NCBI GenBank assembly: GCA_022641835.1
Contig: CP048721.1
Coordinates: 1-64,000, forward strand
Direction of reading: 5' to 3'
Source: Petasospora fabianii
Taxonomy: Eukaryota; Ascomycota; Saccharomycetes; Phaffomycetales; Wickerhamomycetaceae
DNA: 64,000 bases
Part shown: piece after piece, positions 1 through 64,000 of the stretch
Position numbering within the stretch: the stretch's first letter is position 1
How the letters are laid out: every line of letters starts with the position of its first letter
Notes under the pieces: model-generated
The model's database searches: none
Told to the model about the DNA's origin: nothing
Seen by the model: only the letters and a program-made list of their open reading frames with translations
Program-made: the position numbers and the translations under genes

Positions 1-239
1 CTTGGTTACACATGCAACAATGTGGATACTCATTGCATACTTCGCCTCAGTTCGCTACGGGTACACATCTTTTTAGCTAAGATCAATGGAATAAAGCTGT
101 TAAGGGCCCAGCTAGAGAAATATTCATCTATCTGTGGGGTTCATCGTGGACCCTTACTTGTGGCAAATGGAGAAAATATTTCAAACTGTAACTAGCGTAA
201 CGTTTCATAAGTCTGCAACTGGTCATGGTAAATATTAAA
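1..239. other. Intergenic edge of window
   Basis: AT-rich sequence downstream of the permease gene. I see no open frame, tRNA or repeat in it. It presumably holds the 3' untranslated region and terminator of the permease. Confidence 0.5.
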
Positions 240-1901
240 TTAGTAAATAATGAGTGCATCATCAGATTCTCTGACCATCTTGACAGCTGGCGTTGGGGTC
301 GGAGCGGTTTCTATCTCCACTTCAACCGCATCAAAGATTTCACTAGCTTCTATCTCTTCATAATCCAGGTTCATATGTGGTCCAAAGTATGACTTCTTCT
401 TATGTACAAAGAAAAATATCATGGAGATACCCCATATCAGACCATTTAAAACGATGGTGTAATTCATTGTTTCCTTGGAGACGTTTTGAATATCCTCAGG
501 AAGACAAGACACAACAATGATGATAATCTGGAAGACAATCGAAACGATATTGATAATCGAACTCAATTTTGGACCAAGATAGAAAACACCAGGGACAAAA
601 CTGACGGTGCCCCCAATGAACCTCATCAATTGTGGGGTCACCCAGCTGACGTATGTCCCTAGAATGGAGATAGAGAACAATGCATTTGCAACAGTTGATC
701 CTGCCAAACTGAAAGCACCCATTATAAGTGCAATGATAGAAGAGGCACAAACAGCCCTCAATGGAATTCCCCAGCTCACCACCTTAACGAATTCAGCTAG
801 CGGAAGTCCACCATCTCGAGCGAAAGCCCACATCTGTCTTGAAACTGCAATTAACACATTGGCTCCCATCAAGAATTGACCAGTTGAAATCAGTATCATT
901 ACTAAAAGAGCCCATGTCTCGCCGAATGAGTCAAGTAATATCTGTGCTAGAGGCTCACCAGTTTCCGAATTCAAGAGACGATCGACATCTGGTACCATGC
1001 ATACCACTATAACAATGTTGACAAGAACACCAAGTATCCAACAAACAGAGATGGAAGAAATGATTCCTATTGGAACAGAACGAGATGGGTGCTTTGCTTC
1101 CTCTGACATATGGACACAAGAGTCGAATGAACCGACTGTCCAGACGGCGGACATGGAGCCGAATTGAATAAAGGCCCACCAATCTGGCCATGTTGAGCGA
1201 TTCTCGAAACCAGCAAAGACGTAGGTCATCGAATTGAACTCACCTCCATAAATCTTAGTTGATATAGGAAGAGCAGCTACCACAATCATTATGAGAAGAC
1301 AATTGATTGCTATACTTGTTCTTTGCATGTCCCAGGGGAAGAGACACAGGATAGTTTGGAAAAAGATGCAAGTAGCGTAGCAAATGTATGTTGCCATATC
1401 TGTAACTTCTGTGCCGTAGAGAATGTGTACACAGGCAAGAACCTGACCGGCAAGACCGTATGTTATAGAGCAGAGCGCACCACAAAGTGCCAAGGAGTTT
1501 GTGATACCTATGAAGAACGAGAGAGGGACTTTGAGCCATGCAGGCGAGAAGTGATAACTCCAAAAGTAGAGGCCCCCCGAGGTGGGTAGAGAGCTGGCAA
1601 GCTCACTCATACCAGTACCCACCAAGAGAATGAAGGCACCTGTGATGAGCCATCCCCAAATGATTGCAGCAGGTCCTGCCATGAGACCAAATGATAAGGT
1701 ACAGGCGATACTTGGAACGAGACCCATGATGGAGAAACTTAGCCCAAAGATTTGGAGGGTTCCATACGTTCTCTTGAGTTCCTGTTTATATCCCAAGGCA
1801 GCAAGGAACTCTTCATCAGGATCGACATGGTCTTCATCGGTCGTGTAAGCTGTGGAACCGTACGAGGTGCTCATGGAGCTGGCACCGGCGTGGCTGTTCA
1901 T
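240..1901 (-). CDS. Amino acid/GABA-polyamine type permease (APC superfamily)
   Basis: A 553-residue integral membrane transporter. A soluble acidic N-terminus is followed by about twelve hydrophobic segments from residue 45 to 500. The start of the membrane region (LGYKQELKRTYG, then a PSIA loop and a GMSELASSLPTSGGLYFW block) is typical of the UGA4/TPO5/HNM1 group of amino acid, GABA, choline and polyamine carriers. Known UGA4-type proteins import GABA and related compounds at the plasma or vacuolar membrane. The start is the first ATG; a second in-frame ATG lies ten codons on. GATAAG-type motifs upstream suggest nitrogen regulation. Substrate cannot be decided from sequence, so I give no gene name. 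Confidence 0.85.
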   Translation of the reverse strand: MNSHAGASSMSTSYGSTAYTTDEDHVDPDEEFLAALGYKQELKRTYGTLQIFGLSFSIMGLVPSIACTLSFGLMAGPAAIIWGWLITGAFILLVGTGMSELASSLPTSGGLYFWSYHFSPAWLKVPLSFFIGITNSLALCGALCSITYGLAGQVLACVHILYGTEVTDMATYICYATCIFFQTILCLFPWDMQRTSIAINCLLIMIVVAALPISTKIYGGEFNSMTYVFAGFENRSTWPDWWAFIQFGSMSAVWTVGSFDSCVHMSEEAKHPSRSVPIGIISSISVCWILGVLVNIVIVVCMVPDVDRLLNSETGEPLAQILLDSFGETWALLVMILISTGQFLMGANVLIAVSRQMWAFARDGGLPLAEFVKVVSWGIPLRAVCASSIIALIMGAFSLAGSTVANALFSISILGTYVSWVTPQLMRFIGGTVSFVPGVFYLGPKLSSIINIVSIVFQIIIIVVSCLPEDIQNVSKETMNYTIVLNGLIWGISMIFFFVHKKKSYFGPHMNLDYEEIEASEIFDAVEVEIETAPTPTPAVKMVRESDDALIIY

Positions 1902-2260
1902 GTGTTGGGGTAGAGATAAGGTTAATGGGTGGCAGCAGTTAGTGATTTGTGAAATTGTGAGCGTGAAGATGAGCGTGGGAGGCTGCTGGCACTGGAAAAG
2001 GCCCCAGCACAGTGAAGCATGGAGGAGCTCAGGCCCAATTCACACATATCTCCTCTCCTATCCTGGGGCCCGGGGCCTGCGCGTGTTCCTAAAATTCTCT
2101 TATCGGGGATCGAGCTGCTCGATTAAGCGAGGGCGCGCCGATCCACAGTGGACCACTGCGTCATCATCTTGCGCTCTGACCTCTAATCTGGAGGAGAGAG
2201 TGTCAAAGGGCCATTAGCTACACAAATTTTAGTTCTCGTGCAAGACATGTATATACAGCC
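1902..2260. promoter_or_regulatory. Permease promoter with GATA-factor motifs
   Basis: The gap between two minus-strand genes serves as promoter of the permease. On the minus strand it holds CTTATC at 1915-1920 (GATAAG on plus) and GATAAG at 2099-2104 (CTTATC on plus), the core bound by Gln3/Gat1-type factors. The far end is GC-rich. Motif matches this short occur by chance; regulation is an inference from the transporter family. Confidence 0.35.
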
Positions 2261-4384
2261 TCATCTTATCTTCTCAATGGCTGCTCTTTGTGCCGCCATT
2301 ATCAAGGCAGCACGAGACTTTTGATCCAATAACGCATCTGGATCTTCTCCTAGTCCCTTCAAAAGGACACCCGCTAACGTGTCACCGGCTCCAGTTACAT
2401 TCTCAGGATCCTTTTCAAGCTTTTCTGGGACATCGTAATGTTCCAAGAGAATACCATCCGGTGTAACAAGTGAGAACTGCGCTTCACTGTTGACAGCATC
2501 ACCGCCTTCCACACCGACACCACGAGAAAAGACATACACACCGTTGGCTCCATCCTTAACAACAATATTCTCTATGAAAGGAAGAAGACTGGTTGCCATT
2601 TGCATAATACCTCTTGAAAGAAGACTCTTGTAGAATGGCACCCTTCTGACCAACGCCTCAACTCGGGCTCTTAGGGAAGAATCAATGCCAAGTCTGTCAA
2701 GGGATGGGAACCAATCTTCAACATCAAACTTACCACATTCATCCATGTGGCGATACATAGATTCTAGTTCTGCAACGGTTGGTGTTACTAAGAAGATTGG
2801 ATTTTTCGAACTAAGCTGGTCAAATGCAACCTTCTTGGCCTTTGGAAGAGACGTTGGTTCAATGGTTAGTCGGAAGTCAAGCTTCTTTTGGAGCTTGTAG
2901 ATGAAAGAGAGCATCTCCCTTGAGATATTGCAATCAACCAGCACAACACGAGGGGAAGCAGCTGTCAATGCACGCTCAACGAATTCGAACGAAAGACTCT
3001 CAACGATTCCCATATCGGCACCAGCGATGACTAAAGCACCAGAGGAATCATGGAAGGAGATGTACTGACCAGTTTTCTCTCCCGGCTGCTTAGCAAGATC
3101 GTGTGGAATACTGATACTTTCCTCAATCTTTTGACCCTGTACGTCTTGTCCAATTATCGACACAAACTTTAAAGACTCGTTGCCATTCGAGGCAGAGGCC
3201 AACGCAACGTTATAACCAACACCACCAATCGACGAGGTCACCGTTGCTGGGCTTGAGTCTCCCATAACCACATCAGATAGTTTGGCATACGTGTCAAGCG
3301 CAATGGAGCCAATAACAACAGTGTTGTATTTGCCTGTGTCATTCGTCTTTGGAGTGGTTGGCGTAACTGGCGCAGATGCCGCTCGGTAAGATTGTTCAGC
3401 CTTCATCTGAGTTGAACGGATCTTCGTGAGATGCTTAGATATCTCCGCTGCCTTGCGTGAGTTATTGAGAACAAACTCAACATTGCTCTTCACACTGACA
3501 CCTTTTGTAGCTTGTGCAATCTTACTCAACAAGAATGGTGTCAACTCTTTACCCTTGATACCCTTTACCAGTGCCTCTTCGTTAGCTGCTTCAATGACTC
3601 CATTGATAAAGCTTGGGTCAAGAGCAACTTCTTCCGGTGGTGGGATACAGAGGAGTTGGCCGGTTTCAAGTTGCATGTTGTCTGCTTCGTTGATGATCAT
3701 GGCTGCCTCTTGAGTTGTGGAAAAGTTATGGACACATCCAACACCGGAGTCTCGAGTGTAGAATCCAGGGATGTTAGTCCCAGGTGGGCCCATTGTACCA
3801 ACAAACACACCTTTTGTCTCCAAATACTCCATAGTCCTCTCAATATCGAGAATACTCTTTGGTCCAGCACAAACGACTGCCACGGGCGTCCTTCCGAGCT
3901 CATCGAGATCAGCACTGACATCCATTGTCGTTTCACCATGTCGATGGACACCACCTAAACCACCAGTAGCAAACACTCTGATGGCACTCTTATGTGACAA
4001 AATCATTGTTCCACTAATTGTTGTACCTCCGTGTAGTTTATTGGCCATAACGTATGGTATGTCTCTACGTGAGACCTTGACAGCTTCGGATGTGGCCAGA
4101 AGCTCAAGATCGCTTAACGAGAGACCAACCTTCGGTGTACCATTGATGAAAGCGGTGGTTGCGGGGATTGCACCGAGCTCTCTGATCTCTGATTCAACAC
4201 GCTTGGCCATTTCGAGATTCTGAGGATATGGTAGACCATGAGTGATGATAGTCGATTCGAGCGACACAACTGGCTTGTTGTTGGCTACGGCATGCCTCAC
4301 CTCCTCCGAAACAAGCAGCGATGAGATGTTTCTCGAGGCTCTTCTCATTGAGTTGGCACACAGTGCCGGTCTTCGGAGCATCAT
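2261..4384 (-). CDS. Fused pseudouridine-5'-phosphate glycosidase / PfkB pseudouridine kinase
   Basis: A 707-residue bifunctional enzyme for pseudouridine breakdown. Residues about 25-330 are a PsuG/IndA glycosidase, with ESTIITHGLPYP near the N-terminus, the HGGTTISGT loop and TGGLGGVHRHGE; this splits pseudouridine 5'-phosphate into uracil and ribose 5-phosphate. Residues about 345-707 are a PfkB/ribokinase-type kinase, with a GSIALD start, a GGVGYN loop and NVTGAGDTLAG near the C-terminus, which would phosphorylate pseudouridine. This fusion is known in eukaryotes. The open frame extends 26 codons upstream, but only from a TTG. The first ATG pair (4384) gives MMLRRPALCANSMRRASRN, a basic Ser/Arg-rich leader that looks like a mitochondrial presequence. 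Confidence 0.93.
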   Translation of the reverse strand: MMLRRPALCANSMRRASRNISSLLVSEEVRHAVANNKPVVSLESTIITHGLPYPQNLEMAKRVESEIRELGAIPATTAFINGTPKVGLSLSDLELLATSEAVKVSRRDIPYVMANKLHGGTTISGTMILSHKSAIRVFATGGLGGVHRHGETTMDVSADLDELGRTPVAVVCAGPKSILDIERTMEYLETKGVFVGTMGPPGTNIPGFYTRDSGVGCVHNFSTTQEAAMIINEADNMQLETGQLLCIPPPEEVALDPSFINGVIEAANEEALVKGIKGKELTPFLLSKIAQATKGVSVKSNVEFVLNNSRKAAEISKHLTKIRSTQMKAEQSYRAASAPVTPTTPKTNDTGKYNTVVIGSIALDTYAKLSDVVMGDSSPATVTSSIGGVGYNVALASASNGNESLKFVSIIGQDVQGQKIEESISIPHDLAKQPGEKTGQYISFHDSSGALVIAGADMGIVESLSFEFVERALTAASPRVVLVDCNISREMLSFIYKLQKKLDFRLTIEPTSLPKAKKVAFDQLSSKNPIFLVTPTVAELESMYRHMDECGKFDVEDWFPSLDRLGIDSSLRARVEALVRRVPFYKSLLSRGIMQMATSLLPFIENIVVKDGANGVYVFSRGVGVEGGDAVNSEAQFSLVTPDGILLEHYDVPEKLEKDPENVTGAGDTLAGVLLKGLGEDPDALLDQKSRAALIMAAQRAAIEKIR

Positions 4385-4641
4385 TTTGCGACTTGAGAGG
4401 GGTATGCCAGTCGTAGGAAGGAAATCTCTTGGTAGTGGTGGTGTTTTATCTACTTGCGACAAAAGCCGTATCTTCGCGTCCTGTACGCGTCTTCCTCAAA
4501 AGGATGTCCATCGCCGCCGCTATAAGTCGCGGAGGACCTGGGAAAGGGTCGGGGTTAACAACTACACAACTACGGAGGAAGATCTAATTACGTTATCTGT
4601 AGTTAGTTCCATTGATATTGATGGCATTCTCTAAGGCAAAA

Positions 4642-6054
4642 TTACAAAGTCTTCTCAGTCAACTCAATGCTGTAGTCCTCCTTCAAGGTCTTGATGATTG
4701 GGTCGTTGATCTCTGGGGAGTATGGGGCAATCAAACCCTTCTTGACTGGCAATTCATCTCTCAAGATCAACTGGGAAGCAACAGCACATGGGGTACCAAC
4801 AAGCTTGGCCATAGAACTGTAGCCGGAGCCAGTTGGGGCACCGTAGTCGACGAGAGTAGACGTACGGGTCTCAGTAGTACCGTCAGCATTCTCAATGCCA
4901 AACTTGTGCTGCAAGAGAACCAAGTCTCTCTCACCCTTCTCCAACTGCAACATACCTTCGAAGAGAGCACACAAGGTGTCCAATGGGTTACCCTTTGGAA
5001 TGATCTTCTTATCGGACAACAAACCAAACCAGTTGAAACCGTCAATGATGGTCTTCTTGGCCTCCTCACTGGCGAACTTGGTCTTGGACTCAATAGCAGC
5101 GATCAAGTCTTCAGAGCTAGAGGACTTAGCACCCAAGTACTGGTAGAGAGCCTCGTTCCAGGCAATAGTCTTGGAGAAGACCTCGGACTCATCGTCCTTC
5201 AAGAGACCCAAGTCAACCAAAACCTTGATGAACTCTGGGAAACCAGCGAAACGCAAAGTACCACGAATGACAGTGTCAGCCTCTGGGATCTTGTACAACT
5301 CTCTGAAAGTGGTGGAGTCTCTGTTTGGGTAAGCAACCAAGTCACGCTCAGTGAACTCATTGATAGTGTATGGAGCAGTGTAACCCATCAATTCTGGGCC
5401 ATCAACCGTGACCTTTTCACCATCCTTGTAGAAAGTGGCAGAGTTTCTCAAGGCCAACAAAACACCTCTGGCAGACCAGGAGAACTTGTAACCCAATGGG
5501 TTGTTAGCATCCTCTGGGGCAACAAGACCACCACAGTAGGAAATGAAGGACTTGATCTTACCGCCAGCCTTGTGCACCTCATCGATGGTCTTAACAGCGT
5601 AAAGGTGGTCGAGACCTGGGTCCAAACCAATCTCGTTGAAAACAATGATGCCAGCCTCGTTGATCTGGTCCTCAAGCTCCTTCAAAGCTGGGGAGATGTA
5701 GGAAGTGGTGACAACGTTCTTCTTGTTCTTGATAGCAGACTTGACGACAGTGGCGTGGTAAATGTATGGGATCAAAGAGATGACAAGGTCGTGATCGGAA
5801 ACAGCAGCGTCCAACTGATCCTCCTTGGAGACATCGAGAGAGATGGCAGTGGCAACCTCGCCAGCAAGAGCCTTGGCCTTCTCGAGAGTTCTACAAGCAA
5901 CGGTGACCTCGACACCGTCAGTCTTGGAGAGAATATCAACGGTTGGTTTAGCGACGAAACCAGAGCCGAGCAGCAAAACCTTCCTGTAAAGAGGTTAGTA
6001 TTGGATCAGAAAGAGAGAGGGAGAGTTAAAGGATTCGCAAACATACTTGACCAT
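4642..6054 (-). CDS. LYS9: Saccharopine dehydrogenase (NADP+, L-glutamate-forming)
   Basis: LYS9 carries out the next-to-last step of lysine synthesis, condensing alpha-aminoadipate semialdehyde with glutamate to make saccharopine. The 449-residue product matches yeast Lys9 throughout: N-terminal Rossmann motif VLLLGSGF, VTVACRTLEKA, NEIGLDPGLDHLYAV and the C-terminal PYSPEINDPIIKTLK. The gene is split. Exon 1 is 6047-6054 (only 8 nt, ATGGTCAA), the intron is 5984-6046 (63 nt, donor GTATGT, branch point TACTAAC at 5994-6000, acceptor ACAG), and exon 2 is 4642-5983. Without splicing the protein lacks its start codon. CTG at 5971-5973 encodes a conserved leucine, which argues for standard decoding of CTG. 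Confidence 0.97.
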
Positions 6055-6227
6055 TGTGGGATGAATTGATGGGAATTGAGTCCTGTAGAAAGAGGTGGGA
6101 GTTTCGAGGATTGAAGAGTATGTGTGGTTTTTTCAAAGCTCTTCTTCGCTCGTCGGCCACCGGGCCGGCAGAACGATGACGAAGGCGATAGGACACCAAC
6201 TCCACAGGGAAGCTGTGGCCGATTGCG

Positions 6228-6234
6228 GTGACTC
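6228..6234. promoter_or_regulatory. Gcn4-type site upstream of LYS9
   Basis: A perfect TGACTCA lies about 175 bp upstream of the LYS9 ATG. It matches the consensus for Gcn4, which activates lysine and other amino acid biosynthesis genes in yeasts. The distance and the gene function fit; binding itself is inferred. Confidence 0.6.
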
Positions 6235-6283
6235 AGCGCAAGCGGTTGCCGGAAACGGCGAGATCACCGAAACCCTAGAATTT

Positions 6284-6313
6284 CGCGAATTAATCGCGAA
6301 TTAATCGCGAACT
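6284..6313. repeat. Short tandem repeat, 11-bp unit
   Basis: The unit cgcgaattaat occurs twice in a row (6284-6294, 6295-6305), followed by a partial third copy cgcgaact. It lies in the LYS9 / LicD-gene intergenic region about 230 bp from the LYS9 start. Function unknown. Confidence 0.8.
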
Positions 6314-6946
6314 CGTTCTGGGAGCCTTGAGCTCTGTTTTGGTGTTTGGAGCTCATCAGAGAGAAAAAAAAAATTGGTAGGGCAGTTGTTTCCTTCCTGC
6401 TACAGATTTGGGAGAAGCTCCATGGGACTTTATCTCTGCAACTGTGACGCTTTCGGGCACCAGGCAGTGGCAGTAAACTAATCCCATAGAGCAACTATGG
6501 AGCTTGCAGAATGTTCACAGGCACGTCCTGTACGGCTTCTAGCCAGTGCACTTTTTGAAGCTCCCTCACATCCCTTCCTCGTACATAGAAACCGATCGAG
6601 TAATATACTCACCAACTGCTTCCTTGTCCCGTAGGAACATAGCAAAAAACCACCATTAGAACATTTCGTTAGTTCCCATTTAATGGCCTTCGAGCTCGGA
6701 GCTCGTAGATAGTGGGCCGATCGTACTTCCTCGAGCGTAGAGCTGATCTGTTGTTGGAAGCCCAGCCCACGTACGCGCGTGAAACTTGATTCATGACGAA
6801 AAATTGATACAAACTGCAAGCTGTGGGTATCAGGCACCACAAACCGCCCAACCATATCATAGACATCTCCCTAATAACAATCTCCTTTCAACTTCATCAA
6901 ACAGCAGCTGCGTTCCGTTACCCTTAAGGCTTAACATTAATCCACA

Positions 6947-8809
6947 ATGACCGGTTCCAGGTTTGTCCCCAGCAACATGTCGTGGCAGATCAGGTTTAAG
7001 AGAGCACTGCATGCTTTCCAACTGTCGGTCCCCTACTGGTATCTTATATCACTTCTCTTTGCCATTTTTGTTTATGTCTCCAAGAGGTCGAGCAGCACCT
7101 TACTAAACGATGTTGATATGATATCCTTTGATGATAAGTACGAGCAGGATCCAGGCTATGTCGACCCATACGCCCTAACCTCTCTCAAGAAGCCAACATT
7201 ATTTGAAGAATTCCCATACCAGATGGACACAACTGTACTCCCAATTGCACCATACAAGCACGTTCAGGAGAGACTGGATTTTAGAGCTACAACGGCAATT
7301 TACCTAGAGTCTATCAAGAACTTTGTCCAGAAGTCAGTGTCGAATGGAGGAGGAATCCAACCACCAGTATTCAACTTCCACTGGAAAGACTTTGTTGATC
7401 TCAACATCCTGAAGCCACTCCTCGAAGAGAAGCCAAACTGTTTTAGAATTGGTGCACTGGGTTCCACTTCTAGAATCCCATGGGCTAACTGTCTTGACGA
7501 ACCTCAAAACCTTGGTTTTGTCTTCATCACACCATCTTTGGAGCCTGAATCAGAGTTCAGATTATCAATTAGAGGAAAATCTTATCTCTACACAGCTGCA
7601 CCACTTCCAAATAAACTCATATTCCTTGCTGGAGAACTTGCATTTGTCACCAAGACAGGTAAACGTCTTGGACTTGACGAGAACACCATGATCGACGAGT
7701 ACGTACAGAGGAAGTTGAAAGAGCACGGATCCTTGACCCAACAACAGATCATCAAAGCCCCAATTAACCCAGTCCATGAAATAACGGGTATCTCACAGAC
7801 ATTAAACCGTGAGCTCATCAATTTCGAAGCTGGAAAGATATTTGGAGTTGACCTCGACGTGGGCTCATTCAACGTTCAATCTACAAAGGAGAAGGCACAG
7901 TTGGCCAACGCTGCCAGACATCATGACGATCGCCATTTTAGAAACGTTCAGATTAAGACCAAGGATGGTAAATGGGCTTCAGAAGAGGATTACGATTGGA
8001 GATTCTTCAACAAAAAGCTCAATAACTTGAACAAGAGAAAGGCTCTGCATGGTGTTGTTGAGAACTATCTCCAACTATGCACGAACCTGGGTATTAACAC
8101 TTGGCTTGCAGGCGAGTCTCTGACTTCATGGCAATATAATGGTCTCATAGGGCCTTGGGAGGACACCATCAAGTTTGAGCTTCCTGCGGCTGATCTAGCA
8201 AGGGTTGCCAACTCGTTCAACTACTCCTTGATTGTTGCTGACCCAAGAAATGGTACGGGAAGCTACCTTGTTGATATTTCCCCTTGGTATTTGGAGAGAG
8301 CAAGATACAATGATGGTGGTGCTGCTCCAGATGTTGCTGATGGGCGTATCATTGACACTAAGACGGGCATTTACATAGAGCTCTCTGGTGTCATACAAGC
8401 TCCTCGTGTACCAGCAGAACTGATCGAGAGAACTAAGGACGATGCACTCTCCCAGTATGTTGTCACGGGAAGAGGAAACTTCTGGTACCTTCCTGAACTT
8501 CTCCCACTTAACAGAACACTTTATGAGGGAAAGATCTCCAATGTTCCACAAACGATACCATCCGAGTACCGTTCTCACCCAGACAACTACGTTTTCAGAG
8601 ACCACTTGAGGCTGTTTGTCGATGAAAAGAAGTGTTCTTACGTTCCAGAGGAGGAAAAAGAGAAGTTTGATCAGACTTATATCGGTTGCTGTCACGACAA
8701 TGCTATTTGGAAGGAATACAACTCCACCAAGTTTGCCACCCTCAAGTTTATGGAAGTTAATGGCAAACCACTTAATGTCATTGACGAGGTTGATATCGAT
8801 TTTGTTTAG
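6947..8809 (+). CDS. LicD-family mannosylphosphate transfer protein (MNN4-like)
   Basis: A 620-residue probable type II membrane protein of the Golgi. One transmembrane segment lies at about residues 29-45 after a basic cytoplasmic tail, followed by a long lumenal part. The C-terminal half carries LicD/fukutin-type blocks: a [20 protein letters not shown] segment and, about 75 residues later, [14 protein letters not shown], matching the LicD pattern (acceptor loop, PW[DE]D, then a D-TG-Y-D/E block). Yeast Mnn4-family members with this domain are needed to add mannosylphosphate to N-glycans. It lacks the long Lys/Glu repeat tail of S. cerevisiae Mnn4, so exact orthology is uncertain. Its stop codon overlaps that of the converging regulator gene. 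Confidence 0.8.
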
Positions 8810-10785
8810 ACAGCTAAACCTTGTCCTGTTTCAGGTAACCAACTGTAAGCACTTAAAGCCTGTTTTCTCTTTTGTGCGTTGATTTTGAACTGTTCCATGT
8901 GGTCCGTCAACAAGATGAGCTTTTCACAATCTTGAAGACTTCTTACGAGTAGATTTCTTAAAGTTCTCATAAACTCAGCAGGAAATTGGATGAAGACAGC
9001 CTCAAATACACACACAAGGGTGTTGACAAGGTATTTGAACTTGTTAATCCTGGTTGGATGTGCGTGATCAACATCATTGATGATCTGTAGCACAGCATAC
9101 CCAGTCGTGAACAAGAAGGAACCAGCCAGAAATGGATACCTCTTCATTTCTGGCTCCAGCTTAAGTATCTGTTCAAGAACTTCCACACAACTAACCAAAC
9201 GTTCATACCCATCATTAGCCATATCATCTTCAAATTCTGAAATAATCGCATGTGAGTGGATGTACTGCGTGATAAAGCCTATAGCGAGGTTGATATACTT
9301 GGCGTAGAGCAGATCAATCATGAAGCTCTCGGCGTCGCTATTTGGAAGGAGAGTTTGACCTTCGAAAGACTTCTCCATTTCAAGGATTTTGTGCTGCAAA
9401 ATTCCATGTTGAGCAAATATGATACTTTGGAGTTGTCTTGGAGAAGACTGGGCTCTTTTGTACTCGTCCAGTTTGGCCATGAGCCCAGCCAATGGTAAGA
9501 ACCATCCATAGATACCTCTTGCCACATCATGATTATAATCCACAAATCTTCTTCTATTAGAGTCCATCTCAGGAGCGATTGGAGCATCTGCCGACTTTAT
9601 CCAAAAGAGTTCATCACAGGGCATGTAGACCTCAAAGAGTTCTGTATCCTCCATCAACAGCGGCATGTTGAAACTGAACGATGTGATTCGATCCAAGATG
9701 TAAACAGCCCACCAAGCACGAAGTTGTTCTTCTTTGAATTCCTCATCCGGTGAGAGCGGCGGTTGTCGCATGAGGATCCTTACGGTATCACAAGCCAACC
9801 TCCACCACTGAACGGAATCCTTGGGATACGAGAGCCACGGTTGGAAATAGCAAACATGGATCACAGCGATAAGCTCGTCATATGAAAGACGGTATGGATC
9901 CCTTGGTAGCCTGTCTTGAATCATGTGATACATCATTTGGTACGTTATTTTCCTCCTGCTACCTAGAAAGAACCAGTGATCAATGTGCATAGTCGAAGCT
10001 GTTAAGATCGTCAAAAGTAGAGTTGTATGTAGTGGACGCTTACCAGATAAAACGGCTGATGGACGCAGAATGGAGAAAACAGTAGTGCACGGTCTGTCAT
10101 TTTCACCAAAGTAAAACTCAAGGAGCTCATCTGCAACGGTTAATGGGATCCCAAGCGTACGCAGATCGTTTTCAATGGTAAGCATCAGTGGATATCTCGA
10201 GGTATCTGCAGCCGGAGTTACTGGGTAAACCGGATTCATTATTGATCCGATACTTGACAGCAGCTGAGATATTCCCATAGGGGACAAGGCTGGCGTAGTA
10301 ATTGGCTCGGGTGAAATGATTGGCTGAGGAAGTGGTACCTGAGGAACCAAAGGAGCTCGCTGTGGTCGGTGCTCGATCGAATGGGGTACTGAGGAAACAA
10401 CATCGACAGGACGGTAGTTAGTGAAACGAACATTATCTGTTAGATGACTTAGAGGAGTATTGCCCGCGCTCTTGGTGACATTGTTGTCACTCCATTTGTC
10501 GGGTGTCGATTGTGTATCTCCGACATTGTTCTGGACCAAAGGCGCACTGGAGCCAGTCGAGGAGGCACCTTTTGATTTTCTCTTTTTGATATCCTTTGGG
10601 TATTTATCACTGGCTCTTCCTCTTTTCTTCTCCTTTCTTAAGTACGTGCATGTGAGGTTCATTCGTGAACAGTGGGAACATGGGTCATTCCCATCACATT
10701 TGGTCCTCTTCACATTGCAGGTGTCACAAGCCCTCCGGATACGGGACATCTTTTTCCGAGGGCGGTCGACATCGGTGATTTCCAT
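8806..10785 (-). CDS. Zn2Cys6 binuclear-cluster transcription factor
   Basis: A 659-residue fungal regulator. Residues 20-46 form a complete zinc cluster with Cys at 20, 23, 30, 36, 39 and 46 (CX2CX6CX5CX2CX6C), preceded by the basic stretch [11 protein letters not shown] and followed by a Lys/Arg-rich linker (about 50-72). A disordered region leads to a helical fungal-specific regulatory domain from about residue 210 to 560, including a [12 protein letters not shown] segment typical of this class. The target genes cannot be told from sequence, and I do not recognise a named orthologue. The upstream region holds a GT/CA microsatellite. The gene converges on the LicD gene, and their stop codons overlap by three bases. 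Confidence 0.9.
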
Positions 10786-10820
10786 GTTTGCTGGCAGAAC
10801 TGATAGAAGAGAGGTTTGTG

Positions 10821-10841
10821 GTGTGTGTGTGTGTGTGTGTG
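10821..10841. repeat. GT microsatellite
   Basis: About ten GT units lie 36 bp upstream of the zinc-cluster gene's ATG ((CA)n on the coding strand), so probably in its 5' untranslated region or core promoter. Length is likely to vary between strains. Confidence 0.9.
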
Positions 10842-10983
10842 GCTTCTCTCGTGTGGGTGTCTGTTTGTTTTGATCTTTGAGGTTATCGCAGTTTGGGTTT
10901 TCGCAGCGTCCTGCACGCTAAAAACTCAAGACCGACCTGACCTACACCTAAGAGTCACAAGGAGTTTACGTACAACTATTTAT

Positions 10984-11945
10984 TTATAATCCAGCATCCC
11001 ACATTTGACGTTGGACTATGAACCATTCAGGAAGCTGGTTCTCCGGTGGCAGCTCAACGTTTATCGTTTCAACGTTCTTGAAGACGCGTCCAGCTGTGTA
11101 AAACTTGAACCCATCATGCTGTGCCCAGGCACCTGGGAACGTGCCTTCCGCATTGACTGTCACATTTTTTGTATGAGATGGTGATTCGGATGCTTCATCA
11201 CTTGACATCTTGCTTTTCTTCCTCAATTCTGCCATTTTCAATAGGGCCTTCGGTACTTTTGGTGATGCCGATAGAAGGTTCTCCTCATTATCAATGTCAT
11301 CATCATCCACTTCCATCGCGTCTTCGGAGAAGCGCCTAGAGCTAGCTCTGGCGATTAAAGGTGGTCGATCAGTCATATCATGTGTGAGTCGGCGTTGTCC
11401 CTGTGCGTTAGAAGAGAGTGTTATGGTTGCAAGCTCTAAAAATGTTTCCGAGAAGTAGTTAGAGTTCTTCCCACTGTATAGACGATACTCTGATATCAAA
11501 CTCGAATAATTCCACTTGCACACTTTCCTCAATAGACCAATCATCACATTCGTCTTATCAATCACAAGCAAGTTGTAGTTGTTGTTGTTTAAGAGGACTT
11601 TGAAAACCTTTTGGATGATATCAGGCGTGAATACCATCCAGTCGGTGTTGCTTTCACTTATCTCGGTATTGATAGCCTGGTTCTCGAAACGGTAGGCTTT
11701 GATCCCATTGAGCTTCATAAAGTTTTCAAAGTTCTTCATGACTGGTGTCTCATTATCCAGAATGGCAATCGACTTAAGTTGTAGAGTTTCCAAAAAGGCA
11801 AAGTTGATGGCGTCTAACTTGGAACACCTGTCTGGGGGATCAATGCCAGTTAGTTCACTGTTAATGGACCATGTTTGAGGGTAACAAAAGGTGACTCACA
11901 GATACCCGAGTCAACAAGACCAAAGTTATCGGGTGGGAGAAGCAT
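10984..11945 (-). CDS. OCA4: Oca4, atypical tyrosine-phosphatase-like protein
   Basis: OCA4 belongs to the Siw14/Oca family of dual-specificity-phosphatase-like proteins linked to inositol pyrophosphate metabolism and oxidant-induced cell-cycle arrest. The gene is split: exon 1 is 11900-11945, the intron is 11832-11899 (68 nt, GTGAGT donor, ACTAAC branch, CCCCCAG acceptor), and exon 2 is 10984-11831, giving 297 residues. Splicing joins MLLPPDNFGLVDSGIY to RCSKLDAINFAFLETL, matching the family N-terminus. In place of the usual CX5R loop it reads VIDKTNVMIGLLRK, so it probably lacks catalytic activity, as in S. cerevisiae Oca4. KWNYSSLISEYRLYSGKN is strongly conserved. It is divergent from NOT1; in S. 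cerevisiae OCA4 sits next to CDC50 and CDC39. Confidence 0.92.
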
Positions 11946-12277
11946 CGTTCAAGGTAAGTGTCAATAAAAATGAATGCCGAATGGACTAACTTCACATCAA
12001 CACCAACCTCATTTGATTCTATGTGTCCTATAGTACCTGCCCTGTGTGGGCGGGTGGTTACCATTTTCGCGAAGCCAACTGCTTTTTTTTTTAGAGCACT
12101 GGTCGTGGTGCTCAGGCAAAAAAACCGACGACGACGTGTTGTGTGTTCCAAGGCTCTCTTCAAACCAGAAACATAACCACAAGCATCTGCAAAACAGTAT
12201 CAACAGCTTCACAAACCCCGTTGACTGTAATCTTTAAACTGCAGAGAATCATTTGCACAGCTCATTGACTTCCCAGA
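11946..12277. other. Divergent OCA4 / NOT1 promoter region
   Basis: About 330 bp with a T-tract near 12082. It holds no ATG that can be joined in frame to the NOT1 coding region through a good splice donor, which bears on the NOT1 start problem. No RNA gene seen. Confidence 0.5.
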
Positions 12278-15200
12278 TTGGTGCAACGGTGAGTTATTCC
12301 TTCCACAAGCTTTGCCACCGATTCCTTCTTCCAATACTAACTTTTGATTAGGACAGAACCTACAGTGGATACAGTGCATCTACTGTTAGTGTCACAATCA
12401 GTCAAGGTGTCTTCACATCTCCAATCTCAGAATAGCCCATCCCAGGGCCCGCAATCAGACTTGGTCAAGGTCACTGCCGCTCAACTTGCCATCCTAACCA
12501 CCGAGGTCACAGAAGACAACTTTGATCGCACTGTTTGCCAAATTGATACTATTATCAAATCCGCTCCTACAGAAATCCACGTCAAGTATTTAAAACGCCT
12601 TCTTCTTCATCAATCTGATCTCATCCCAACCAACGTTGTTGTCAACCCACAGTTACCCAAGCTCATTCAACACGAACTAAAGGCCCTGGTAATCGACGTT
12701 TCGAGAATTAGTGTATTTCAACAAGTTATCACTGACGCTGATTCTGAACTCCTCAAATTCTTCACTCTTGATCAGCTATTCGCCAGATACTCCCTTTCCG
12801 CTATCGAGAGAATCTTATTGACCTTATCCGTATCCACTGAGCCAGAGCAAGCAAAGACTGTCATCACTAAGGCATTCCCAGATCTTCTCAACGCTATCAA
12901 GAACGCTGAAATCACAATCGAGCAACTTTTCCTACTCTTTGAACAGCTCATATACACAGATTCGGCATCAGTTCTTGACAAAGCCCGCTTGTTCAGTGTT
13001 GTTTGCGAAGCATCTGAAATCACGAAAATTGGATCCACAACGTTACATAAGCTACACGGATATCTGCTGAAAATGCCTTTCCGTGACATTCTCCAGGCAC
13101 TTGGCCCTGAAAACATTTCTCCAGAGCGCCTCATTACCGACTTGCTCTCGATTCAGGCACCAGAGGAGCTAACCGATTCGTTGGCTTTACTTCTTGCTGA
13201 GATCATCTCCCCATGCTCACAAAATCTTACAGGAACTAATCAGAGAACTGCATTGACACCTGTCAGTATCCCAGAAGCATCTGCTAAGGGTTCTCAGTTT
13301 GGCTCCGTCATCAGAAAACTACCACATCAATCATGGCCAACTGTGTTCGAATCAATGAACCAAAGACTTACCAGACCAGATATGACCGAGGCGTCTCTTA
13401 GTGAACTTCTCTCAGCATTGGATGATCAGACCATCGATGAGTTCATCGGCTTCGATTGGTCATTAGACTTTAAAATCACACTCTTTGTCACACTGAGACG
13501 CTTGAGTCCTCAGCGTGGCTCATTTGACTTGTTGAGAACAAATTACCTCAAGCCAATCATCAACGATGCATCACTGCCGAACATAAAGAATACAGTCTTG
13601 TTTTTCAAGAATGTTACACACTTGGAACTGTTCTGTATCTCCATGTCTACTGCTATTGAGAACGCTGAGTACAAGAGGTTCCTGCATCAAATCTTTGAGG
13701 ATGATATCAAGACTGCTCCAGAGTTGATTGCTCTTGGTTGCGTGCATTTCACACCACAGTCTGCCATAGTTGATGACCTGCTCGAGAACTTGATGGTTCA
13801 TTTGCTGGATGACTCGTCGGCATACTATCCGTTCATCTTGAAGGATTTGAAGGATAAGGAGTTGCTTTTCAAGATTTGCTCCAAGTTGGTGAACAACAGA
13901 CCATCGCCAGCACTCAACAAGACACTTTTGGCCTTCTTATCACAGATGGGCTATATCGTGGAGCTCTTGGACTCACTACCGCTCCGTTCTGCCCTGGAAG
14001 TTGCTGCTTCTGCTGTCAGCGTTGGCTGGTACAATGGATTTGAGAAGTTCCTAGACGCTAAGAAGGGATTGAATGGCTTTGCCGAAGTACTGAACTCATT
14101 TATTCTCTCTCAGGTTGACTCCAAGCGCGAATCCAGAGGTATCTCTGTGAGAGCCATGTACATATGTCTCAAAAGCCTTCCAAGATTGCCACTTGCTCAG
14201 CAAGAGCACTTCAATGATACGAAGGCACAGGTTCTCCAAGCTTATCCTCGACTCATCAACTTCGGTGGACCTCATGATGATGCTATTCTCGTTAACGGTG
14301 ACACCAACTCTTTTTCATTCGATGTTGAACAGCAGATGAAAGTCCTGTATCAGAGGATGTACAACCACGAAATTGAAATCAAGGATGTCATTTCAACACT
14401 GCAGCAGCTTAGGGACAGTGACGTTCCGTCTGACCAAGACCTGTTTGCTTGCATGATCCATTCTCTGCTTGATGAGTACAAGTTCTTCCCAGAGTATCCA
14501 TTGAATGCTCTTGCATTGACTTCCGTTTTGTTTGGGTCCATGATACACTTCGATCTTATGCGTGGTACAGCATTGGACGTCGGCCTTCATTTTATCTTCA
14601 AAGCTTGTCAGCAACCTCCAGAGTCCAACATGTTCAAGTTCGCCGTGCAGGCATTGTTCGCCTTCAGAACCAGATTTGTGGAATTCTCCGAGTACTGCCA
14701 ATTGTTGACTAGAATCGATTCTTTGAAGTCACAACCGCAAGTTTATCAGCTTCTCTTCACGGCTACATCAGGTGAAAATGCTGTTGATACAGTCAAGTTC
14801 AAGTCTGTGAACGACAACGCTACGATTACGAACGATGTTCCGCAGGAAGTGCCACCACAGTCTGTGTCCTCAAAGATCCTCTTCATCATGAATAACCTGT
14901 CAGAGGATAACTTGCTGTCCAAGATCGATGATCTGAAGAAGGTTTTGACGAGGTCTTTTTACCGCTGGTTGGCTGAGTATATTGTTGCCAACAGAGCCAA
15001 GACAGAGCCAAACAACCACCATCTTTACTACCAACTTGTCCAGAGAATTGGTGATGAGTTGTTGTTTGACTACATGGTGTTTGTCTCTGTCCATCACGTG
15101 AAAATCTTGTTAGAAACTTCTGACAATTCTCAAGTCGAGAGATCACAGCTGAAGAATCTTGGTTCCTGGCTTGGTATGATGACGTTGGCAAGAAACAGGC

Positions 15201-18200
15201 CATTAAAGTATACCAGTGTTGCACTCAAGGAGCTTCTTGTCGAGGCATCTGACCGTTCAAAGTTGGCCATGGTAATTCCGTTTGTATGTAAGGTGATTGA
15301 TCAGACCAAGTCCTCTGAGGTCTTCAAGCTCCCAAACCCCTGGACACTTGGTGTTTTGAAGGTTCTCGCCGAGCTCTATGAATTCTCTGAGTTGAAGCTG
15401 AACCTGAGATTTGAATTTGAAGTGCTCTGCAGCAGTCTTGGTATTGAGTTATCGTCCATCGAGCCGTCTGCTCTTGTCAGAAAACATGATCCACAGACGT
15501 TGCTTCGTACTGGCGTTGCATCCCTCTCACTCGAGTCCAAAAACATCCCACTTGACCAAGCTCAGATTCTTGCTCACCAGCAATCACTCCAACAGCACCC
15601 AAGTATTCAACAACAGCAACTTCTTCAGCAACAGCAGCAGCAGCAGCAGCAGCAGCACCAACAGCAACCACAGCAACATCAGCAGCTCCCACAACATCAG
15701 AGTATTGGCATTCCTCCACACAACTCTGCTCCGATGGCACAACTTCCACAGATTAATGAGGCTGCCCTGCAGAACCTGGTCGGATCCACCGTCTTTGTCA
15801 CCAATGCAGCTCTCAAGCGTGTTTTCACCAATGCTTTGATCAAGTCCATTCGTGATATTTTGCCTCCTGCCGTTGAACGTGCTGTCAGCATTGCTGTTAC
15901 TACTGCGAGGGCGTTGGTATTGAAGGATTTTGCCACAGAGGTGGATGAGCTGAAGCTTCGGGCCGCCGCTGTCAATGTTGTTCGTCAATTGGCAGAAAGT
16001 CTTGCCCTGGCGACTTGCCGAGACCCGTTGAAGGAGAGTGTTCAGTCTGCCGTCCATGCGTTTGCTGCAGGACAGTTAGTTCCGCTTGATGAACTTCCAC
16101 AGGCAATTGGTGACAACATTGACATTGCCTGCTCTATCATTCAGAAGGCTGCCATGGATAAAGCAACGCTTGAGATTGAGGAGATTCTTGTTAGTTCTGT
16201 TGCTGTCCGCCGTCATCACAAGGAGAGACGTCAGGATCAACCTTTCTACTCTCAGCATCTTTCAAGATATGCTGTCAATCTACCGGAGCCACTTGGTTTG
16301 AGACCTACTGGTGTCACTCCTCAACAGCTTCATGTTTATGAAAACTTTGGAAAGAACATTACTGCTTCCCCAGGAATGGCTGTGCCGACTCCACACGCCC
16401 AGCAACATCTTCAGCAGCCACATTCTGCATCACAATCGGATGCTCATGTCTCTGCAATGTCAACACCAACGGCTGCATCAGCCGTGCCACTCGCTCCAGT
16501 TGCAATGCCACCTGTGTCATCAGAACTTGTTGTTCCTCCTACTGGACTCAACATTGCTGGTGCTGCTCCAAACAACGGTACACCTGTCATACCAGCTACA
16601 ATCGTCCCTTCAACTCAGTCGATTCCAGTTGTCAGTCCTGCCATTGGCCAACAGGTTTCGCCAGAACAGATGTTCCAGTATCTGCAGAACTGCATTGAGA
16701 ATTTGGCAAGAGCCACTGCAGAGTCTTCCATTACCTCGCTACAGGACATTGGACCGGATTCCACAATTCGTACTCTGCTTGGTCAGATCTTTGCTGTGAT
16801 GAGTAGAAATTTGAACAAGGATGCTCTCCTCATGAAGGTTACCCAGTATATCTTGAACACTTTGGTGTCATCCTCAGAGTCAACATTGACAGTTGATGTA
16901 TTTGTCTTGCTGCTAGAGAAGTTATGTGCCATTTCTGCTACAACGAGAAGAGATGTTGTTTGGTGGATGAAGCACATCAATGATGACCGCAGGTTCAACC
17001 AGAGAATTCTCATGAGCATGTTCACTGTTGACCTCATCACTCCGGCCCAACTCGATGCTGCTCTTGCTAGATACGTGTCACCAACTACACTTGAGTTCAC
17101 TGTTGGTTTGATTAGAGAGTCTCTCCGCAACACTGGTTTTGCTGCCTTCATCTGTGACTTCTGTGCCACTCTTTCAAAACTGAGAGACTTCACCAACCAA
17201 AGTGAAGTGGTTGACCAGTTCATCGGCTCTGTTGATAACCTTGAGATTGGCCTGTTGAAGGGAACGGCTTTGGATGCTGACTCCGCTTCTGAGTCTGGTA
17301 TCATGTCCTATTTGTTCATGGAGTGGATCCGTTTGCTACAGAACACGAACTCTACCGATGCTATGTACACTGCATTCGTTGTTCAATTGATCCAGCACGG
17401 TGTGCTTGATACCTTCGATAATACGACTTTGTTCCTCAGATGTGCGGTTGGTGTTGCTGTCGACTACTTTAAGGAGAGTGACCCAGCCAATGATGGCTTC
17501 CTGGCCTGTGACAGTCTTTCTAAGTTGCTTGTGAGGGTGGTTGCTGCTCAAGACCAGATAGACTCAAGAGAGAAGACAATCACGCTTGCTCTTTCTGTCA
17601 TTTCACTTGTGTTTGCTGAAGACCATGCTTCTTCGAGGGAGAACTTCAATGAAAGACCATACTTTAGAGTGTTTTCGTCATTGTTGTCTGAGTGGAACTC
17701 TGTTGACTCCTTGAAGGATGACACTCAACTAAGCAAACACCTTTATATGACATTGGCCAAGTTTTTGAATACTTTCCAGCCAATTGCATTCCCAGGATTC
17801 GCATTTGCTTGGATCACGCTCATCTCTCACCGGTTCTTCCTACCAAAGGTTCTTGCTTTGGGTGACGCTAATGCCGAGGCAAAGTTTGTTTTGTTGTTGC
17901 TTGCACTTCTCAGATTCCAGGCAAAGCACATTACTACCAAGCAAATCCCTGAAGTATTCACTGTCATTTATAAGGGTACTCTTCGTGTTTTCTTGTTGCT
18001 TCTTCACGACTATCCGGAAATTCTCGTTAAATACCACTATCAGTTGTGCTGTGAGATCCCACCATCGTTCATTCAGCTCAAGAACATTGTACTTTCTGCA
18101 TTCCCTAAGAGCGTTGCCATGCCTGATCCATTCACTCAAGGGCTGAAGGTTGGAAGATTGCCGGAGGTTGCAGAGGCTCCGAATGTTGGCTATCACCCAG

Positions 18201-18835
18201 GACTCGACTTGCAAAACAAGAAGTCTGTTGATGGTTACTTGAGAATTCCATCCAACCAGCATTTGAAGACGATCTTCAACAATTTGAAACAACAGCCTGT
18301 TGATGAGGCAGGTATCGGTTATAATAAGACACAGTACAATGTCAGAATGATCAATGCTTTGGTGTTATACGTCGGAATGGAAGCTGTTGAAGATACACCA
18401 AATCGTTTCAATCCGAAGTCTTCTCATTTTAGTCTCTTGTCTGGTTTGATGCAGGAGGGCGATGTTGAATTCCAATACCAGTTGATTGGAGCAATTTGCA
18501 ACCAGTTGAGATATCCAAATTCCCACACCCATTGGTTCAGTCATTTGATGCTGCATTTCTTTGGTAATCAGACGCTTTGGAATGGTAAGAGAGTTCAGGT
18601 CCAACATGTAATCACCAGAGTGTTGTTGGAAAGAGTTATCTGTAACCGTCCACACCCATGGGGCTTGCTCATTACGTTTGTTGAATTGCTGAAGAATGCT
18701 AACCTTGCTTTCTTTGATCTTCCATTTGTTAAGGAGGATCCAGAGATGGCCAGACTCTTCGGTACTTTGCAGCGTCACTTCGGCATCACGGCGGCCAACG
18801 GCACCAGAGATGCCTCTGCTGCTCCTGTTGCATGA
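12278..18835 (+). CDS. CDC39: CCR4-NOT complex scaffold subunit Not1
   Basis: Not1/Cdc39 is the roughly 240-kDa scaffold of the CCR4-NOT mRNA deadenylase. The roughly 2164-residue product aligns with yeast Not1 along its length: DSDVPSDQDLFACMIHSLL, the middle domain that binds Pop2/Caf1, a Q-rich linker (about residues 1075-1125) and the C-terminal NOT-module region (LDLQNKKSVDGYLRIPSN, NQLRYPNSHTHWFS). A 63-nt intron lies at 12289-12351 (GTGAGT donor, TACTAAC at 12335-12341, ATTAG acceptor). The frame then continues back into exon 1 but meets a stop at 12266-12268 with no ATG between; TTG at 12278 (A at -3) is the best candidate. A near-cognate start or a one-base sequence error (ATTGG for ATGG) would explain this. 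Confidence 0.9.
15632..15655 (+). repeat. CAG microsatellite in NOT1 Q-rich linker
   Basis: Eight CAG units lie inside the glutamine-rich linker of NOT1. A Q-rich linker at the same place is also found in S. cerevisiae Not1, so the feature is coding, and repeat number may vary. Confidence 0.9.
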
Positions 18836-19063
18836 ACAACTCGCATATGATTTATGAAATCTGTATATTATTGACTTATTGTATCGTTAATCCAGTTCTT
18901 AGTTCATGATGTAGTTGATGCTGTTTTGAAGGCCGAGGCTGTGCATATGCCATTTTTCGGCCTAGTCGCGCGCCCAGACCCATTTTGGTGATGGATTAGA
19001 AAAACACAGCGCCACGAGCACTTCATCTACCAAAGAGCCACGCCGACAACTACGATAAGCAAC

Positions 19064-20362
19064 ATGCTGTCTTTCTTACGTAAAAGAAGGGGATCAACTG
19101 ATAGTGATACGAGCGATGTGCTTGATCAGCCGCGTGCCAAATCCAGAAAACCGCCAAGTAAGTGTTTGTCACATATAATGTGCACGCATTCATACCCCTA
19201 AGGGGACGCGTTTACCGATCCAAGTCGAAGCTAACAAGTGCAATTAGATACTGCATTCAGGCAGCAGCGATTGAAGTCATGGCAACCAATTCTCTCGCCA
19301 CGTTCGGTGCTTCCTTTACTTTTGATAACCGCCGTTATCTTCACTCCTCTCGGAATCGCCCTTATATTCACAACCTACAACGTACAGCAACTCGTCGTGG
19401 AGTATGGAAGTTGTAGCACCAATGCAAACACATCTTCCTTTTCAGAAATACCGTCTGAGTATGTTACTAAGCACTTTAAAGGAAACATACCAGATGGGTA
19501 TGAAAAGCCATCGTGGAAGTTAGTGCAAAACGATACCGACGACTCACTCGTATGTCAGATTAAGTTCCAGGTCCCTCATGACATTAAAGGCCCAGTCTAC
19601 CTCTACTACAGGCTCACAAACTTCTTTCAAAATCACAGAGAATATGTTGAGTCCTATGACCTTCAACAATTGAAGGGTGAGGCAGTCAGTGCTGATGACC
19701 TTGACGATGACTGTTCTCCATTGAAGACGAATGCTGATGGGAAGCCGTACTATCCATGTGGGCTCATTGCTAATTCATACTTCAATGACACATTCAGCTC
19801 ACCATACGATGCCTCTGATAACTCAGTGGTGTTTAATATGACGGATAAGAAGATTTCTTGGAGCACTGATCGCTCCCGTTTTAAAAAGACAAAATATTCC
19901 CCAAATGATGTTGTTCCACCTCCAGGATGGGCGAAGATGTATCCTGATGGATATACTGAAAATAATATGCCAGATCTTTCAGAATGGGAGGCTCTTCAGG
20001 TGTGGATGAGAACTGCTGGTTTACCTAGCTTTATGAAGCTCGCACTGAGAAACGATACAGGGACACTCACTGAAGGCCAATACATCATTGATGTGGGACT
20101 CAACTATCCAGTGTCACTGTTTGGAGGCACGAAGTCGATCGTCTTGACAACGAGTACAGTGATAGGTGGTCGTAATATGAGTTTAGGTGTTGCTTATCTC
20201 GTTGTGGCGGGCCTAGCCATCTTATTTGGCATCATTTTCCTTGTCAAGTACGTCCTACAGCCAAGAAAACTTGGAGATCACTCCTACCTTAACTTTGACA
20301 GGACCGAGGACCAAGCCTTACCGGCCCGTACGACCACAACCACAAGAAGAGAGATTCTGTAA
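19064..20362 (+). CDS. CDC50: Cdc50-type P4-ATPase flippase beta subunit
   Basis: Cdc50 pairs with the P4-ATPase Drs2 and is needed for its exit from the ER and for phospholipid flipping at the trans-Golgi and endosomes. The gene is split: exon 1 is 19064-19157, the intron is 19158-19247 (90 nt, GTAAGT donor, GCTAAC branch, ATTAG acceptor), and exon 2 is 19248-20362, giving 402 residues. The join creates [20 protein letters not shown], the conserved family N-terminus. Two membrane segments (about 55-75 and 345-370) flank a large lumenal domain with paired cysteines and N-glycosylation sites. The C-terminus ends RREIL, as in Cdc50 (LREIL) rather than Lem3. It follows NOT1 on the same strand, the S. 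cerevisiae arrangement. Confidence 0.96.
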
Positions 20363-20574
20363 ATGCCCCAGGTTCTATAAACATTATAATGCTGCGGTAC
20401 GAGCCTCGGTTTCCCCGCGTAGTCAGATCAATCGATTGTTCGCGAATCAGCCACGGCCACCACGGCCATTGCCGCCCGCACTTACAAAGCATAACAAACA
20501 AGCAGCCAACGTTAGCTGAGTTTTGTAACACGCCACCGGCAACCGTACACCTCACACGCTCTCGCCCATCCGCC

Positions 20575-21216
20575 ATGTCCAGAATCAAACGTATCCTCAA
20601 GGAGCTTGACGACGTCCAGAAGGACACCCAGGCATCCATTACCCTCAAACTCATCTCCGAAGATGACCTTTCGCATCTCACAGGAACTTTCCTTGGTCCG
20701 CCGGATACTCCATATGAAGGTGGTAAGTTCGTTGTGGACATCAAGATTCCAAATGAATACCCATTCAAGCCACCAATCATGAAATTTGACACCAAGGTGT
20801 ACCATCCAAACATCTCTTCTGTTACAGGTGCCATCTGCCTCGATATCCTCAAGGACGCATGGACCCCGATCTTGACACTCAAGTCGTCGTTGATATCTCT
20901 TCAGTCGCTCTTCCAATCTCCAGAGCCAAACGACCCACAGGATGCCGAGGTTGCTAAACACTACATTTCAGATAGAGACGGTTTCAACAAGACCGCTAAG
21001 TACTGGACACAGACTTACGCATCTGACGCTAGCACCAAGGACGTTAACGATGCTCAACTGTATGGTATAGATGAGTCTACCGTCAGCAACTTTGAAAACA
21101 TGGGGTTCCCAAGAGATAAGGTGATTGAGGTCTTGAGAAGACTCGGTTTGAAGAAGGTGGAGTCCGAGCCAAGAACAGAAAACAAAGTTATCGAGGAATT
21201 GCTCAAAGAGAACTGA
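20575..21216 (+). CDS. UBC1: Ubiquitin-conjugating enzyme E2 Ubc1
   Basis: A 213-residue E2 enzyme. Residues 1-150 are the UBC fold, with the active-site cysteine C88 in [15 protein letters not shown] and the HPN motif at 77-79. A linker leads to a C-terminal UBA domain (about 172-213, [28 protein letters not shown]). E2 plus UBA is the hallmark of Ubc1, which extends K48 chains with the APC/C and acts in ER-associated degradation. Length matches S. cerevisiae Ubc1 (215). The frame is open further upstream, but [11 protein letters not shown] is the conserved start. Confidence 0.97.
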
Positions 21217-21358
21217 TTTTTAATATACAGTGATTGCACCCACGATCTGCATTGATATGAAATAGTAAGTTGCCTACACTAGTAACTACACCAGAAGTGT
21301 ATTGTAAACATGCTCGTATGATAGCTATTAATTAATTAATTTTTTTGGTTACCCAAAA

Positions 21359-22894
21359 TTATGCCGACTGCTTAGTTTTCTTCTTTTGAGATGATGATGA
21401 TGCACCATGTTGTTTATCTTTTGAACTCTTACCGAAACCTGTTCTGGATGCCTTTTTCTCAGTAAAAGAATGGTTAGGGCCCTTTGTAGAGAATTGGACG
21501 GTGCTAGATCCAATCAAAACACTTCTCTTTGCAAGCGCCTTCTCCACACCGGCAGCTGTCTCGAAAGCAACAAGGGCATATTGGCCCTTTGGTTCGGTTC
21601 TGGCAACTTTGGTCTGAAGTGTCTTCTCCAAACCTCTTGTAATTTGATCTGCAGTCAAGACATTAACATTGTTGACCACAACCATGTGTGGGAGGTCGGT
21701 CTTCCCCTTCTTCTGTTGGTGTGGCTTCTGAGAATTGGTAACATCGCTCAATGGCGCAGGTGATGTTGGTGGCTGCTGGACCTTAGGAGCAGCTGCAGGT
21801 TTAGTAAGTTTTGGTTTGGTAGTTGGGACCTTTGTCGAAATGGCTTGGGCCCAGCTACTTGGCTTCACTGGTGCAGATGCAGGTGATGCTTTGGTCTCTT
21901 TACCTGCAGTAGTCTCGAGAGAAACATCCTTTTTGGTCTCAGCACCGGTATCAACCTGTGATTCACGCTTTTCCTCTTCGTCACTGGATTTCTCCACCTT
22001 TGGAGCCTCATTATGCTCCGCCTTAGTATCCTTCGTGTCCTCCTTGATCTGCTTCTTACCAGTCGAGACCTCGTCGTTCTCTCCCTCCTTAACAGTCGAA
22101 GCGGCAGTTTTAGGAGACTGGGAAGCCTCCTTTTCAGAACCCGAGCCGACAGAGTTCTTCTTTTCCTTGTCGTCATCCTTCTTTGATTGCAACTTTGTGT
22201 CTTTCTTCTTCTCGTCAACGACTTGCTTGTCCTCCTTTGCAGACCCTTTTGCATTCTTCTCGGTCTCACCGTTCTGCTTTGCAGTGCCATCGGCTACCTT
22301 ATCGGTCTTCTCTGGAGTCTTAACGGTTTCAGCTGATGACTTCGAGACAGAGGAAGCTGCTGGAATGGCATCCTTTGGCTCCTTCTCTGGACTGAGGACC
22401 TGTGGTGGTTCACTGACAGTAGTCTCCTCAACAACAGGGGCATTGTCCTCCTCAGTGTTGAGTTCATAGTCCTCATCAGGGATCAGCCTGAAAATATCGT
22501 TGGCAACGTCATAAGCATTGGCCGCCTTTGCTGGCTTCAAGATGAAGGACTGGGTGAATCTGTATATGGCCTCCTCGTCCTTGAGAGCAAGCTCACCAAC
22601 GACCGAAATCAAGATGGACTCATTGAAAATAGACTGAGAGTCAATGCTTGAAACTCTGATCTTGGAATTGGCGAGTTTGGAGTCAGCGTAGAACGATTTG
22701 ATGCTAGACTTAGAAGCAAGCGACTTGGTCTCGATGGTCTTGTTGATGAAGTTTACGCCAGGTGTCTCTGGCACCACTGAGTGTGTAAGCTGTGCATCTT
22801 CAGTGTAGACCTTGGAAAGCGTAGAAGGATCTTCGTGCAAGTTCTGATAGTAGAACTGGACGAAGCTGTAGGCGATCTGTTCAACCGATGTCAT
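21359..22894 (-). CDS. BRE5: Bre5-like Ubp3 cofactor (NTF2 domain plus RRM)
   Basis: A 511-residue G3BP-type protein. Residues about 5-145 form an NTF2-like domain (EQIAYSFVQFYYQNLHEDPSTL). A long, low-complexity Lys/Glu/Ser-rich region (150-390) is followed by an RRM near 400-475 (LPHMVVVNNVNVLTADQITRGLE) and a basic C-terminal tail. Bre5 binds and activates the deubiquitinase Ubp3, acting in COPII/Sec23 recycling and ribophagy. The call rests on architecture plus neighbourhood: POP2 lies directly upstream on the same strand, as BRE5 and POP2 do in S. cerevisiae. Confidence 0.88.
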   Translation of the reverse strand: MTSVEQIAYSFVQFYYQNLHEDPSTLSKVYTEDAQLTHSVVPETPGVNFINKTIETKSLASKSSIKSFYADSKLANSKIRVSSIDSQSIFNESILISVVGELALKDEEAIYRFTQSFILKPAKAANAYDVANDIFRLIPDEDYELNTEEDNAPVVEETTVSEPPQVLSPEKEPKDAIPAASSVSKSSAETVKTPEKTDKVADGTAKQNGETEKNAKGSAKEDKQVVDEKKKDTKLQSKKDDDKEKKNSVGSGSEKEASQSPKTAASTVKEGENDEVSTGKKQIKEDTKDTKAEHNEAPKVEKSSDEEEKRESQVDTGAETKKDVSLETTAGKETKASPASAPVKPSSWAQAISTKVPTTKPKLTKPAAAPKVQQPPTSPAPLSDVTNSQKPHQQKKGKTDLPHMVVVNNVNVLTADQITRGLEKTLQTKVARTEPKGQYALVAFETAAGVEKALAKRSVLIGSSTVQFSTKGPNHSFTEKKASRTGFGKSSKDKQHGASSSSQKKKTKQSA

Positions 22895-23246
22895 GGGGGC
22901 AAGATGAAGAGGCGGTGTGTGAAGGATTTTATGATTATGGGTGTCACAGGCTATGGTGTCTGGGAGTTTTGGTAATGACCTGAAGAGGATAAGACCTCAA
23001 TAGCGAGAGTAAGTGAGTTCTCGGGCGTCGACGGTGCGTATGATATAAAGAGATTACAATAGGTGAAGTCTAAAGCTTTGACGAACCTCGTGTTCGTCCA
23101 GTTCAGAAGTTCGCGAACTGTCCAGCGGACGAACGTTGTCGCACTCACCTGTTGCGTACGAGTCTAAGGCCAGCTACATCTCTTCACATTGCACATCATT
23201 AAAACGTTTACTGGGCCCAATAGTATTTCCTTATCTTTCAGATTCA
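22895..23246. other. BRE5 promoter / POP2 3' region with nested inverted repeat
   Basis: A 352-bp gap between two minus-strand genes. A nested dyad spans 23092-23134: outer arms GTTCGTCC (23092-23099) and GGACGAAC (23127-23134), inner arms CAGTTC (23099-23104) and GAACTG (23115-23120). GACGAAC at 23080-23086 also pairs with 23092-23098. No coding frame of note. Confidence 0.6.
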
Positions 23247-24257
23247 CTAGTGATCACCGCCGAGAGAGTTCAGCTGTGCGCCCTGCGCCAGTCCGTCATT
23301 CTTCAAGCCGTGAATCTCACCGGCGTACAGTTCCATATCAGGAATCCTCTTCTTCAACTCAGATAAGCAGAAACTTGTGAGTAGTGCCTGTCCACCTGTT
23401 GAAACAAAGTTTGTGGCACGCTGGATACCCAATTCGTCTGCAAGGCTCTCCAGAGTCGGTTTTAGATTGCCCTCTTTGTTACCACCAGTGTGCTTCGAGA
23501 GTACCTTGAGATCGTAGAGATTAGGGAAAAATAATGAGATTTTGTGGAGGAATTCATCCTCCTTACCAGCCATGATATCGTTCGTTAAAAGGGCCAAGAG
23601 GAAGCCAAAGTCATATCCTGCATGGAAACTGGCCCAGTGGACATCAGGCAGGAGAACCAAGCCTGACGAGGTTAGGAGTTCGGCAAACTCAAAGTGATCA
23701 ATACCAAAAGTCATGTGCTTGTGGAAGTCAATCCCTGTTTTCGTTAAAGATTCGTAGGCCTCATCAGAGATCATCTTTGTGTTTAGATCAAACTTAAAAT
23801 TGAACTGCCATGTGCTGTAAATGTGTTCTGGCCTGTTTCCGTTGGCATCGGTCAATGACACACCAAACTGAATTAGATCTAGAAGGTCTGCATTGGTTCT
23901 AAGTGTCTGGTAGTGGTAGTCATCAGTAGAGGAAAAAACTCCGATTGGTCTAGCAAGAATTCCGGGAAATTCTGTGCTGAAGGAAACATAGTTATAACTG
24001 GTTATGAGTTGGCGTATAGTCTGGAGCTCTTTATGCAAGTTATCGGCCCACACTTCCTTGATGATCAGTTGTGCCTGTGGAACCTGTGCTTGTGGAGCTG
24101 GAGGCTGTTGAGCTAACATAGCAGGATGATTGAGCCCCCTCTGAGGTATCTGTGGTGAGAAGTTGGACATCTGTTGCATTTGCTGAAACTGAGTGAGCTT
24201 CTGCAGTTGCGCAGCCTGCGACAACTCGGCCTGAGGCGGAATATGTGTGAAGCTCAT
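23247..24257 (-). CDS. POP2: CCR4-NOT deadenylase subunit Pop2/Caf1
   Basis: Pop2 is the Caf1-type 3'-5' poly(A) nuclease of the CCR4-NOT complex. The 336-residue protein has a Q/P-rich N-terminus (1-65) and a DEDD-fold nuclease domain (66-330). The usual catalytic acids are replaced in the pattern SEDQ: S94 and E96 in FSTEFPG, D216 in HAGYDFGF and Q290 in STGGQALL. This is the same unusual set reported for S. cerevisiae Pop2, so the loss predates the split of the two lineages. Catalysis may rest mainly on Ccr4. Its scaffold NOT1 lies about 5 kb away. Confidence 0.96.
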   Translation of the reverse strand: MSFTHIPPQAELSQAAQLQKLTQFQQMQQMSNFSPQIPQRGLNHPAMLAQQPPAPQAQVPQAQLIIKEVWADNLHKELQTIRQLITSYNYVSFSTEFPGILARPIGVFSSTDDYHYQTLRTNADLLDLIQFGVSLTDANGNRPEHIYSTWQFNFKFDLNTKMISDEAYESLTKTGIDFHKHMTFGIDHFEFAELLTSSGLVLLPDVHWASFHAGYDFGFLLALLTNDIMAGKEDEFLHKISLFFPNLYDLKVLSKHTGGNKEGNLKPTLESLADELGIQRATNFVSTGGQALLTSFCLSELKKRIPDMELYAGEIHGLKNDGLAQGAQLNSLGGDH

Positions 24258-24589
24258 GGAAGCTATTCAGGTGCTTGACGTGAAATGCAATCTGGTTCAA
24301 CGGTTCTGTGCTGCTGTCTGAGCGTTACCCATGCCATTGTCTTGGGCGGTCGTCTTGTCGCCGTCGACTACAAAAAGATGTACAATCGAAGCGCGCGCGC
24401 ATACACCTGGACACCATTTTCAGTGCGCGTTCATTACCAATACCTGTTCTGCTATCATGAATCATTATCCCATGGGCTATGCCAGGATGGTTGAATAAGT
24501 AGCTACAGGTGTTTGTTTAGAAGGTGAGCCCCAAGACGGAAAGGGTCAAATGCGTCCAATTGATAGGTTCACCGACACTGACACCGATT
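24258..24589. other. POP2 promoter region
   Basis: A 332-bp gap between two minus-strand genes. It has a short alternating GC tract (24391-24404). No gene, RNA or repeat of note. Confidence 0.5.
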
Positions 24590-26359
24590 TTAGTATCTTG
24601 ATGCACCACTGTATGGCCTATTAGCTGGTGGCATTCTGTCCGTGGGATGGGTTCTATAAGAGCGGTCATTGTTGTAATACCCTGCTTGTCGTTGAGGTGG
24701 TATTACACTTCTTCCATAGTAGTTGTTGCCATTGTGAGGATCGTAGCTTGTGAGACTCTGTTCATAGTACTCTGGCTCTTCAATATTATCTGGCTCCCTT
24801 GTAGTTGTACCATTGTCGTAGTGATAGGAAGCAGCAGTGCCAGTAGCACCCGAACCATTGTTCTCCGCTGACTCGATAGTGTGTCGAAGTGATGCTAGCT
24901 CATTTTCTAAATTCTCGATTCGAGCAAAGGACTTCTTCGCAGCCATCCTAAATGTCTTGACCTTGATGTCCTTAAGTAGCTCTGGGTACATCTTCTCAAA
25001 GTCACTGTACTCGAAATTTGGGAGTGCACCCTTACCAGCAGAGGCATCACTCAAACTTATAACGTCTTGCCTCAATCGTGCATTATCTGCCTTGAGAACT
25101 TCCATCTCTAGTCTCATAGTTTCGTTTTCGTCGTTCAATAGTGAGCACTGCTGCTTCAAGGCATTCATGTCCGTTTCGAGTTTGATATGCCGCTCCAATT
25201 CAGCCTCATTAATCTCCTTCTTAATCTCTGTAGTCAAATTGCTGATATCATCTTCATGATTCTGTTTGAGATCACGCACTTTTCGAGGATAATTTATGTT
25301 GAAGAAAGATGTGTGCAGATCCCATGTGGCAAAGTTGTTTGTCTGTTTCAAGACCTTAGTGGTCAACGATTTTGCAACTGACAAAATAGAACCCTTCATT
25401 GCCTCAAAACTGACAATGGTCTTAAGCTTCTCACAGCATTCAGCAGTAGTTTTAGACTCTTTAAAACTGTTCTCGATCATTTGTTCATGGACTTTTAAAG
25501 CTTCAGCAAATTCACCAGATTGCGCCGCTGGAGATGATGTGAACACTTGAACCTGTTCCTTAAACTTTTCAATTTCAATGTCATGATGGTCATCGTAAGC
25601 AATAAGTATAATCAAGAGATTACAGGACTCCTCTGGATACAATTCGAAAAACGATCTAATCGGGTCTATGGTCATGTCAACGTCGCTGTCTCCTGCTTGG
25701 GGTTCAAGATTGTCATCTTCAATGGTAAAGAAATGAGGGAAGCGGAAGAAGAGAGCATATATGACGAAGAGTATGTCTTTTTCATCCTTCTCAGTAACAG
25801 AGCGGGCAAATAAGAGTAATTGAGCCAAGTTCATAAGCACTCTAGTGGCGTTTTGATCCCTTGACTCTTTCTTTATTGGCGGTACCATCTCGTGCTTGTT
25901 AATGAAGTAGGTGACCGGTTTTATAAATGCGATGAAACTATGAAACATGACAAGGTTTGCATCAAACTCAGATTCTTGTGTAATGGGGAGATCTTGAAGG
26001 TCATGGAGCGTGTAGTTATCCGATGTGTAGTTCCACTTCTTTGTAGCCATGTCATTGCTCTTCTTCTCCTGATCATCATAGTCAGGTAGAGGTTCAACGG
26101 CATTGGAGTCACCTGGAGGGAGCAGTCTGGGACAGGAAACAAGAAAGTTTACGAGATAGTAGGATACACGCATCATTTCATCTTGCTTATTGGTAATCTT
26201 GGTGTAGTAGTCAGATCCTGTAGCATATTGACGGTATTTGGGATTCGAATTGTGTTCAAAGTTGGCACGGCGGAGGCGATCCTGAAGAGTCCTTAGTGTG
26301 GTTTCCATTACACTATCTTTGGAATTTAGAAATCTGATATCGTCATCGACTTGGCTCAT
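24590..26359 (-). CDS. Unrecognised coiled-coil protein
   Basis: A 589-residue protein that I do not recognise. Residues 1-340 look alpha-helical and globular, with acidic helices, a LFFRFPHFFTIED block near 203 and FFELYPEESCNLLIILIAYDD near 238. Residues about 360-435 and 470-500 have heptad-like Leu/Glu/Lys patterns typical of coiled coils. Residues 505-589 are low-complexity, rich in Tyr, Asn, Arg and Gly. There are no signal peptide or membrane segments. The layout (helical head, coiled coil, disordered tail) suits a structural or adaptor protein of the cytoskeleton or membrane traffic, but this is only a guess. It is divergent from INO1 across a 1.1-kb gap. Confidence 0.8.
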   Translation of the reverse strand: MSQVDDDIRFLNSKDSVMETTLRTLQDRLRRANFEHNSNPKYRQYATGSDYYTKITNKQDEMMRVSYYLVNFLVSCPRLLPPGDSNAVEPLPDYDDQEKKSNDMATKKWNYTSDNYTLHDLQDLPITQESEFDANLVMFHSFIAFIKPVTYFINKHEMVPPIKKESRDQNATRVLMNLAQLLLFARSVTEKDEKDILFVIYALFFRFPHFFTIEDDNLEPQAGDSDVDMTIDPIRSFFELYPEESCNLLIILIAYDDHHDIEIEKFKEQVQVFTSSPAAQSGEFAEALKVHEQMIENSFKESKTTAECCEKLKTIVSFEAMKGSILSVAKSLTTKVLKQTNNFATWDLHTSFFNINYPRKVRDLKQNHEDDISNLTTEIKKEINEAELERHIKLETDMNALKQQCSLLNDENETMRLEMEVLKADNARLRQDVISLSDASAGKGALPNFEYSDFEKMYPELLKDIKVKTFRMAAKKSFARIENLENELASLRHTIESAENNGSGATGTAASYHYDNGTTTREPDNIEEPEYYEQSLTSYDPHNGNNYYGRSVIPPQRQAGYYNNDRSYRTHPTDRMPPANRPYSGASRY

Positions 26360-26403
26360 CTGCCTATCTCTTCTGCTCCTGCACCTACCCTACCTTTCAA
26401 CAT

Positions 26404-26426
26404 CGCGCACGCGCGAGCGCGCGCGC
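26404..26426. repeat. Alternating CG/CA tract
   Basis: Twenty-three bases of almost strictly alternating pyrimidine-purine, mostly CG, with one break at 26416. Such tracts can adopt left-handed DNA. It lies within 70 bp of the coiled-coil gene's start codon. Confidence 0.7.
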
Positions 26427-27135
26427 CCCTTGGCTTATTTCGTTCGCGAACATGTCGTGGATGAATCCATCGGGTCTTATTCGTCCCTTCCCCTTTTGTT
26501 TTCAATCACATGCAAATTATGCAAATTGAATGGTATTGTTGCCCTGTCTCGCTCTGCCCCGCAACAATGCATGTGCCGCTGGGAGGAAAGTGCTCATTAT
26601 TAGTTACAAGGGGGGTGAGACAGCGGCACGTGAGGGCCAAGGCTTCCCCTCAATGGCAGCATTGTATTTACAGGAGGACTCTCCTTGGTTGCCTAGTTAG
26701 TCTATTTTAAATAAGTCTCAATGGGACAAGCACAGCGCTGACTTGACTTATGCAGTAGTGAGCAGCTGTCTCAGTGACTGCCCAACAGCAGATCAACGCA
26801 GCCCCTATAGCTCACTCAACATAGGCTAAAGGGGGCGGCATAGCTGCACCCCTAAACAGCTGCGCCACATCCATGGAGCCGCCTTCAAGGGAAATCGCCA
26901 GACCTGTAGCCCGTAGCCTCAAAGTCTTATGATAGAAAGTATACATAGTTCATGGTAGCCTGCTTATACACTCAATTGAATGTTCCCAGATAAAGATACA
27001 TCCTGTTTACTGTTTACCATAGATGACAATTGACCTCTTAATCACTGCTTCACTTGTGTAGAAGAATACCTTCTTTTGAGGTTGCTGATAAACAAATTTC
27101 CCCCGGGAAAGAGATCCGGGTGGGTGGGTAGGCAG

Positions 27136-27223
27136 CATGTGATATGCGAACCGCCGCACGACACGTCGTCCATATCTCGCACAACTATAAGTAGCCCCAT
27201 CTCCCACGATCAATCGCCACATG
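27136..27223. promoter_or_regulatory. Candidate inositol-responsive E-boxes of INO1
   Basis: CATGTGAT at 27136-27143 and CACATG at 27218-27223 lie 340 and 258 bp upstream of the INO1 ATG. CATGTG is the core of the UAS-INO element bound by Ino2/Ino4 in yeasts. Whether that circuit exists in this species is an inference. Confidence 0.5.
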
Positions 27224-27475
27224 TTATTATTCTCAATTCTTCTCTCAACAACTCAAGACAACCAAACAAGTGACTTACCAAGCTCAATTCAACAGCTTAG
27301 TTAGTCCAGATTGTCACGACAGAATCTTTTCAAAGTGTTCTCCAATCTCCTTTCCTCCAAGCACCACCCATTCAATCACAAACGCACTTCCTCATCCGGC
27401 CTAGGGAGTGATCCAGTTTTCTTTCTTTGAATTGAGTGAGTACAATAGATATTAAATTTCACAAACAAAACAAAA

Positions 27476-29044
27476 ATGGTTTCCATTAAGGTTAAGAACG
27501 ATAGAGTTTCATACTCTGCCGACAACACCAAGTTGTCAACTAGTTACACCTACAAGAACTCCCTTGTTGAGAAGTCAGATGCAGGCGTCTACTCGATTAC
27601 CCCTTACACCAAGGATTACCAATTTGATGTTGACTTGAAAGTTCCAAAAGTTGGTTTGATGCTTGTTGGTTTGGGTGGTAACAATGGTACTACTCTTGTT
27701 GCCAGTGTCGAGGCCAACAAACAGAACTTGACATTCAACACCAAGGATGGTGAGAAGAAAGCCAACTATTTTGGCTCTGTCACTCAGTCTTCCACTATTA
27801 AGATTGGTATTGACTCCACTGGTAAAGACGTTTACGTTCCATTCAACTCCCTTCTCCCATTGGTTAATCCAAGCGACTTTGTTGTCGGTGGTTGGGATAT
27901 CAGTGGTTTGGATTTGCAGGCTGCTGCAAAGAGAGCCAAGGTGTTGGAGTATGATCTTCAGCAGAAATTGGGTGAATCTTTGAAGAAATACAAGCCATTG
28001 AAGTCTATCTACTACCCAGACTTCATTGCTGCTAACCAAGAGGAGAGAGCTGACAACATCTTCAACGTTGACGCTTCTGGTAAGGTTGACCAGTCTGCTA
28101 AGTGGGAACACGTTGAGCAGATCAGAAAGGATATCCAAACTTTCAAGAAGGATAACGAATTGGACAGCGTGATCATCTTGTGGACTGCTAACACTGAGCG
28201 TTACTCTAAGATCATTGACGGTGTCAACGATTCTTCTGACAACTTGTTGAACTCCATCAAGTCTGGTCACGCCGAGGTTTCTCCATCTACAATCTTTGCT
28301 GTTGCATCCATCTTGGAGAAGGTTCCATTCATCAACGGTTCTCCACAGAACACTTTTGTTCCAGGTGTTGTTGAACTTGCTGAGAAGCACAACTCCTTCA
28401 TTGGTGGTGATGACTTCAAGTCTGGTCAGACTAAGCTCAAATCTGTTTTGGCTCAGTTCCTCGTCGATGCTGGTATCAAGCCAATTTCGATTGCCTCTTA
28501 CAACCACTTGGGTAACAACGATGGTTTCAACTTGAGTTCCAATGAGCAATTCAAGTCTAAGGAGATCTCTAAGGGTTCTGTCATCGATGACATTGTTGAG
28601 TCCAATGAGATTCTTTACAATAAGGAACTTGGTGATAAGGTTGACCACTGTATTGTTATCAAGTACATGCCAGCTGTTGGTGACACTAAGATCGCTATGG
28701 ATGAGTACTACTCTGAACTCATGTTGGGTGGTCACAACAGAATCTCCATCAGTAACGTCTGTGAGGACTCCTTGTTGGCTACTCCATTGATCATCGACTT
28801 GGTTGTTATGTGTGAGTTCCTCTCCAGAGTCACATACAAGGAAGTTGGTAAGGAGGCATCTGAAAAGTCATTATACCCAATCTTGGGATACTTGAGTTAC
28901 TGGTTGAAGGCTCCTTTGACCAGACAGGGCTTCCAGACCATCAACGGTCTCAACAAGCAGAAACAGGGATTGGAGAACTTCTTGAAGGTCTTGGCCGGAA
29001 TCCCTATTTCTGACGAGTTGAGATTTGAGGAGAGACTTCAGTAA
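27476..29044 (+). CDS. INO1: Inositol-3-phosphate synthase
   Basis: Ino1 converts glucose 6-phosphate to 1D-myo-inositol 3-phosphate with NAD+, the first step of inositol and phosphatidylinositol synthesis, in the cytosol. The 522-residue protein is close in length to yeast Ino1 (533) and carries the family blocks: NAD-binding GLGGNNGTT near residue 65, [12 protein letters not shown] near 138, a [11 protein letters not shown] block near 309 and [20 protein letters not shown] near 342. Codon use is strongly biased and AT-ending codons are avoided, fitting high expression. The start has an A-rich leader (caaaacaaaaATGG). Confidence 0.98.
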
Positions 29045-29498
29045 TCACTGATGACTCTCCGCTCACTTTACTGCACCGTTATCTATTATATGCCCACTAC
29101 TTTGGCGTTTGAGATCAAGTGTCTCTTTTTTCTATACACTACACGCTTAATTTCCAGAAAACCAGATAAAAAAAACCACAAAAAAAAAAAGAAATTGTTT
29201 AGTTGATTAATAAAACCAGGTGCAGTAATCAATAGCTTGTAATGGCGCTATATTATACTTAAGACGTGATAACACAGGAATGAACTTAAGCGTGGTGACC
29301 GGGCCGCGCGGCCCCTCTATATGAAAAATACGGACCCTGAGATTGTGCGATAAGTCGTCTTTGAACGAACTACTCATGTTTCGTTCCACCAGGTAAACTC
29401 GTCAATCCCACTCATATTAGCTTTGACAAAGGCCAGTGGTGGCCTTGCTCTGATATCAGCTTACACGAGGTAAAACACCAAAGAGCCCGCTTTACGCA
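29045..29498. other. INO1 3' end / LSB6 promoter
   Basis: A 454-bp gap. A-rich runs near 29167-29190 may belong to the INO1 3' region. A perfect 14-bp GC palindrome GGGCCGCGCGGCCC lies at 29301-29314, about 185 bp upstream of LSB6. Confidence 0.5.
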
Positions 29499-31481
29499 AT
29501 GAGCGCCCCTGTTCTCACTCCTGCATCTGCCCCGGAATGGCCGATTAACCCATTTGACGACGAACAATCACAAGAACAAGGAAGTACTCTACAATTTGCG
29601 CAAAAGGTTGTTACACAACCTCCTCTGGCGACAAGTCTACCTACCACCCCACTAATCCCCCGATTTTCGGTGTACACTGACGACGAATCTGCTCCTCTTT
29701 TAGCACAGGTATCGTCCCACATTGATGAAACTCAGGACCTGGGTTCATATACATTACCCGAAGCTTCACCGAGTCGAAGACCTAAAGTGCAGAGGTCAAG
29801 GTCTATAATATCATTTGATCTTAAGTCGCTTAATGAGAGAGTATCTCAGTTCACAAACTCCATAGCTAGGTGGACTTCTAATACTCAACCTCCAGAAGAT
29901 CTACCCAATGAGATCCAGTATTCGGTATTTAAGCCACCACCAGGGATAGTTCCAATAACAAAAATTCCTCCAAATGGATACATATACACGGGCCCAGTGA
30001 ACAAGCACCACTTCGATATGATTGTGGAAGATGCATGTAATGCTATCGAGAATGGTGTTTCACCAAAGAGAATAGCAGCAGGAAGTTCAGGAAGTTACTT
30101 TATCTACACTACCACAGGTGAGATTGTGGGTGTATTTAAACCGAAAGATGAAGAGCCATATGGTCCACTCTCACCGAAATGGACCAAATGGCTACATCGA
30201 AATCTGTTTCCCTGTTTCTTTGGCCGCAGTTGTTTGATTCCGAATCTAGGATACGTCTGTGAGTCCGCTGCGAGTCTGCTCGATAAGCACATCCAGACAC
30301 ATATTGTCCCTTACACTGACATTGTTGAGATATCTAGTGAGTCATTTTACTACTCCTACTGGGAGAGAAGATCAGCAAGAAGACATAATCGTCCACTCAG
30401 GGCAAAACTTGGATCATTCCAGTTATTTTTGAAGGGATACGAAGAAGCGGATAAGTTCTTTCTCAAGTATCCACTTCCAGGTTCCAAATGGGGGTTCCCA
30501 CAGCTATATGGTGGTAATCGGAATGATGATGATAATGTCCCTGTTGGCCAAAATGATGACGCTAATGGTAATCCTGAGTTCAAGTGGACTAGCGAGACAT
30601 TGTTGGAGTTTCGAGAAGAGTTGGAGAAATTGGTGATCTTAGATTATATCATGAGGAACACCGATCGAGGTTTGGACAATTGGATGATTCGTCTCGACTG
30701 GGTCAAACAGGCGAATGGCTCAAAGAAGCCACGACTCAAAATTGGTGCAATTGACTCTGGTCTTTCATGGCCATGGAAACACCCTGATGAATGGAGATCA
30801 TACCCTTTCGGCTGGTTGTTCCTGCCTGCTAGTATCATTGGCCAGCCATTCACAGAGAAGACAAGACGACATTTCTTACCACTACTGACTTCTACAGTAT
30901 GGTGGGAAGAATGTACAGTACTTTTCAGAGCGATGTTCGCTCGAGATGAAGATTTTAAGGAACGCATGTGGAAGAAACAGTGGGCGGTGATGAAGGGACA
31001 GGCTTTCAACGTTGTAGAGACTTTGAAGAACCCGACACAGGGCCCACTGGAGCTTGCAAGAAGAACTCGTGTGATGGTCTGGGATGAAGTGATGGAGGTA
31101 CCAGTTCATGTCCCAACAGCGGTAATGACAAACGCCATCGAGACACCCATTTCACCAGCCAAGAGGGTCTGGGCCAAAGACAGGATGCAGAGTATTAGTA
31201 CACCGCTTGATGCCATCATAGAGGACGAACGCGGACGCAACGACGATGATGACAATAACGGAGATGATAATGAAAATGAGGATCACGATGAAGGAGCGCT
31301 TGAAGCAGTGGAGGCTAATGATATCCCGATAAATATGACTTCTGCTGACACAATGGGCACGATTGAAGCGCAGGCCGATACGGGCCTGACTTTCGCCCAG
31401 GATTCAATGGCTACGAAGAAAGTGATCATTGAGCGTCTGCAACAGGTGAACTCCAAACCAGCTGTTTTCACATGGTGCTGA
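29499..31481 (+). CDS. LSB6: Type II phosphatidylinositol 4-kinase
   Basis: Lsb6 makes PtdIns4P from phosphatidylinositol on vacuole, endosome and plasma membranes. The 660-residue protein has a disordered N-terminus (1-150) and a PI3/4-kinase type II domain (about 165-530). Visible blocks are GSSGSYF (nucleotide-binding loop), VGVFKPKDEEPYG with the ATP-binding lysine, the cysteine-bearing FPCFFGRSCLIPN loop that is palmitoylated in this family, catalytic RNTDRGLDNWMI, and GAIDSGLSWPWKHPDEWRSY. The C-terminal tail (575-660) is acidic. It lies downstream of INO1 on the same strand. Confidence 0.96.
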   Translation: MSAPVLTPASAPEWPINPFDDEQSQEQGSTLQFAQKVVTQPPLATSLPTTPLIPRFSVYTDDESAPLLAQVSSHIDETQDLGSYTLPEASPSRRPKVQRSRSIISFDLKSLNERVSQFTNSIARWTSNTQPPEDLPNEIQYSVFKPPPGIVPITKIPPNGYIYTGPVNKHHFDMIVEDACNAIENGVSPKRIAAGSSGSYFIYTTTGEIVGVFKPKDEEPYGPLSPKWTKWLHRNLFPCFFGRSCLIPNLGYVCESAASLLDKHIQTHIVPYTDIVEISSESFYYSYWERRSARRHNRPLRAKLGSFQLFLKGYEEADKFFLKYPLPGSKWGFPQLYGGNRNDDDNVPVGQNDDANGNPEFKWTSETLLEFREELEKLVILDYIMRNTDRGLDNWMIRLDWVKQANGSKKPRLKIGAIDSGLSWPWKHPDEWRSYPFGWLFLPASIIGQPFTEKTRRHFLPLLTSTVWWEECTVLFRAMFARDEDFKERMWKKQWAVMKGQAFNVVETLKNPTQGPLELARRTRVMVWDEVMEVPVHVPTAVMTNAIETPISPAKRVWAKDRMQSISTPLDAIIEDERGRNDDDDNNGDDNENEDHDEGALEAVEANDIPINMTSADTMGTIEAQADTGLTFAQDSMATKKVIIERLQQVNSKPAVFTWC

Positions 31482-31733
31482 ATACACAACATAGCGGATT
31501 AAAAAAACACAGAACCTGTAAAGTTGTCATGCGATAATGGGGTAAACTCTTATCAATAGGCGCGAGTCCAGACCGGAGTCAAATCGCGAGCGGGAAACCA
31601 AGAGCGAAGCGCTGACTCTTCCCCCTTTGATCTTTCCAGGTTTTCTCAAGGCATCTCTAAGATATATATAACCAATCTAGCATAGCGGGCCCATCCACAC
31701 GCCAGCACCACCACATCAAAAACTCAGACAAGG

Positions 31734-32681
31734 ATGGACTTCCCACCAATAAAGAGACTGTTATCTGTACAGTCGCACGTAGTACACGGCTACGTGGGCA
31801 ACAGGGCCGCTACTTTCCCTCTTCAATGCAACGGTTGGGACGTGGACGTTCTTAACACTGTTAACTTTTCTAATCATACGGGCTACGGATCAGTGAGTGG
31901 ATCCAAGACGACAGCATCGGAGCTTCGTGAGGTGTATGAGGGTCTCAAAGCCATAGAAGTGGAGTATGATGCATTCTTAACGGGATATGTCCCCAGTGCT
32001 GAAGCACTAGAGGAAGTATGCTTGATTGGCCATGAGTTGAAAGCACGCAACCCAAATCTTCTCTGGCTTCTGGATCCTGTGATGGGAGATGAAGGCCAGT
32101 TATATGTTAGTGATACTGTGATACCAATATATCGCAAGACACTGTTGCAAGGAGGCGTGGATGTGATTACACCAAACCAGTTCGAAGCTGAGCTGCTAGT
32201 GGAGTTCAAGATCGAATGCAAGCACACATTGCTCCGTGCTTTGGAGACACTTCACACCAAATACAAGGTTCCAAATGTTGTCATCTCATCACTTCAATTT
32301 GGTGAGAGCGATAAGATTTATGCTGCCGCTTCACACTGGGGCGAGGGAACCATGCACTCGTCGTTGTTTGAGATCCCATTGATTGAGTCATACTTCACAG
32401 GTGTCGGTGATCTCTTCTCGGCTCTTTTGCTGGACCGTATTCAAAGGCTTAAAACAGACAACATTGCTGATGCGATCGATACCGCTGTGGGGCAGGTCCT
32501 CACGGTAATGGCTGTTGTTCTGCAAACGACGTCCGCTGCCGCTGAGAGAGAGATGGGCCACAAGATAATGTCTAAGATGGGCTCCGCGGAGACGATGAAG
32601 GCGTGCGAGCTGCGCCTGATAGAGTGTCGCAGTGAGTATGAGAAAACCGATGTGAAGTTCAAGGCCACTAAACTCACTTGA
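31734..32681 (+). CDS. BUD16: Pyridoxal kinase-like protein
   Basis: A 315-residue ribokinase-fold enzyme of the PdxK family, which phosphorylates vitamin B6 vitamers to supply pyridoxal 5'-phosphate. Visible blocks are LLSVQSHVVHGYVGNRAATF at the N-terminus (substrate pocket), TGYVPSAE, LLDPVMGDEGQLYV, ITPNQFEAELL and the anion-hole motif GVGDLFSALLLDR (usually GTGD) near residue 223. Length matches S. cerevisiae Bud16 (312). Confidence 0.95.
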   Translation: MDFPPIKRLLSVQSHVVHGYVGNRAATFPLQCNGWDVDVLNTVNFSNHTGYGSVSGSKTTASELREVYEGLKAIEVEYDAFLTGYVPSAEALEEVCLIGHELKARNPNLLWLLDPVMGDEGQLYVSDTVIPIYRKTLLQGGVDVITPNQFEAELLVEFKIECKHTLLRALETLHTKYKVPNVVISSLQFGESDKIYAAASHWGEGTMHSSLFEIPLIESYFTGVGDLFSALLLDRIQRLKTDNIADAIDTAVGQVLTVMAVVLQTTSAAAEREMGHKIMSKMGSAETMKACELRLIECRSEYEKTDVKFKATKLT

Positions 32682-32931
32682 ACTGGATCAGTTAAGAAAC
32701 AAGAAAACAAAAACAGAGATATAATAGCGATGTTTATACAAAGGAAAGTGTAGATAAGAAACGAACGGCTGCATCACATGACATGGCGACAGCGCGATGA
32801 GCTTTCAGTAACTGTCGCGGCCAAAAACCAAAGCACTCACGTCTCTGACAGTCCCAGAGCCAAAACTGTGGTGTCTCCCAACTCCACACTCAACTCCGCA
32901 TCACCATCCTTCGCCACCGCTCAAGAGCCAA

Positions 32932-35538
32932 ATGCCGTCATCCAACGCTCTGGAAGACAACCCAATCTCCCAGACGTCCCGTCAGCTACCGCTCTATACG
33001 CGAATCCCATCTCGTCGTATCACCCCGAGCCCACAGCAGTTAACCGCCAGCGAAGGATCTCTCTCCCCAGGCTCATCGCTACCACAGTCGTTCTCCGCAG
33101 ACACCACATTCTCCACAGGATCTGATGATGATTCTCCTCCCCTGCTCCATCGCTGGCATCACAACCACTCAATCCTCTCCACAGCGGCTTTCCCGACGCT
33201 AGGTCTCCTATTCTGCGGTACGCACGATCACCAGATCCTCGTCCTTGACATGGTGACTTTTGAGCGCAGACAGACACTCACGGGTCACACAGGCTCCGTC
33301 CTTTGTCTTACAAAGTCAGCCGATGAGAAGTATCTCTTTTCTGGAGGGTCTGATTCCCTAGTCAAGGTTTGGGATGTGACCAAAATGGAGCAGACACACA
33401 CCATCTACTCCCTAGTGGATATCGGTGACATCTTCAGCATCGCCTGGTGTGATCACAACAACACTGTCTACTTTGGCTGTCAAAACGCGTCAATTTTATT
33501 CGTCAAGTTAGACTACATAACACACAAGGGAAACCCAGACTTCCTCCCATCGAACAGATTTGACAAATTCTTTGACTCGAAGGGACCAGCAGGGAACGTC
33601 AACCTAACTCCAAAGAGAAACCAGGCAGTGCGACACGCTAGACTCATTGAAGTCCCATCAGCAAATATCTTCTCCTTCGCTCATAACGGTTTCGTCTACT
33701 CTATGGACATATACGAAAAGACACATCTCGTCTCAGGTGGTGGTGATGGTATCGTCCATATTTGGGATCTCGCAGAAGGTGGTCTTCAGTTGTTAAAGAG
33801 TCTGGATAATGATGACAGTGTCTTCTCAATGGCCATCTATGAGAACTTCCTCTATTGCGGTCTCCCTGAGGGAAAGCTCAAGCTATGGGATCTCAAAACA
33901 TTCCAACAGATTATGCTACTACATGCCGAAGATGACAAGTCAGATTCTCTTACCATTGCTACAACAGGATACTGCGTCTTCAAGGGTTCAGAGAATGGTG
34001 TCACCAAATGGAAGTTTGGAACTGACTCGAAAGCCACATGGGCCACACATAAAGGACTGGTTCTCTCCACGGAGATCTTTGAACACGGCAACACCACATA
34101 TTTGGTCACTGGTGGCAGTGATTCCTCTGTCGCTATTTGGAATGTCACCGATTTGAACCATCATAAATCCACATCATCTACACATAGACGACAGTCAGCT
34201 GTTGATCTTGCTAATGAGTCCCTTTTGATGGATCTCAGTGAACTCGTCTCATTCAAGACCGTTTCTAAGAAGCCAGAGAACTACATCGATGACTCAAGAC
34301 GTTGTGCACATTACTTGACCAACTTGTTCAAGAAATTTGGAGCTGACTCTGAATTGTTGCCAGTCGATAATGGTAATCCAATTGTGTACGCCTGCTTCAA
34401 AGGATACAAAGACACCGAAGATGAGGAACTTCCAAGAATTCTTTGGTATGGTCATTATGATGTCATTGAGGCAGGTGATTCGAACGCATGGGACAACAAT
34501 CCATTCAAGATGACTGCTAGTGATGGATACCTCTATGGTAGAGGTGTGAGTGACAACAAAGGTCCCGTTCTGGCTGCCATATATGCGGTCACTGAATTGC
34601 TTCAGAAGGGTGAGTTGAAATCCGACATTGTGTTTTTGATTGAAGGTGAGGAAGAGTGTGGCTCATTTGGATTCCAGAACGCCATCTCCAAGTTCTCTAA
34701 TCTTATTGGTAATGTTGATTGGATTTTGTTAAGTAACAGTTACTGGCTTGACGATGCCACACCATGTTTGAATTATGGGTTGAGAGGTGTTATCAGTGCC
34801 ACTGTTGAGGTTTCGAGTGATAGTCCAGATAGACACTCTGGTGTCGATGGTGGTGCAGCAAGAGAACCAACTATGGACCTTGTGAAGTTGTTGTCCTACC
34901 TCACAGGTGACGATGGTAAGGTTGCCATTCCAAACTTTTATGATACATTGAAACCGCTCTCAGCTGATGAGGAGAAGCTGTATGATGCAATCTGTTCCAA
35001 GGCCGACATTTCCATTCGCAAGGAAACTCTTCTTGCCAAGTGGCGTTCTCCATCTTTGACTGTTCACAAGATTGATGTGTCCGGTCCTGGTAACAATACT
35101 GTCATTCCAAAGTCGTCTAAGGGGTTTGTCTCTATTAGAATCGTACCAGATCAGACCCTTGAGTGCATCAAGAGTACATTTATTGACTACTTGACCACGA
35201 AGTTTGCTCAACTCAAATCTGACAATCATTTGGAAGTGAGGATCATCCATGAAGCTGAGCCATGGCTCGGAGATCGTGGTAACGCCGCCTATGAGATCTT
35301 GAAGAATGAAATTAAGAAAGAATGGCAAACAGAACCTTTTTACATCCGTGAAGGTGGTTCGATTCCATCTGTTCGTTTCTTGGAAAAGATGTTGAATGCC
35401 CCAGCTGCACAGATTCCTTGTGGTCAGAGCACCGATAACGCGCATCTGGATAACGAGAGGCTCCGAGTAGCGAACTTGTATGCGTTGAGAAACATTTTGA
35501 AGCGCTCTTTCTTACAACTTCCAAAGAGAAGGTCTTAA
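32932..35538 (+). CDS. DUG2: Glutathione-degrading peptidase subunit Dug2 (WD40 plus M20)
   Basis: Dug2 joins Dug3 as the glutamine amidotransferase-type complex that opens glutathione, independent of gamma-glutamyl transpeptidase. The 868-residue protein (yeast Dug2: 878) has a WD40 region at about 75-410 (LTGHTGSVLCLTKSADEKYL, SGGGDGIVHIWDL) and an M20 metallopeptidase domain at about 425-868. Metal-site blocks are YGHYDV (H508, D510), RGVSDNKGP (D541) and EGEEECG (E573/E574). The fusion is diagnostic. The next gene on the same strand is SAF1, the same order as in S. cerevisiae. Confidence 0.97.
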   Translation: MPSSNALEDNPISQTSRQLPLYTRIPSRRITPSPQQLTASEGSLSPGSSLPQSFSADTTFSTGSDDDSPPLLHRWHHNHSILSTAAFPTLGLLFCGTHDHQILVLDMVTFERRQTLTGHTGSVLCLTKSADEKYLFSGGSDSLVKVWDVTKMEQTHTIYSLVDIGDIFSIAWCDHNNTVYFGCQNASILFVKLDYITHKGNPDFLPSNRFDKFFDSKGPAGNVNLTPKRNQAVRHARLIEVPSANIFSFAHNGFVYSMDIYEKTHLVSGGGDGIVHIWDLAEGGLQLLKSLDNDDSVFSMAIYENFLYCGLPEGKLKLWDLKTFQQIMLLHAEDDKSDSLTIATTGYCVFKGSENGVTKWKFGTDSKATWATHKGLVLSTEIFEHGNTTYLVTGGSDSSVAIWNVTDLNHHKSTSSTHRRQSAVDLANESLLMDLSELVSFKTVSKKPENYIDDSRRCAHYLTNLFKKFGADSELLPVDNGNPIVYACFKGYKDTEDEELPRILWYGHYDVIEAGDSNAWDNNPFKMTASDGYLYGRGVSDNKGPVLAAIYAVTELLQKGELKSDIVFLIEGEEECGSFGFQNAISKFSNLIGNVDWILLSNSYWLDDATPCLNYGLRGVISATVEVSSDSPDRHSGVDGGAAREPTMDLVKLLSYLTGDDGKVAIPNFYDTLKPLSADEEKLYDAICSKADISIRKETLLAKWRSPSLTVHKIDVSGPGNNTVIPKSSKGFVSIRIVPDQTLECIKSTFIDYLTTKFAQLKSDNHLEVRIIHEAEPWLGDRGNAAYEILKNEIKKEWQTEPFYIREGGSIPSVRFLEKMLNAPAAQIPCGQSTDNAHLDNERLRVANLYALRNILKRSFLQLPKRRS

Positions 35539-35798
35539 TTTGCATTACCTTGCATTGTCATTGTATTTCAAATGCATTTGATTTTCTTGTCGTCACATTC
35601 GTAGACGAGCTCATGATAAATAAATAGCATAAGGTATTGGATTCCCCACACAGCTCACCTCCCCGGCTTTCGCGCGCAATCAATAGAAACCGATCTCGAT
35701 ATACTGTAACTTCGCCCCTTTGAATCTTGTTGATTGCGGTGACCTTTGATCTCATCATACACACAATTCAAAAGACATTGGTCAGAAACACCACAGAG

Positions 35799-37397
35799 AT
35801 GGAATTCACAGACCTTCCACTAGATATTGTGGACACAATTATCTTTTTCCTCCCACACGAGGCCATCAAGTCGCTCTCATTGACATGCAAGTCACTCCAC
35901 AATCAGATCAATTCGTCACACTACGTCTGGCATCTTCTATATGAGAAGACTTTTGGTACACAGCCAACACCGTATTCATTTAGTAGCTGGCCCGAACTCT
36001 ATAAGCTGCGGAGCCAGGGAAAGCTGTTCACATGGGGGTCCCTTGTGGGCGGTCGTCTTGGGTACAACTCGAAGGAGGTTCCACCTGAGCATCTTAATCG
36101 TTCTGGATTCAACGTTGGTGTTGGAATACCTACGGAGGTTCCCGGATTGGAGGGGTTAAAGATTGCAGATGTCTCAGCTGGTGGTTTTAGTTTTCAATTG
36201 CTGACTCAAAAGGGTGAAATTTACTCGCTTGGTAATTGGCACAATGGTAACAATGGGCCAGGACCAGGTCGAGAGAATCCGGATTATAACCCATTACGTG
36301 ATATGGTGTCCAATACGCCAAGTACTCCCCCGAATCGTACCAATTTTGGGGTTCCTCCTCCTGCAGATACAAACATGAGGCTAGGAAGACTAGGTGGTGT
36401 GAGACATTTTGGTGAGATGCTTCCATTACCAGCGTTTCGTGCAGGTCCGAGATCGAGGGTTAATAGAGTTGTTGATACACCAAATACTGCCCCAGAACCA
36501 TCAAATGAGTCAGAAGATAAGCCACCGAACCGGTTTTTGCATAGGGAAACCACAATCTCACAGGATGAGCACAAATTTATCAGTGTAAGTTCCGGAAGAG
36601 TACATTTCATAGCTTTGGATGATGCTGGAGATATTTGGTCATGGGATTCACCTGTTACGGGATGTGGTGTTCGTTTGAGATTCCAAGAAGGTGATAAGGA
36701 TTTGGCACATGAAGGTCATAGAGTATTGAAGTGTATGGCTGGTTGGGGATCAAGTGTTGCCTTCTTGTATGGATATGGATTGGTTTATTGGAACAAGAGA
36801 GACTCTGTGAAGCAAGGCGAATCGAGTGCATCTGTCTTCTTCAACAGGATTCCAAACACCGGTGACGTTAGTGGTGATGACAGAGTTGTTGATTTTGTCT
36901 CTTGTGATAATTTTGTGGTTTACTTGACTGCTGATGGTAAGCTTTACCGTAACGATATGATTGGTGAGGAGTCTATACATCTAGACAAGTTTGAAAAATA
37001 CTTGAAAGAGCATGCTGATTCAATTGGACCAAAGTTCACCAGGTTGAGTGGTAATTTCCAGAGGTTTGCATGTTTCTCAAATGAGGATATTGTTCTCACT
37101 GGAACCAAAGACAGTTTGGAACCAATTGTCATTGATGAACTTGGTGGTAAGCAGTGTATCAGTATCGCTATGGGAGACTATCACTTTTTGGCACTACTAA
37201 AAGACGGTACACTACTTTCTTGGGGGCTTGAATCCAATTCCTGTGGATGTCTTGGTCTTGGAAAGGACCCCGAAGTTGGTATTAGAGAAGGTGGAAGCAG
37301 TATTCGTGTTGTTAAACCTACAAGAGTTGAAACGCAAGGCAAAGTGTTGACAATTGCAGCAGCTGGATGGCAATCCTGTGCCATAATCAGCAAATGA
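35799..37397 (+). CDS. SAF1: F-box protein with RCC1 repeats (Saf1)
   Basis: Saf1 is an SCF ubiquitin-ligase adaptor that in S. cerevisiae targets vacuolar protease precursors and adenine deaminase. The product has an F-box right at the N-terminus (MEFTDLPLDIVDTIIFFLPH, then LSLTCKSLHNQI) and an RCC1-type propeller over the rest, with LFTWGSLVGGRLGYNS, EIYSLGNWHNGN and LSWGLESNSCGCLGLG repeats. The open frame runs 24 codons further upstream but only from TTG; the ATG at 35799 starts the F-box and gives 532 residues. It lies directly after DUG2. Confidence 0.93.
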   Translation: MEFTDLPLDIVDTIIFFLPHEAIKSLSLTCKSLHNQINSSHYVWHLLYEKTFGTQPTPYSFSSWPELYKLRSQGKLFTWGSLVGGRLGYNSKEVPPEHLNRSGFNVGVGIPTEVPGLEGLKIADVSAGGFSFQLLTQKGEIYSLGNWHNGNNGPGPGRENPDYNPLRDMVSNTPSTPPNRTNFGVPPPADTNMRLGRLGGVRHFGEMLPLPAFRAGPRSRVNRVVDTPNTAPEPSNESEDKPPNRFLHRETTISQDEHKFISVSSGRVHFIALDDAGDIWSWDSPVTGCGVRLRFQEGDKDLAHEGHRVLKCMAGWGSSVAFLYGYGLVYWNKRDSVKQGESSASVFFNRIPNTGDVSGDDRVVDFVSCDNFVVYLTADGKLYRNDMIGEESIHLDKFEKYLKEHADSIGPKFTRLSGNFQRFACFSNEDIVLTGTKDSLEPIVIDELGGKQCISIAMGDYHFLALLKDGTLLSWGLESNSCGCLGLGKDPEVGIREGGSSIRVVKPTRVETQGKVLTIAAAGWQSCAIISK

Positions 37398-37446
37398 ATA
37401 TACACGGGATCTTTTTTTGGAAAATGTGAGTTTACAACTTAGATAG

Positions 37447-38322
37447 TCAGTTGGTAAGACCAAGGTACTTTGCGTGATGGGCAGCGTGAGCCTCAGTGAA
37501 TGAAGAGATGAAATAGTATGAGTGATCGTAACCATCAACGAGGTTAAGTTGAACTTTACCGTCAAATACAGTTCCCTTGGATGCATCAACAAAGTTCTCT
37601 GGAAGCAATTGAGAATCTCTGAAGTAGAATGGGTCTGACTTACCGACATGGATTAGGATCTCTGAAGCTGGACCGGAGTATGACTTGATAAGTTCTGTTG
37701 GATCATACTTAAGCCATTGAGTCTTGTCATCACCAAGGTATCCACCAAAGTTCTTTTCACCCCACTGACACTTTGATGGGTTACAAATTGGGGAGAATGC
37801 AGAGACGGATTTATACTTACCTGGGTTTTGAAGGAATCCAGAGAGGGCACCATAACCACCCATTGAGTGACCAGTGATGGAGACATTGTCAAAGTTCAAC
37901 TTCTCAAACTCTTTCTGAAGAGCTGGTTGGAGCTCTTCATGAACGTAAGCATACATTCTATAGTTCTTTTTGAATTTTTCAGTTGTGGCATTAAGGTAGA
38001 AGCCTGCACCGGTACCAAAGTCCCATGAATCGTCTTCTCCTTCAATGTTTGCTCCTCTTGGAGATGTATCTGGGAACACAACGGCGAATCCATACTTATC
38101 AGCCTGTGGTTGCCAGAAAGCCTTCTCGGAGGCATTGTTAGGAGTACATGTGAGACCAGAAAGGTAGAGCAATACTGGGATGGACTTTTGTGATGCCGTC
38201 TCGTACTGCTTTGGAAGGTAGACGTTGACTGCCATTGGTGTCTGTGTCTCGGTGGAGGTGTGGGAGAGCTTAAGAAGCTTTCCACCAAAAGTTGCGATTG
38301 TAGATTCGGTAGTGAAGGCCAT
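37447..38322 (-). CDS. S-formylglutathione hydrolase
   Basis: A 291-residue esterase D family enzyme that hydrolyses S-formylglutathione to formate and glutathione, the last glutathione-dependent step of formaldehyde detoxification. The alpha/beta-hydrolase triad is visible as S153 in GHSMGGYGAL, D230 in GKSDPF and H267 in DGYDHSYYF. LLYLSGLTCTPNNASEKA near residue 51 is the conserved oxyanion-side block. Length matches S. cerevisiae YJL068C (299). It converges on SAF1 with a 49-bp gap. Confidence 0.96.
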   Translation of the reverse strand: MAFTTESTIATFGGKLLKLSHTSTETQTPMAVNVYLPKQYETASQKSIPVLLYLSGLTCTPNNASEKAFWQPQADKYGFAVVFPDTSPRGANIEGEDDSWDFGTGAGFYLNATTEKFKKNYRMYAYVHEELQPALQKEFEKLNFDNVSITGHSMGGYGALSGFLQNPGKYKSVSAFSPICNPSKCQWGEKNFGGYLGDDKTQWLKYDPTELIKSYSGPASEILIHVGKSDPFYFRDSQLLPENFVDASKGTVFDGKVQLNLVDGYDHSYYFISSFTEAHAAHHAKYLGLTN

Positions 38323-38445
38323 AGTTTCTGTCTTATCGATAGAGGTGTTTAGTTGGATTGACAGATGTCAATTGCAATTGGAATGAAAGGTGAAGCAAGT
38401 AGGGAGAGTTGCTGTTTTATAAGACAAGTTTGACCCCCCGCGATA

Positions 38446-38457
38446 GAGTGGCCACTC
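38446..38457. repeat. 12-bp palindrome in formylglutathione hydrolase promoter
   Basis: GAGTGGCCACTC is a perfect palindrome 124 bp upstream of the hydrolase ATG, next to a CCCCCCGCG run. It could be a dimeric factor site; no known factor is assigned. Confidence 0.4.
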
Positions 38458-38613
38458 GGATCGGTTCTCTTTACCAATTCCGCGGGTTCTCGGGACTTGT
38501 TTACCCAAAAGGGAAAGGACAGAGTTTAGTATATGGGGCGATGAAGCAGACACTCTACAGATTCTACGCATATATACAATAGAGTATACATTACAACGAC
38601 TACATTACACTAT

Positions 38614-38987
38614 TCACTTCTTACCGGACTTCTTGATACCACCACCAACGAGTGGCTTACCACCTTTGACATTGGCAGCAGCAGCTTTTCTAGCAGCAGC
38701 TTCTTCTTTCTGTTTCTGCTTAAAAGCGAGGTCTTCCTCATCGAGATCCTGTGGACCTTTCTTCTTGGTCTTAAGAGCTGTAGTTGGTTAGTTATCTGGT
38801 AGTTTGGGTTTTATATTCTGCGCATGTGTCATATGACATATCGGTCAGTCAGTCAATCAATCAGTCAATCAGCCCTTTACCAGTGAGCTAACGACCCAGT
38901 GGAACTAGCACGTGCCCACGCACGCGCAGAATACATTATACAAACAAACAACTTACGTTTAAGCTTACCACCTTGACGACTGGACAT
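38614..38987 (-). CDS. TMA7: Ribosome-associated protein Tma7
   Basis: Tma7 is a 64-residue, very basic protein found with translating ribosomes and conserved from yeast to human (CCDC72). The gene is split: exon 1 is 38957-38987 (31 nt), the intron is 38778-38956 (179 nt, GTAAGT donor, ACTAAC branch, CTACAG acceptor), and exon 2 is 38614-38777. The spliced product begins MSSRQGGKLKPLKTKKKGPQ and ends KPLVGGGIKKSGKK, an almost residue-for-residue match to S. cerevisiae Tma7, also 64 long. The intron holds a CAGT/CAAT tetranucleotide run near 38845-38872. It is divergent from JIP5. Confidence 0.97.
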
Positions 38988-39079
38988 TATTAAATCGATG
39001 CTTTTATCTCATCTCTAATCACTTAACCAGCACATGAAGAGAAATCAATAGGAGAAAAAAAAAGCATGGGGACTAGTGA

Positions 39080-39137
39080 CACGTGTCTTAATGGCAGACT
39101 CCAATTTTTCTTAGTGAGATCATCTCGAGCTCATCGC
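39080..39137. promoter_or_regulatory. Shared TMA7 / JIP5 promoter motifs
   Basis: Between the divergent starts lie a perfect CACGTG E-box (39080-39085, inside the palindrome GACACGTGTC), an RRPE-like AATTTTTC (39103-39110) and a PAC element CTCATCGC (39130-39137). PAC and RRPE mark ribosome-biogenesis genes in yeasts, fitting JIP5 and TMA7. Confidence 0.55.
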
Positions 39138-39181
39138 ACACATACATAACTCATAACGTTTATATAAAGGAGTAGACAGAC

Positions 39182-40543
39182 ATGGCCGTCAAAGGAAAGA
39201 AGAAATCACAAGTGACTGATATCCTTGAGTCTTCGGTTAAACCGTTGCTTGAGCTTAAATTTGATACACCGTTGTTTGCAGTTGTTGCACACCCTTCAAA
39301 ACCACAAATCGCATTAGGTCTTGCTAATGGATACATCTTTATGATCGAATATGATGTTGTTAAACTTGCTTTGCATTCACACGAAATATCAGAAGAGAAC
39401 AAGAATAAGACAAAGAAAGAGCAAGTGAAGAAAGTTTGGGCCGTTGAGACTTTACGTAAGGATGATGAATTTGATTATGCAAAGACCGGTTTAAGAGTCT
39501 TATGGAGAACAAAGAGACATAAGGGATCTGTGAGATCTATTTGCTTTAACGCTGAAGGATCAGAGATCTATAGTGTTGGATCTGATACTACTATCAAGAA
39601 GGCAGATTCTATCACTGGTAAAGTTATAAAGAAGAATACAATTGGTGATGGTTGTGCCCCAACCAAGATGATCAAGTCTGAAACTCATCCATTCTTGATG
39701 CTTGGTGATGAAAGTGGTGATGTTCGTGTTATTGATTCTCAAACCTTAGAAGTTAAGCTTGTCGTTGAGAGTGCACATGAGGATGCTGTTAATGATATCG
39801 TGCCAATGAAGCATAAATCCGTTTATCAATTTGTCACTGTTGGATCAACAACACTATCTGTTATTGATGCTCGTAAGGAGAAACCAAAGATGACATCTGA
39901 AAACCAAGAAGATGAAATGCTTTCATGTTGTTATGTTAACCCTGAGAATGGTGAAACTCTTGTCTGTGGTATGGGTGAAGGTATTGTGACGATGTGGAAA
40001 CAAAAGAAGAACGATTTCACTGATCAAATCTCACGTGTTAAAGTTAACAAAGAAGAGAGTATAGATTGTGTTATTAGTACTTTAAACGAAGATGATTGTA
40101 TTTGGTGTGGTTGTTCCAATGGTGATGTCTTCAAAGTTGATGTTAAAAAGGGTAAGCTTGTTGAGTCACGTGTTCACAGTTTTAGTGATGAAGTTGGATT
40201 TTTGGATTTGGATTATGAATATAGATTAATCTCTGGTGGTATGGATAAGCTTAAACTTTGGGCTGAAGATGTTTCAGATGATGCAGATGATGACAACGAT
40301 GAAGAAGAGGATTTCAGTGATTCGTCAGATGATGATAAGGAGATAGATGGTCAAGATGAAGGTGAAGAAGAGTTCCAAGGTTTTAGTGATGCTGAGAAAG
40401 AGTCTGAGGCAATGGACAAATCCGTTGGGGAATCCGTTGAGGAAGAACCTGAACGTAAGGTTAAGAAGCCAAAGCTTACTACTAAGCAAGTACGTAACTT
40501 GCAGAAGCACGAGCACGGTATTCGTAAATTTGATGATTTGTAA
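39182..40543 (+). CDS. JIP5: WD-repeat ribosome biogenesis protein Jip5
   Basis: A 453-residue WD40 protein of the Jip5/WDR55 family, needed for 60S ribosome biogenesis in the nucleolus. The N-terminus KPLLELKFDTPLFAVVAHPS and following IALGLANGYI, HKGSVRSICFNAEGSEIYSVGSD and ISGGMDKLKLW blocks match the family. After the propeller comes a long acidic Asp/Glu/Ser stretch (about 365-430), then a basic tail KKPKLTTKQVRNLQKHEHGIRKFDDL. Length is close to S. cerevisiae Jip5 (492). Confidence 0.95.
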   Translation: MAVKGKKKSQVTDILESSVKPLLELKFDTPLFAVVAHPSKPQIALGLANGYIFMIEYDVVKLALHSHEISEENKNKTKKEQVKKVWAVETLRKDDEFDYAKTGLRVLWRTKRHKGSVRSICFNAEGSEIYSVGSDTTIKKADSITGKVIKKNTIGDGCAPTKMIKSETHPFLMLGDESGDVRVIDSQTLEVKLVVESAHEDAVNDIVPMKHKSVYQFVTVGSTTLSVIDARKEKPKMTSENQEDEMLSCCYVNPENGETLVCGMGEGIVTMWKQKKNDFTDQISRVKVNKEESIDCVISTLNEDDCIWCGCSNGDVFKVDVKKGKLVESRVHSFSDEVGFLDLDYEYRLISGGMDKLKLWAEDVSDDADDDNDEEEDFSDSSDDDKEIDGQDEGEEEFQGFSDAEKESEAMDKSVGESVEEEPERKVKKPKLTTKQVRNLQKHEHGIRKFDDL

Positions 40544-40873
40544 GTTGGTAATATAACAAAATAGGCATTTTGCATGTTCATCTACTATATAACTTGTAGT
40601 TAAAACTCTGTCTTTTATCAACTAGAGTACGCTACGTTAATGCCTAAGAAATCTACCAATGAGGTATTTGTCTGGGCAGTTGCATGATTTAAGTAGAGGT
40701 GCAAGTGACATTAGAAAAAGCAGCGCGCATCGATCTCGGTCCGCATTTTCCCTTGTCTCTCTTTATCTCTTTGTCCTAGCAAACTCATTCAATAGATATA
40801 GGAGAGAGACAAAGAGCATAGGATCTGATCAAGTGAAGAGTTTGGAGATATTTTGGAATAAAGAACAGTGATA
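40544..40873. other. Intergenic region after JIP5
   Basis: A 330-bp AT-rich gap between two plus-strand genes. Nothing recognisable apart from AG-rich sequence just before the next start codon. Confidence 0.5.
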
Positions 40874-41323
40874 ATGATGAATTCAACAACAGTAACATTT
40901 TCATACAATCCGCATTATAAGGCCCTACCCGGGCCAGAAGACACAAGTGGGCACACGATGCTCACAACGATGGGGACAGATTCAGAGACAAATTCAGAGA
41001 CACAACATTTGTTAAAGACACTCGATGAGTATAAGACTGTTTCTGCTGAAGAGGAGACGAAATGGCTTGAGGCATCGTTGGAGATTGTGGGTGTATTAAG
41101 AGAATGGCGCAAGAGATATAAGCAGCTTGATCAACGTAAGCGTCAACTTAAAAAGGAGCAACGTCGTGCTGAAAGTGAAGTATCTAGCCAAGAGAAGGAA
41201 AAGGAACATACTACATCGACGGAGGAGACTAGTATGAATGACAAGAGTGAAGAGGATGGTGACGAAGAAGATGAGAGCGATAGGGCAAAGAGACCGTTAA
41301 AGCGTCGCAGGATGGGGCTTTGA
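40874..41323 (+). CDS. Unrecognised small coiled-coil protein
   Basis: A 149-residue protein from the first of two adjacent ATGs. I do not recognise it. Residues about 45-105 form one long charged helix with coiled-coil character (LLKTLDEYKTVSAEEETKWL, then EWRKRYKQLDQRKRQLKKEQ). The end is acidic (EEDGDEEDESDRA) followed by a basic cluster KRPLKRRRMGL that could be a nuclear localisation signal. It sits between JIP5 and the V-ATPase f gene, which are neighbours in S. cerevisiae, so it is an insertion relative to that order or a fast-evolving local gene. Confidence 0.65.
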   Translation: MMNSTTVTFSYNPHYKALPGPEDTSGHTMLTTMGTDSETNSETQHLLKTLDEYKTVSAEEETKWLEASLEIVGVLREWRKRYKQLDQRKRQLKKEQRRAESEVSSQEKEKEHTTSTEETSMNDKSEEDGDEEDESDRAKRPLKRRRMGL

Positions 41324-41858
41324 GATATGGGCCTTTTGTTATGTCTAGTGGACTACTAAACTACTTGTGTGTTCTCTTACTTATCTATGAGATTAACTCA
41401 GAACATGGAGTTACTGATAGCCTACTACAAGGGCGAGTCGAGACCGAGAGATTCATCAGTGGGCACCGGCACCCTTCCTGCGTATGCAGGAAGAACCATA
41501 ACTTATGGGGATCTTTTAGTATCTTGTTCACCTCGTACCACTTATGATATGAGGATTTTTTTGTTGATTATTGTTTACTTAATATGGAGATCTAATCTAG
41601 GGACTATACAGTTACACATTTGTAGACTAAACCATTAGATAACTAACTATTAAACTAAGTATCAAATCACCCATTAGGCCATAAGTGGCCAAGGGCTGCG
41701 TAACCGTAATTACCACATATGTGGTGCGTACCGATTTCGCGAAAAAAGGTTACCCGGCCGATTTTCTCTTAAAACTGACAAGGCAGCCAAATGGGCGGTG
41801 GTTAAGGATGAACAACACAACAACTATACATTACACATTCCAGCGCAACCAGTTAAAG
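41324..41858. other. Intergenic region upstream of V-ATPase subunit f
   Basis: A 535-bp gap. It contains a perfect hairpin at 41474-41493 (CTTCCTGC-GTAT-GCAGGAAG), a 14-bp palindrome ACCACATATGTGGT at 41712-41725 and a Reb1-type TTACCCGG at 41750-41757, about 100 bp before the next start. An ORF at 41405-41638 could encode 77 residues with one hydrophobic stretch but has no support. Confidence 0.5.
41750..41757. promoter_or_regulatory. Reb1-type site
   Basis: TTACCCGG matches the Reb1 core (TTACCCG). It lies 102 bp upstream of the V-ATPase f start codon, a usual place for this general regulatory factor. Inferred from sequence alone. Confidence 0.45.
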
Positions 41859-42192
41859 ATGCAGCCATTGGTATCTGTATGTCTTTGGGAGTTCTACTTT
41901 ATTCAATTAGTTTGTTAGAAACCATTACTAACAACAATTATTTCCACAGGCAGGAAACGCGTGGTGCTGTACTGTGCTCTCTGCATTTGGAACTATTATC
42001 CTCGCTTTCATCGGTTACCTGTTTTCTAGCAACCATGAATCAATGATGGGATCTATTAATGATCCAGAAGATGGAAAGGCAGTTGCTCATACAATTTATC
42101 TCTCTGCACTTGTCTACCTCGTGTTCTTCGGTTTCTGCGGCTCGCAGATCCTCGTTCATAAGCGTGTTGCCCGCTCGAGAATCCAACTGTGA
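41859..42192 (+). CDS. V-ATPase Vo subunit f (YPR170W-B / RNASEK-like)
   Basis: An 86-residue two-span membrane protein of the V-ATPase proton channel, the yeast counterpart of metazoan RNASEK. The gene is split: exon 1 is 41859-41876 (18 nt, MQPLVS), the intron is 41877-41949 (73 nt, GTATGT donor, TACTAAC branch, CCACAG acceptor), and exon 2 is 41950-42192. The product MQPLVSAGNAWCCTVLSAFG, then SSNHESMMGSINDPEDG and LSALVYLVFFGFCG, matches S. cerevisiae YPR170W-B closely, which is also spliced. Hydrophobic segments are at about 13-33 and 53-75. JIP5 is nearby upstream, as in S. cerevisiae. Confidence 0.96.
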
Positions 42193-42769
42193 GGATCTCT
42201 ATAACTCATCCTACAACACCATCATACTATCTATCACATATACAACCCCATAAATGTGATACAGAACACAAGCATTTATCATCGCTGGCAGGTCCCAGCA
42301 AAACATCCAATGCACCCGCATTGTCGGAATCTATACCTACACCACCCACACTACACCACTGATTCCGATCCGTACTCTCTCGTTGCTTTTCCTTACAACT
42401 TTCCTCTTATCGTCACCACTGGTGAGAGCACATTCAATAGACGTTTAATCGAGATTCATGTCGTAGTTCTGTTATAAAGTCAGTAACTTGTATCTACTCA
42501 CTCTTAAAGATCTGCAGTGGTTTGCCCAGCTCCGCTTAGTTAATGCCCAACGTGTCGCGCGCATGCACACCCTTTCAACTTGACACCTTTTTGGCACCCG
42601 CTTTGGTGCCTTTTGCTCAACAAGGTGGTCCCATCTTACGTTATAAGAAAAAAAATTGATCATCTTCTTGAGGTCTCATCTATTACATATTCAGCTTTCA
42701 CTCTAAAAGCTTGAGTTAAGATTGTTTTAACCGTCCACTTGCTTGCCCCCATACAGATAAACACCCCAC
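42193..42769. other. Intergenic region upstream of AFG1
   Basis: A 577-bp gap. It holds an 8-bp inverted repeat (TCGGAATC 42324-42331 / GATTCCGA 42361-42368) and a short hairpin GGCACC-CGCTTT-GGTGCC at 42593-42610. No coding or RNA gene recognised. Confidence 0.5.
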
Positions 42770-44545
42770 ATGTTAAGAGGCACACTCAGAGACACAATCA
42801 AGGCACGGATCCCACTCAACATGAGGGGATACGCCTCAACAACAGCACTATCCATAACCGATCCACTTGTCATTTACCAATCTCAAGTTAAGAGAGGTAT
42901 TCTTCAATCAGATGCTGATCAGCTCCGTGCAGCTGTTGCCCTTCAAAAGCTTTATCACCGTGTTAGAGATTACACCCCTCCAGAAGCAACTCAACTTGAA
43001 ATCAAAAGAGTCGTCTCACGTCTAGAGCATCAACATAGAGATCCTGTTTCATCTGCTTGGGCTGCAAGAAGAAGACACACAAAGTCCCAGGAGTTAGTCA
43101 AAGTGCTTAGTGATGTTGAAGAACTCGCTGATTTCCCTTCCCCACATGGTCTCCTCATCAATGGTGATGTAGGTACAGGTAAATCCATGCTTATGGATAT
43201 GTTTGCTCAATCATTACCAAAGCAGAGTAAACAACGTTGGCATTATCAAAATTTCATCCTTTGGTGTTATAGTGAAATTCATTCAATCCATGAGCGTCGA
43301 AAGCGTCGTGGTGATGATTTTAGAGATGAGTTTATCCTTTTCGAAATTGCTCAAAAGATGGTAAGAAAGAATACAGTGCTTATGCTTGATGAGTTTATGC
43401 TTCCAGATCTTACTGCTGCCAAGATCATCAAGTTACTCTTTACTTACTTCTTCAAACTTGGTGGTGTTCTCGTTGCGACTTCAAACAGATTACCTGAAGA
43501 TCTGTACGCAACAGATTTCCGTAAAGCTGAGTTTAGAGAGTTCCTTAAAGTCCTAGAGGCTCGTTGTAACAGTCTCGATATGGATTCATCAAAGGATTAT
43601 CGTTCTTTGATGTGTGAAAACGACACCTCTTCTAATATCGTCATTAGTGGGGCCCATAGTAAACACGATCTGTTTCAACTTGCTAACCTTGATCCGATTC
43701 AAGGCTCAAAGACTGAAATTACAGTTTATGGTCGTCAAGTCCAGGTCCCATGGTCTTCAAATGGTGTTGCCATGTTTGACTTTAATGACATTTGTGCAGG
43801 TCTTTATGGTCCCGGTGACTATATCTCATTGGCTTCAAATTTCCACACTTTCCTCATTACAAACGTTCCAATACTTAAACTCAACATGAGAAATGAAGCC
43901 AGAAGATTCATCACTTTACTCGATGCCCTATATGAATGTAAATGTCAAGTTTACATGGAAATGGCTGATATCCCTGAAAATCTCTTCTTCCCAGAGACAA
44001 AGACAAAATCAACAGAGCAGATTAATCTTGAGGTTGAAGAACTCAACAGAATCAAAGTTCAAGAAGAGGAAATGTTCTCAAAGACATCTATTGCCTTGAA
44101 CTCGCCATACAGACCAAATATCTCTTATTATGATGATGAAAAGATTCAATATAATGAGGATAAGCAATCCTTCCAAAGCTTTGACCTAAGTGAAACAACG
44201 GTGAACTATGCAAACCAAAAGGCATTCACAGGTGAAGATGAGAAATTCGCTTACAAGAGAGCAGTGTCTCGTCTTAAGGAAATGAACTCAATGAGATATA
44301 AAGAGATTGAATGGCAACCATTACAACACATGATGAGACCATGGGAGACAAAGTCTAAAACTGGAAACGATATCACCATAAAGCAGGATCAACAACATGA
44401 CAATGATACTTCATCATTTGTCAACTCCGCTTCGGGTCCTGCCCCAACTTTTGCAGGTGATCATTTTTGGTCTATGGGACTATGGGGGAAAGGAGAGAGA
44501 TTAAATGCAATGGCAAGACGTTGGATCAAAGGTGTTACCGCATGA
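42770..44545 (+). CDS. AFG1: Mitochondrial AAA-type ATPase Afg1
   Basis: A 591-residue ATPase of the Afg1/LACE1 family, which helps degrade misfolded or excess mitochondrially encoded cytochrome oxidase subunits. The N-terminus is a likely mitochondrial presequence (MLRGTLRDTIKARIPLNMRG). Walker A is GDVGTGKS (132-139) and Walker B is VLMLDEF with D207 and E208, followed by the sensor VLVATSNRLPEDLY. The family blocks PSPHGLLINGDVG and RRWIKGV are present. It is longer than S. cerevisiae Afg1 (509), mainly in the C-terminal third. Confidence 0.93.
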   Translation: MLRGTLRDTIKARIPLNMRGYASTTALSITDPLVIYQSQVKRGILQSDADQLRAAVALQKLYHRVRDYTPPEATQLEIKRVVSRLEHQHRDPVSSAWAARRRHTKSQELVKVLSDVEELADFPSPHGLLINGDVGTGKSMLMDMFAQSLPKQSKQRWHYQNFILWCYSEIHSIHERRKRRGDDFRDEFILFEIAQKMVRKNTVLMLDEFMLPDLTAAKIIKLLFTYFFKLGGVLVATSNRLPEDLYATDFRKAEFREFLKVLEARCNSLDMDSSKDYRSLMCENDTSSNIVISGAHSKHDLFQLANLDPIQGSKTEITVYGRQVQVPWSSNGVAMFDFNDICAGLYGPGDYISLASNFHTFLITNVPILKLNMRNEARRFITLLDALYECKCQVYMEMADIPENLFFPETKTKSTEQINLEVEELNRIKVQEEEMFSKTSIALNSPYRPNISYYDDEKIQYNEDKQSFQSFDLSETTVNYANQKAFTGEDEKFAYKRAVSRLKEMNSMRYKEIEWQPLQHMMRPWETKSKTGNDITIKQDQQHDNDTSSFVNSASGPAPTFAGDHFWSMGLWGKGERLNAMARRWIKGVTA

Positions 44546-44765
44546 TTATGCTAACTCCTGCTTTTCAAATGTCATTGGGTGAATTAAGTACTGATTTGAA
44601 AGAAATATGCGAACCTTATAGATTATAAATATGATATTGATGAATTTAACTTGTTCTACATCGTCTTCTACGACTAATACGTATTGTACCTCTGTATGTT
44701 CATGAATGTCATTAACTCATGTCATTAGCAAGCTAGGGTCATTAATTCTAGAGATTCATCTTTAG

Positions 44766-47054
44766 TCAAGTGAATCTAAACTTGGTCTCTTGTGTTTGTA
44801 GAAGCTCAGCATTACCCCAAAAATCGCTAGCAACGCTCTCTTCAGTGAATGATACCAAGATCTGAGCAGTACCTTGATATATCATCCCATGCAGATCCTT
44901 AGCAGCTTTCGCAACGTCTCTCTTTGATGAGAACTTGACACAATATCTTAAAGATTCACCATTCCTTCTAGAAACATAACGTATAGCAGTATATCTCACA
45001 CCTTCATCAGTCATCAATCGAGCTATAGCCTTCCCTATTTTCACAGGATCACTCTTATTACTTGGATCCGTCTCCATGAACAAGTACAGTGATGGAACAG
45101 AAGCTGCATCCGTAACGTTCCCAAAAGTCGTCTTTTCAATCTCTTTGGGGTTCGTAAACCCAGTCTCGTTGGTCCCATCATTCGGGCTGGACAAAACGTT
45201 AGCATTTGTCACATCGCTGTCATCATCTGTTTCCGAATCAACGTCGATAGAGTCATGGGCAGTAGGTGATGATGATGTTGATTGTCTATCAACAGCACCT
45301 CCTTTATCAGATTCTCCTTCAACCAAACTATTATTCACCGTCTTAAAGTACTTGGAGATAGCAGGTACACCTTTGAGGTTCGGTTTGACTCTTTTTATTC
45401 GTGATTCATTATGTGATGGACTGAGTCGTTTTGGATGGCCTAAGTTGCTTGAATGCTTCGATGGTGATTTTGTCTCAAGTTCTTCAAGTTCTGCCCTCTC
45501 CTCCTCTGTGAGCTCATTGTAGGACCTGTTATGAACCTCTATCTGTTTAGATTTTGAATTAAGTGGAACAGGCTCGGTGCCAACATCGGTATCATGCTCC
45601 TCATAATCTAGGTCAATCACTTCAAGCTTACTCTCACTCTGGCTCCGACTTGGACTGCATGACCCGGCAGTCTTCGGTTCATTATTCCGAGCCTTGGAAC
45701 TGTTTCTGTGTTCTAAATTATGATTTGGAGAAGATTCAAGCTCAGCATCAATCGCCTTGGCCAGTTCGTTAGTGTCATTGACATGATCTTCATCACTATC
45801 AGTCTTGTTCTCAGTTTGAGAACCCTTGGTTGTGTTATAAGACCGAGATTCAGCATCACTAGCTTCATCCTCTGATGAGATATCAAACACTTTGGGATTT
45901 GCTGCGGGTCCTGGATGGGGTATCCTCTTTGTCAAGAAGATCTTTGGAATTGTCGTGGTGATTTGCGGCTTCACTCTGACAATGTCATCATCATCCGAGT
46001 TGTCACTGGGATCATTATCATCATATACGTCGTCATCATCATGAAAGGAACAAGAAGGAACTTTTTCAAAGAACTCTGATGGTCTGATGTAGACGTTTCT
46101 CTTCTTATCGGAAATGTCAATCGTACCAACTTGTTGAACAGCTTTGATAAACTCCTTGTCACCTTCAACCTTAACACCACCTTTTTCAAAAGTTTTGGCC
46201 TTCATAAAGCCACGAATGCACTTGCAAAACTCATCCCAGTCTTCTTGTTTAAAGCCATCGGAAGAACCTTCAACTGAGAGATGGGCCGAGTATGGATCCT
46301 GAATGAAAAGAGGACTTCGCTTTAAGGGCACAAATCCTTCATCACGTCGTAGCTTAACATCTGGAGGTGTGAAAACCCCTGGCGGATCCACTAGTATTAA
46401 AAAAGTTGTTGGTGTTCTTCCATGAGAATGAACAACCACGTACTTGATGTCACTGGCACATAATGTCTTTAGATGAAGCATCTTGATATGTTCGGCATAG
46501 CCATTGTCAATACATTGTTTAACCCAGGTTCGTTCAGCTTCTTCCGGTTCAAGAAAGATATCACTGAAAGGCTGTGGATTCCATTTGTAGATTCTGTGCT
46601 GTGATGACGATGTAAGGGAGCTTGTACGATGCTGTGAGTGTAATCGACGGTAGGAGGATGAGTTGCCGTAAAGATAGTCATTCCTAGACAGGGCAGGTGG
46701 AACATTGAAAACTGATGACTGATCATAGCCCACCTGCTGATGAGGAGACCACACAGGTGCTGATTGTGGGACATTGTTGAGTCCATCATTCACAAGACAG
46801 GGATGCTGTCGTTGTGCATAGGATGGTTCCCGGTTCGCTGGTTCTTGTTGTCGTTGTGTGAAGCTGTGGATCGGTACGTGGGGCGGATACCTCGAAGGAC
46901 TTGGGTAATCATTGTGATGAACCAGGTTCCCTTGTGTTCGCCAGCCTTGGTTCAAGGAGTGTTGTGGTATGACAGAACGCACGTCCTTGTAAGCGCCCAT
47001 AGAGGTGCCGCTGCGATGCCGCTGCTGGTGATTGCCGCCGTTGTAGGAGCTCAT
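44766..47054 (-). CDS. Unrecognised acidic protein with SUMO-interaction-like motifs
   Basis: A 762-residue protein counted from the first ATG (47054); the open frame begins at a TTG five codons earlier. I do not recognise it. The N-terminal 145 residues are Q/P/S-rich and disordered. Residues about 150-335 look folded (YKWNPQPFSDIFLEPEEAER, KYVVVHSHGRTPTTFLILVD, EDWDEFCKCIRGFM). A long acidic, serine-rich stretch follows, with two motifs that resemble SUMO-interacting motifs next to acids: VFDISSEDE (about 390) and VIDLDYEE (about 479). Residues about 660-745 resemble a degenerate RRM (SLYLFMETDP, YCVKFSSKRDVAKAAKDL). This suggests a nuclear, SUMO- or chromatin-linked role, which is inference only. 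Confidence 0.75.
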   Translation of the reverse strand: MSSYNGGNHQQRHRSGTSMGAYKDVRSVIPQHSLNQGWRTQGNLVHHNDYPSPSRYPPHVPIHSFTQRQQEPANREPSYAQRQHPCLVNDGLNNVPQSAPVWSPHQQVGYDQSSVFNVPPALSRNDYLYGNSSSYRRLHSQHRTSSLTSSSQHRIYKWNPQPFSDIFLEPEEAERTWVKQCIDNGYAEHIKMLHLKTLCASDIKYVVVHSHGRTPTTFLILVDPPGVFTPPDVKLRRDEGFVPLKRSPLFIQDPYSAHLSVEGSSDGFKQEDWDEFCKCIRGFMKAKTFEKGGVKVEGDKEFIKAVQQVGTIDISDKKRNVYIRPSEFFEKVPSCSFHDDDDVYDDNDPSDNSDDDDIVRVKPQITTTIPKIFLTKRIPHPGPAANPKVFDISSEDEASDAESRSYNTTKGSQTENKTDSDEDHVNDTNELAKAIDAELESSPNHNLEHRNSSKARNNEPKTAGSCSPSRSQSESKLEVIDLDYEEHDTDVGTEPVPLNSKSKQIEVHNRSYNELTEEERAELEELETKSPSKHSSNLGHPKRLSPSHNESRIKRVKPNLKGVPAISKYFKTVNNSLVEGESDKGGAVDRQSTSSSPTAHDSIDVDSETDDDSDVTNANVLSSPNDGTNETGFTNPKEIEKTTFGNVTDAASVPSLYLFMETDPSNKSDPVKIGKAIARLMTDEGVRYTAIRYVSRRNGESLRYCVKFSSKRDVAKAAKDLHGMIYQGTAQILVSFTEESVASDFWGNAELLQTQETKFRFT

Positions 47055-47384
47055 CGTCTCGACACTCAAAAAGCAGCAGGCGGCTGGTCCTATTCTTATG
47101 TTTAAAGGATGATACGGATAACGACTGTAGTTATGACTGTGACCAGCGTAGCCGCTGTGAACGTCGTTTGTGCTCTGTGTGGCGTAGGTTTTGATCTATC
47201 TCTGCGCGTCCTTGATTTTCTTATGATAAGTCGTGGCGGTAGAGGAGGTCATCTCATCTAAAGGATTACGGAATCGATCTACTGTAGCGCACTAGAATAC
47301 TGCTAATTAACACTGGGTGAGTTGATGCTCTTGTGTATATATGCAAAAAACTGGATGGTGGATGCGCTTAATGCATGCTTCTAA
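47055..47384. other. Promoter of the acidic protein gene / YMR1 upstream neighbour gap
   Basis: A 330-bp gap between two minus-strand genes. No motif or RNA gene recognised. Confidence 0.4.
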
Positions 47385-49229
47385 TCATGAGACGCTCATT
47401 TGCTGGAACTTCTTCTCTGTAGAGTCTAACCCATTCTCCACATTTGAGCCTCCTAAATCAGGGGAGACATTATTTATACTGGTTGAAACTCCACCATTCA
47501 GTTCATCATCACTTCTTCCATAGAACTGCCACCACCATTTCACCTTGTTGAAATTTGGTGCAATGAGAGTCTCCTTTGGGGAGAACGTTTTGTTGCTGAA
47601 CTCCTCTCTCCTGGAGAGGAAGTAATCCCAAACACTTCTAGTCTTGTGTTTCACATCAGCAGTTTGACGTTCATATTCATTGTCAAAGAGGAAGTTTCCA
47701 AACTGGCACGAATATAAATGATACACCAAACGTCTCAAGAATCTTTCATTGTACTCAAACTCTTCTGGATGTTGCACTGTCAACTGGTAGATGGCATCAA
47801 TAAACTGATGAAAGATTGGTGATGTGAATTTCAGAGCTTTTCTCTTCTTGAAATGATTGGATACGGTCTTGATAGCAATGTTTCTATCATCCATATCCGT
47901 CTTGAATACACTCTCGGAGCTCAGATGACCTGATCTCTCCAAGAATCTATGACCAAATGAGAGCCAATCCTTCTCCACAAGTGTGATGAATCCATCAATG
48001 GTTCTGAAATATGGATCAACACAAACTTGGATAAGAGATACAATCTGTGATGTTCTATCCCATCCATCTGAACAGTGGACAAGAAGGTTTGAATGGTTAA
48101 GTGCAAATGACTTGACAAGTTTATCAGTTGATGATAGCAACAATGAGATGAATTTGAGCCATTGAGATTTGGTTAAGCCATTCTTATCAACTTTTTTGTT
48201 TAAATCACCATCTTCTAATGAGTTGACAACATGTTGCATTGAATCTCTCATAACATGAATGTTATCAATACCCAAATAAACTTTATCACAACCTTTATAG
48301 TTATCCATACTTTCTGATCCTCCACCTAGTGCCATTTGTGCCATTGCATTTGTCAATGGTCTTGCATCGACAATGATATTGATCCTTGTATCTTTATTTT
48401 CACTGGATCTGAACATTTCATCAACGAGTTTTTCATCTTGGATCGATCTTGATTGCTTTAAACCAACAAGTGGTTGAGAACATCTTGTTATTGTACACCC
48501 GGATTCCTTGTGATAGTATGTCAGTGCTGGGATTCTGCTCTTAGAGCGATAGCGACCAGCGTGGATGAGTACATTATCAGATATTGTCTTTGGGACCACT
48601 AGTACTGAGGGATATGTCTCTGCAAATTTGTAATTGCTGTTGATTTTGGACACTCTCCAATTGGTGACGGAGCTTTGTGAATGGTTGATAAAGTCTAGTC
48701 CTTGGCGTTCAAATTCCTTGATAGGATCATATATGTTCCAAGTGTTGAGTTTCTTTTCTGCCAAATTTGGTTGGTAGATGAATGCATAGAGTTGATTGAT
48801 CTCTGGGAGACATGTAAGCATCATGATGGAGTCAAACACATCTAGACAATCTTTTTCTCTGGTGAAATCGAATGACAGGAATTGGAAATCCTTGCAATTG
48901 AGTTTTAGACTAAAGAGTCTGAAAGGATTGAGCTCCTTTCCATGGATATCGTGCAATTTTGGTAGTGTTTGCATCAAGATTGATCTACTAATGTCATCAT
49001 TGGTATCCTCTTTCCCACTATCTAATAGTCGAAGCAGGGCACTACCTCTCGTGGATTCAACTGTGCCAATCATTGGATAACATACCCAGAGCTCACGAAG
49101 CTCTCCGGGCCTCGGCTTAAGCACGGTAAAGATAAGATGATGTGGAGTCAAATGGAGAGAGCCATGGATATGTTGGCCACGCTTATGAAGAATGACACCG
49201 TCAACACGCGCCACCTTGATGTACTCCAT
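47385..49229 (-). CDS. YMR1: Myotubularin-type phosphatidylinositol 3-phosphatase
   Basis: Ymr1 removes the 3-phosphate from PtdIns3P (and PtdIns(3,5)P2) on endosomal and vacuolar membranes. The 614-residue protein has an N-terminal PH-GRAM domain (1-130, LHLTPHHLIFT) and a myotubularin phosphatase domain (about 150-560). RIPALTYYHKESGCTITRCS, IIVDARPL and the catalytic loop LLVHCSDGWDRTSQ (Cys near residue 384) are intact, so it should be active. Length is close to S. cerevisiae Ymr1 (688). Confidence 0.96.
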   Translation of the reverse strand: MEYIKVARVDGVILHKRGQHIHGSLHLTPHHLIFTVLKPRPGELRELWVCYPMIGTVESTRGSALLRLLDSGKEDTNDDISRSILMQTLPKLHDIHGKELNPFRLFSLKLNCKDFQFLSFDFTREKDCLDVFDSIMMLTCLPEINQLYAFIYQPNLAEKKLNTWNIYDPIKEFERQGLDFINHSQSSVTNWRVSKINSNYKFAETYPSVLVVPKTISDNVLIHAGRYRSKSRIPALTYYHKESGCTITRCSQPLVGLKQSRSIQDEKLVDEMFRSSENKDTRINIIVDARPLTNAMAQMALGGGSESMDNYKGCDKVYLGIDNIHVMRDSMQHVVNSLEDGDLNKKVDKNGLTKSQWLKFISLLLSSTDKLVKSFALNHSNLLVHCSDGWDRTSQIVSLIQVCVDPYFRTIDGFITLVEKDWLSFGHRFLERSGHLSSESVFKTDMDDRNIAIKTVSNHFKKRKALKFTSPIFHQFIDAIYQLTVQHPEEFEYNERFLRRLVYHLYSCQFGNFLFDNEYERQTADVKHKTRSVWDYFLSRREEFSNKTFSPKETLIAPNFNKVKWWWQFYGRSDDELNGGVSTSINNVSPDLGGSNVENGLDSTEKKFQQMSVS

Positions 49230-50247
49230 GGCGGATCAGAAGATATGAGAGATGCAAGGTAATAGGTTAGGAGAGTGGATTGAAGTGGCAGAGGTGCTAG
49301 TCGATTAGGCGTTGAGTGAGAATGTTTGGGATAGACAACATCCTCTAAACTGTTGTCCATGTCCTCATGAAGTGAGCGCGCCCACGCGATAAAGAGACAA
49401 GTGCCGGATTTCGCGGTGGGGGCCGTTTACTCTTGACAGGTTGGATAGTTAATGGTGGTGAGTTATTGAGAGGCTTATGATTGTATTGATATTTGTAGTA
49501 GCCTGAGATATGTGATATAACTGGATAGGATTTGTCGATGAGGAAAGTCAGATGAGGTGATGAGGTAATGAGTTAATGAGGCATTTAGGTCAGAGTGTTA
49601 ACTGGGTGCTGCCTCTGTAGACACTTAGGGCTGAGAAGAGGCAGCACCATGGGTTCAGTAAGAAATATAACAGTCAGACGCCCACAGTATAGCATCATAT
49701 TAGTGATCAAATCAATCAATCCATTACTGTAGCCTCGAGAGTTTCTTCTTCACTTGCTAATACACGGGGTAGAGATCCACACTCAGATGAGAATTAAGTA
49801 ATAGCAGTCTCAGTAGCTTGACACATTCCCCATCTCACAGTTATAATACACTGTTCGAAGAGAGCTAATCAGCATTAAACCAACAAGGCATAAGGTAGTA
49901 TCACCCACTGTAGAGTGACCGTCACCAAAGCCCGATCCCGAGTTGAACAAACCAAGTCCTTTTAGAAACACATCCGACCTTATCTTAGTGATCTGCGCGC
50001 CATGACACTTCCCAAAGAGGAAGTCTGCGCATAACTACCAGTTGACACATAAGGCACTTTCCCTCTATATTCGGCCGGTCGGCTCGCTCACGACTTCCAT
50101 AACTTATAAATAACAAGGTGAAGGGAACCCCTTAACCAAATTAAACTCTTCACGGGATCCCCTCAAGCATCCTCAAGAGGAGGGTAAACGCCAAACATCG
50201 CTGGGCAGCCACTTCATCTCTCTTAGTCTTATCAAGCACAGTAAACT
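49230..50247. other. Long divergent intergenic region YMR1 / MOH1 with strong hairpin
   Basis: About 1.0 kb. Near 49550-49583 lie imperfect GATGAGGT-type 8-bp repeats. At 49605-49648 there is a perfect 12-bp inverted repeat with a 20-base loop. No tRNA or rRNA could be confirmed. A TATA-like TATAAATA sits at 50104-50111 before MOH1. Confidence 0.5.
49605..49648. repeat. Perfect 12-bp inverted repeat (hairpin)
   Basis: GGTGCTGCCTCT at 49605-49616 pairs perfectly with AGAGGCAGCACC at 49637-49648 across a 20-base loop. It is the strongest intergenic stem I found in the window. It may be part of a non-coding RNA or a terminator-like structure. Confidence 0.75.
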
Positions 50248-50592
50248 ATGGGGCTCCGCTATTCCGTATTCATTGACTCAGACCACCACAAGGGGGCCAC
50301 TTTTGGCTGCGCATATTGCAAGACCCACCTTTCCTCTTCAACACTTGTCATTTCGAAGGACTATCGGGGTAAGACAGGAGATGCTTACCTTATGGATCAG
50401 GTTGTTAACATCATTCAAGGTAAGAAGGTTCATCGTCAGATGATCACGGGTCGTTACCTTGTTAGCGATATAATGTGCCACCAGTGTGGTCACTGTGTTG
50501 GATGGAAGTATCATAAGAGTGATGTAAAGAATCAGAAGTACAAAGAGGGTAAATACATTCTTGAAGTGGCTCTCATAGCTCAATGCAAATGA
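50248..50592 (+). CDS. MOH1: Yippee-family zinc protein Moh1
   Basis: A 114-residue Yippee/Moh1 protein. The family's zinc site of two CX2C pairs is present: CAYC (21-24) and CHQC (74-77), about 50 residues apart, with the surrounding GATFGCAYCKTHLSSS and CGHCVGWKYHKS blocks. S. cerevisiae Moh1 is linked to the GID/CTLH ubiquitin ligase region and to stationary-phase survival; the exact role is not settled. Confidence 0.95.
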   Translation: MGLRYSVFIDSDHHKGATFGCAYCKTHLSSSTLVISKDYRGKTGDAYLMDQVVNIIQGKKVHRQMITGRYLVSDIMCHQCGHCVGWKYHKSDVKNQKYKEGKYILEVALIAQCK

Positions 50593-51310
50593 GTTTTCAT
50601 CATCATCATCTATCCCCCTCTACCATCTACGCCTATTCTTCTCAATTTGGGAAGTGAGGCGTTCATTGCTGAATGGTTTCACATAACATTTGCTTTATCC
50701 AACTTCATTTGAGCTTCAATGCTCTTGTTCAGTTCTCCTTTTTATATAACAGTTCTGTCTTTTTGGGACCTTCTTATTAAAGGCCCTATTACACCCCTGG
50801 TTATCATCCCTTGCTACTAGTACTACAGCTCAAGAGGGAGCAGCTATACATGACTAGATTCATATTTGCAAGTTTGAGGAGGGTTTTTGGAGTTTTTTTA
50901 TATTACTTACTACACGGTTTAAGGTTACAGGTATCAGGAAGGGTGTTTATCTAATATTACAATAGTATTAACATGATCTATTCTAAACTACCTTAGTCGT
51001 TCCGGGGACCCTTCAAGCAGGGATATGTAGAGGGCAAGTTAAGGCGCACTAGTAAAGATCAATGCACCATAACCACTTAGTGTCAAGACCAAATAACACA
51101 TAAAATGAACTTTAAGCAGATTCAACGACCCATACAATCGCAATCAATGACTAAATTCTAACTACATATTACTCTAAAAAAATCTGTCAAAATCATCGTG
51201 TCATTAGCCCAGACAAGCGCGACCAACGTTCTAGGCTATAGACTGAAATGTCAACAAGGATTTCTCTCTATTAGTAGTGCAAAACTAACTCTTTAGCCCA
51301 TCATCTAACC
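50593..51310. other. Intergenic region MOH1 / BSP1-like
   Basis: A 718-bp AT-rich gap between two plus-strand genes. I see a CATCATCATCATC run just after MOH1 and no recognisable gene, RNA or repeat elsewhere. Confidence 0.5.
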
Positions 51311-53461
51311 ATGGATACCGAAGAGTCGGTCGACGACTTCCTTCTAAGAGTCCAACAGCTTGACAAGGATCGTAAAAGAGAAGACAGTAATCGAAGACAA
51401 CGACTCAAGGATGAAATCTTATCAATGAGTATGCGTTCCAAACCATCATCATCATCGACAAAGACCTATTCACCACCAAGGGCCACCATCCCACAATCTG
51501 AATCCATTAAGCACTTCAATGCATCGGTATCAAGAGAATACCGTCTTAATTTGGATGAACTTGTGTATGAATCAGCATATAACTATGACAAGTCGAGAAA
51601 CAAAGAGAACCAACGTCCAAGACAGAATACCAAGGTTAAACAAATTGATCTATCAGATAATGATGATCATCAAGATGATGACAACGACGAAGAAGAAAGA
51701 CGAATCCGTGAAAGCTTTCGTGCATCAAAATCACAAAGCTATAAGAAGTACGACGATCTTGATATCGTGAGATTTGACGATTTTGTCTCTAAGAGAGATA
51801 ACAAGGTACCTACTTCTGCACGTTATTCCAAATTCGAACTGTCAGATGATCAAAAACGTGAAATGGATCAAACTTTACACTCCTTGATTGGTGGTTCAAT
51901 TCCATCGCTAGATGATAAAGAATCATTACGCTGGTCATCAGCTGCCAAATCTAAACCATCAGTACCACTTCCTTCTGCTCAAATGAAGCGTTCACCTCGC
52001 AAGATGGATCTAGAAACACCAACAAGAGCTCATAACTTATCAAGATCCAGCTCACCAATCAAACGCTCTCCGGGTAAGATTGACATTCACTCACATACAA
52101 GATCTAGTCCTGATCAATATGACAATGATGATGAAGAAAGTTTAAGACCAGCACTCCCATCGCGTCCAAGCTTGGGGAAATCCTCAGAGGATTCTTCAAG
52201 ACCTCCACTTCCGACACGTCCTTCAGATAAGTCATATTCCCCAAAACCTAAACCACCAGTAAGACCAAAGAGTACATGGCTTGAGTCTACATTGAAAAAC
52301 TCCACAACTTCGTCAACTCCACAGGCACTGAACACCACAGCTAACTACGCAATTACCAAGCCATCATCTCAGAAATCTAATGGCCATGATGGACATAACT
52401 CATGGTTGGAATCTGCCAAGAAGGTTACCTCTTCCAAACCTTTCGAACAGCCTAAGCCCAAAATTGCACCAATTGTTCCATCAAAGTCTAATACCCTTAC
52501 ACATATGATGGAAAAGGATGCACTTTCCAAGAGTCAGCGTGAAAAGACATTGGAAGAGTTGGCAAATGCCAAACTCAACCACACTTCTAAACCAGAACCA
52601 CCAAAGACCACTGGTAAACTTTCCAAGGATGAACCTCGCTTCAACTCACTCCCATTGAAGAAAACTAGAGCACCAGTGCCACCAGCACACTCTCCATCCC
52701 CATCAACGAGAGAAACATCTCCAGAATTGGTTAATGTCAAACTCAAACCTGCTGTCCCTGCTAGAAAACCATCACTAGAAGTTCCAGAAGCATTGAAGAA
52801 ATCACAGACTTTGAGGCCAGCTTCTCCTACTAGAAAAGTCTCGGAGGATGTTCCAGAAGCCTTGAAAAAGTCAGGAAGGCTTAAACCTGCAGTTCCAACA
52901 CGAAAGGCTTCTGAAAAGCTTCCAGAGGCATTGACCAAAGTTGGATCCTTGAAGATGGCCAAGCCTCTTCCAGAGAAGGAACGAGTTGTACCAGAGGCTC
53001 TTAAGAAGACAAAGGAACTCAAACCAGCACCACCAAAGAGAAAAGTATCTCAGAAGCAACTGGAAGCATTACAAGCCCTTGGTCAATTGAGAAAATCTGA
53101 GAAACCAGAAGTCAAGCCCAAACCAAGAAAAGTCAGTGAATCTAAAGATGTCTTGAATAAGAGTTTACAAGGACTGAAGTCCATCAAGGAACAATCACCA
53201 TCATCACCATCTGCTGCAAGTGATACCCCTCTTGATAAGAAAGCCATGTTGGAGAACGTCTTAAAGAGAGCACAAACAGCACCTACCCCACATTTGATGA
53301 TGAGAGAAGAAGATCTTCCAACTCAGTCACTTAAGAAAGCATCAACGTTTGACAATTCCAGTACAGCATCGGCTAATGATTCTCTAACGCATCCGAATAA
53401 GTCTAGAGCCAAGGGACCAAAGAGAAGAGCACCAAAATCTACAGGAGCCAGCTCTTCTTGA
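51311..53461 (+). CDS. BSP1: Bsp1-like actin-patch adaptor
   Basis: A 716-residue, mostly disordered, basic protein rich in proline and serine. Near the N-terminus is a conserved-looking NLDELVYESAYNYDKS block, like the AYRSAYNYE segment of S. cerevisiae Bsp1. The middle has PxLPxRP-type SH3-ligand motifs (RPALPSRPS, RPPLPTRPS). Residues about 476-605 hold at least five imperfect repeats with VPEALKK followed by LKPAxPxRK. Bsp1 links synaptojanins Inp52/Inp53 to cortical actin patches and the division ring. The call rests on these short motifs plus the nearby JIP5, subunit f and MRP2 genes, neighbours of BSP1 in S. cerevisiae. Confidence 0.65.
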   Translation: MDTEESVDDFLLRVQQLDKDRKREDSNRRQRLKDEILSMSMRSKPSSSSTKTYSPPRATIPQSESIKHFNASVSREYRLNLDELVYESAYNYDKSRNKENQRPRQNTKVKQIDLSDNDDHQDDDNDEEERRIRESFRASKSQSYKKYDDLDIVRFDDFVSKRDNKVPTSARYSKFELSDDQKREMDQTLHSLIGGSIPSLDDKESLRWSSAAKSKPSVPLPSAQMKRSPRKMDLETPTRAHNLSRSSSPIKRSPGKIDIHSHTRSSPDQYDNDDEESLRPALPSRPSLGKSSEDSSRPPLPTRPSDKSYSPKPKPPVRPKSTWLESTLKNSTTSSTPQALNTTANYAITKPSSQKSNGHDGHNSWLESAKKVTSSKPFEQPKPKIAPIVPSKSNTLTHMMEKDALSKSQREKTLEELANAKLNHTSKPEPPKTTGKLSKDEPRFNSLPLKKTRAPVPPAHSPSPSTRETSPELVNVKLKPAVPARKPSLEVPEALKKSQTLRPASPTRKVSEDVPEALKKSGRLKPAVPTRKASEKLPEALTKVGSLKMAKPLPEKERVVPEALKKTKELKPAPPKRKVSQKQLEALQALGQLRKSEKPEVKPKPRKVSESKDVLNKSLQGLKSIKEQSPSSPSAASDTPLDKKAMLENVLKRAQTAPTPHLMMREEDLPTQSLKKASTFDNSSTASANDSLTHPNKSRAKGPKRRAPKSTGASSS

Positions 53462-53525
53462 TTATCATCGAAAACTAATAGTACAATTATTGAGTTCATT
53501 TCGTAAGTGCATAAAAAGGATACCA

Positions 53526-54944
53526 TTACCCTCTTCTTCTCGGATCGGAAATCTGCGCTGGTGGTTGCCATGGGTTGGCACCTTGAGCTTCATACCCATT
53601 GTTGTAGTAATCCTGTGACTGGCCCTGATACATGTCATAGTTGCTACTGACTAACTGTGTTCCATAAGCTGCGGTGGCAGCATCGTCCCACTCGGGACCA
53701 TATCCTATTTGTCTCTGATAATAACCATGCTGATGATACTGGTTCTGTTGTGGAGGATACTGCTGATAACGTCTCGGATCCACTGCGTCATGTTGTGGAT
53801 AACTGGCGTAACCATTATAGTTGTAGTCAGCAGGAGGTTGATGCCATGTGTCATGATTGTAGCTGTTCGAGTCGTACGGTTGTGATTGAATGACTGCGAC
53901 TGGGCCAGATGAAGCAGGATCAGGTTGTGGAGGTGGAGGAGGTGGTGGAGGTTTGATTTTCGGGATTGGGCCAGTATATGTTCTCTTGGACTTCTTCAAC
54001 TTGAAGATGTTTGGGGTTGGGTTCAGTATCTCCTGTTTCTTCTCTTTTTGATTGTTTTCCCCGGCCCTGGTCTTTAAAAGTCTACTCAGTCTCAGCTCTC
54101 TCTGTGCCTTCTTGGAAATTGCCTCTCTCTGTCTTGAGTTTGGACGCTTATTCTCAGAGACAGAGGACACCCTCATAGGTCTGGGTTCCTTCTCTGGACT
54201 AGAGCTGGTTCTCTTTGTTGCTTTGATTGGCTGGTCTCTCTCATCACCATCATCTCCTTCTTCAATGATTCGGGCCCTCGATCTCTTCTTCAATGGGGGT
54301 TTTGCGGCCTTAGGAGGTGATGTTTTCTTTGGTGAAACAGAAATGGCGACAGAAGGCTCCTTAGATGACTGAGATTTCACAGAAGTCGATACATCAGACT
54401 TGTTGGCTCTCTTTCTCGGCTCAACAGCCGTTGAAGTCTCAGACTTCTTAGACGTTTTCTTTGGCTCGACGACATTTGAGCCATCAGAGTTACTCAACAT
54501 CTTCTGTAACTCAATGGAAGCTGAAGCATTGGAGCCGTTAGATATTGTCCCTTGCTTTTCAGAAGTAGACGCCGTTGGTTTCCGTGATGGCCTCTTTGGT
54601 GATTCATCAGCAGACTTCCCTGGTGTTTTCGTTGACAAACTCTTCGGTGTTGTCTCTTGTTGGTTCAGTGTTGACTCTCCCGTTCTCTCAGATCCCTTCC
54701 TTGGTTGTTCAGCAGTCTCACTCAACTTTTGAGGCGCTTCTTCGTCCTTGCCCGGTGATTTCATTCCGATTGTCAGCTCCTTAATGAGCCTATTTGGCAT
54801 ATTGAGAGGAGAATCGTTGTGCTCTGTCGATGATCTGGTAGATCTCGTGTTGTGATTAACAGCAGGTTCCGTCTCTTCCTCATGGGAAAGCACCTTCGAT
54901 AGTGAGACCCCAGATCTTCCGGTGCGTCTTCTAACGGTCATCAT
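53526..54944 (-). CDS. Low-complexity basic ORF overlapping the end of the SET gene
   Basis: A 472-residue reading frame beginning at paired ATGs (54944, 54941) whose first 14 bases overlap the end of the SET-domain gene in the +1 frame. It is rich in Ser, Lys, Glu and Pro, with many SPK/TPK phosphorylation-like sites, a polyproline run KIKPPPPPPPPQPDP near residue 345, and a Q/Y/N-rich, prion-like C-terminus (380-472). The frame stays open upstream to 55073. I recognise no domain. It is either a separate gene starting inside the SET gene or the true C-terminal tail of the SET protein displaced by a frameshift. I see no good splice sites that would join them. Confidence 0.6.
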   Translation of the reverse strand: MMTVRRRTGRSGVSLSKVLSHEEETEPAVNHNTRSTRSSTEHNDSPLNMPNRLIKELTIGMKSPGKDEEAPQKLSETAEQPRKGSERTGESTLNQQETTPKSLSTKTPGKSADESPKRPSRKPTASTSEKQGTISNGSNASASIELQKMLSNSDGSNVVEPKKTSKKSETSTAVEPRKRANKSDVSTSVKSQSSKEPSVAISVSPKKTSPPKAAKPPLKKRSRARIIEEGDDGDERDQPIKATKRTSSSPEKEPRPMRVSSVSENKRPNSRQREAISKKAQRELRLSRLLKTRAGENNQKEKKQEILNPTPNIFKLKKSKRTYTGPIPKIKPPPPPPPPQPDPASSGPVAVIQSQPYDSNSYNHDTWHQPPADYNYNGYASYPQHDAVDPRRYQQYPPQQNQYHQHGYYQRQIGYGPEWDDAATAAYGTQLVSSNYDMYQGQSQDYYNNGYEAQGANPWQPPAQISDPRRRG

Positions 54945-56454
54945 CGTCACTCGGTTCTGAAACAGCTGCCTCCTCGAAATCCTCAGAGAGATCTGATGCG
55001 GAAACGAAGTCCTCGTCATCATCGTCATCTGTTTCGCTGTAGTAATCATCACCAATCTCCTCATTCTCGACATCAATAGCAGACCTTGTTCCAGATGGCT
55101 GGCCCTCCCCGCTAATTGTCTTCTTAGCGGCTTTCCTGGATTCCTTTTTCTTGTTGTTTATTGGTTCAGATATTGGCTCAGTTGGTGGCGAAACGGGAAT
55201 GCTTTCCTCGATAGTTGGTGCGGTCAGCACTGGTGGATCAGGTTTCTTACCAATTACACCACGACAGATCTTGGATTCACAGTAACATTTCTGTGGCTCA
55301 GAGTTTTCATACCATTCAAAGTTATAGTCGTAAGTGATCTCATCACCTGGATAGATTGGTCTTCTGGCAAAGAGACCAATTCTAGGCTCTTGGTTGACAT
55401 ACCATTTCTGCATCTCACAGTTTGGATCACAAGAGTGGTTGACAAATCTTGCAACTGAACCCCTGCGGCCTGCATCGATGACTAAAGTCTTTTCCATACC
55501 GAGAAAGTAGTACTTGGTCTCATTCTTGTAGATAGTACCAAGTCTCCGGTCAACCTCATCCAGATCAATGACCTCACCGGTGTACTCAACAATCAAGGAG
55601 TCAACGTTGTAAGACCGCACAGCAAAGAGACCCAGTCCCTTCTTTTCAGTGGGTCGCACTTCGTATCCCTGTGCAAAGAGATTGTTATTGTTGAGATCTT
55701 CAACCAAATTGGTGAAGCGACGATTTCCACAATCTTGATTACCGAAGGAGCAGTTATGGCTTGTACACTCATATTGAACGGAGCGATTGAGACAAGAATC
55801 AGAACAGTGTGTACCATTCCTGGATGCACAGTAACAAACTCTCCATGGTGTATTTCTTTTCTTGTTTGTATGCTCCACCAACCATTGGTTTTGCTTAAGG
55901 TTGTGCTTCCATTTGTAAACTTGGTTCTCATCGGCAACTGTTGGTGAGTATATGCCATATGGTAATTTGAAATCTTCCGTAGAGTTGATACGTCGGAGAC
56001 CCTCACCATCTGGAAGAGGGAAACTAAACCGTTTTCTATCATTCTCAGAAGCTGGCTTGTGAATGAGACCGGAACGAACCCAGAGTTTACCATCTAGCTT
56101 GAACTCTGTCGCTTCTTGCTTGATCTTCTCATCCTCTTCCTCTTCGTTTGCCTCATCCGCCGACGGAAGCTCATTAGACCAGTGGAGAATAGTAGCATTT
56201 TCAGTATCTTGTTCAGTGTATCTCTTCCATTCCACACATTCGTCGACAGCGGCTCTTATGATAGTATCGTCAGCGTCTGGGATAGGCGAGTTCTCAAAGA
56301 AATCAAAGACCAAGGACCATGCCTTACGTTTTTGTAAGGTACGGGAAGTTCTGGAGGGGTATCCTGGGTTGCTAAAAGTGCCCAGGCCCGAACTCGGGGT
56401 GCTCCTAGCGGAGTTCTTAGCGGAGTTCTTAGCAGAGCTGGCCCTGGTCACCAT
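54931..56454 (-). CDS. ASH1-like SET-domain histone lysine methyltransferase
   Basis: A 507-residue chromatin enzyme. Order of domains: disordered N-terminus with KNSAKNSAR repeats, a helical region (40-185), AWS zinc domain (about 205-250, CYCASRNGTHCSDSCLNR), SET (262-383) with FVNHSCDPNC at 337-346 and ITYDYNFEW, and post-SET (390-404, CYCESKICRG). AWS-SET-postSET marks the H3K36/ASH1L/NSD/SET2 group. The insert YYFLGMEKTLVIDAGRRGS resembles ASH1L more than SET2, and no SRI or WW domain is seen here or in the overlapping frame, so an ASH1-type enzyme is likely. S. cerevisiae has no such orthologue. It ends in an acidic tail EPSDDDDR at the frame overlap. Confidence 0.88.
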   Translation of the reverse strand: MVTRASSAKNSAKNSARSTPSSGLGTFSNPGYPSRTSRTLQKRKAWSLVFDFFENSPIPDADDTIIRAAVDECVEWKRYTEQDTENATILHWSNELPSADEANEEEEDEKIKQEATEFKLDGKLWVRSGLIHKPASENDRKRFSFPLPDGEGLRRINSTEDFKLPYGIYSPTVADENQVYKWKHNLKQNQWLVEHTNKKRNTPWRVCYCASRNGTHCSDSCLNRSVQYECTSHNCSFGNQDCGNRRFTNLVEDLNNNNLFAQGYEVRPTEKKGLGLFAVRSYNVDSLIVEYTGEVIDLDEVDRRLGTIYKNETKYYFLGMEKTLVIDAGRRGSVARFVNHSCDPNCEMQKWYVNQEPRIGLFARRPIYPGDEITYDYNFEWYENSEPQKCYCESKICRGVIGKKPDPPVLTAPTIEESIPVSPPTEPISEPINNKKKESRKAAKKTISGEGQPSGTRSAIDVENEEIGDDYYSETDDDDDEDFVSASDLSEDFEEAAVSEPSDDDDR

Positions 56455-56977
56455 AATAAGGACCGATGCAGGGCCTCAGAGATTATGTTTATGTGATCGG
56501 AGTAACAGTGGGGCGGTTCGTGTATATACGAAGGGTGTGACTGGGGCGTTTGGTAGGGGAGCGAGAGGCTCGGTGGCCCTTTGTGTGGTTTGCTGTGAGG
56601 GTAAAAGCCGATGAGTATATAAATCCTCTCATGTTATTGAGTGCTATGCTGTGTTTACTCGTGCCCTCTTCTGGTTGGCGCGAAATGGTGATTGATCACC
56701 ATGTACTTCAATGGTCTACGAAGGTTGGGCTCTTTTTACTAGAGAATAGTTCTTCAATGTCTCTGATAAGAACGGAAGGATACCCTAGGTCTTAAAGAAG
56801 ACACTACAACCATTTTCTGCGGCATCCATGTTGCTATGCCCTAGGTGTGTTCAGTGTCGTGTTCTACAATCTCGAATGGTCTCAACTTCATAACATGACA
56901 TTAACCAATGACGGCGGCCACTGGGGTATATATATATACAGAGGGTGATGCGTTTTGTTCTTTCTTAGTGCAAGATA
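56455..56977. other. SET-gene promoter / MRP2 3' region
   Basis: A 523-bp gap between two minus-strand genes. CCCTAGGT occurs twice (56783 and 56839), and a TATATATATATA run lies near 56927-56938, close to the MRP2 3' end. No gene recognised. Confidence 0.5.
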
Positions 56978-57325
56978 TTACCAAGAACCCTTACGGACAC
57001 CTGGAAGTTCACCAGCAAGGGCCATCTCTCTAAACTGGTAACGGTTGGTGCGGAACTGCTTGATGACACCTCTGGCGTGACCAGAGCTGACACAACGGTC
57101 CTTAACGGCAGTCATTCTGGTGTAGTTTGGCATGGTTGTAAGCTGCAGCTGAGCCTCGAGTCTAGCACGGGCTGGAAGAGCAGTGTTTCTAGCGATGTAC
57201 TTGAGCGCCTGGGTTGTCACCTCGTGCTCGGCGGCCTGCTGACGCTTGAAGTGGTCACGGATGACACGGGCGTTGGTGTATGACGTCGGCAGCTGGAACT
57301 TGACGGGGAAACGGAAGGCACCCAT
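56978..57325 (-). CDS. MRP2: Mitochondrial small-subunit ribosomal protein uS14m
   Basis: A 115-residue protein of the uS14 family in the mitochondrial small ribosomal subunit. The C-terminal half shows the uS14 signature: RMTAVKDRCVSSGHARGVIK followed by FRTNRYQFREMALAGELPGVRKGSW. Length equals S. cerevisiae Mrp2 (115). It is divergent from the first RNase H gene. Confidence 0.96.
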   Translation of the reverse strand: MGAFRFPVKFQLPTSYTNARVIRDHFKRQQAAEHEVTTQALKYIARNTALPARARLEAQLQLTTMPNYTRMTAVKDRCVSSGHARGVIKQFRTNRYQFREMALAGELPGVRKGSW

Positions 57326-57698
57326 TGTGACGGTCTAGGGGATGAGTTTCTAAAGCGGCAAAGGCAGAAGCGAAGTAGAACTATACTGTTTCCTTCGTCC
57401 TCTAGTGAAGGCTTATAGATCTTTGGACGATGAGTCGCGAAAAATTCTGGCGTTGCTTATGTCAGCATATGGTGGTATGCGCAACATGTACCAATAGTCC
57501 CCCGTCATCCGTCCCATCGCACAGGCTTCTCTCAGTTCTATTGACACATTTTTATTCATTTGCAATCTACAGTGATTAATGCAAACCACCATCAGTTATC
57601 TCCAGCTAGTTCAGATTCCCTCATTCAGCTCATAACAACATTTACACTCTCTCATTACATCATACTTCGTCCCAGAGCCTACATCACTAAATCCCCCA
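57326..57698. other. Divergent MRP2 / RNase H promoter region
   Basis: A 373-bp gap between divergent genes. No factor site or RNA gene recognised. Confidence 0.4.
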
Positions 57699-58937
57699 AT
57701 GAAGCAAGCTCTCCACATTGTGAAGAGAGCTCGCAACTCATCGATCTGCTCGAACTGTCTCCAAGTACTGAAGCACAACAGCCATGTGAAGACTGGCATC
57801 TCCATTTACGCCAGCGGAGGCAGTACGATACACTTGTCTAATGACTTCTCCCATGGAACCTTTGGAACACGGCCGTTCTCCTCATCTCCAACAAGAACAG
57901 AACTAATCAGGACCAGGACGACTTCGTCAAAGGTTTCCAAACCAACGATACTGGAAACAAGTAATGGCCCTTTCTACTCTGTGGCCGTCGGTAGGGAACC
58001 TGGGATCTATACTACCTGGGATGCATGCCAGACCCAAGTCAAGTCGTTCCCTCATGCTCGATTCAAAAAGTTCAAAGATTATGCCTCTGCAAAGGCATTC
58101 TTGACAAGAGTCCCCGATGACTTTGAATCACACACGAGGAACCTTATACATTCACCACCAGTGTCAACTCCTACTCCTAAAGGGAAGCCAGTCTATGCAG
58201 TGTCATATGGCGATGACCAGCCCGGTCAAATATTTGACAGTTGGGCCGAATGTCAGGAAGCCATCATGAACAAGAAAGGCGTCACATTCAAGAAATTTGA
58301 AGATTTGGCCGCTGCTGCAGAATTCATCAAGGTTGAACCAAAACCTGAAGTATCAGAACATCACAGACAGATCTCAGTTGAGGAATTTCTGTCCAATAAC
58401 TCATTGCATGTCTTGCGGAAGCAGCAGGCTATGGCTCCCAAATATGTCTACGCAGATGGATCATTTACGAGAGGGTCAGATGGTAAGGTGAGAGCAGGTT
58501 ACGGTGTTTACTTTGGTGAGAATGATCATCGCAACGTTTCATCACCGTTGATTATGGATGAAGTGGACTCCTATATTGCTGAAGTTCACGCCGCTCGTGC
58601 TGCTTTGAAGCTCATATGTGCCGACATCAAGAGATACGATAATGGAGATGGTGACTATCTTGACAAGTATATTCTCATGACTGACTCTGAGACTGTGATC
58701 AATTTGCTCAACACATATGCCCCCCTGTGGTCTGATGCTGACTACGCTAAGAGACGCGCTGGTCAGGAGCTGAGGGATATTGTCAAAATGTTCAACTTTA
58801 TCAAGGATTGCTATGCTGAGAACCCAGAAGTGTTCGGTGATCATCGTTTTGAGGTGAAGTGGGTGAAGGGACATGCGGGCCATCCTGGAAATGAAATGGC
58901 TGATCGTCTAGCCAAGGAGGGTGCTAACGCCTCATGA
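57699..58937 (+). CDS. RNH1: RNase H1 with two hybrid-binding domains (array gene 1)
   Basis: RNase H1 cuts the RNA strand of RNA-DNA hybrids. The 412-residue protein has an N-terminal basic, serine-rich stretch ending RPFSSSPTR that looks like a mitochondrial presequence, two RNase H hybrid-binding domains (about 91-136, FYSVAVGREPGIYTTWDAC; about 164-210, VYAVSYGDDQPGQIFDSW), and the RNase H fold (about 248-412). The catalytic set is complete: D253 (ADGS), E295 (AEVHA), D329 (TDSE), H in WVKGHAGHPGNE and D402. It is the first of four co-directional RNase H genes. With array gene 4 it is the best candidate for the ancestral RNH1. Confidence 0.95.
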   Translation: MKQALHIVKRARNSSICSNCLQVLKHNSHVKTGISIYASGGSTIHLSNDFSHGTFGTRPFSSSPTRTELIRTRTTSSKVSKPTILETSNGPFYSVAVGREPGIYTTWDACQTQVKSFPHARFKKFKDYASAKAFLTRVPDDFESHTRNLIHSPPVSTPTPKGKPVYAVSYGDDQPGQIFDSWAECQEAIMNKKGVTFKKFEDLAAAAEFIKVEPKPEVSEHHRQISVEEFLSNNSLHVLRKQQAMAPKYVYADGSFTRGSDGKVRAGYGVYFGENDHRNVSSPLIMDEVDSYIAEVHAARAALKLICADIKRYDNGDGDYLDKYILMTDSETVINLLNTYAPLWSDADYAKRRAGQELRDIVKMFNFIKDCYAENPEVFGDHRFEVKWVKGHAGHPGNEMADRLAKEGANAS

Positions 58938-60353
58938 ACAGAGTATCTGCCGTAATTGCTAATTTATGACTTCATGAAGAGCAAAACTAATCTTACACGG
59001 ATTGATGGAGTCAGTTATCAACCTGGTCGAAAGCTTGTTTTGGGGCTGCTGCTACGGTTGATCTGCGGTTTCATGGGGGCGCTGGGCCCTTTCGTTTCGA
59101 CAGCTCCACAAGCGGCTTGCGTATGGACCAATGGACCGGCAGCGCATAACCTGCGACATCTTCAAACACTTGGTCTGATCTTTAACTCGGCTCTGAGTAG
59201 TCAAGTAATCTTAAAATATCTGCACTAATATGGTATTCTCAACTGTGGTGGCTGGAGTGTTCAGTGACTTCAAGCAAGAGCTCTTGCGGTTGTACCATGA
59301 CTTCACCGGCACAGAACAACATTCTAGCAGCAGCTCTGATATGATTGCCTCTTCAATGACTTTGCCAGATCAAACACCACCAGAACTTTGTGGAACTTTG
59401 CCAGATCAAACACGACCGGAACCTTGTGGAACAAATGATGAGTCCAAGAGTGTGATCACGGCTGAGAAAGTCGAGCAGTCCGATCCACAGCCACAACAGA
59501 AAGCAACGAGGAAGACGAAGAAACAAATGAAGGCTGAGAGAGCAAAAAAGGACCGTAACCTAAATATCAGAGCACTTGGTAAATGGAAGGTGTACACCGA
59601 TGGATCTTTCTCTCCATACCAAAAGAACGGTGGCTATGGTGTGTACTTCGGAAATGATGATCCTCGTAACATGTCCAGGTATCTTGATTACTGTCGTAAT
59701 AGCTTTGAAGCAGAGGTACATGCTATCAATGCAGGCTTAAATGCAATTTACACGGAGATTAAGAAGATCCGTAAAAAGGGGCGAGGTGAAATCCACAAGT
59801 ACGTGTTAGTGAGCGACTCGAAGGATGCTATCAGCGCCATTATCACCTGGCGAGTGTCTCCACCGTATGATTACCTGAGGCAAGTGCACGAGAAATACCA
59901 TGCAATCCGGACTTTCTATTTCAACCAATCTGAGGTCTTCTCTGTGCATGTTTTCGATATCTATTGGGTTCGGGGTCATTCTGGTGTTGAAGGTAACAAC
60001 AAGGCAGACAAGCTAGCCAAGCTTGGGCGTCTTGCTTACAGTGATCATTAGTTTTGATACTTGGAGGACATCCATTGTATCACATGACCATAGTAATGAT
60101 ATGCTAGCTTGATAGCACTGATGTTACATAATGAACCACCATCGTACGGAGACAGTAGTAATACTAGTAGACTCCGGTCTTAACTGACAGGTGTATAGTT
60201 ATTAAGTAACAAAAGTCTAGGAATCAGATATTGCTTCCTTATCAACAGACTAAAAGTTTTTCAACAGCTAAGCAGCAGGATCAAAGACATGAGGTAGGGG
60301 CCTTATCCTTACAAACGTGGGGACAAGTGAATAGTGAACGGTGAATAACAATT
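58935..60353 (+). repeat. Tandem duplication unit A
   Basis: A 1419-bp unit beginning at the TGA of array gene 1 (tgaacagagtatctgcc) and ending gtgaataacaat. It contains flanking non-coding sequence plus array gene 2. Its sequence is repeated in the next 1.68 kb, with close similarity in both flanks. Confidence 0.85.
59230..60051 (+). CDS. Divergent RNase H-like protein without hybrid-binding domain (array gene 2)
   Basis: A 273-residue protein. Residues 1-27 (MVFSTVVAGVFSDFKQELLR onward) have no counterpart in the outer RNase H genes. A disordered stretch with LPDQTPPELCGT duplicated (45-68) and a Lys-rich segment (92-115) lead to a C-terminal RNase H fold (118-273). The catalytic set is complete: D124, E162, D196, H in WVRGHSGVEGNN and D260. 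The GYGVYFGNDDPRN block ties it to its neighbours in the array, so it arose locally. With no RHBD, hybrid binding would depend on the catalytic domain and the basic linker. It lies in duplication unit A. Confidence 0.88.
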   Translation: MVFSTVVAGVFSDFKQELLRLYHDFTGTEQHSSSSSDMIASSMTLPDQTPPELCGTLPDQTRPEPCGTNDESKSVITAEKVEQSDPQPQQKATRKTKKQMKAERAKKDRNLNIRALGKWKVYTDGSFSPYQKNGGYGVYFGNDDPRNMSRYLDYCRNSFEAEVHAINAGLNAIYTEIKKIRKKGRGEIHKYVLVSDSKDAISAIITWRVSPPYDYLRQVHEKYHAIRTFYFNQSEVFSVHVFDIYWVRGHSGVEGNNKADKLAKLGRLAYSDH

Positions 60354-60618
60354 TGAACAGAGTATCTGCCATAATTGCTGATTCATGATTGCAAGAAAGA
60401 CTAATGACCTGATATTAGTTTTGTATTTGGACTACTGCCACGGTCGATTTGAGGTTTCATTGGGGGCGCCGTGCCCTATAGTTGCGACAGCTCCACAAGC
60501 GGCTTGCGTATGGGCCAATCGACCGGCAGCGCATATAACCTACGGCATCTTCAAACACTTGGTCTGATCTTTAACTCGGCTCTAAGTAATCAAGTAATCT
60601 TACAATATCTGCACTAAT
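60052..60618. other. Inter-RNase H spacer (end of unit A, start of unit B)
   Basis: A 567-bp gap. The first 300 bases resemble the region 61714-62030, and the last 265 resemble 58938-59229, so the duplication junction at about 60353/60354 falls inside it. No separate gene. Confidence 0.75.
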
Positions 60619-61713
60619 ATGGTATTCGCAACTGTGGTGGCTGGAGTGTTCAGTGACTTCATGCAAGAACTCTTGCAGTTGTACAACTACTTCGCCGGCT
60701 CAGTAGAATATTCATTAACTCCATATAACTCTCCTCTTTTCTCCAATTCTTTGAGAAGTTCACAATCAGGAATACCTCAAAGTCTATTGTCAATCTCTGG
60801 CCCAAAATCATCACTAGCACAGCTTTTTGTCCCTTTCATCAAGTCCTGTGAAGATGTTCGGGAAACATTCAATGTCACCTCTAATGTTACTGCTGCTTCA
60901 ATTACCATTCCAGACCAAGCACCATTGGATCTATGTGATACTAATGAGAAGTCCAAAAGTGTGATCTATGCTAAGGAAGTGGAACAGCTCAATTCACAGC
61001 CACAAAAGAAAGCGAAGAAGAAGAAGCGGGCCATGACTGCTGTGCCAGTTACCACTACAGATCACACTCCATCGAATCTACGCAGTAATAAAGATAAGCT
61101 CAAGAGTGTGTTCTATGCTGAGGAAGTAGACAAGTCCAGTCGACAGCCAGAGAAGAAAGCAAAGAACAAGACGAAGAAACAACTAAAGGCTGAGAGAGCA
61201 GAAAAGGACCGTAACCTAAATATCAAAGCACTCCGTGAACAGTGTGTGTTTACCGATGGTTCTTACTCTCAGTATGAAAATAACGGTGGCTATGGTGTGT
61301 ACTTCGGAGCTAACGACCCTCGTAACATGTCCGACTATCTTGATTACTGTGAAGATTGCTTCGAGGCAGAGGTACGTGCTATCCATGCAGGTCTAAATGC
61401 CATCTTAAGGGAGATTAGGAAACTTCGTGAAAAGGGGGGAGGTAAAATCAGGAGGTATTTGATTAAAAATGACTCACAGTCTGCTGTGAACGCTATTATC
61501 CACCGATTAACAACGGATAGTATTGGAAAGCAACAGATCAGATGGGCGAACAAGACGTATCACGTAATCCGGGCTTTCTATTTCAATCACTCTGAAATCT
61601 TCTCTGGACATGTTTTCGATATCATTTGGGTTCAGGGTCATTCTGGTGTTGAAGGTAACAACAAGGCACACAAGCTAGCTAATTTAGGACGTCTTACTTA
61701 TAGTAATCATTAG
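60619..61713 (+). CDS. Divergent RNase H-like protein with D-to-H change (array gene 3)
   Basis: A 364-residue paralogue of array gene 2. The N-terminus MVFATVVAGVFSDFMQELLQ is shared, followed by about 70 extra residues. A module of acidic/polar sequence plus a lysine cluster occurs twice (about 99-137, SVIYAKEVEQLNSQPQKKAK; about 149-188, SVFYAEEVDKSSRQPEKKAK). The RNase H fold spans about 205-364. Three catalytic acids remain (D213, E251, D285) and the loop histidine in WVQGHSGVEGNN is kept, but the last aspartate is H351 (NKAHKLA). In E. coli RNase HI the same D134H change is reported to leave activity, so loss of function cannot be assumed. Confidence 0.85.
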   Translation: MVFATVVAGVFSDFMQELLQLYNYFAGSVEYSLTPYNSPLFSNSLRSSQSGIPQSLLSISGPKSSLAQLFVPFIKSCEDVRETFNVTSNVTAASITIPDQAPLDLCDTNEKSKSVIYAKEVEQLNSQPQKKAKKKKRAMTAVPVTTTDHTPSNLRSNKDKLKSVFYAEEVDKSSRQPEKKAKNKTKKQLKAERAEKDRNLNIKALREQCVFTDGSYSQYENNGGYGVYFGANDPRNMSDYLDYCEDCFEAEVRAIHAGLNAILREIRKLREKGGGKIRRYLIKNDSQSAVNAIIHRLTTDSIGKQQIRWANKTYHVIRAFYFNHSEIFSGHVFDIIWVQGHSGVEGNNKAHKLANLGRLTYSNH

Positions 61714-62030
61714 TTTTGATACTTGGAAGACATCCATTGTATCACATGACCAGAGTAATTACGTGCTAGTTTGGTAGCACTGATGTTACATAATGAGCCA
61801 CCATCGTATGGAGACAGTAGTAGTACTAGTAGACTGGCCTTGAGTGACACGTCTATAGTTATTAAGTAACAAGAGTCAGATATCGCTTGCTTATCAACAG
61901 ACTAAAGGTTATTCAACAACTAAGCGGCAGGATCAAAGAGATGCGGTAGGGGCCATATTCACACAGATGCGGTAGGGGCCACACTCACACACAGACGTGG
62001 GGACAAGTGAATAGTGAACGATGAATAACA
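61714..62030. other. Spacer before array gene 4 with 26-bp tandem repeat
   Basis: A 317-bp gap matching the 3' flank of array gene 2. It contains two near-identical 26-bp units (61940-61965, 61966-61991; gatgcggtaggggcc core) where unit A has only one. Confidence 0.7.
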
Positions 62031-63269
62031 ATGTCTCTAACAAGTAGATTATTCATTGATTTGTCATCTGTCATTACAGCAGTAGAAATGGCTAAGAAGC
62101 AGGTGTACTATGCTGTGCAGAGAGGACAGTCAAGCGGTGTGTACAGCAGCTGGGATGATGCAAAAGCTCAGGTGAATGGTTACAAGGGAGCAGTCTATAA
62201 GAAGTTCAGTACCCTTGCAGATGCACAGTCCTTTGTCAATGGATCTGGGTATGGCAACAACAGCTCGAACAGTGGCTCAAGGAGTAACGTTGGCTCCAGC
62301 TCGGGCTATAATCAAAGCTATATTTCAGGGGGTCATAACACCTCGTATAACGTCTCAAAGCCAACAGCGAAGCCAAAGCCAACTTACTCCGAGTCTCAAT
62401 TCAACAGTTTTGCTGCTCCAAGCAGTAAAGTTGACAATCAGTACTCAGGATCATATAATAACGTCTCCAGGAGAGTTAATGGTCAAAGTTTTAACAAGAG
62501 TACTACCACTGCTGCCAAATCAAAAGTTAAGGCTCCAGCGTATTATGGTGTCAATTACAGCAATGGTGAGTCCAAGATTTGCAATTCATGGCCTGAGTGT
62601 TTAGCTGCTGTTAAGCATCAAAGAGGTGTCACTTACAAGAAATTTGACACTTTGGAACAAGCGAAATTATTCACATCTAAAGGTGCTGCTCCTGCTTTGA
62701 ATTCATCTGAGAGAGACGCCGTTGAGGAACAGTATTTGAAGGACAGATCAATAACTCAACTTCAGGAACAAAGGAGCGCTCCAGTGCAGAGAATATACAT
62801 GGATGGATCATATATGAATAACAAGGCTGGATATGGAATATATTTTGGTGCTGATGACCCAAGAAACGTTGCTGAACCGGTTCACGCTAAGGAGATTGAT
62901 TCGTACGTTGCAGAGGTTTATGCTACAAGAGGTGCTTTAAAGCTAATTCACGATGAGATGATAAAGTTCAACAACAAGGATATTGATATTATGGGTAAGT
63001 ACACTCTTGCTACGGATTCCGAGACAGCTATTGGACTTCTTGACAACTATGCATCAACATGGAAGGATTCTGAGTTTGATAATAGAAAAGCTGGTGGTGT
63101 GCTGAAGGAGGCAGTCAAGCTGTATAAGGAGATCAAAGACTTTTACCATAAGAACTCTGCCATATTTGATGATCATGAATTCAAGATTGAATGGGTAAAG
63201 GGTCATGACGGTATTGAAGGTAATGAAGGAGCTGACCGCTTGGCCAAGTTAGGTTCAATGAAGTCATGA
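62031..63269 (+). CDS. RNase H1 with two hybrid-binding domains (array gene 4)
   Basis: A 412-residue RNase H1. Two hybrid-binding domains (about 25-70, VYYAVQRGQSSGVYSSWDDA; about 170-216, YYGVNYSNGESKICNSWPEC) are separated by a long Ser/Asn/Gly-rich linker. The catalytic domain (253-412) has D258, E295, D329, H in WVKGHDGIEGNE and D402. A second ATG at codon 20 (62088) begins MAKKQVYYAV, the conserved start of nuclear RNase H1. The first 19 residues (MSLTSRLFIDLSSVITAVE) could be a weak mitochondrial leader, so two protein forms are possible, as known for animal RNASEH1. Confidence 0.94.
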   Translation: MSLTSRLFIDLSSVITAVEMAKKQVYYAVQRGQSSGVYSSWDDAKAQVNGYKGAVYKKFSTLADAQSFVNGSGYGNNSSNSGSRSNVGSSSGYNQSYISGGHNTSYNVSKPTAKPKPTYSESQFNSFAAPSSKVDNQYSGSYNNVSRRVNGQSFNKSTTTAAKSKVKAPAYYGVNYSNGESKICNSWPECLAAVKHQRGVTYKKFDTLEQAKLFTSKGAAPALNSSERDAVEEQYLKDRSITQLQEQRSAPVQRIYMDGSYMNNKAGYGIYFGADDPRNVAEPVHAKEIDSYVAEVYATRGALKLIHDEMIKFNNKDIDIMGKYTLATDSETAIGLLDNYASTWKDSEFDNRKAGGVLKEAVKLYKEIKDFYHKNSAIFDDHEFKIEWVKGHDGIEGNEGADRLAKLGSMKS

Positions 63270-63350
63270 TGTCGTGATACACATAAGTTCTTATGTGTTA
63301 TGTTATAAACGAATGCAGATGACATTAAATAGACTTAAATAACAATTAAA

Positions 63351-63890
63351 TCAGTAACGGCTACCGAAATAGAATGGTTGTGGTTCAGGTTCTGTCCAAA
63401 GCTTCTTAATAAGGTTTGTAACACCTTCATCCATGGTTTCAATGGTATAGATACCGTAGAAGCCGACTGCTGTACCGAATGTCAGGAGGGCCATGGCAGC
63501 TTTATGCCAGAAACCATAGACTCTCTTTGGAATGTAGTCGATGATGCATGATTGGAAACCGATATGGGAGTGAATAAGGATGAACGATGAGAGGAGTGAA
63601 TCAAGAATTGGCATATCAACGTTAGTGACAAACGGTGTTATGGAGAGTGGAACCAAAGAGATGGCTATTAGACGTTCATATGTCCAGTGGTATGATCCGT
63701 GGAAGTAATCAACCTCCGGTTGTGGTGTTGGATCGTTTGGCCCACCGACAATGTTCCCCACTGGCTGTTCGATGAGCTTATACTTGGAAAAGTTGGGCTT
63801 GAGCGACTTCAGCGAAAGATCCCTCACAGGTGTGAGCGGCCTAAGCTGTGTGAATGGTTTGACTGTTCTTGTGAGGCCTGGACGGAACAT
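63351..63890 (-). CDS. SDH4: Succinate dehydrogenase membrane-anchor subunit
   Basis: Sdh4 anchors succinate dehydrogenase (complex II) in the inner mitochondrial membrane and helps form the quinone site. The 179-residue protein starts with a mitochondrial presequence (MFRPGLTRTVKPFTQLRPLT). GGPNDPTPQPEVDYFHGSYHW then matches the family entry block, and three hydrophobic segments follow (about 73-90, 98-116, 132-150). FQSCIIDYIPKRVYGFWHKAAM carries the conserved Asp-Tyr of the quinone pocket. It converges on array gene 4 with an 81-bp gap. An SHH4-type paralogue cannot be excluded. Confidence 0.93.
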   Translation of the reverse strand: MFRPGLTRTVKPFTQLRPLTPVRDLSLKSLKPNFSKYKLIEQPVGNIVGGPNDPTPQPEVDYFHGSYHWTYERLIAISLVPLSITPFVTNVDMPILDSLLSSFILIHSHIGFQSCIIDYIPKRVYGFWHKAAMALLTFGTAVGFYGIYTIETMDEGVTNLIKKLWTEPEPQPFYFGSRY

Positions 63891-64000
63891 TTTTGTTGCG
63901 TTTAATCTTTTAGTGACTGCAACAAGACATTAATATAGATCCTATAAGCTTATACAAACGTCTCCGCAAAAGTTCGCTCAGAGACAAACAGAGGATGATG
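63891..64000. other. SDH4 upstream sequence at window edge
   Basis: 110 bp upstream of SDH4, cut by the window end. Nothing else recognisable. Confidence 0.4.

Follow-up and report, generated by a model that had tools for sequence, protein, structure and literature searches.

Organization of the RNase H array

Within the 64,000-nucleotide stretch of Petasospora fabianii DNA analyzed here (the window), four intact ATG-to-stop open-reading frames of 412, 273, 364, and 412 amino acids, designated A, B, C, and D in order, all lie on the + strand, and all four pass the 25.8-bit cut-off of the RNase H family PF00075 (71.7, 58.8, 54.1, and 59.8 bits, respectively). They are flanked by a gene with a Ribosomal_S14 match and by one with a CybS match, in agreement with an earlier sequence-only reading that had placed four co-directional RNase H genes between MRP2 and SDH4; the four-gene array is real. 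The outer genes had been described as having the full RNase H1 layout, and A and D do each carry two stretches of PF01693, the RNase H1 N-terminal or hybrid-binding domain (HBD), together with PF00075. The inner genes had been described as lacking these domains, and neither B nor C gave a PF01693 match in a Pfam search up to E 1. The features are as follows:

flanking the array (-), MRP2-like gene (Ribosomal_S14; best solved match uS14m/MRP2, 5mrc, E 1.3e-43)
57699–58937 (+), gene A, full-length RNase H1 of 412 aa with an N-terminal extension, a possible mitochondrial presequence (two PF01693 stretches, PF00075)
57966–58112 (+), HBD 1 of A (PF01693, residues 91–134)
58188–58330 (+), HBD 2 of A (HBD alignment; two PF01693 stretches)
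58422–58937 (+), catalytic domain of A (D-E-D-D and His124 kept; T-N-N changed to D-S-Y)
58935–60353 (+), duplication unit copy 1, running from the A stop to a copied D-start edge, holding B (direct repeats, junctions)
59230–60051 (+), gene B, HBD-less RNase H of 273 aa (PF00075, 58.8 bits; D-E-D-D and His124 kept)
59359–59430 (+), 36-nt tandem repeat in the B linker (direct repeat family)
60354–62032 (+), duplication unit copy 2, holding C (direct repeats, junctions)
60619–61713 (+), gene C, HBD-less RNase H of 364 aa (PF00075, 54.1 bits; D134 replaced by H, N at 138, linker expanded)
60910–61171 (+), internally duplicated C linker, 147-nt spacing (direct repeat family)
62031–63269 (+), gene D, full-length RNase H1 of 412 aa with two HBDs (two PF01693 stretches; PF00075, 59.8 bits)
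62100–62240 (+), HBD 1 of D (PF01693; 1qhk match; HBD alignment)
62541–62676 (+), HBD 2 of D (HBD alignment; two PF01693 stretches)
62760–63269 (+), catalytic domain of D (D-E-D-D and His124 kept; T-N-N changed to D-S-Y)
flanking the array (-), SDH4-like gene (CybS match)

The standard genetic code was applied because the two CTG codons in the MRP2-like gene align with leucine positions of uS14m in 5mrc, which ruled out a CTG-Ser code. A blastn search of the array against the window (E 0.01) matched places inside the array only, and no report of tandem RNase H1 genes in any yeast was found among the listed titles and abstract openings of open-licence papers.

Full-length genes A and D

The first HBD of D matched the solved RNase HI HBD 1qhk, that of yeast, at E 1.7e-10, and a W, K, K, and F are invariant across all four HBDs of A and D. 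The layout of two HBDs and a catalytic domain is the same as in S. cerevisiae RNH1 (two HBDs: PMC7657459). In gene A, about 90 residues precede HBD 1, with no D or E before residue 49 and with a single cleavage-like site, R-P-F-S, at residues 58–61, whereas a review describes the S. cerevisiae enzyme as having no targeting sequence (PMC9181182). The proposal that the family divides hybrid removal among compartments is thus helped by the presequence-like extension of A, which D does not have, but weakened by a SET2-like neighbor with the same starting composition as the N-terminus of A and by an amphipathic moment (0.36) that is nothing special beside the 0.32–0.48 of the other forms. A is possibly a mitochondrial RNase H1 copy, and we treat this as a lead.

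Gene D has in-frame ATGs at 62031 and 62088 (M20). Since the HBD begins only 6 residues downstream of M20, we think that a nuclear form of D starts there, and D is the probable nuclear enzyme. Intron-like signals are present at the D start (CTAAC at 62037 and TTACAG ending at 62079), 38 nt apart, as compared to 10 nt from TACTAAC to the acceptor end in the intron of the LYS9-like gene, the sole intron read in the window. An intron linking the D start to an upstream exon was rejected, as a scan with seven patterns found no donor between the C stop and D.

HBD-less genes B and C

Comparison of the B and C N-termini with a profile of the four HBDs, in search of a degenerate HBD, gave a probability of 0.1 on a scale of 0–100, and a tblastn search for their source elsewhere in the window (E 1) matched them only to each other. 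On sequence comparison, A and D keep the length of the basic protrusion and the W of the human enzyme, while B is missing 9 and C 7 of its residues. The RNase H fold is kept in the predicted models of both B and C; the catalytic-domain blocks of the B model have a pLDDT of at least 80, the last residues excepted, and its best Foldseek match was human RNase H1 (2qkk), with HIV RNase H structures also matched.

Codon preference is in frame overall for both genes; the score falls toward the end of B, its two final 150-nt segments giving −0.05 and −0.01. We are less sure of the first 31 codons as coding sequence, where B and C differ by 2 silent and 10 amino-acid changes and codon scores are low. 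Equally low scores occur in 10% of 389 31-codon windows from 19 reference ORFs and at the starts of 8 of these 19, so they are no evidence against translation. Because HBDs were not detected, B and C were classed by tree and motif, and we file them as putative RNase H1-derived paralogs and not as standard RNase H1. Their loss of HBDs and of part of the substrate handle, and a catalytic-domain identity to A and D of 33–38%, make the suggested role in dosage less likely for these two genes.

Catalytic residues and the exchanged motif

For comparison, controls were collected with sequence patterns, which yielded 1 locus from 56 matches in viral contigs and at least 59 loci from 593 matches in genome contigs; four short matches were dropped from these loci, leaving 56 control rows, 1 viral and 55 prokaryotic. 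The patterns contain the His124 loop and not T-N-N, so the controls are not independent for His124.

The catalytic residues D10, E48, D70, and D134 are all present in A, B, and D. Gene C has three of the four, with H at position 134, as compared to D in 56/56 controls among the matches listed, and with N at 138, as also in 19/56 of these. His124 of the mobile loop is present in all four genes. The T-N-N/Q motif before E48 (T43-N44-N45), which serves in substrate contact, is absent from the array and replaced by [DN][SC][YF] in 4/4 genes; N44 is kept in 56/56 controls among the matches listed and in the human enzyme, and T-N-N is likewise kept in E. coli RNase HI and S. cerevisiae RNH1. The array thus differs from S. 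cerevisiae RNH1 in having four linked genes, two of them HBD-less, with T-N-N exchanged. All four genes also have an insertion before the WVxGH strand in common, and of 37 residues common to human, A, and D, B retains 28 and C 23. The change at the fourth carboxylate of C is the one found in E. coli RNase HI D134H (1kvb), and activity is reduced but retained in D134H or D134N (PMC4032109); 1kvb is, however, an engineered mutant, and C is additionally without residues of the basic protrusion.

Relationships among the four genes

The catalytic domains of A and D have 49% identity, with silent sites saturated; as judged from this divergence, the two genes are old paralogs. A catalytic-domain tree, in which the array was accompanied by human, one viral, and 19 of the 55 prokaryotic rows, placed A–D in one group (100/99), within which B and C (97/93) and A and D (94/77) paired. 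On addition of S. cerevisiae Rnh1, support for the four-gene group dropped to 66/92, and the group was present in 68% of 200 bootstrap trees. The single viral-contig relative keeps S-N-N and its own HBD, and it is A and D, not this viral row, that B and C join in the tree. The first tree carried two flags, for long branches that may meet and for a composition of B unlike that of the others.

Duplication, divergence, and selection

B and C arose via tandem duplication of a 1.4–1.7-kb unit reaching from the A stop to the D start. The local family of two architectures that had been proposed is borne out, and its order can be added: A and D form the old pair, and the duplication that made B and C is younger. 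Between the unit copies, divergence is 12.5% in the flanks and reaches 35% at third codon positions in the middle of the genes, which argues against a duplicated contig. Divergence is uneven over 829 near-neutral sites (matched by 0/5000 shuffles), and the flank stretch 58975–59047 is 42% diverged, so the flanks themselves are unevenly similar. Such a mosaic suggests partial gene conversion.

The dN/dS between B and C was 0.49 in the catalytic domain (bootstrap 0.29–0.81) and 0.61 over the whole gene (bootstrap top 0.83); B and C are under purifying selection, which argues against their being relics. The three coding indels between units (156, 111, and 6 nt) are all multiples of three, as compared to one of seven flank indels. 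With D as outgroup, B and C have 9 unique changes each, indicating equal rates; when A is the outgroup, the counts are 14 for C and 7 for B (p = 0.13). When random uniform substitutions were placed at 12.5% of sites in B, the frame stayed open in 1.6% of 5000 trials, as compared to 17% at 5% of sites.

Discussion

The preferred explanation, which we hold to be rather probable, is a lineage-specific RNase H1 family formed by serial tandem duplication, with a possibly mitochondrial A, a nuclear D, and a stripped B/C pair. Other origins of B and C were weighed against it. They are unlikely to be functionless decaying duplicates, open only through youth: the missing HBDs, handle residues, and D134 of C would suit decay, as would the fairly high dN/dS, but both bootstrap tops lie below 1, the coding indels and overall codon preference are in frame, and simulated substitution at 12.5% of sites seldom leaves B open. 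It is similarly doubtful that one of the two is functional and the other kept by gene conversion and linkage. In its favor, B has a complete D-E-D-D and His124 and C has H134 and N138, the uneven divergence suggests conversion, and C has more unique changes with A as outgroup; against this, the counts are equal with D as outgroup, the fold is kept in both predicted models, and N138 is common among the controls listed.

Capture of a retroelement or virus RNase H beside RNH1 is very improbable. The absent HBD and shortened handle of B and C resemble HIV-1 RNase H, and one viral-contig relative of the array exists; however, in trees without retroelement RNase H, the closest grouping of B and C is with A and D and not with the viral row, the exchanged motif and the insertion before the WVxGH strand are common to all four genes, and the viral relative retains S-N-N and its own HBD. 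An assembly artefact is the least credible of all, as the divergence between the unit copies and between A and D is too great for any array gene to pass as a misassembled copy or an allele of its neighbors.

The anatomy, the relationships of the four genes, the duplication unit, the selection, and the residue changes that enter the preferred explanation are shown by the analysis. From these, an ancestral RNH1 with two HBDs may already have exchanged T-N-N and then given rise to the old pair, A carrying or gaining a mitochondrial presequence and D presumably nuclear. One copy would have shed its two HBDs and some of the basic protrusion to become the B/C ancestor, and later the whole A-to-D interval would have been duplicated in tandem; gene conversion may then have homogenized the unit ends while the central parts of the genes drifted apart. 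In two separate compartments, A and D would be conventional RNases H that grip hybrid, and B, less surely C, would be RNases H that hold substrate poorly and depend on a tether, provided by the basic linker or by a partner. The RNase H of HIV-1 reverse transcriptase relies on the rest of its protein in a comparable way. That domain likewise has the fold without the basic protrusion, as B and C seem to, and is inactive when expressed alone (PMC3443672); it is part of a viral polymerase, whereas the B model is closer to human RNase H1. The S. cerevisiae catalytic domain alone does not bind hybrid, unlike that of the fly, and turnover of the fly enzyme rises more than twofold without both HBDs (PMC7657459), so an RNase H1 is not necessarily weakened by losing its HBDs alone. 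Several RNase H1 genes are shared out over nucleus, mitochondria, and chloroplast in Arabidopsis (AtRNH1A/B/C; PMC8330923); neither a tandem array nor an HBD-less member is described in the passages on these genes.

A bolder reading, which we consider improbable, though less so than the rival origins above, makes of B and C a novel class of RNase H1 paralog in eukaryotes, retained by selection although the grips checked (HBDs, basic protrusion, and T-N-N) are gone and active only once a partner or the basic linker brings them to a particular hybrid or RNA; C, whose metal site is altered, might then serve to sense or regulate hybrids and not as a nuclease. Animals use a single RNase H1 for nucleus and mitochondrion (PMC8330923), and loss of RNase H1 in S. 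cerevisiae also raises mitochondrial R-loops (PMC4214602), making the nuclear and mitochondrial roles hard to separate; if this yeast has a separate gene for each, the roles could be deleted singly. The exchange of T-N-N in 4/4 genes affects positions that are nearly fixed in the 56 controls among the matches listed, and B and C would show, as a natural experiment, how far an RNase H can lose its hold on substrate and yet stay under selection.

Architecture and position of the array

The RNase H1 family here is a real and unusual local one, made up of an old full-length pair, A and D, and a younger stripped pair, B and C. All four open-reading frames claimed by the sequence-only reading are present, and its two architectures were borne out by Pfam, which matched RNase_H in A, B, C, and D and the RNase H1 N-terminal (hybrid-binding) domain as two stretches in A, two in D, and none in B or C. 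The placement between MRP2 and SDH4 also held, with an MRP2-like gene upstream and an SDH4-like gene downstream.

Features of the array
57699-58937, +, gene A, two hybrid-binding domains (HBDs) and catalytic domain
59230-60051, +, gene B, no HBD
59359-59430, direct repeat, 36-nt repeat in the B linker
60619-61713, +, gene C, no HBD
60910-61171, direct repeat, 147-nt spaced repeat in the C linker
62031-63269, +, gene D, two HBDs and catalytic domain

Among solved structures, the MRP2-like gene is closest to 5mrc and an INO1-like gene in the window to 1jkf, both of them S. cerevisiae entries, which makes a budding yeast the likely source. Leucine is the aligned residue at each of the two CTG codons in the MRP2-like gene. 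Elsewhere, a LYS9-like gene (4642-6054, −) with a Sacchrp_dh_C domain has an apparent intron just after its first codons (donor GTATGT, TACTAAC, acceptor 10 nt downstream) and is overlain antisense by a 482-aa ORF (4621-6069, +).

Duplication history

Homology between A and D spans nearly their whole length, and their catalytic domains are 49% identical (80/163) with silent sites saturated, compared to 61% (97/158) between B and C and 33–38% for B or C to A and D. The region 58935-60353, starting at the A stop codon, is repeated directly as 60354-62032, which reaches the edge of the first ATG of D, indicating that the inner gene and both flanks were duplicated in tandem with endpoints a few bases from the A stop and the D start.

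The two units differ by 12.5% in the flanks (553 sites) and by 34.6% at third codon positions of 59323-59887 (188 sites; Fisher p = 1.3e-10), an unevenness over 829 near-neutral sites equalled in 0 of 5000 shuffles. This is not simply flank versus gene, as divergence reaches 42% in flank block 58975-59047 and just 2 of 21 third positions differ in 59518-59580. Because silent sites are also affected, selection on protein alone is insufficient; partial gene conversion would account for the pattern, and uneven mutation rates or flanks under constraint may instead lie behind it.

The stripped pair is retained by selection. Nei-Gojobori estimates of dN/dS between B and C (300 resamplings) were 0.49 for the catalytic domains (bootstrap 0.29-0.81, 156 codons) and 0.61 for whole genes (0.40-0.83). 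All three coding indels (156, 111, and 6 nt) are multiples of three, as is one of seven flank indels between the units, and the best codon preference falls in frame in all four genes, with the final two 150-nt segments of B scoring −0.05 and −0.01. The first 31 codons of B and C are less certain as coding, with 10 amino-acid and 2 silent changes and low codon scores, equally low scores occurring in 10% of 389 reference windows and, among 19 reference ORFs, at the start of 8. Different in-frame internal duplications have lengthened the B and C linkers.

Catalytic residues, origin and predicted structures

D10, E48, D70, and His124 are present in A-D. At the positions of T43-N44-N45, residues that contact the RNA/DNA hybrid, A and D both read D-S-Y, whereas B reads N-S-F and C reads D-C-F; among 56 controls (55 from prokaryotes and 1 from a virus, after 4 short entries of 60 were left out), T43 is found in 55, N44 in 56, and N45 in 54, the remaining 2 having Q. 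This exchange, common to A-D, favours an origin of all four genes within this lineage, which is likely but not proven. A tree that set A-D beside human, one viral, and 19 of the 55 prokaryotic rows placed them in one group (support 100/99), with B+C at 97/93 and A+D at 94/77, and the program warned of long branches and of the composition of B. A second tree, with an S. cerevisiae sequence and 4 prokaryotic rows, gave 95/95 for A-D plus S. cerevisiae and 66/92 for A-D alone.

The viral-contig protein (L001:2824-3591) combines a single HBD with an RNase H domain and, at its C-terminus, a DUF5710 domain; its gene is flanked by thymidine kinase and IMPDH/GMP reductase ORFs, and the source is probably a large DNA virus carrying its own RNase H1.

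D134, present in 56/56 controls, is H in C, the same residue as in E. coli D134H; D134N or D134H is described as retaining reduced activity and gaining thermostability (PMC4032109). The basic protrusion lacks 9 residues in B and 7 in C. HBD loss would be costly given a report that the S. cerevisiae catalytic domain alone, in contrast to that of the fly, does not bind hybrid; however, for the fly enzyme without both HBDs the same report describes a more than twofold rise in turnover, with an R-loop still bound, which points against such a cost (PMC7657459).

In models of B and C built from four-row alignments, the catalytic domains scored 76-96 pLDDT in 10-residue blocks, the last residues excepted, and most of the N-terminal portion fell below 50, with a helix adjoining the B domain at 61-77. 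The top match of the B model was human RNase H1 2qkk (E = 1.6e-9; TM-score 0.64 by target and 0.37 by query length; rmsd 6.4).

Compartments of the full-length pair

The N-terminus of A is free of acidic residues before position 49, its first 40 residues include 6 K/R, and a single R-P-F-S (58-61) resembles a presequence cleavage site; D lacks a comparable extension. A mitochondrial location of A is a lead. Counting against it, the neighbouring SET2-like protein, nuclear by family, likewise combines 6 K/R with a lack of acidic residues over its first 40 positions, and the helical moment of A (0.36) is not above those of B (0.48), C (0.44), and the D long form (0.41). The SET2-like ORF (54931-56454, −; SET and AWS domains) is overlapped out of frame, within 53526-56454, by a 515-aa ORF (53526-55073, −) with no Pfam match at E 0.001, either a separate gene or part of a split one.

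D has two in-frame ATGs 19 codons apart (62031-62088), which would suit dual-start targeting as in mammalian RNase H1. RNase H1 rather than H2 is described as limiting mitochondrial R-loops in S. cerevisiae (PMC4214602), whose RNase H1 lacks a targeting sequence according to a review (PMC9181182), and Arabidopsis is described as having three RNase H1 genes divided by compartment (PMC8330923). With confidence lowered by the helical moment of A and the fly turnover result, we give slightly better than even chances to a working model in which A and D would divide their roles by compartment and B and C would act in a tethered or specialised manner.
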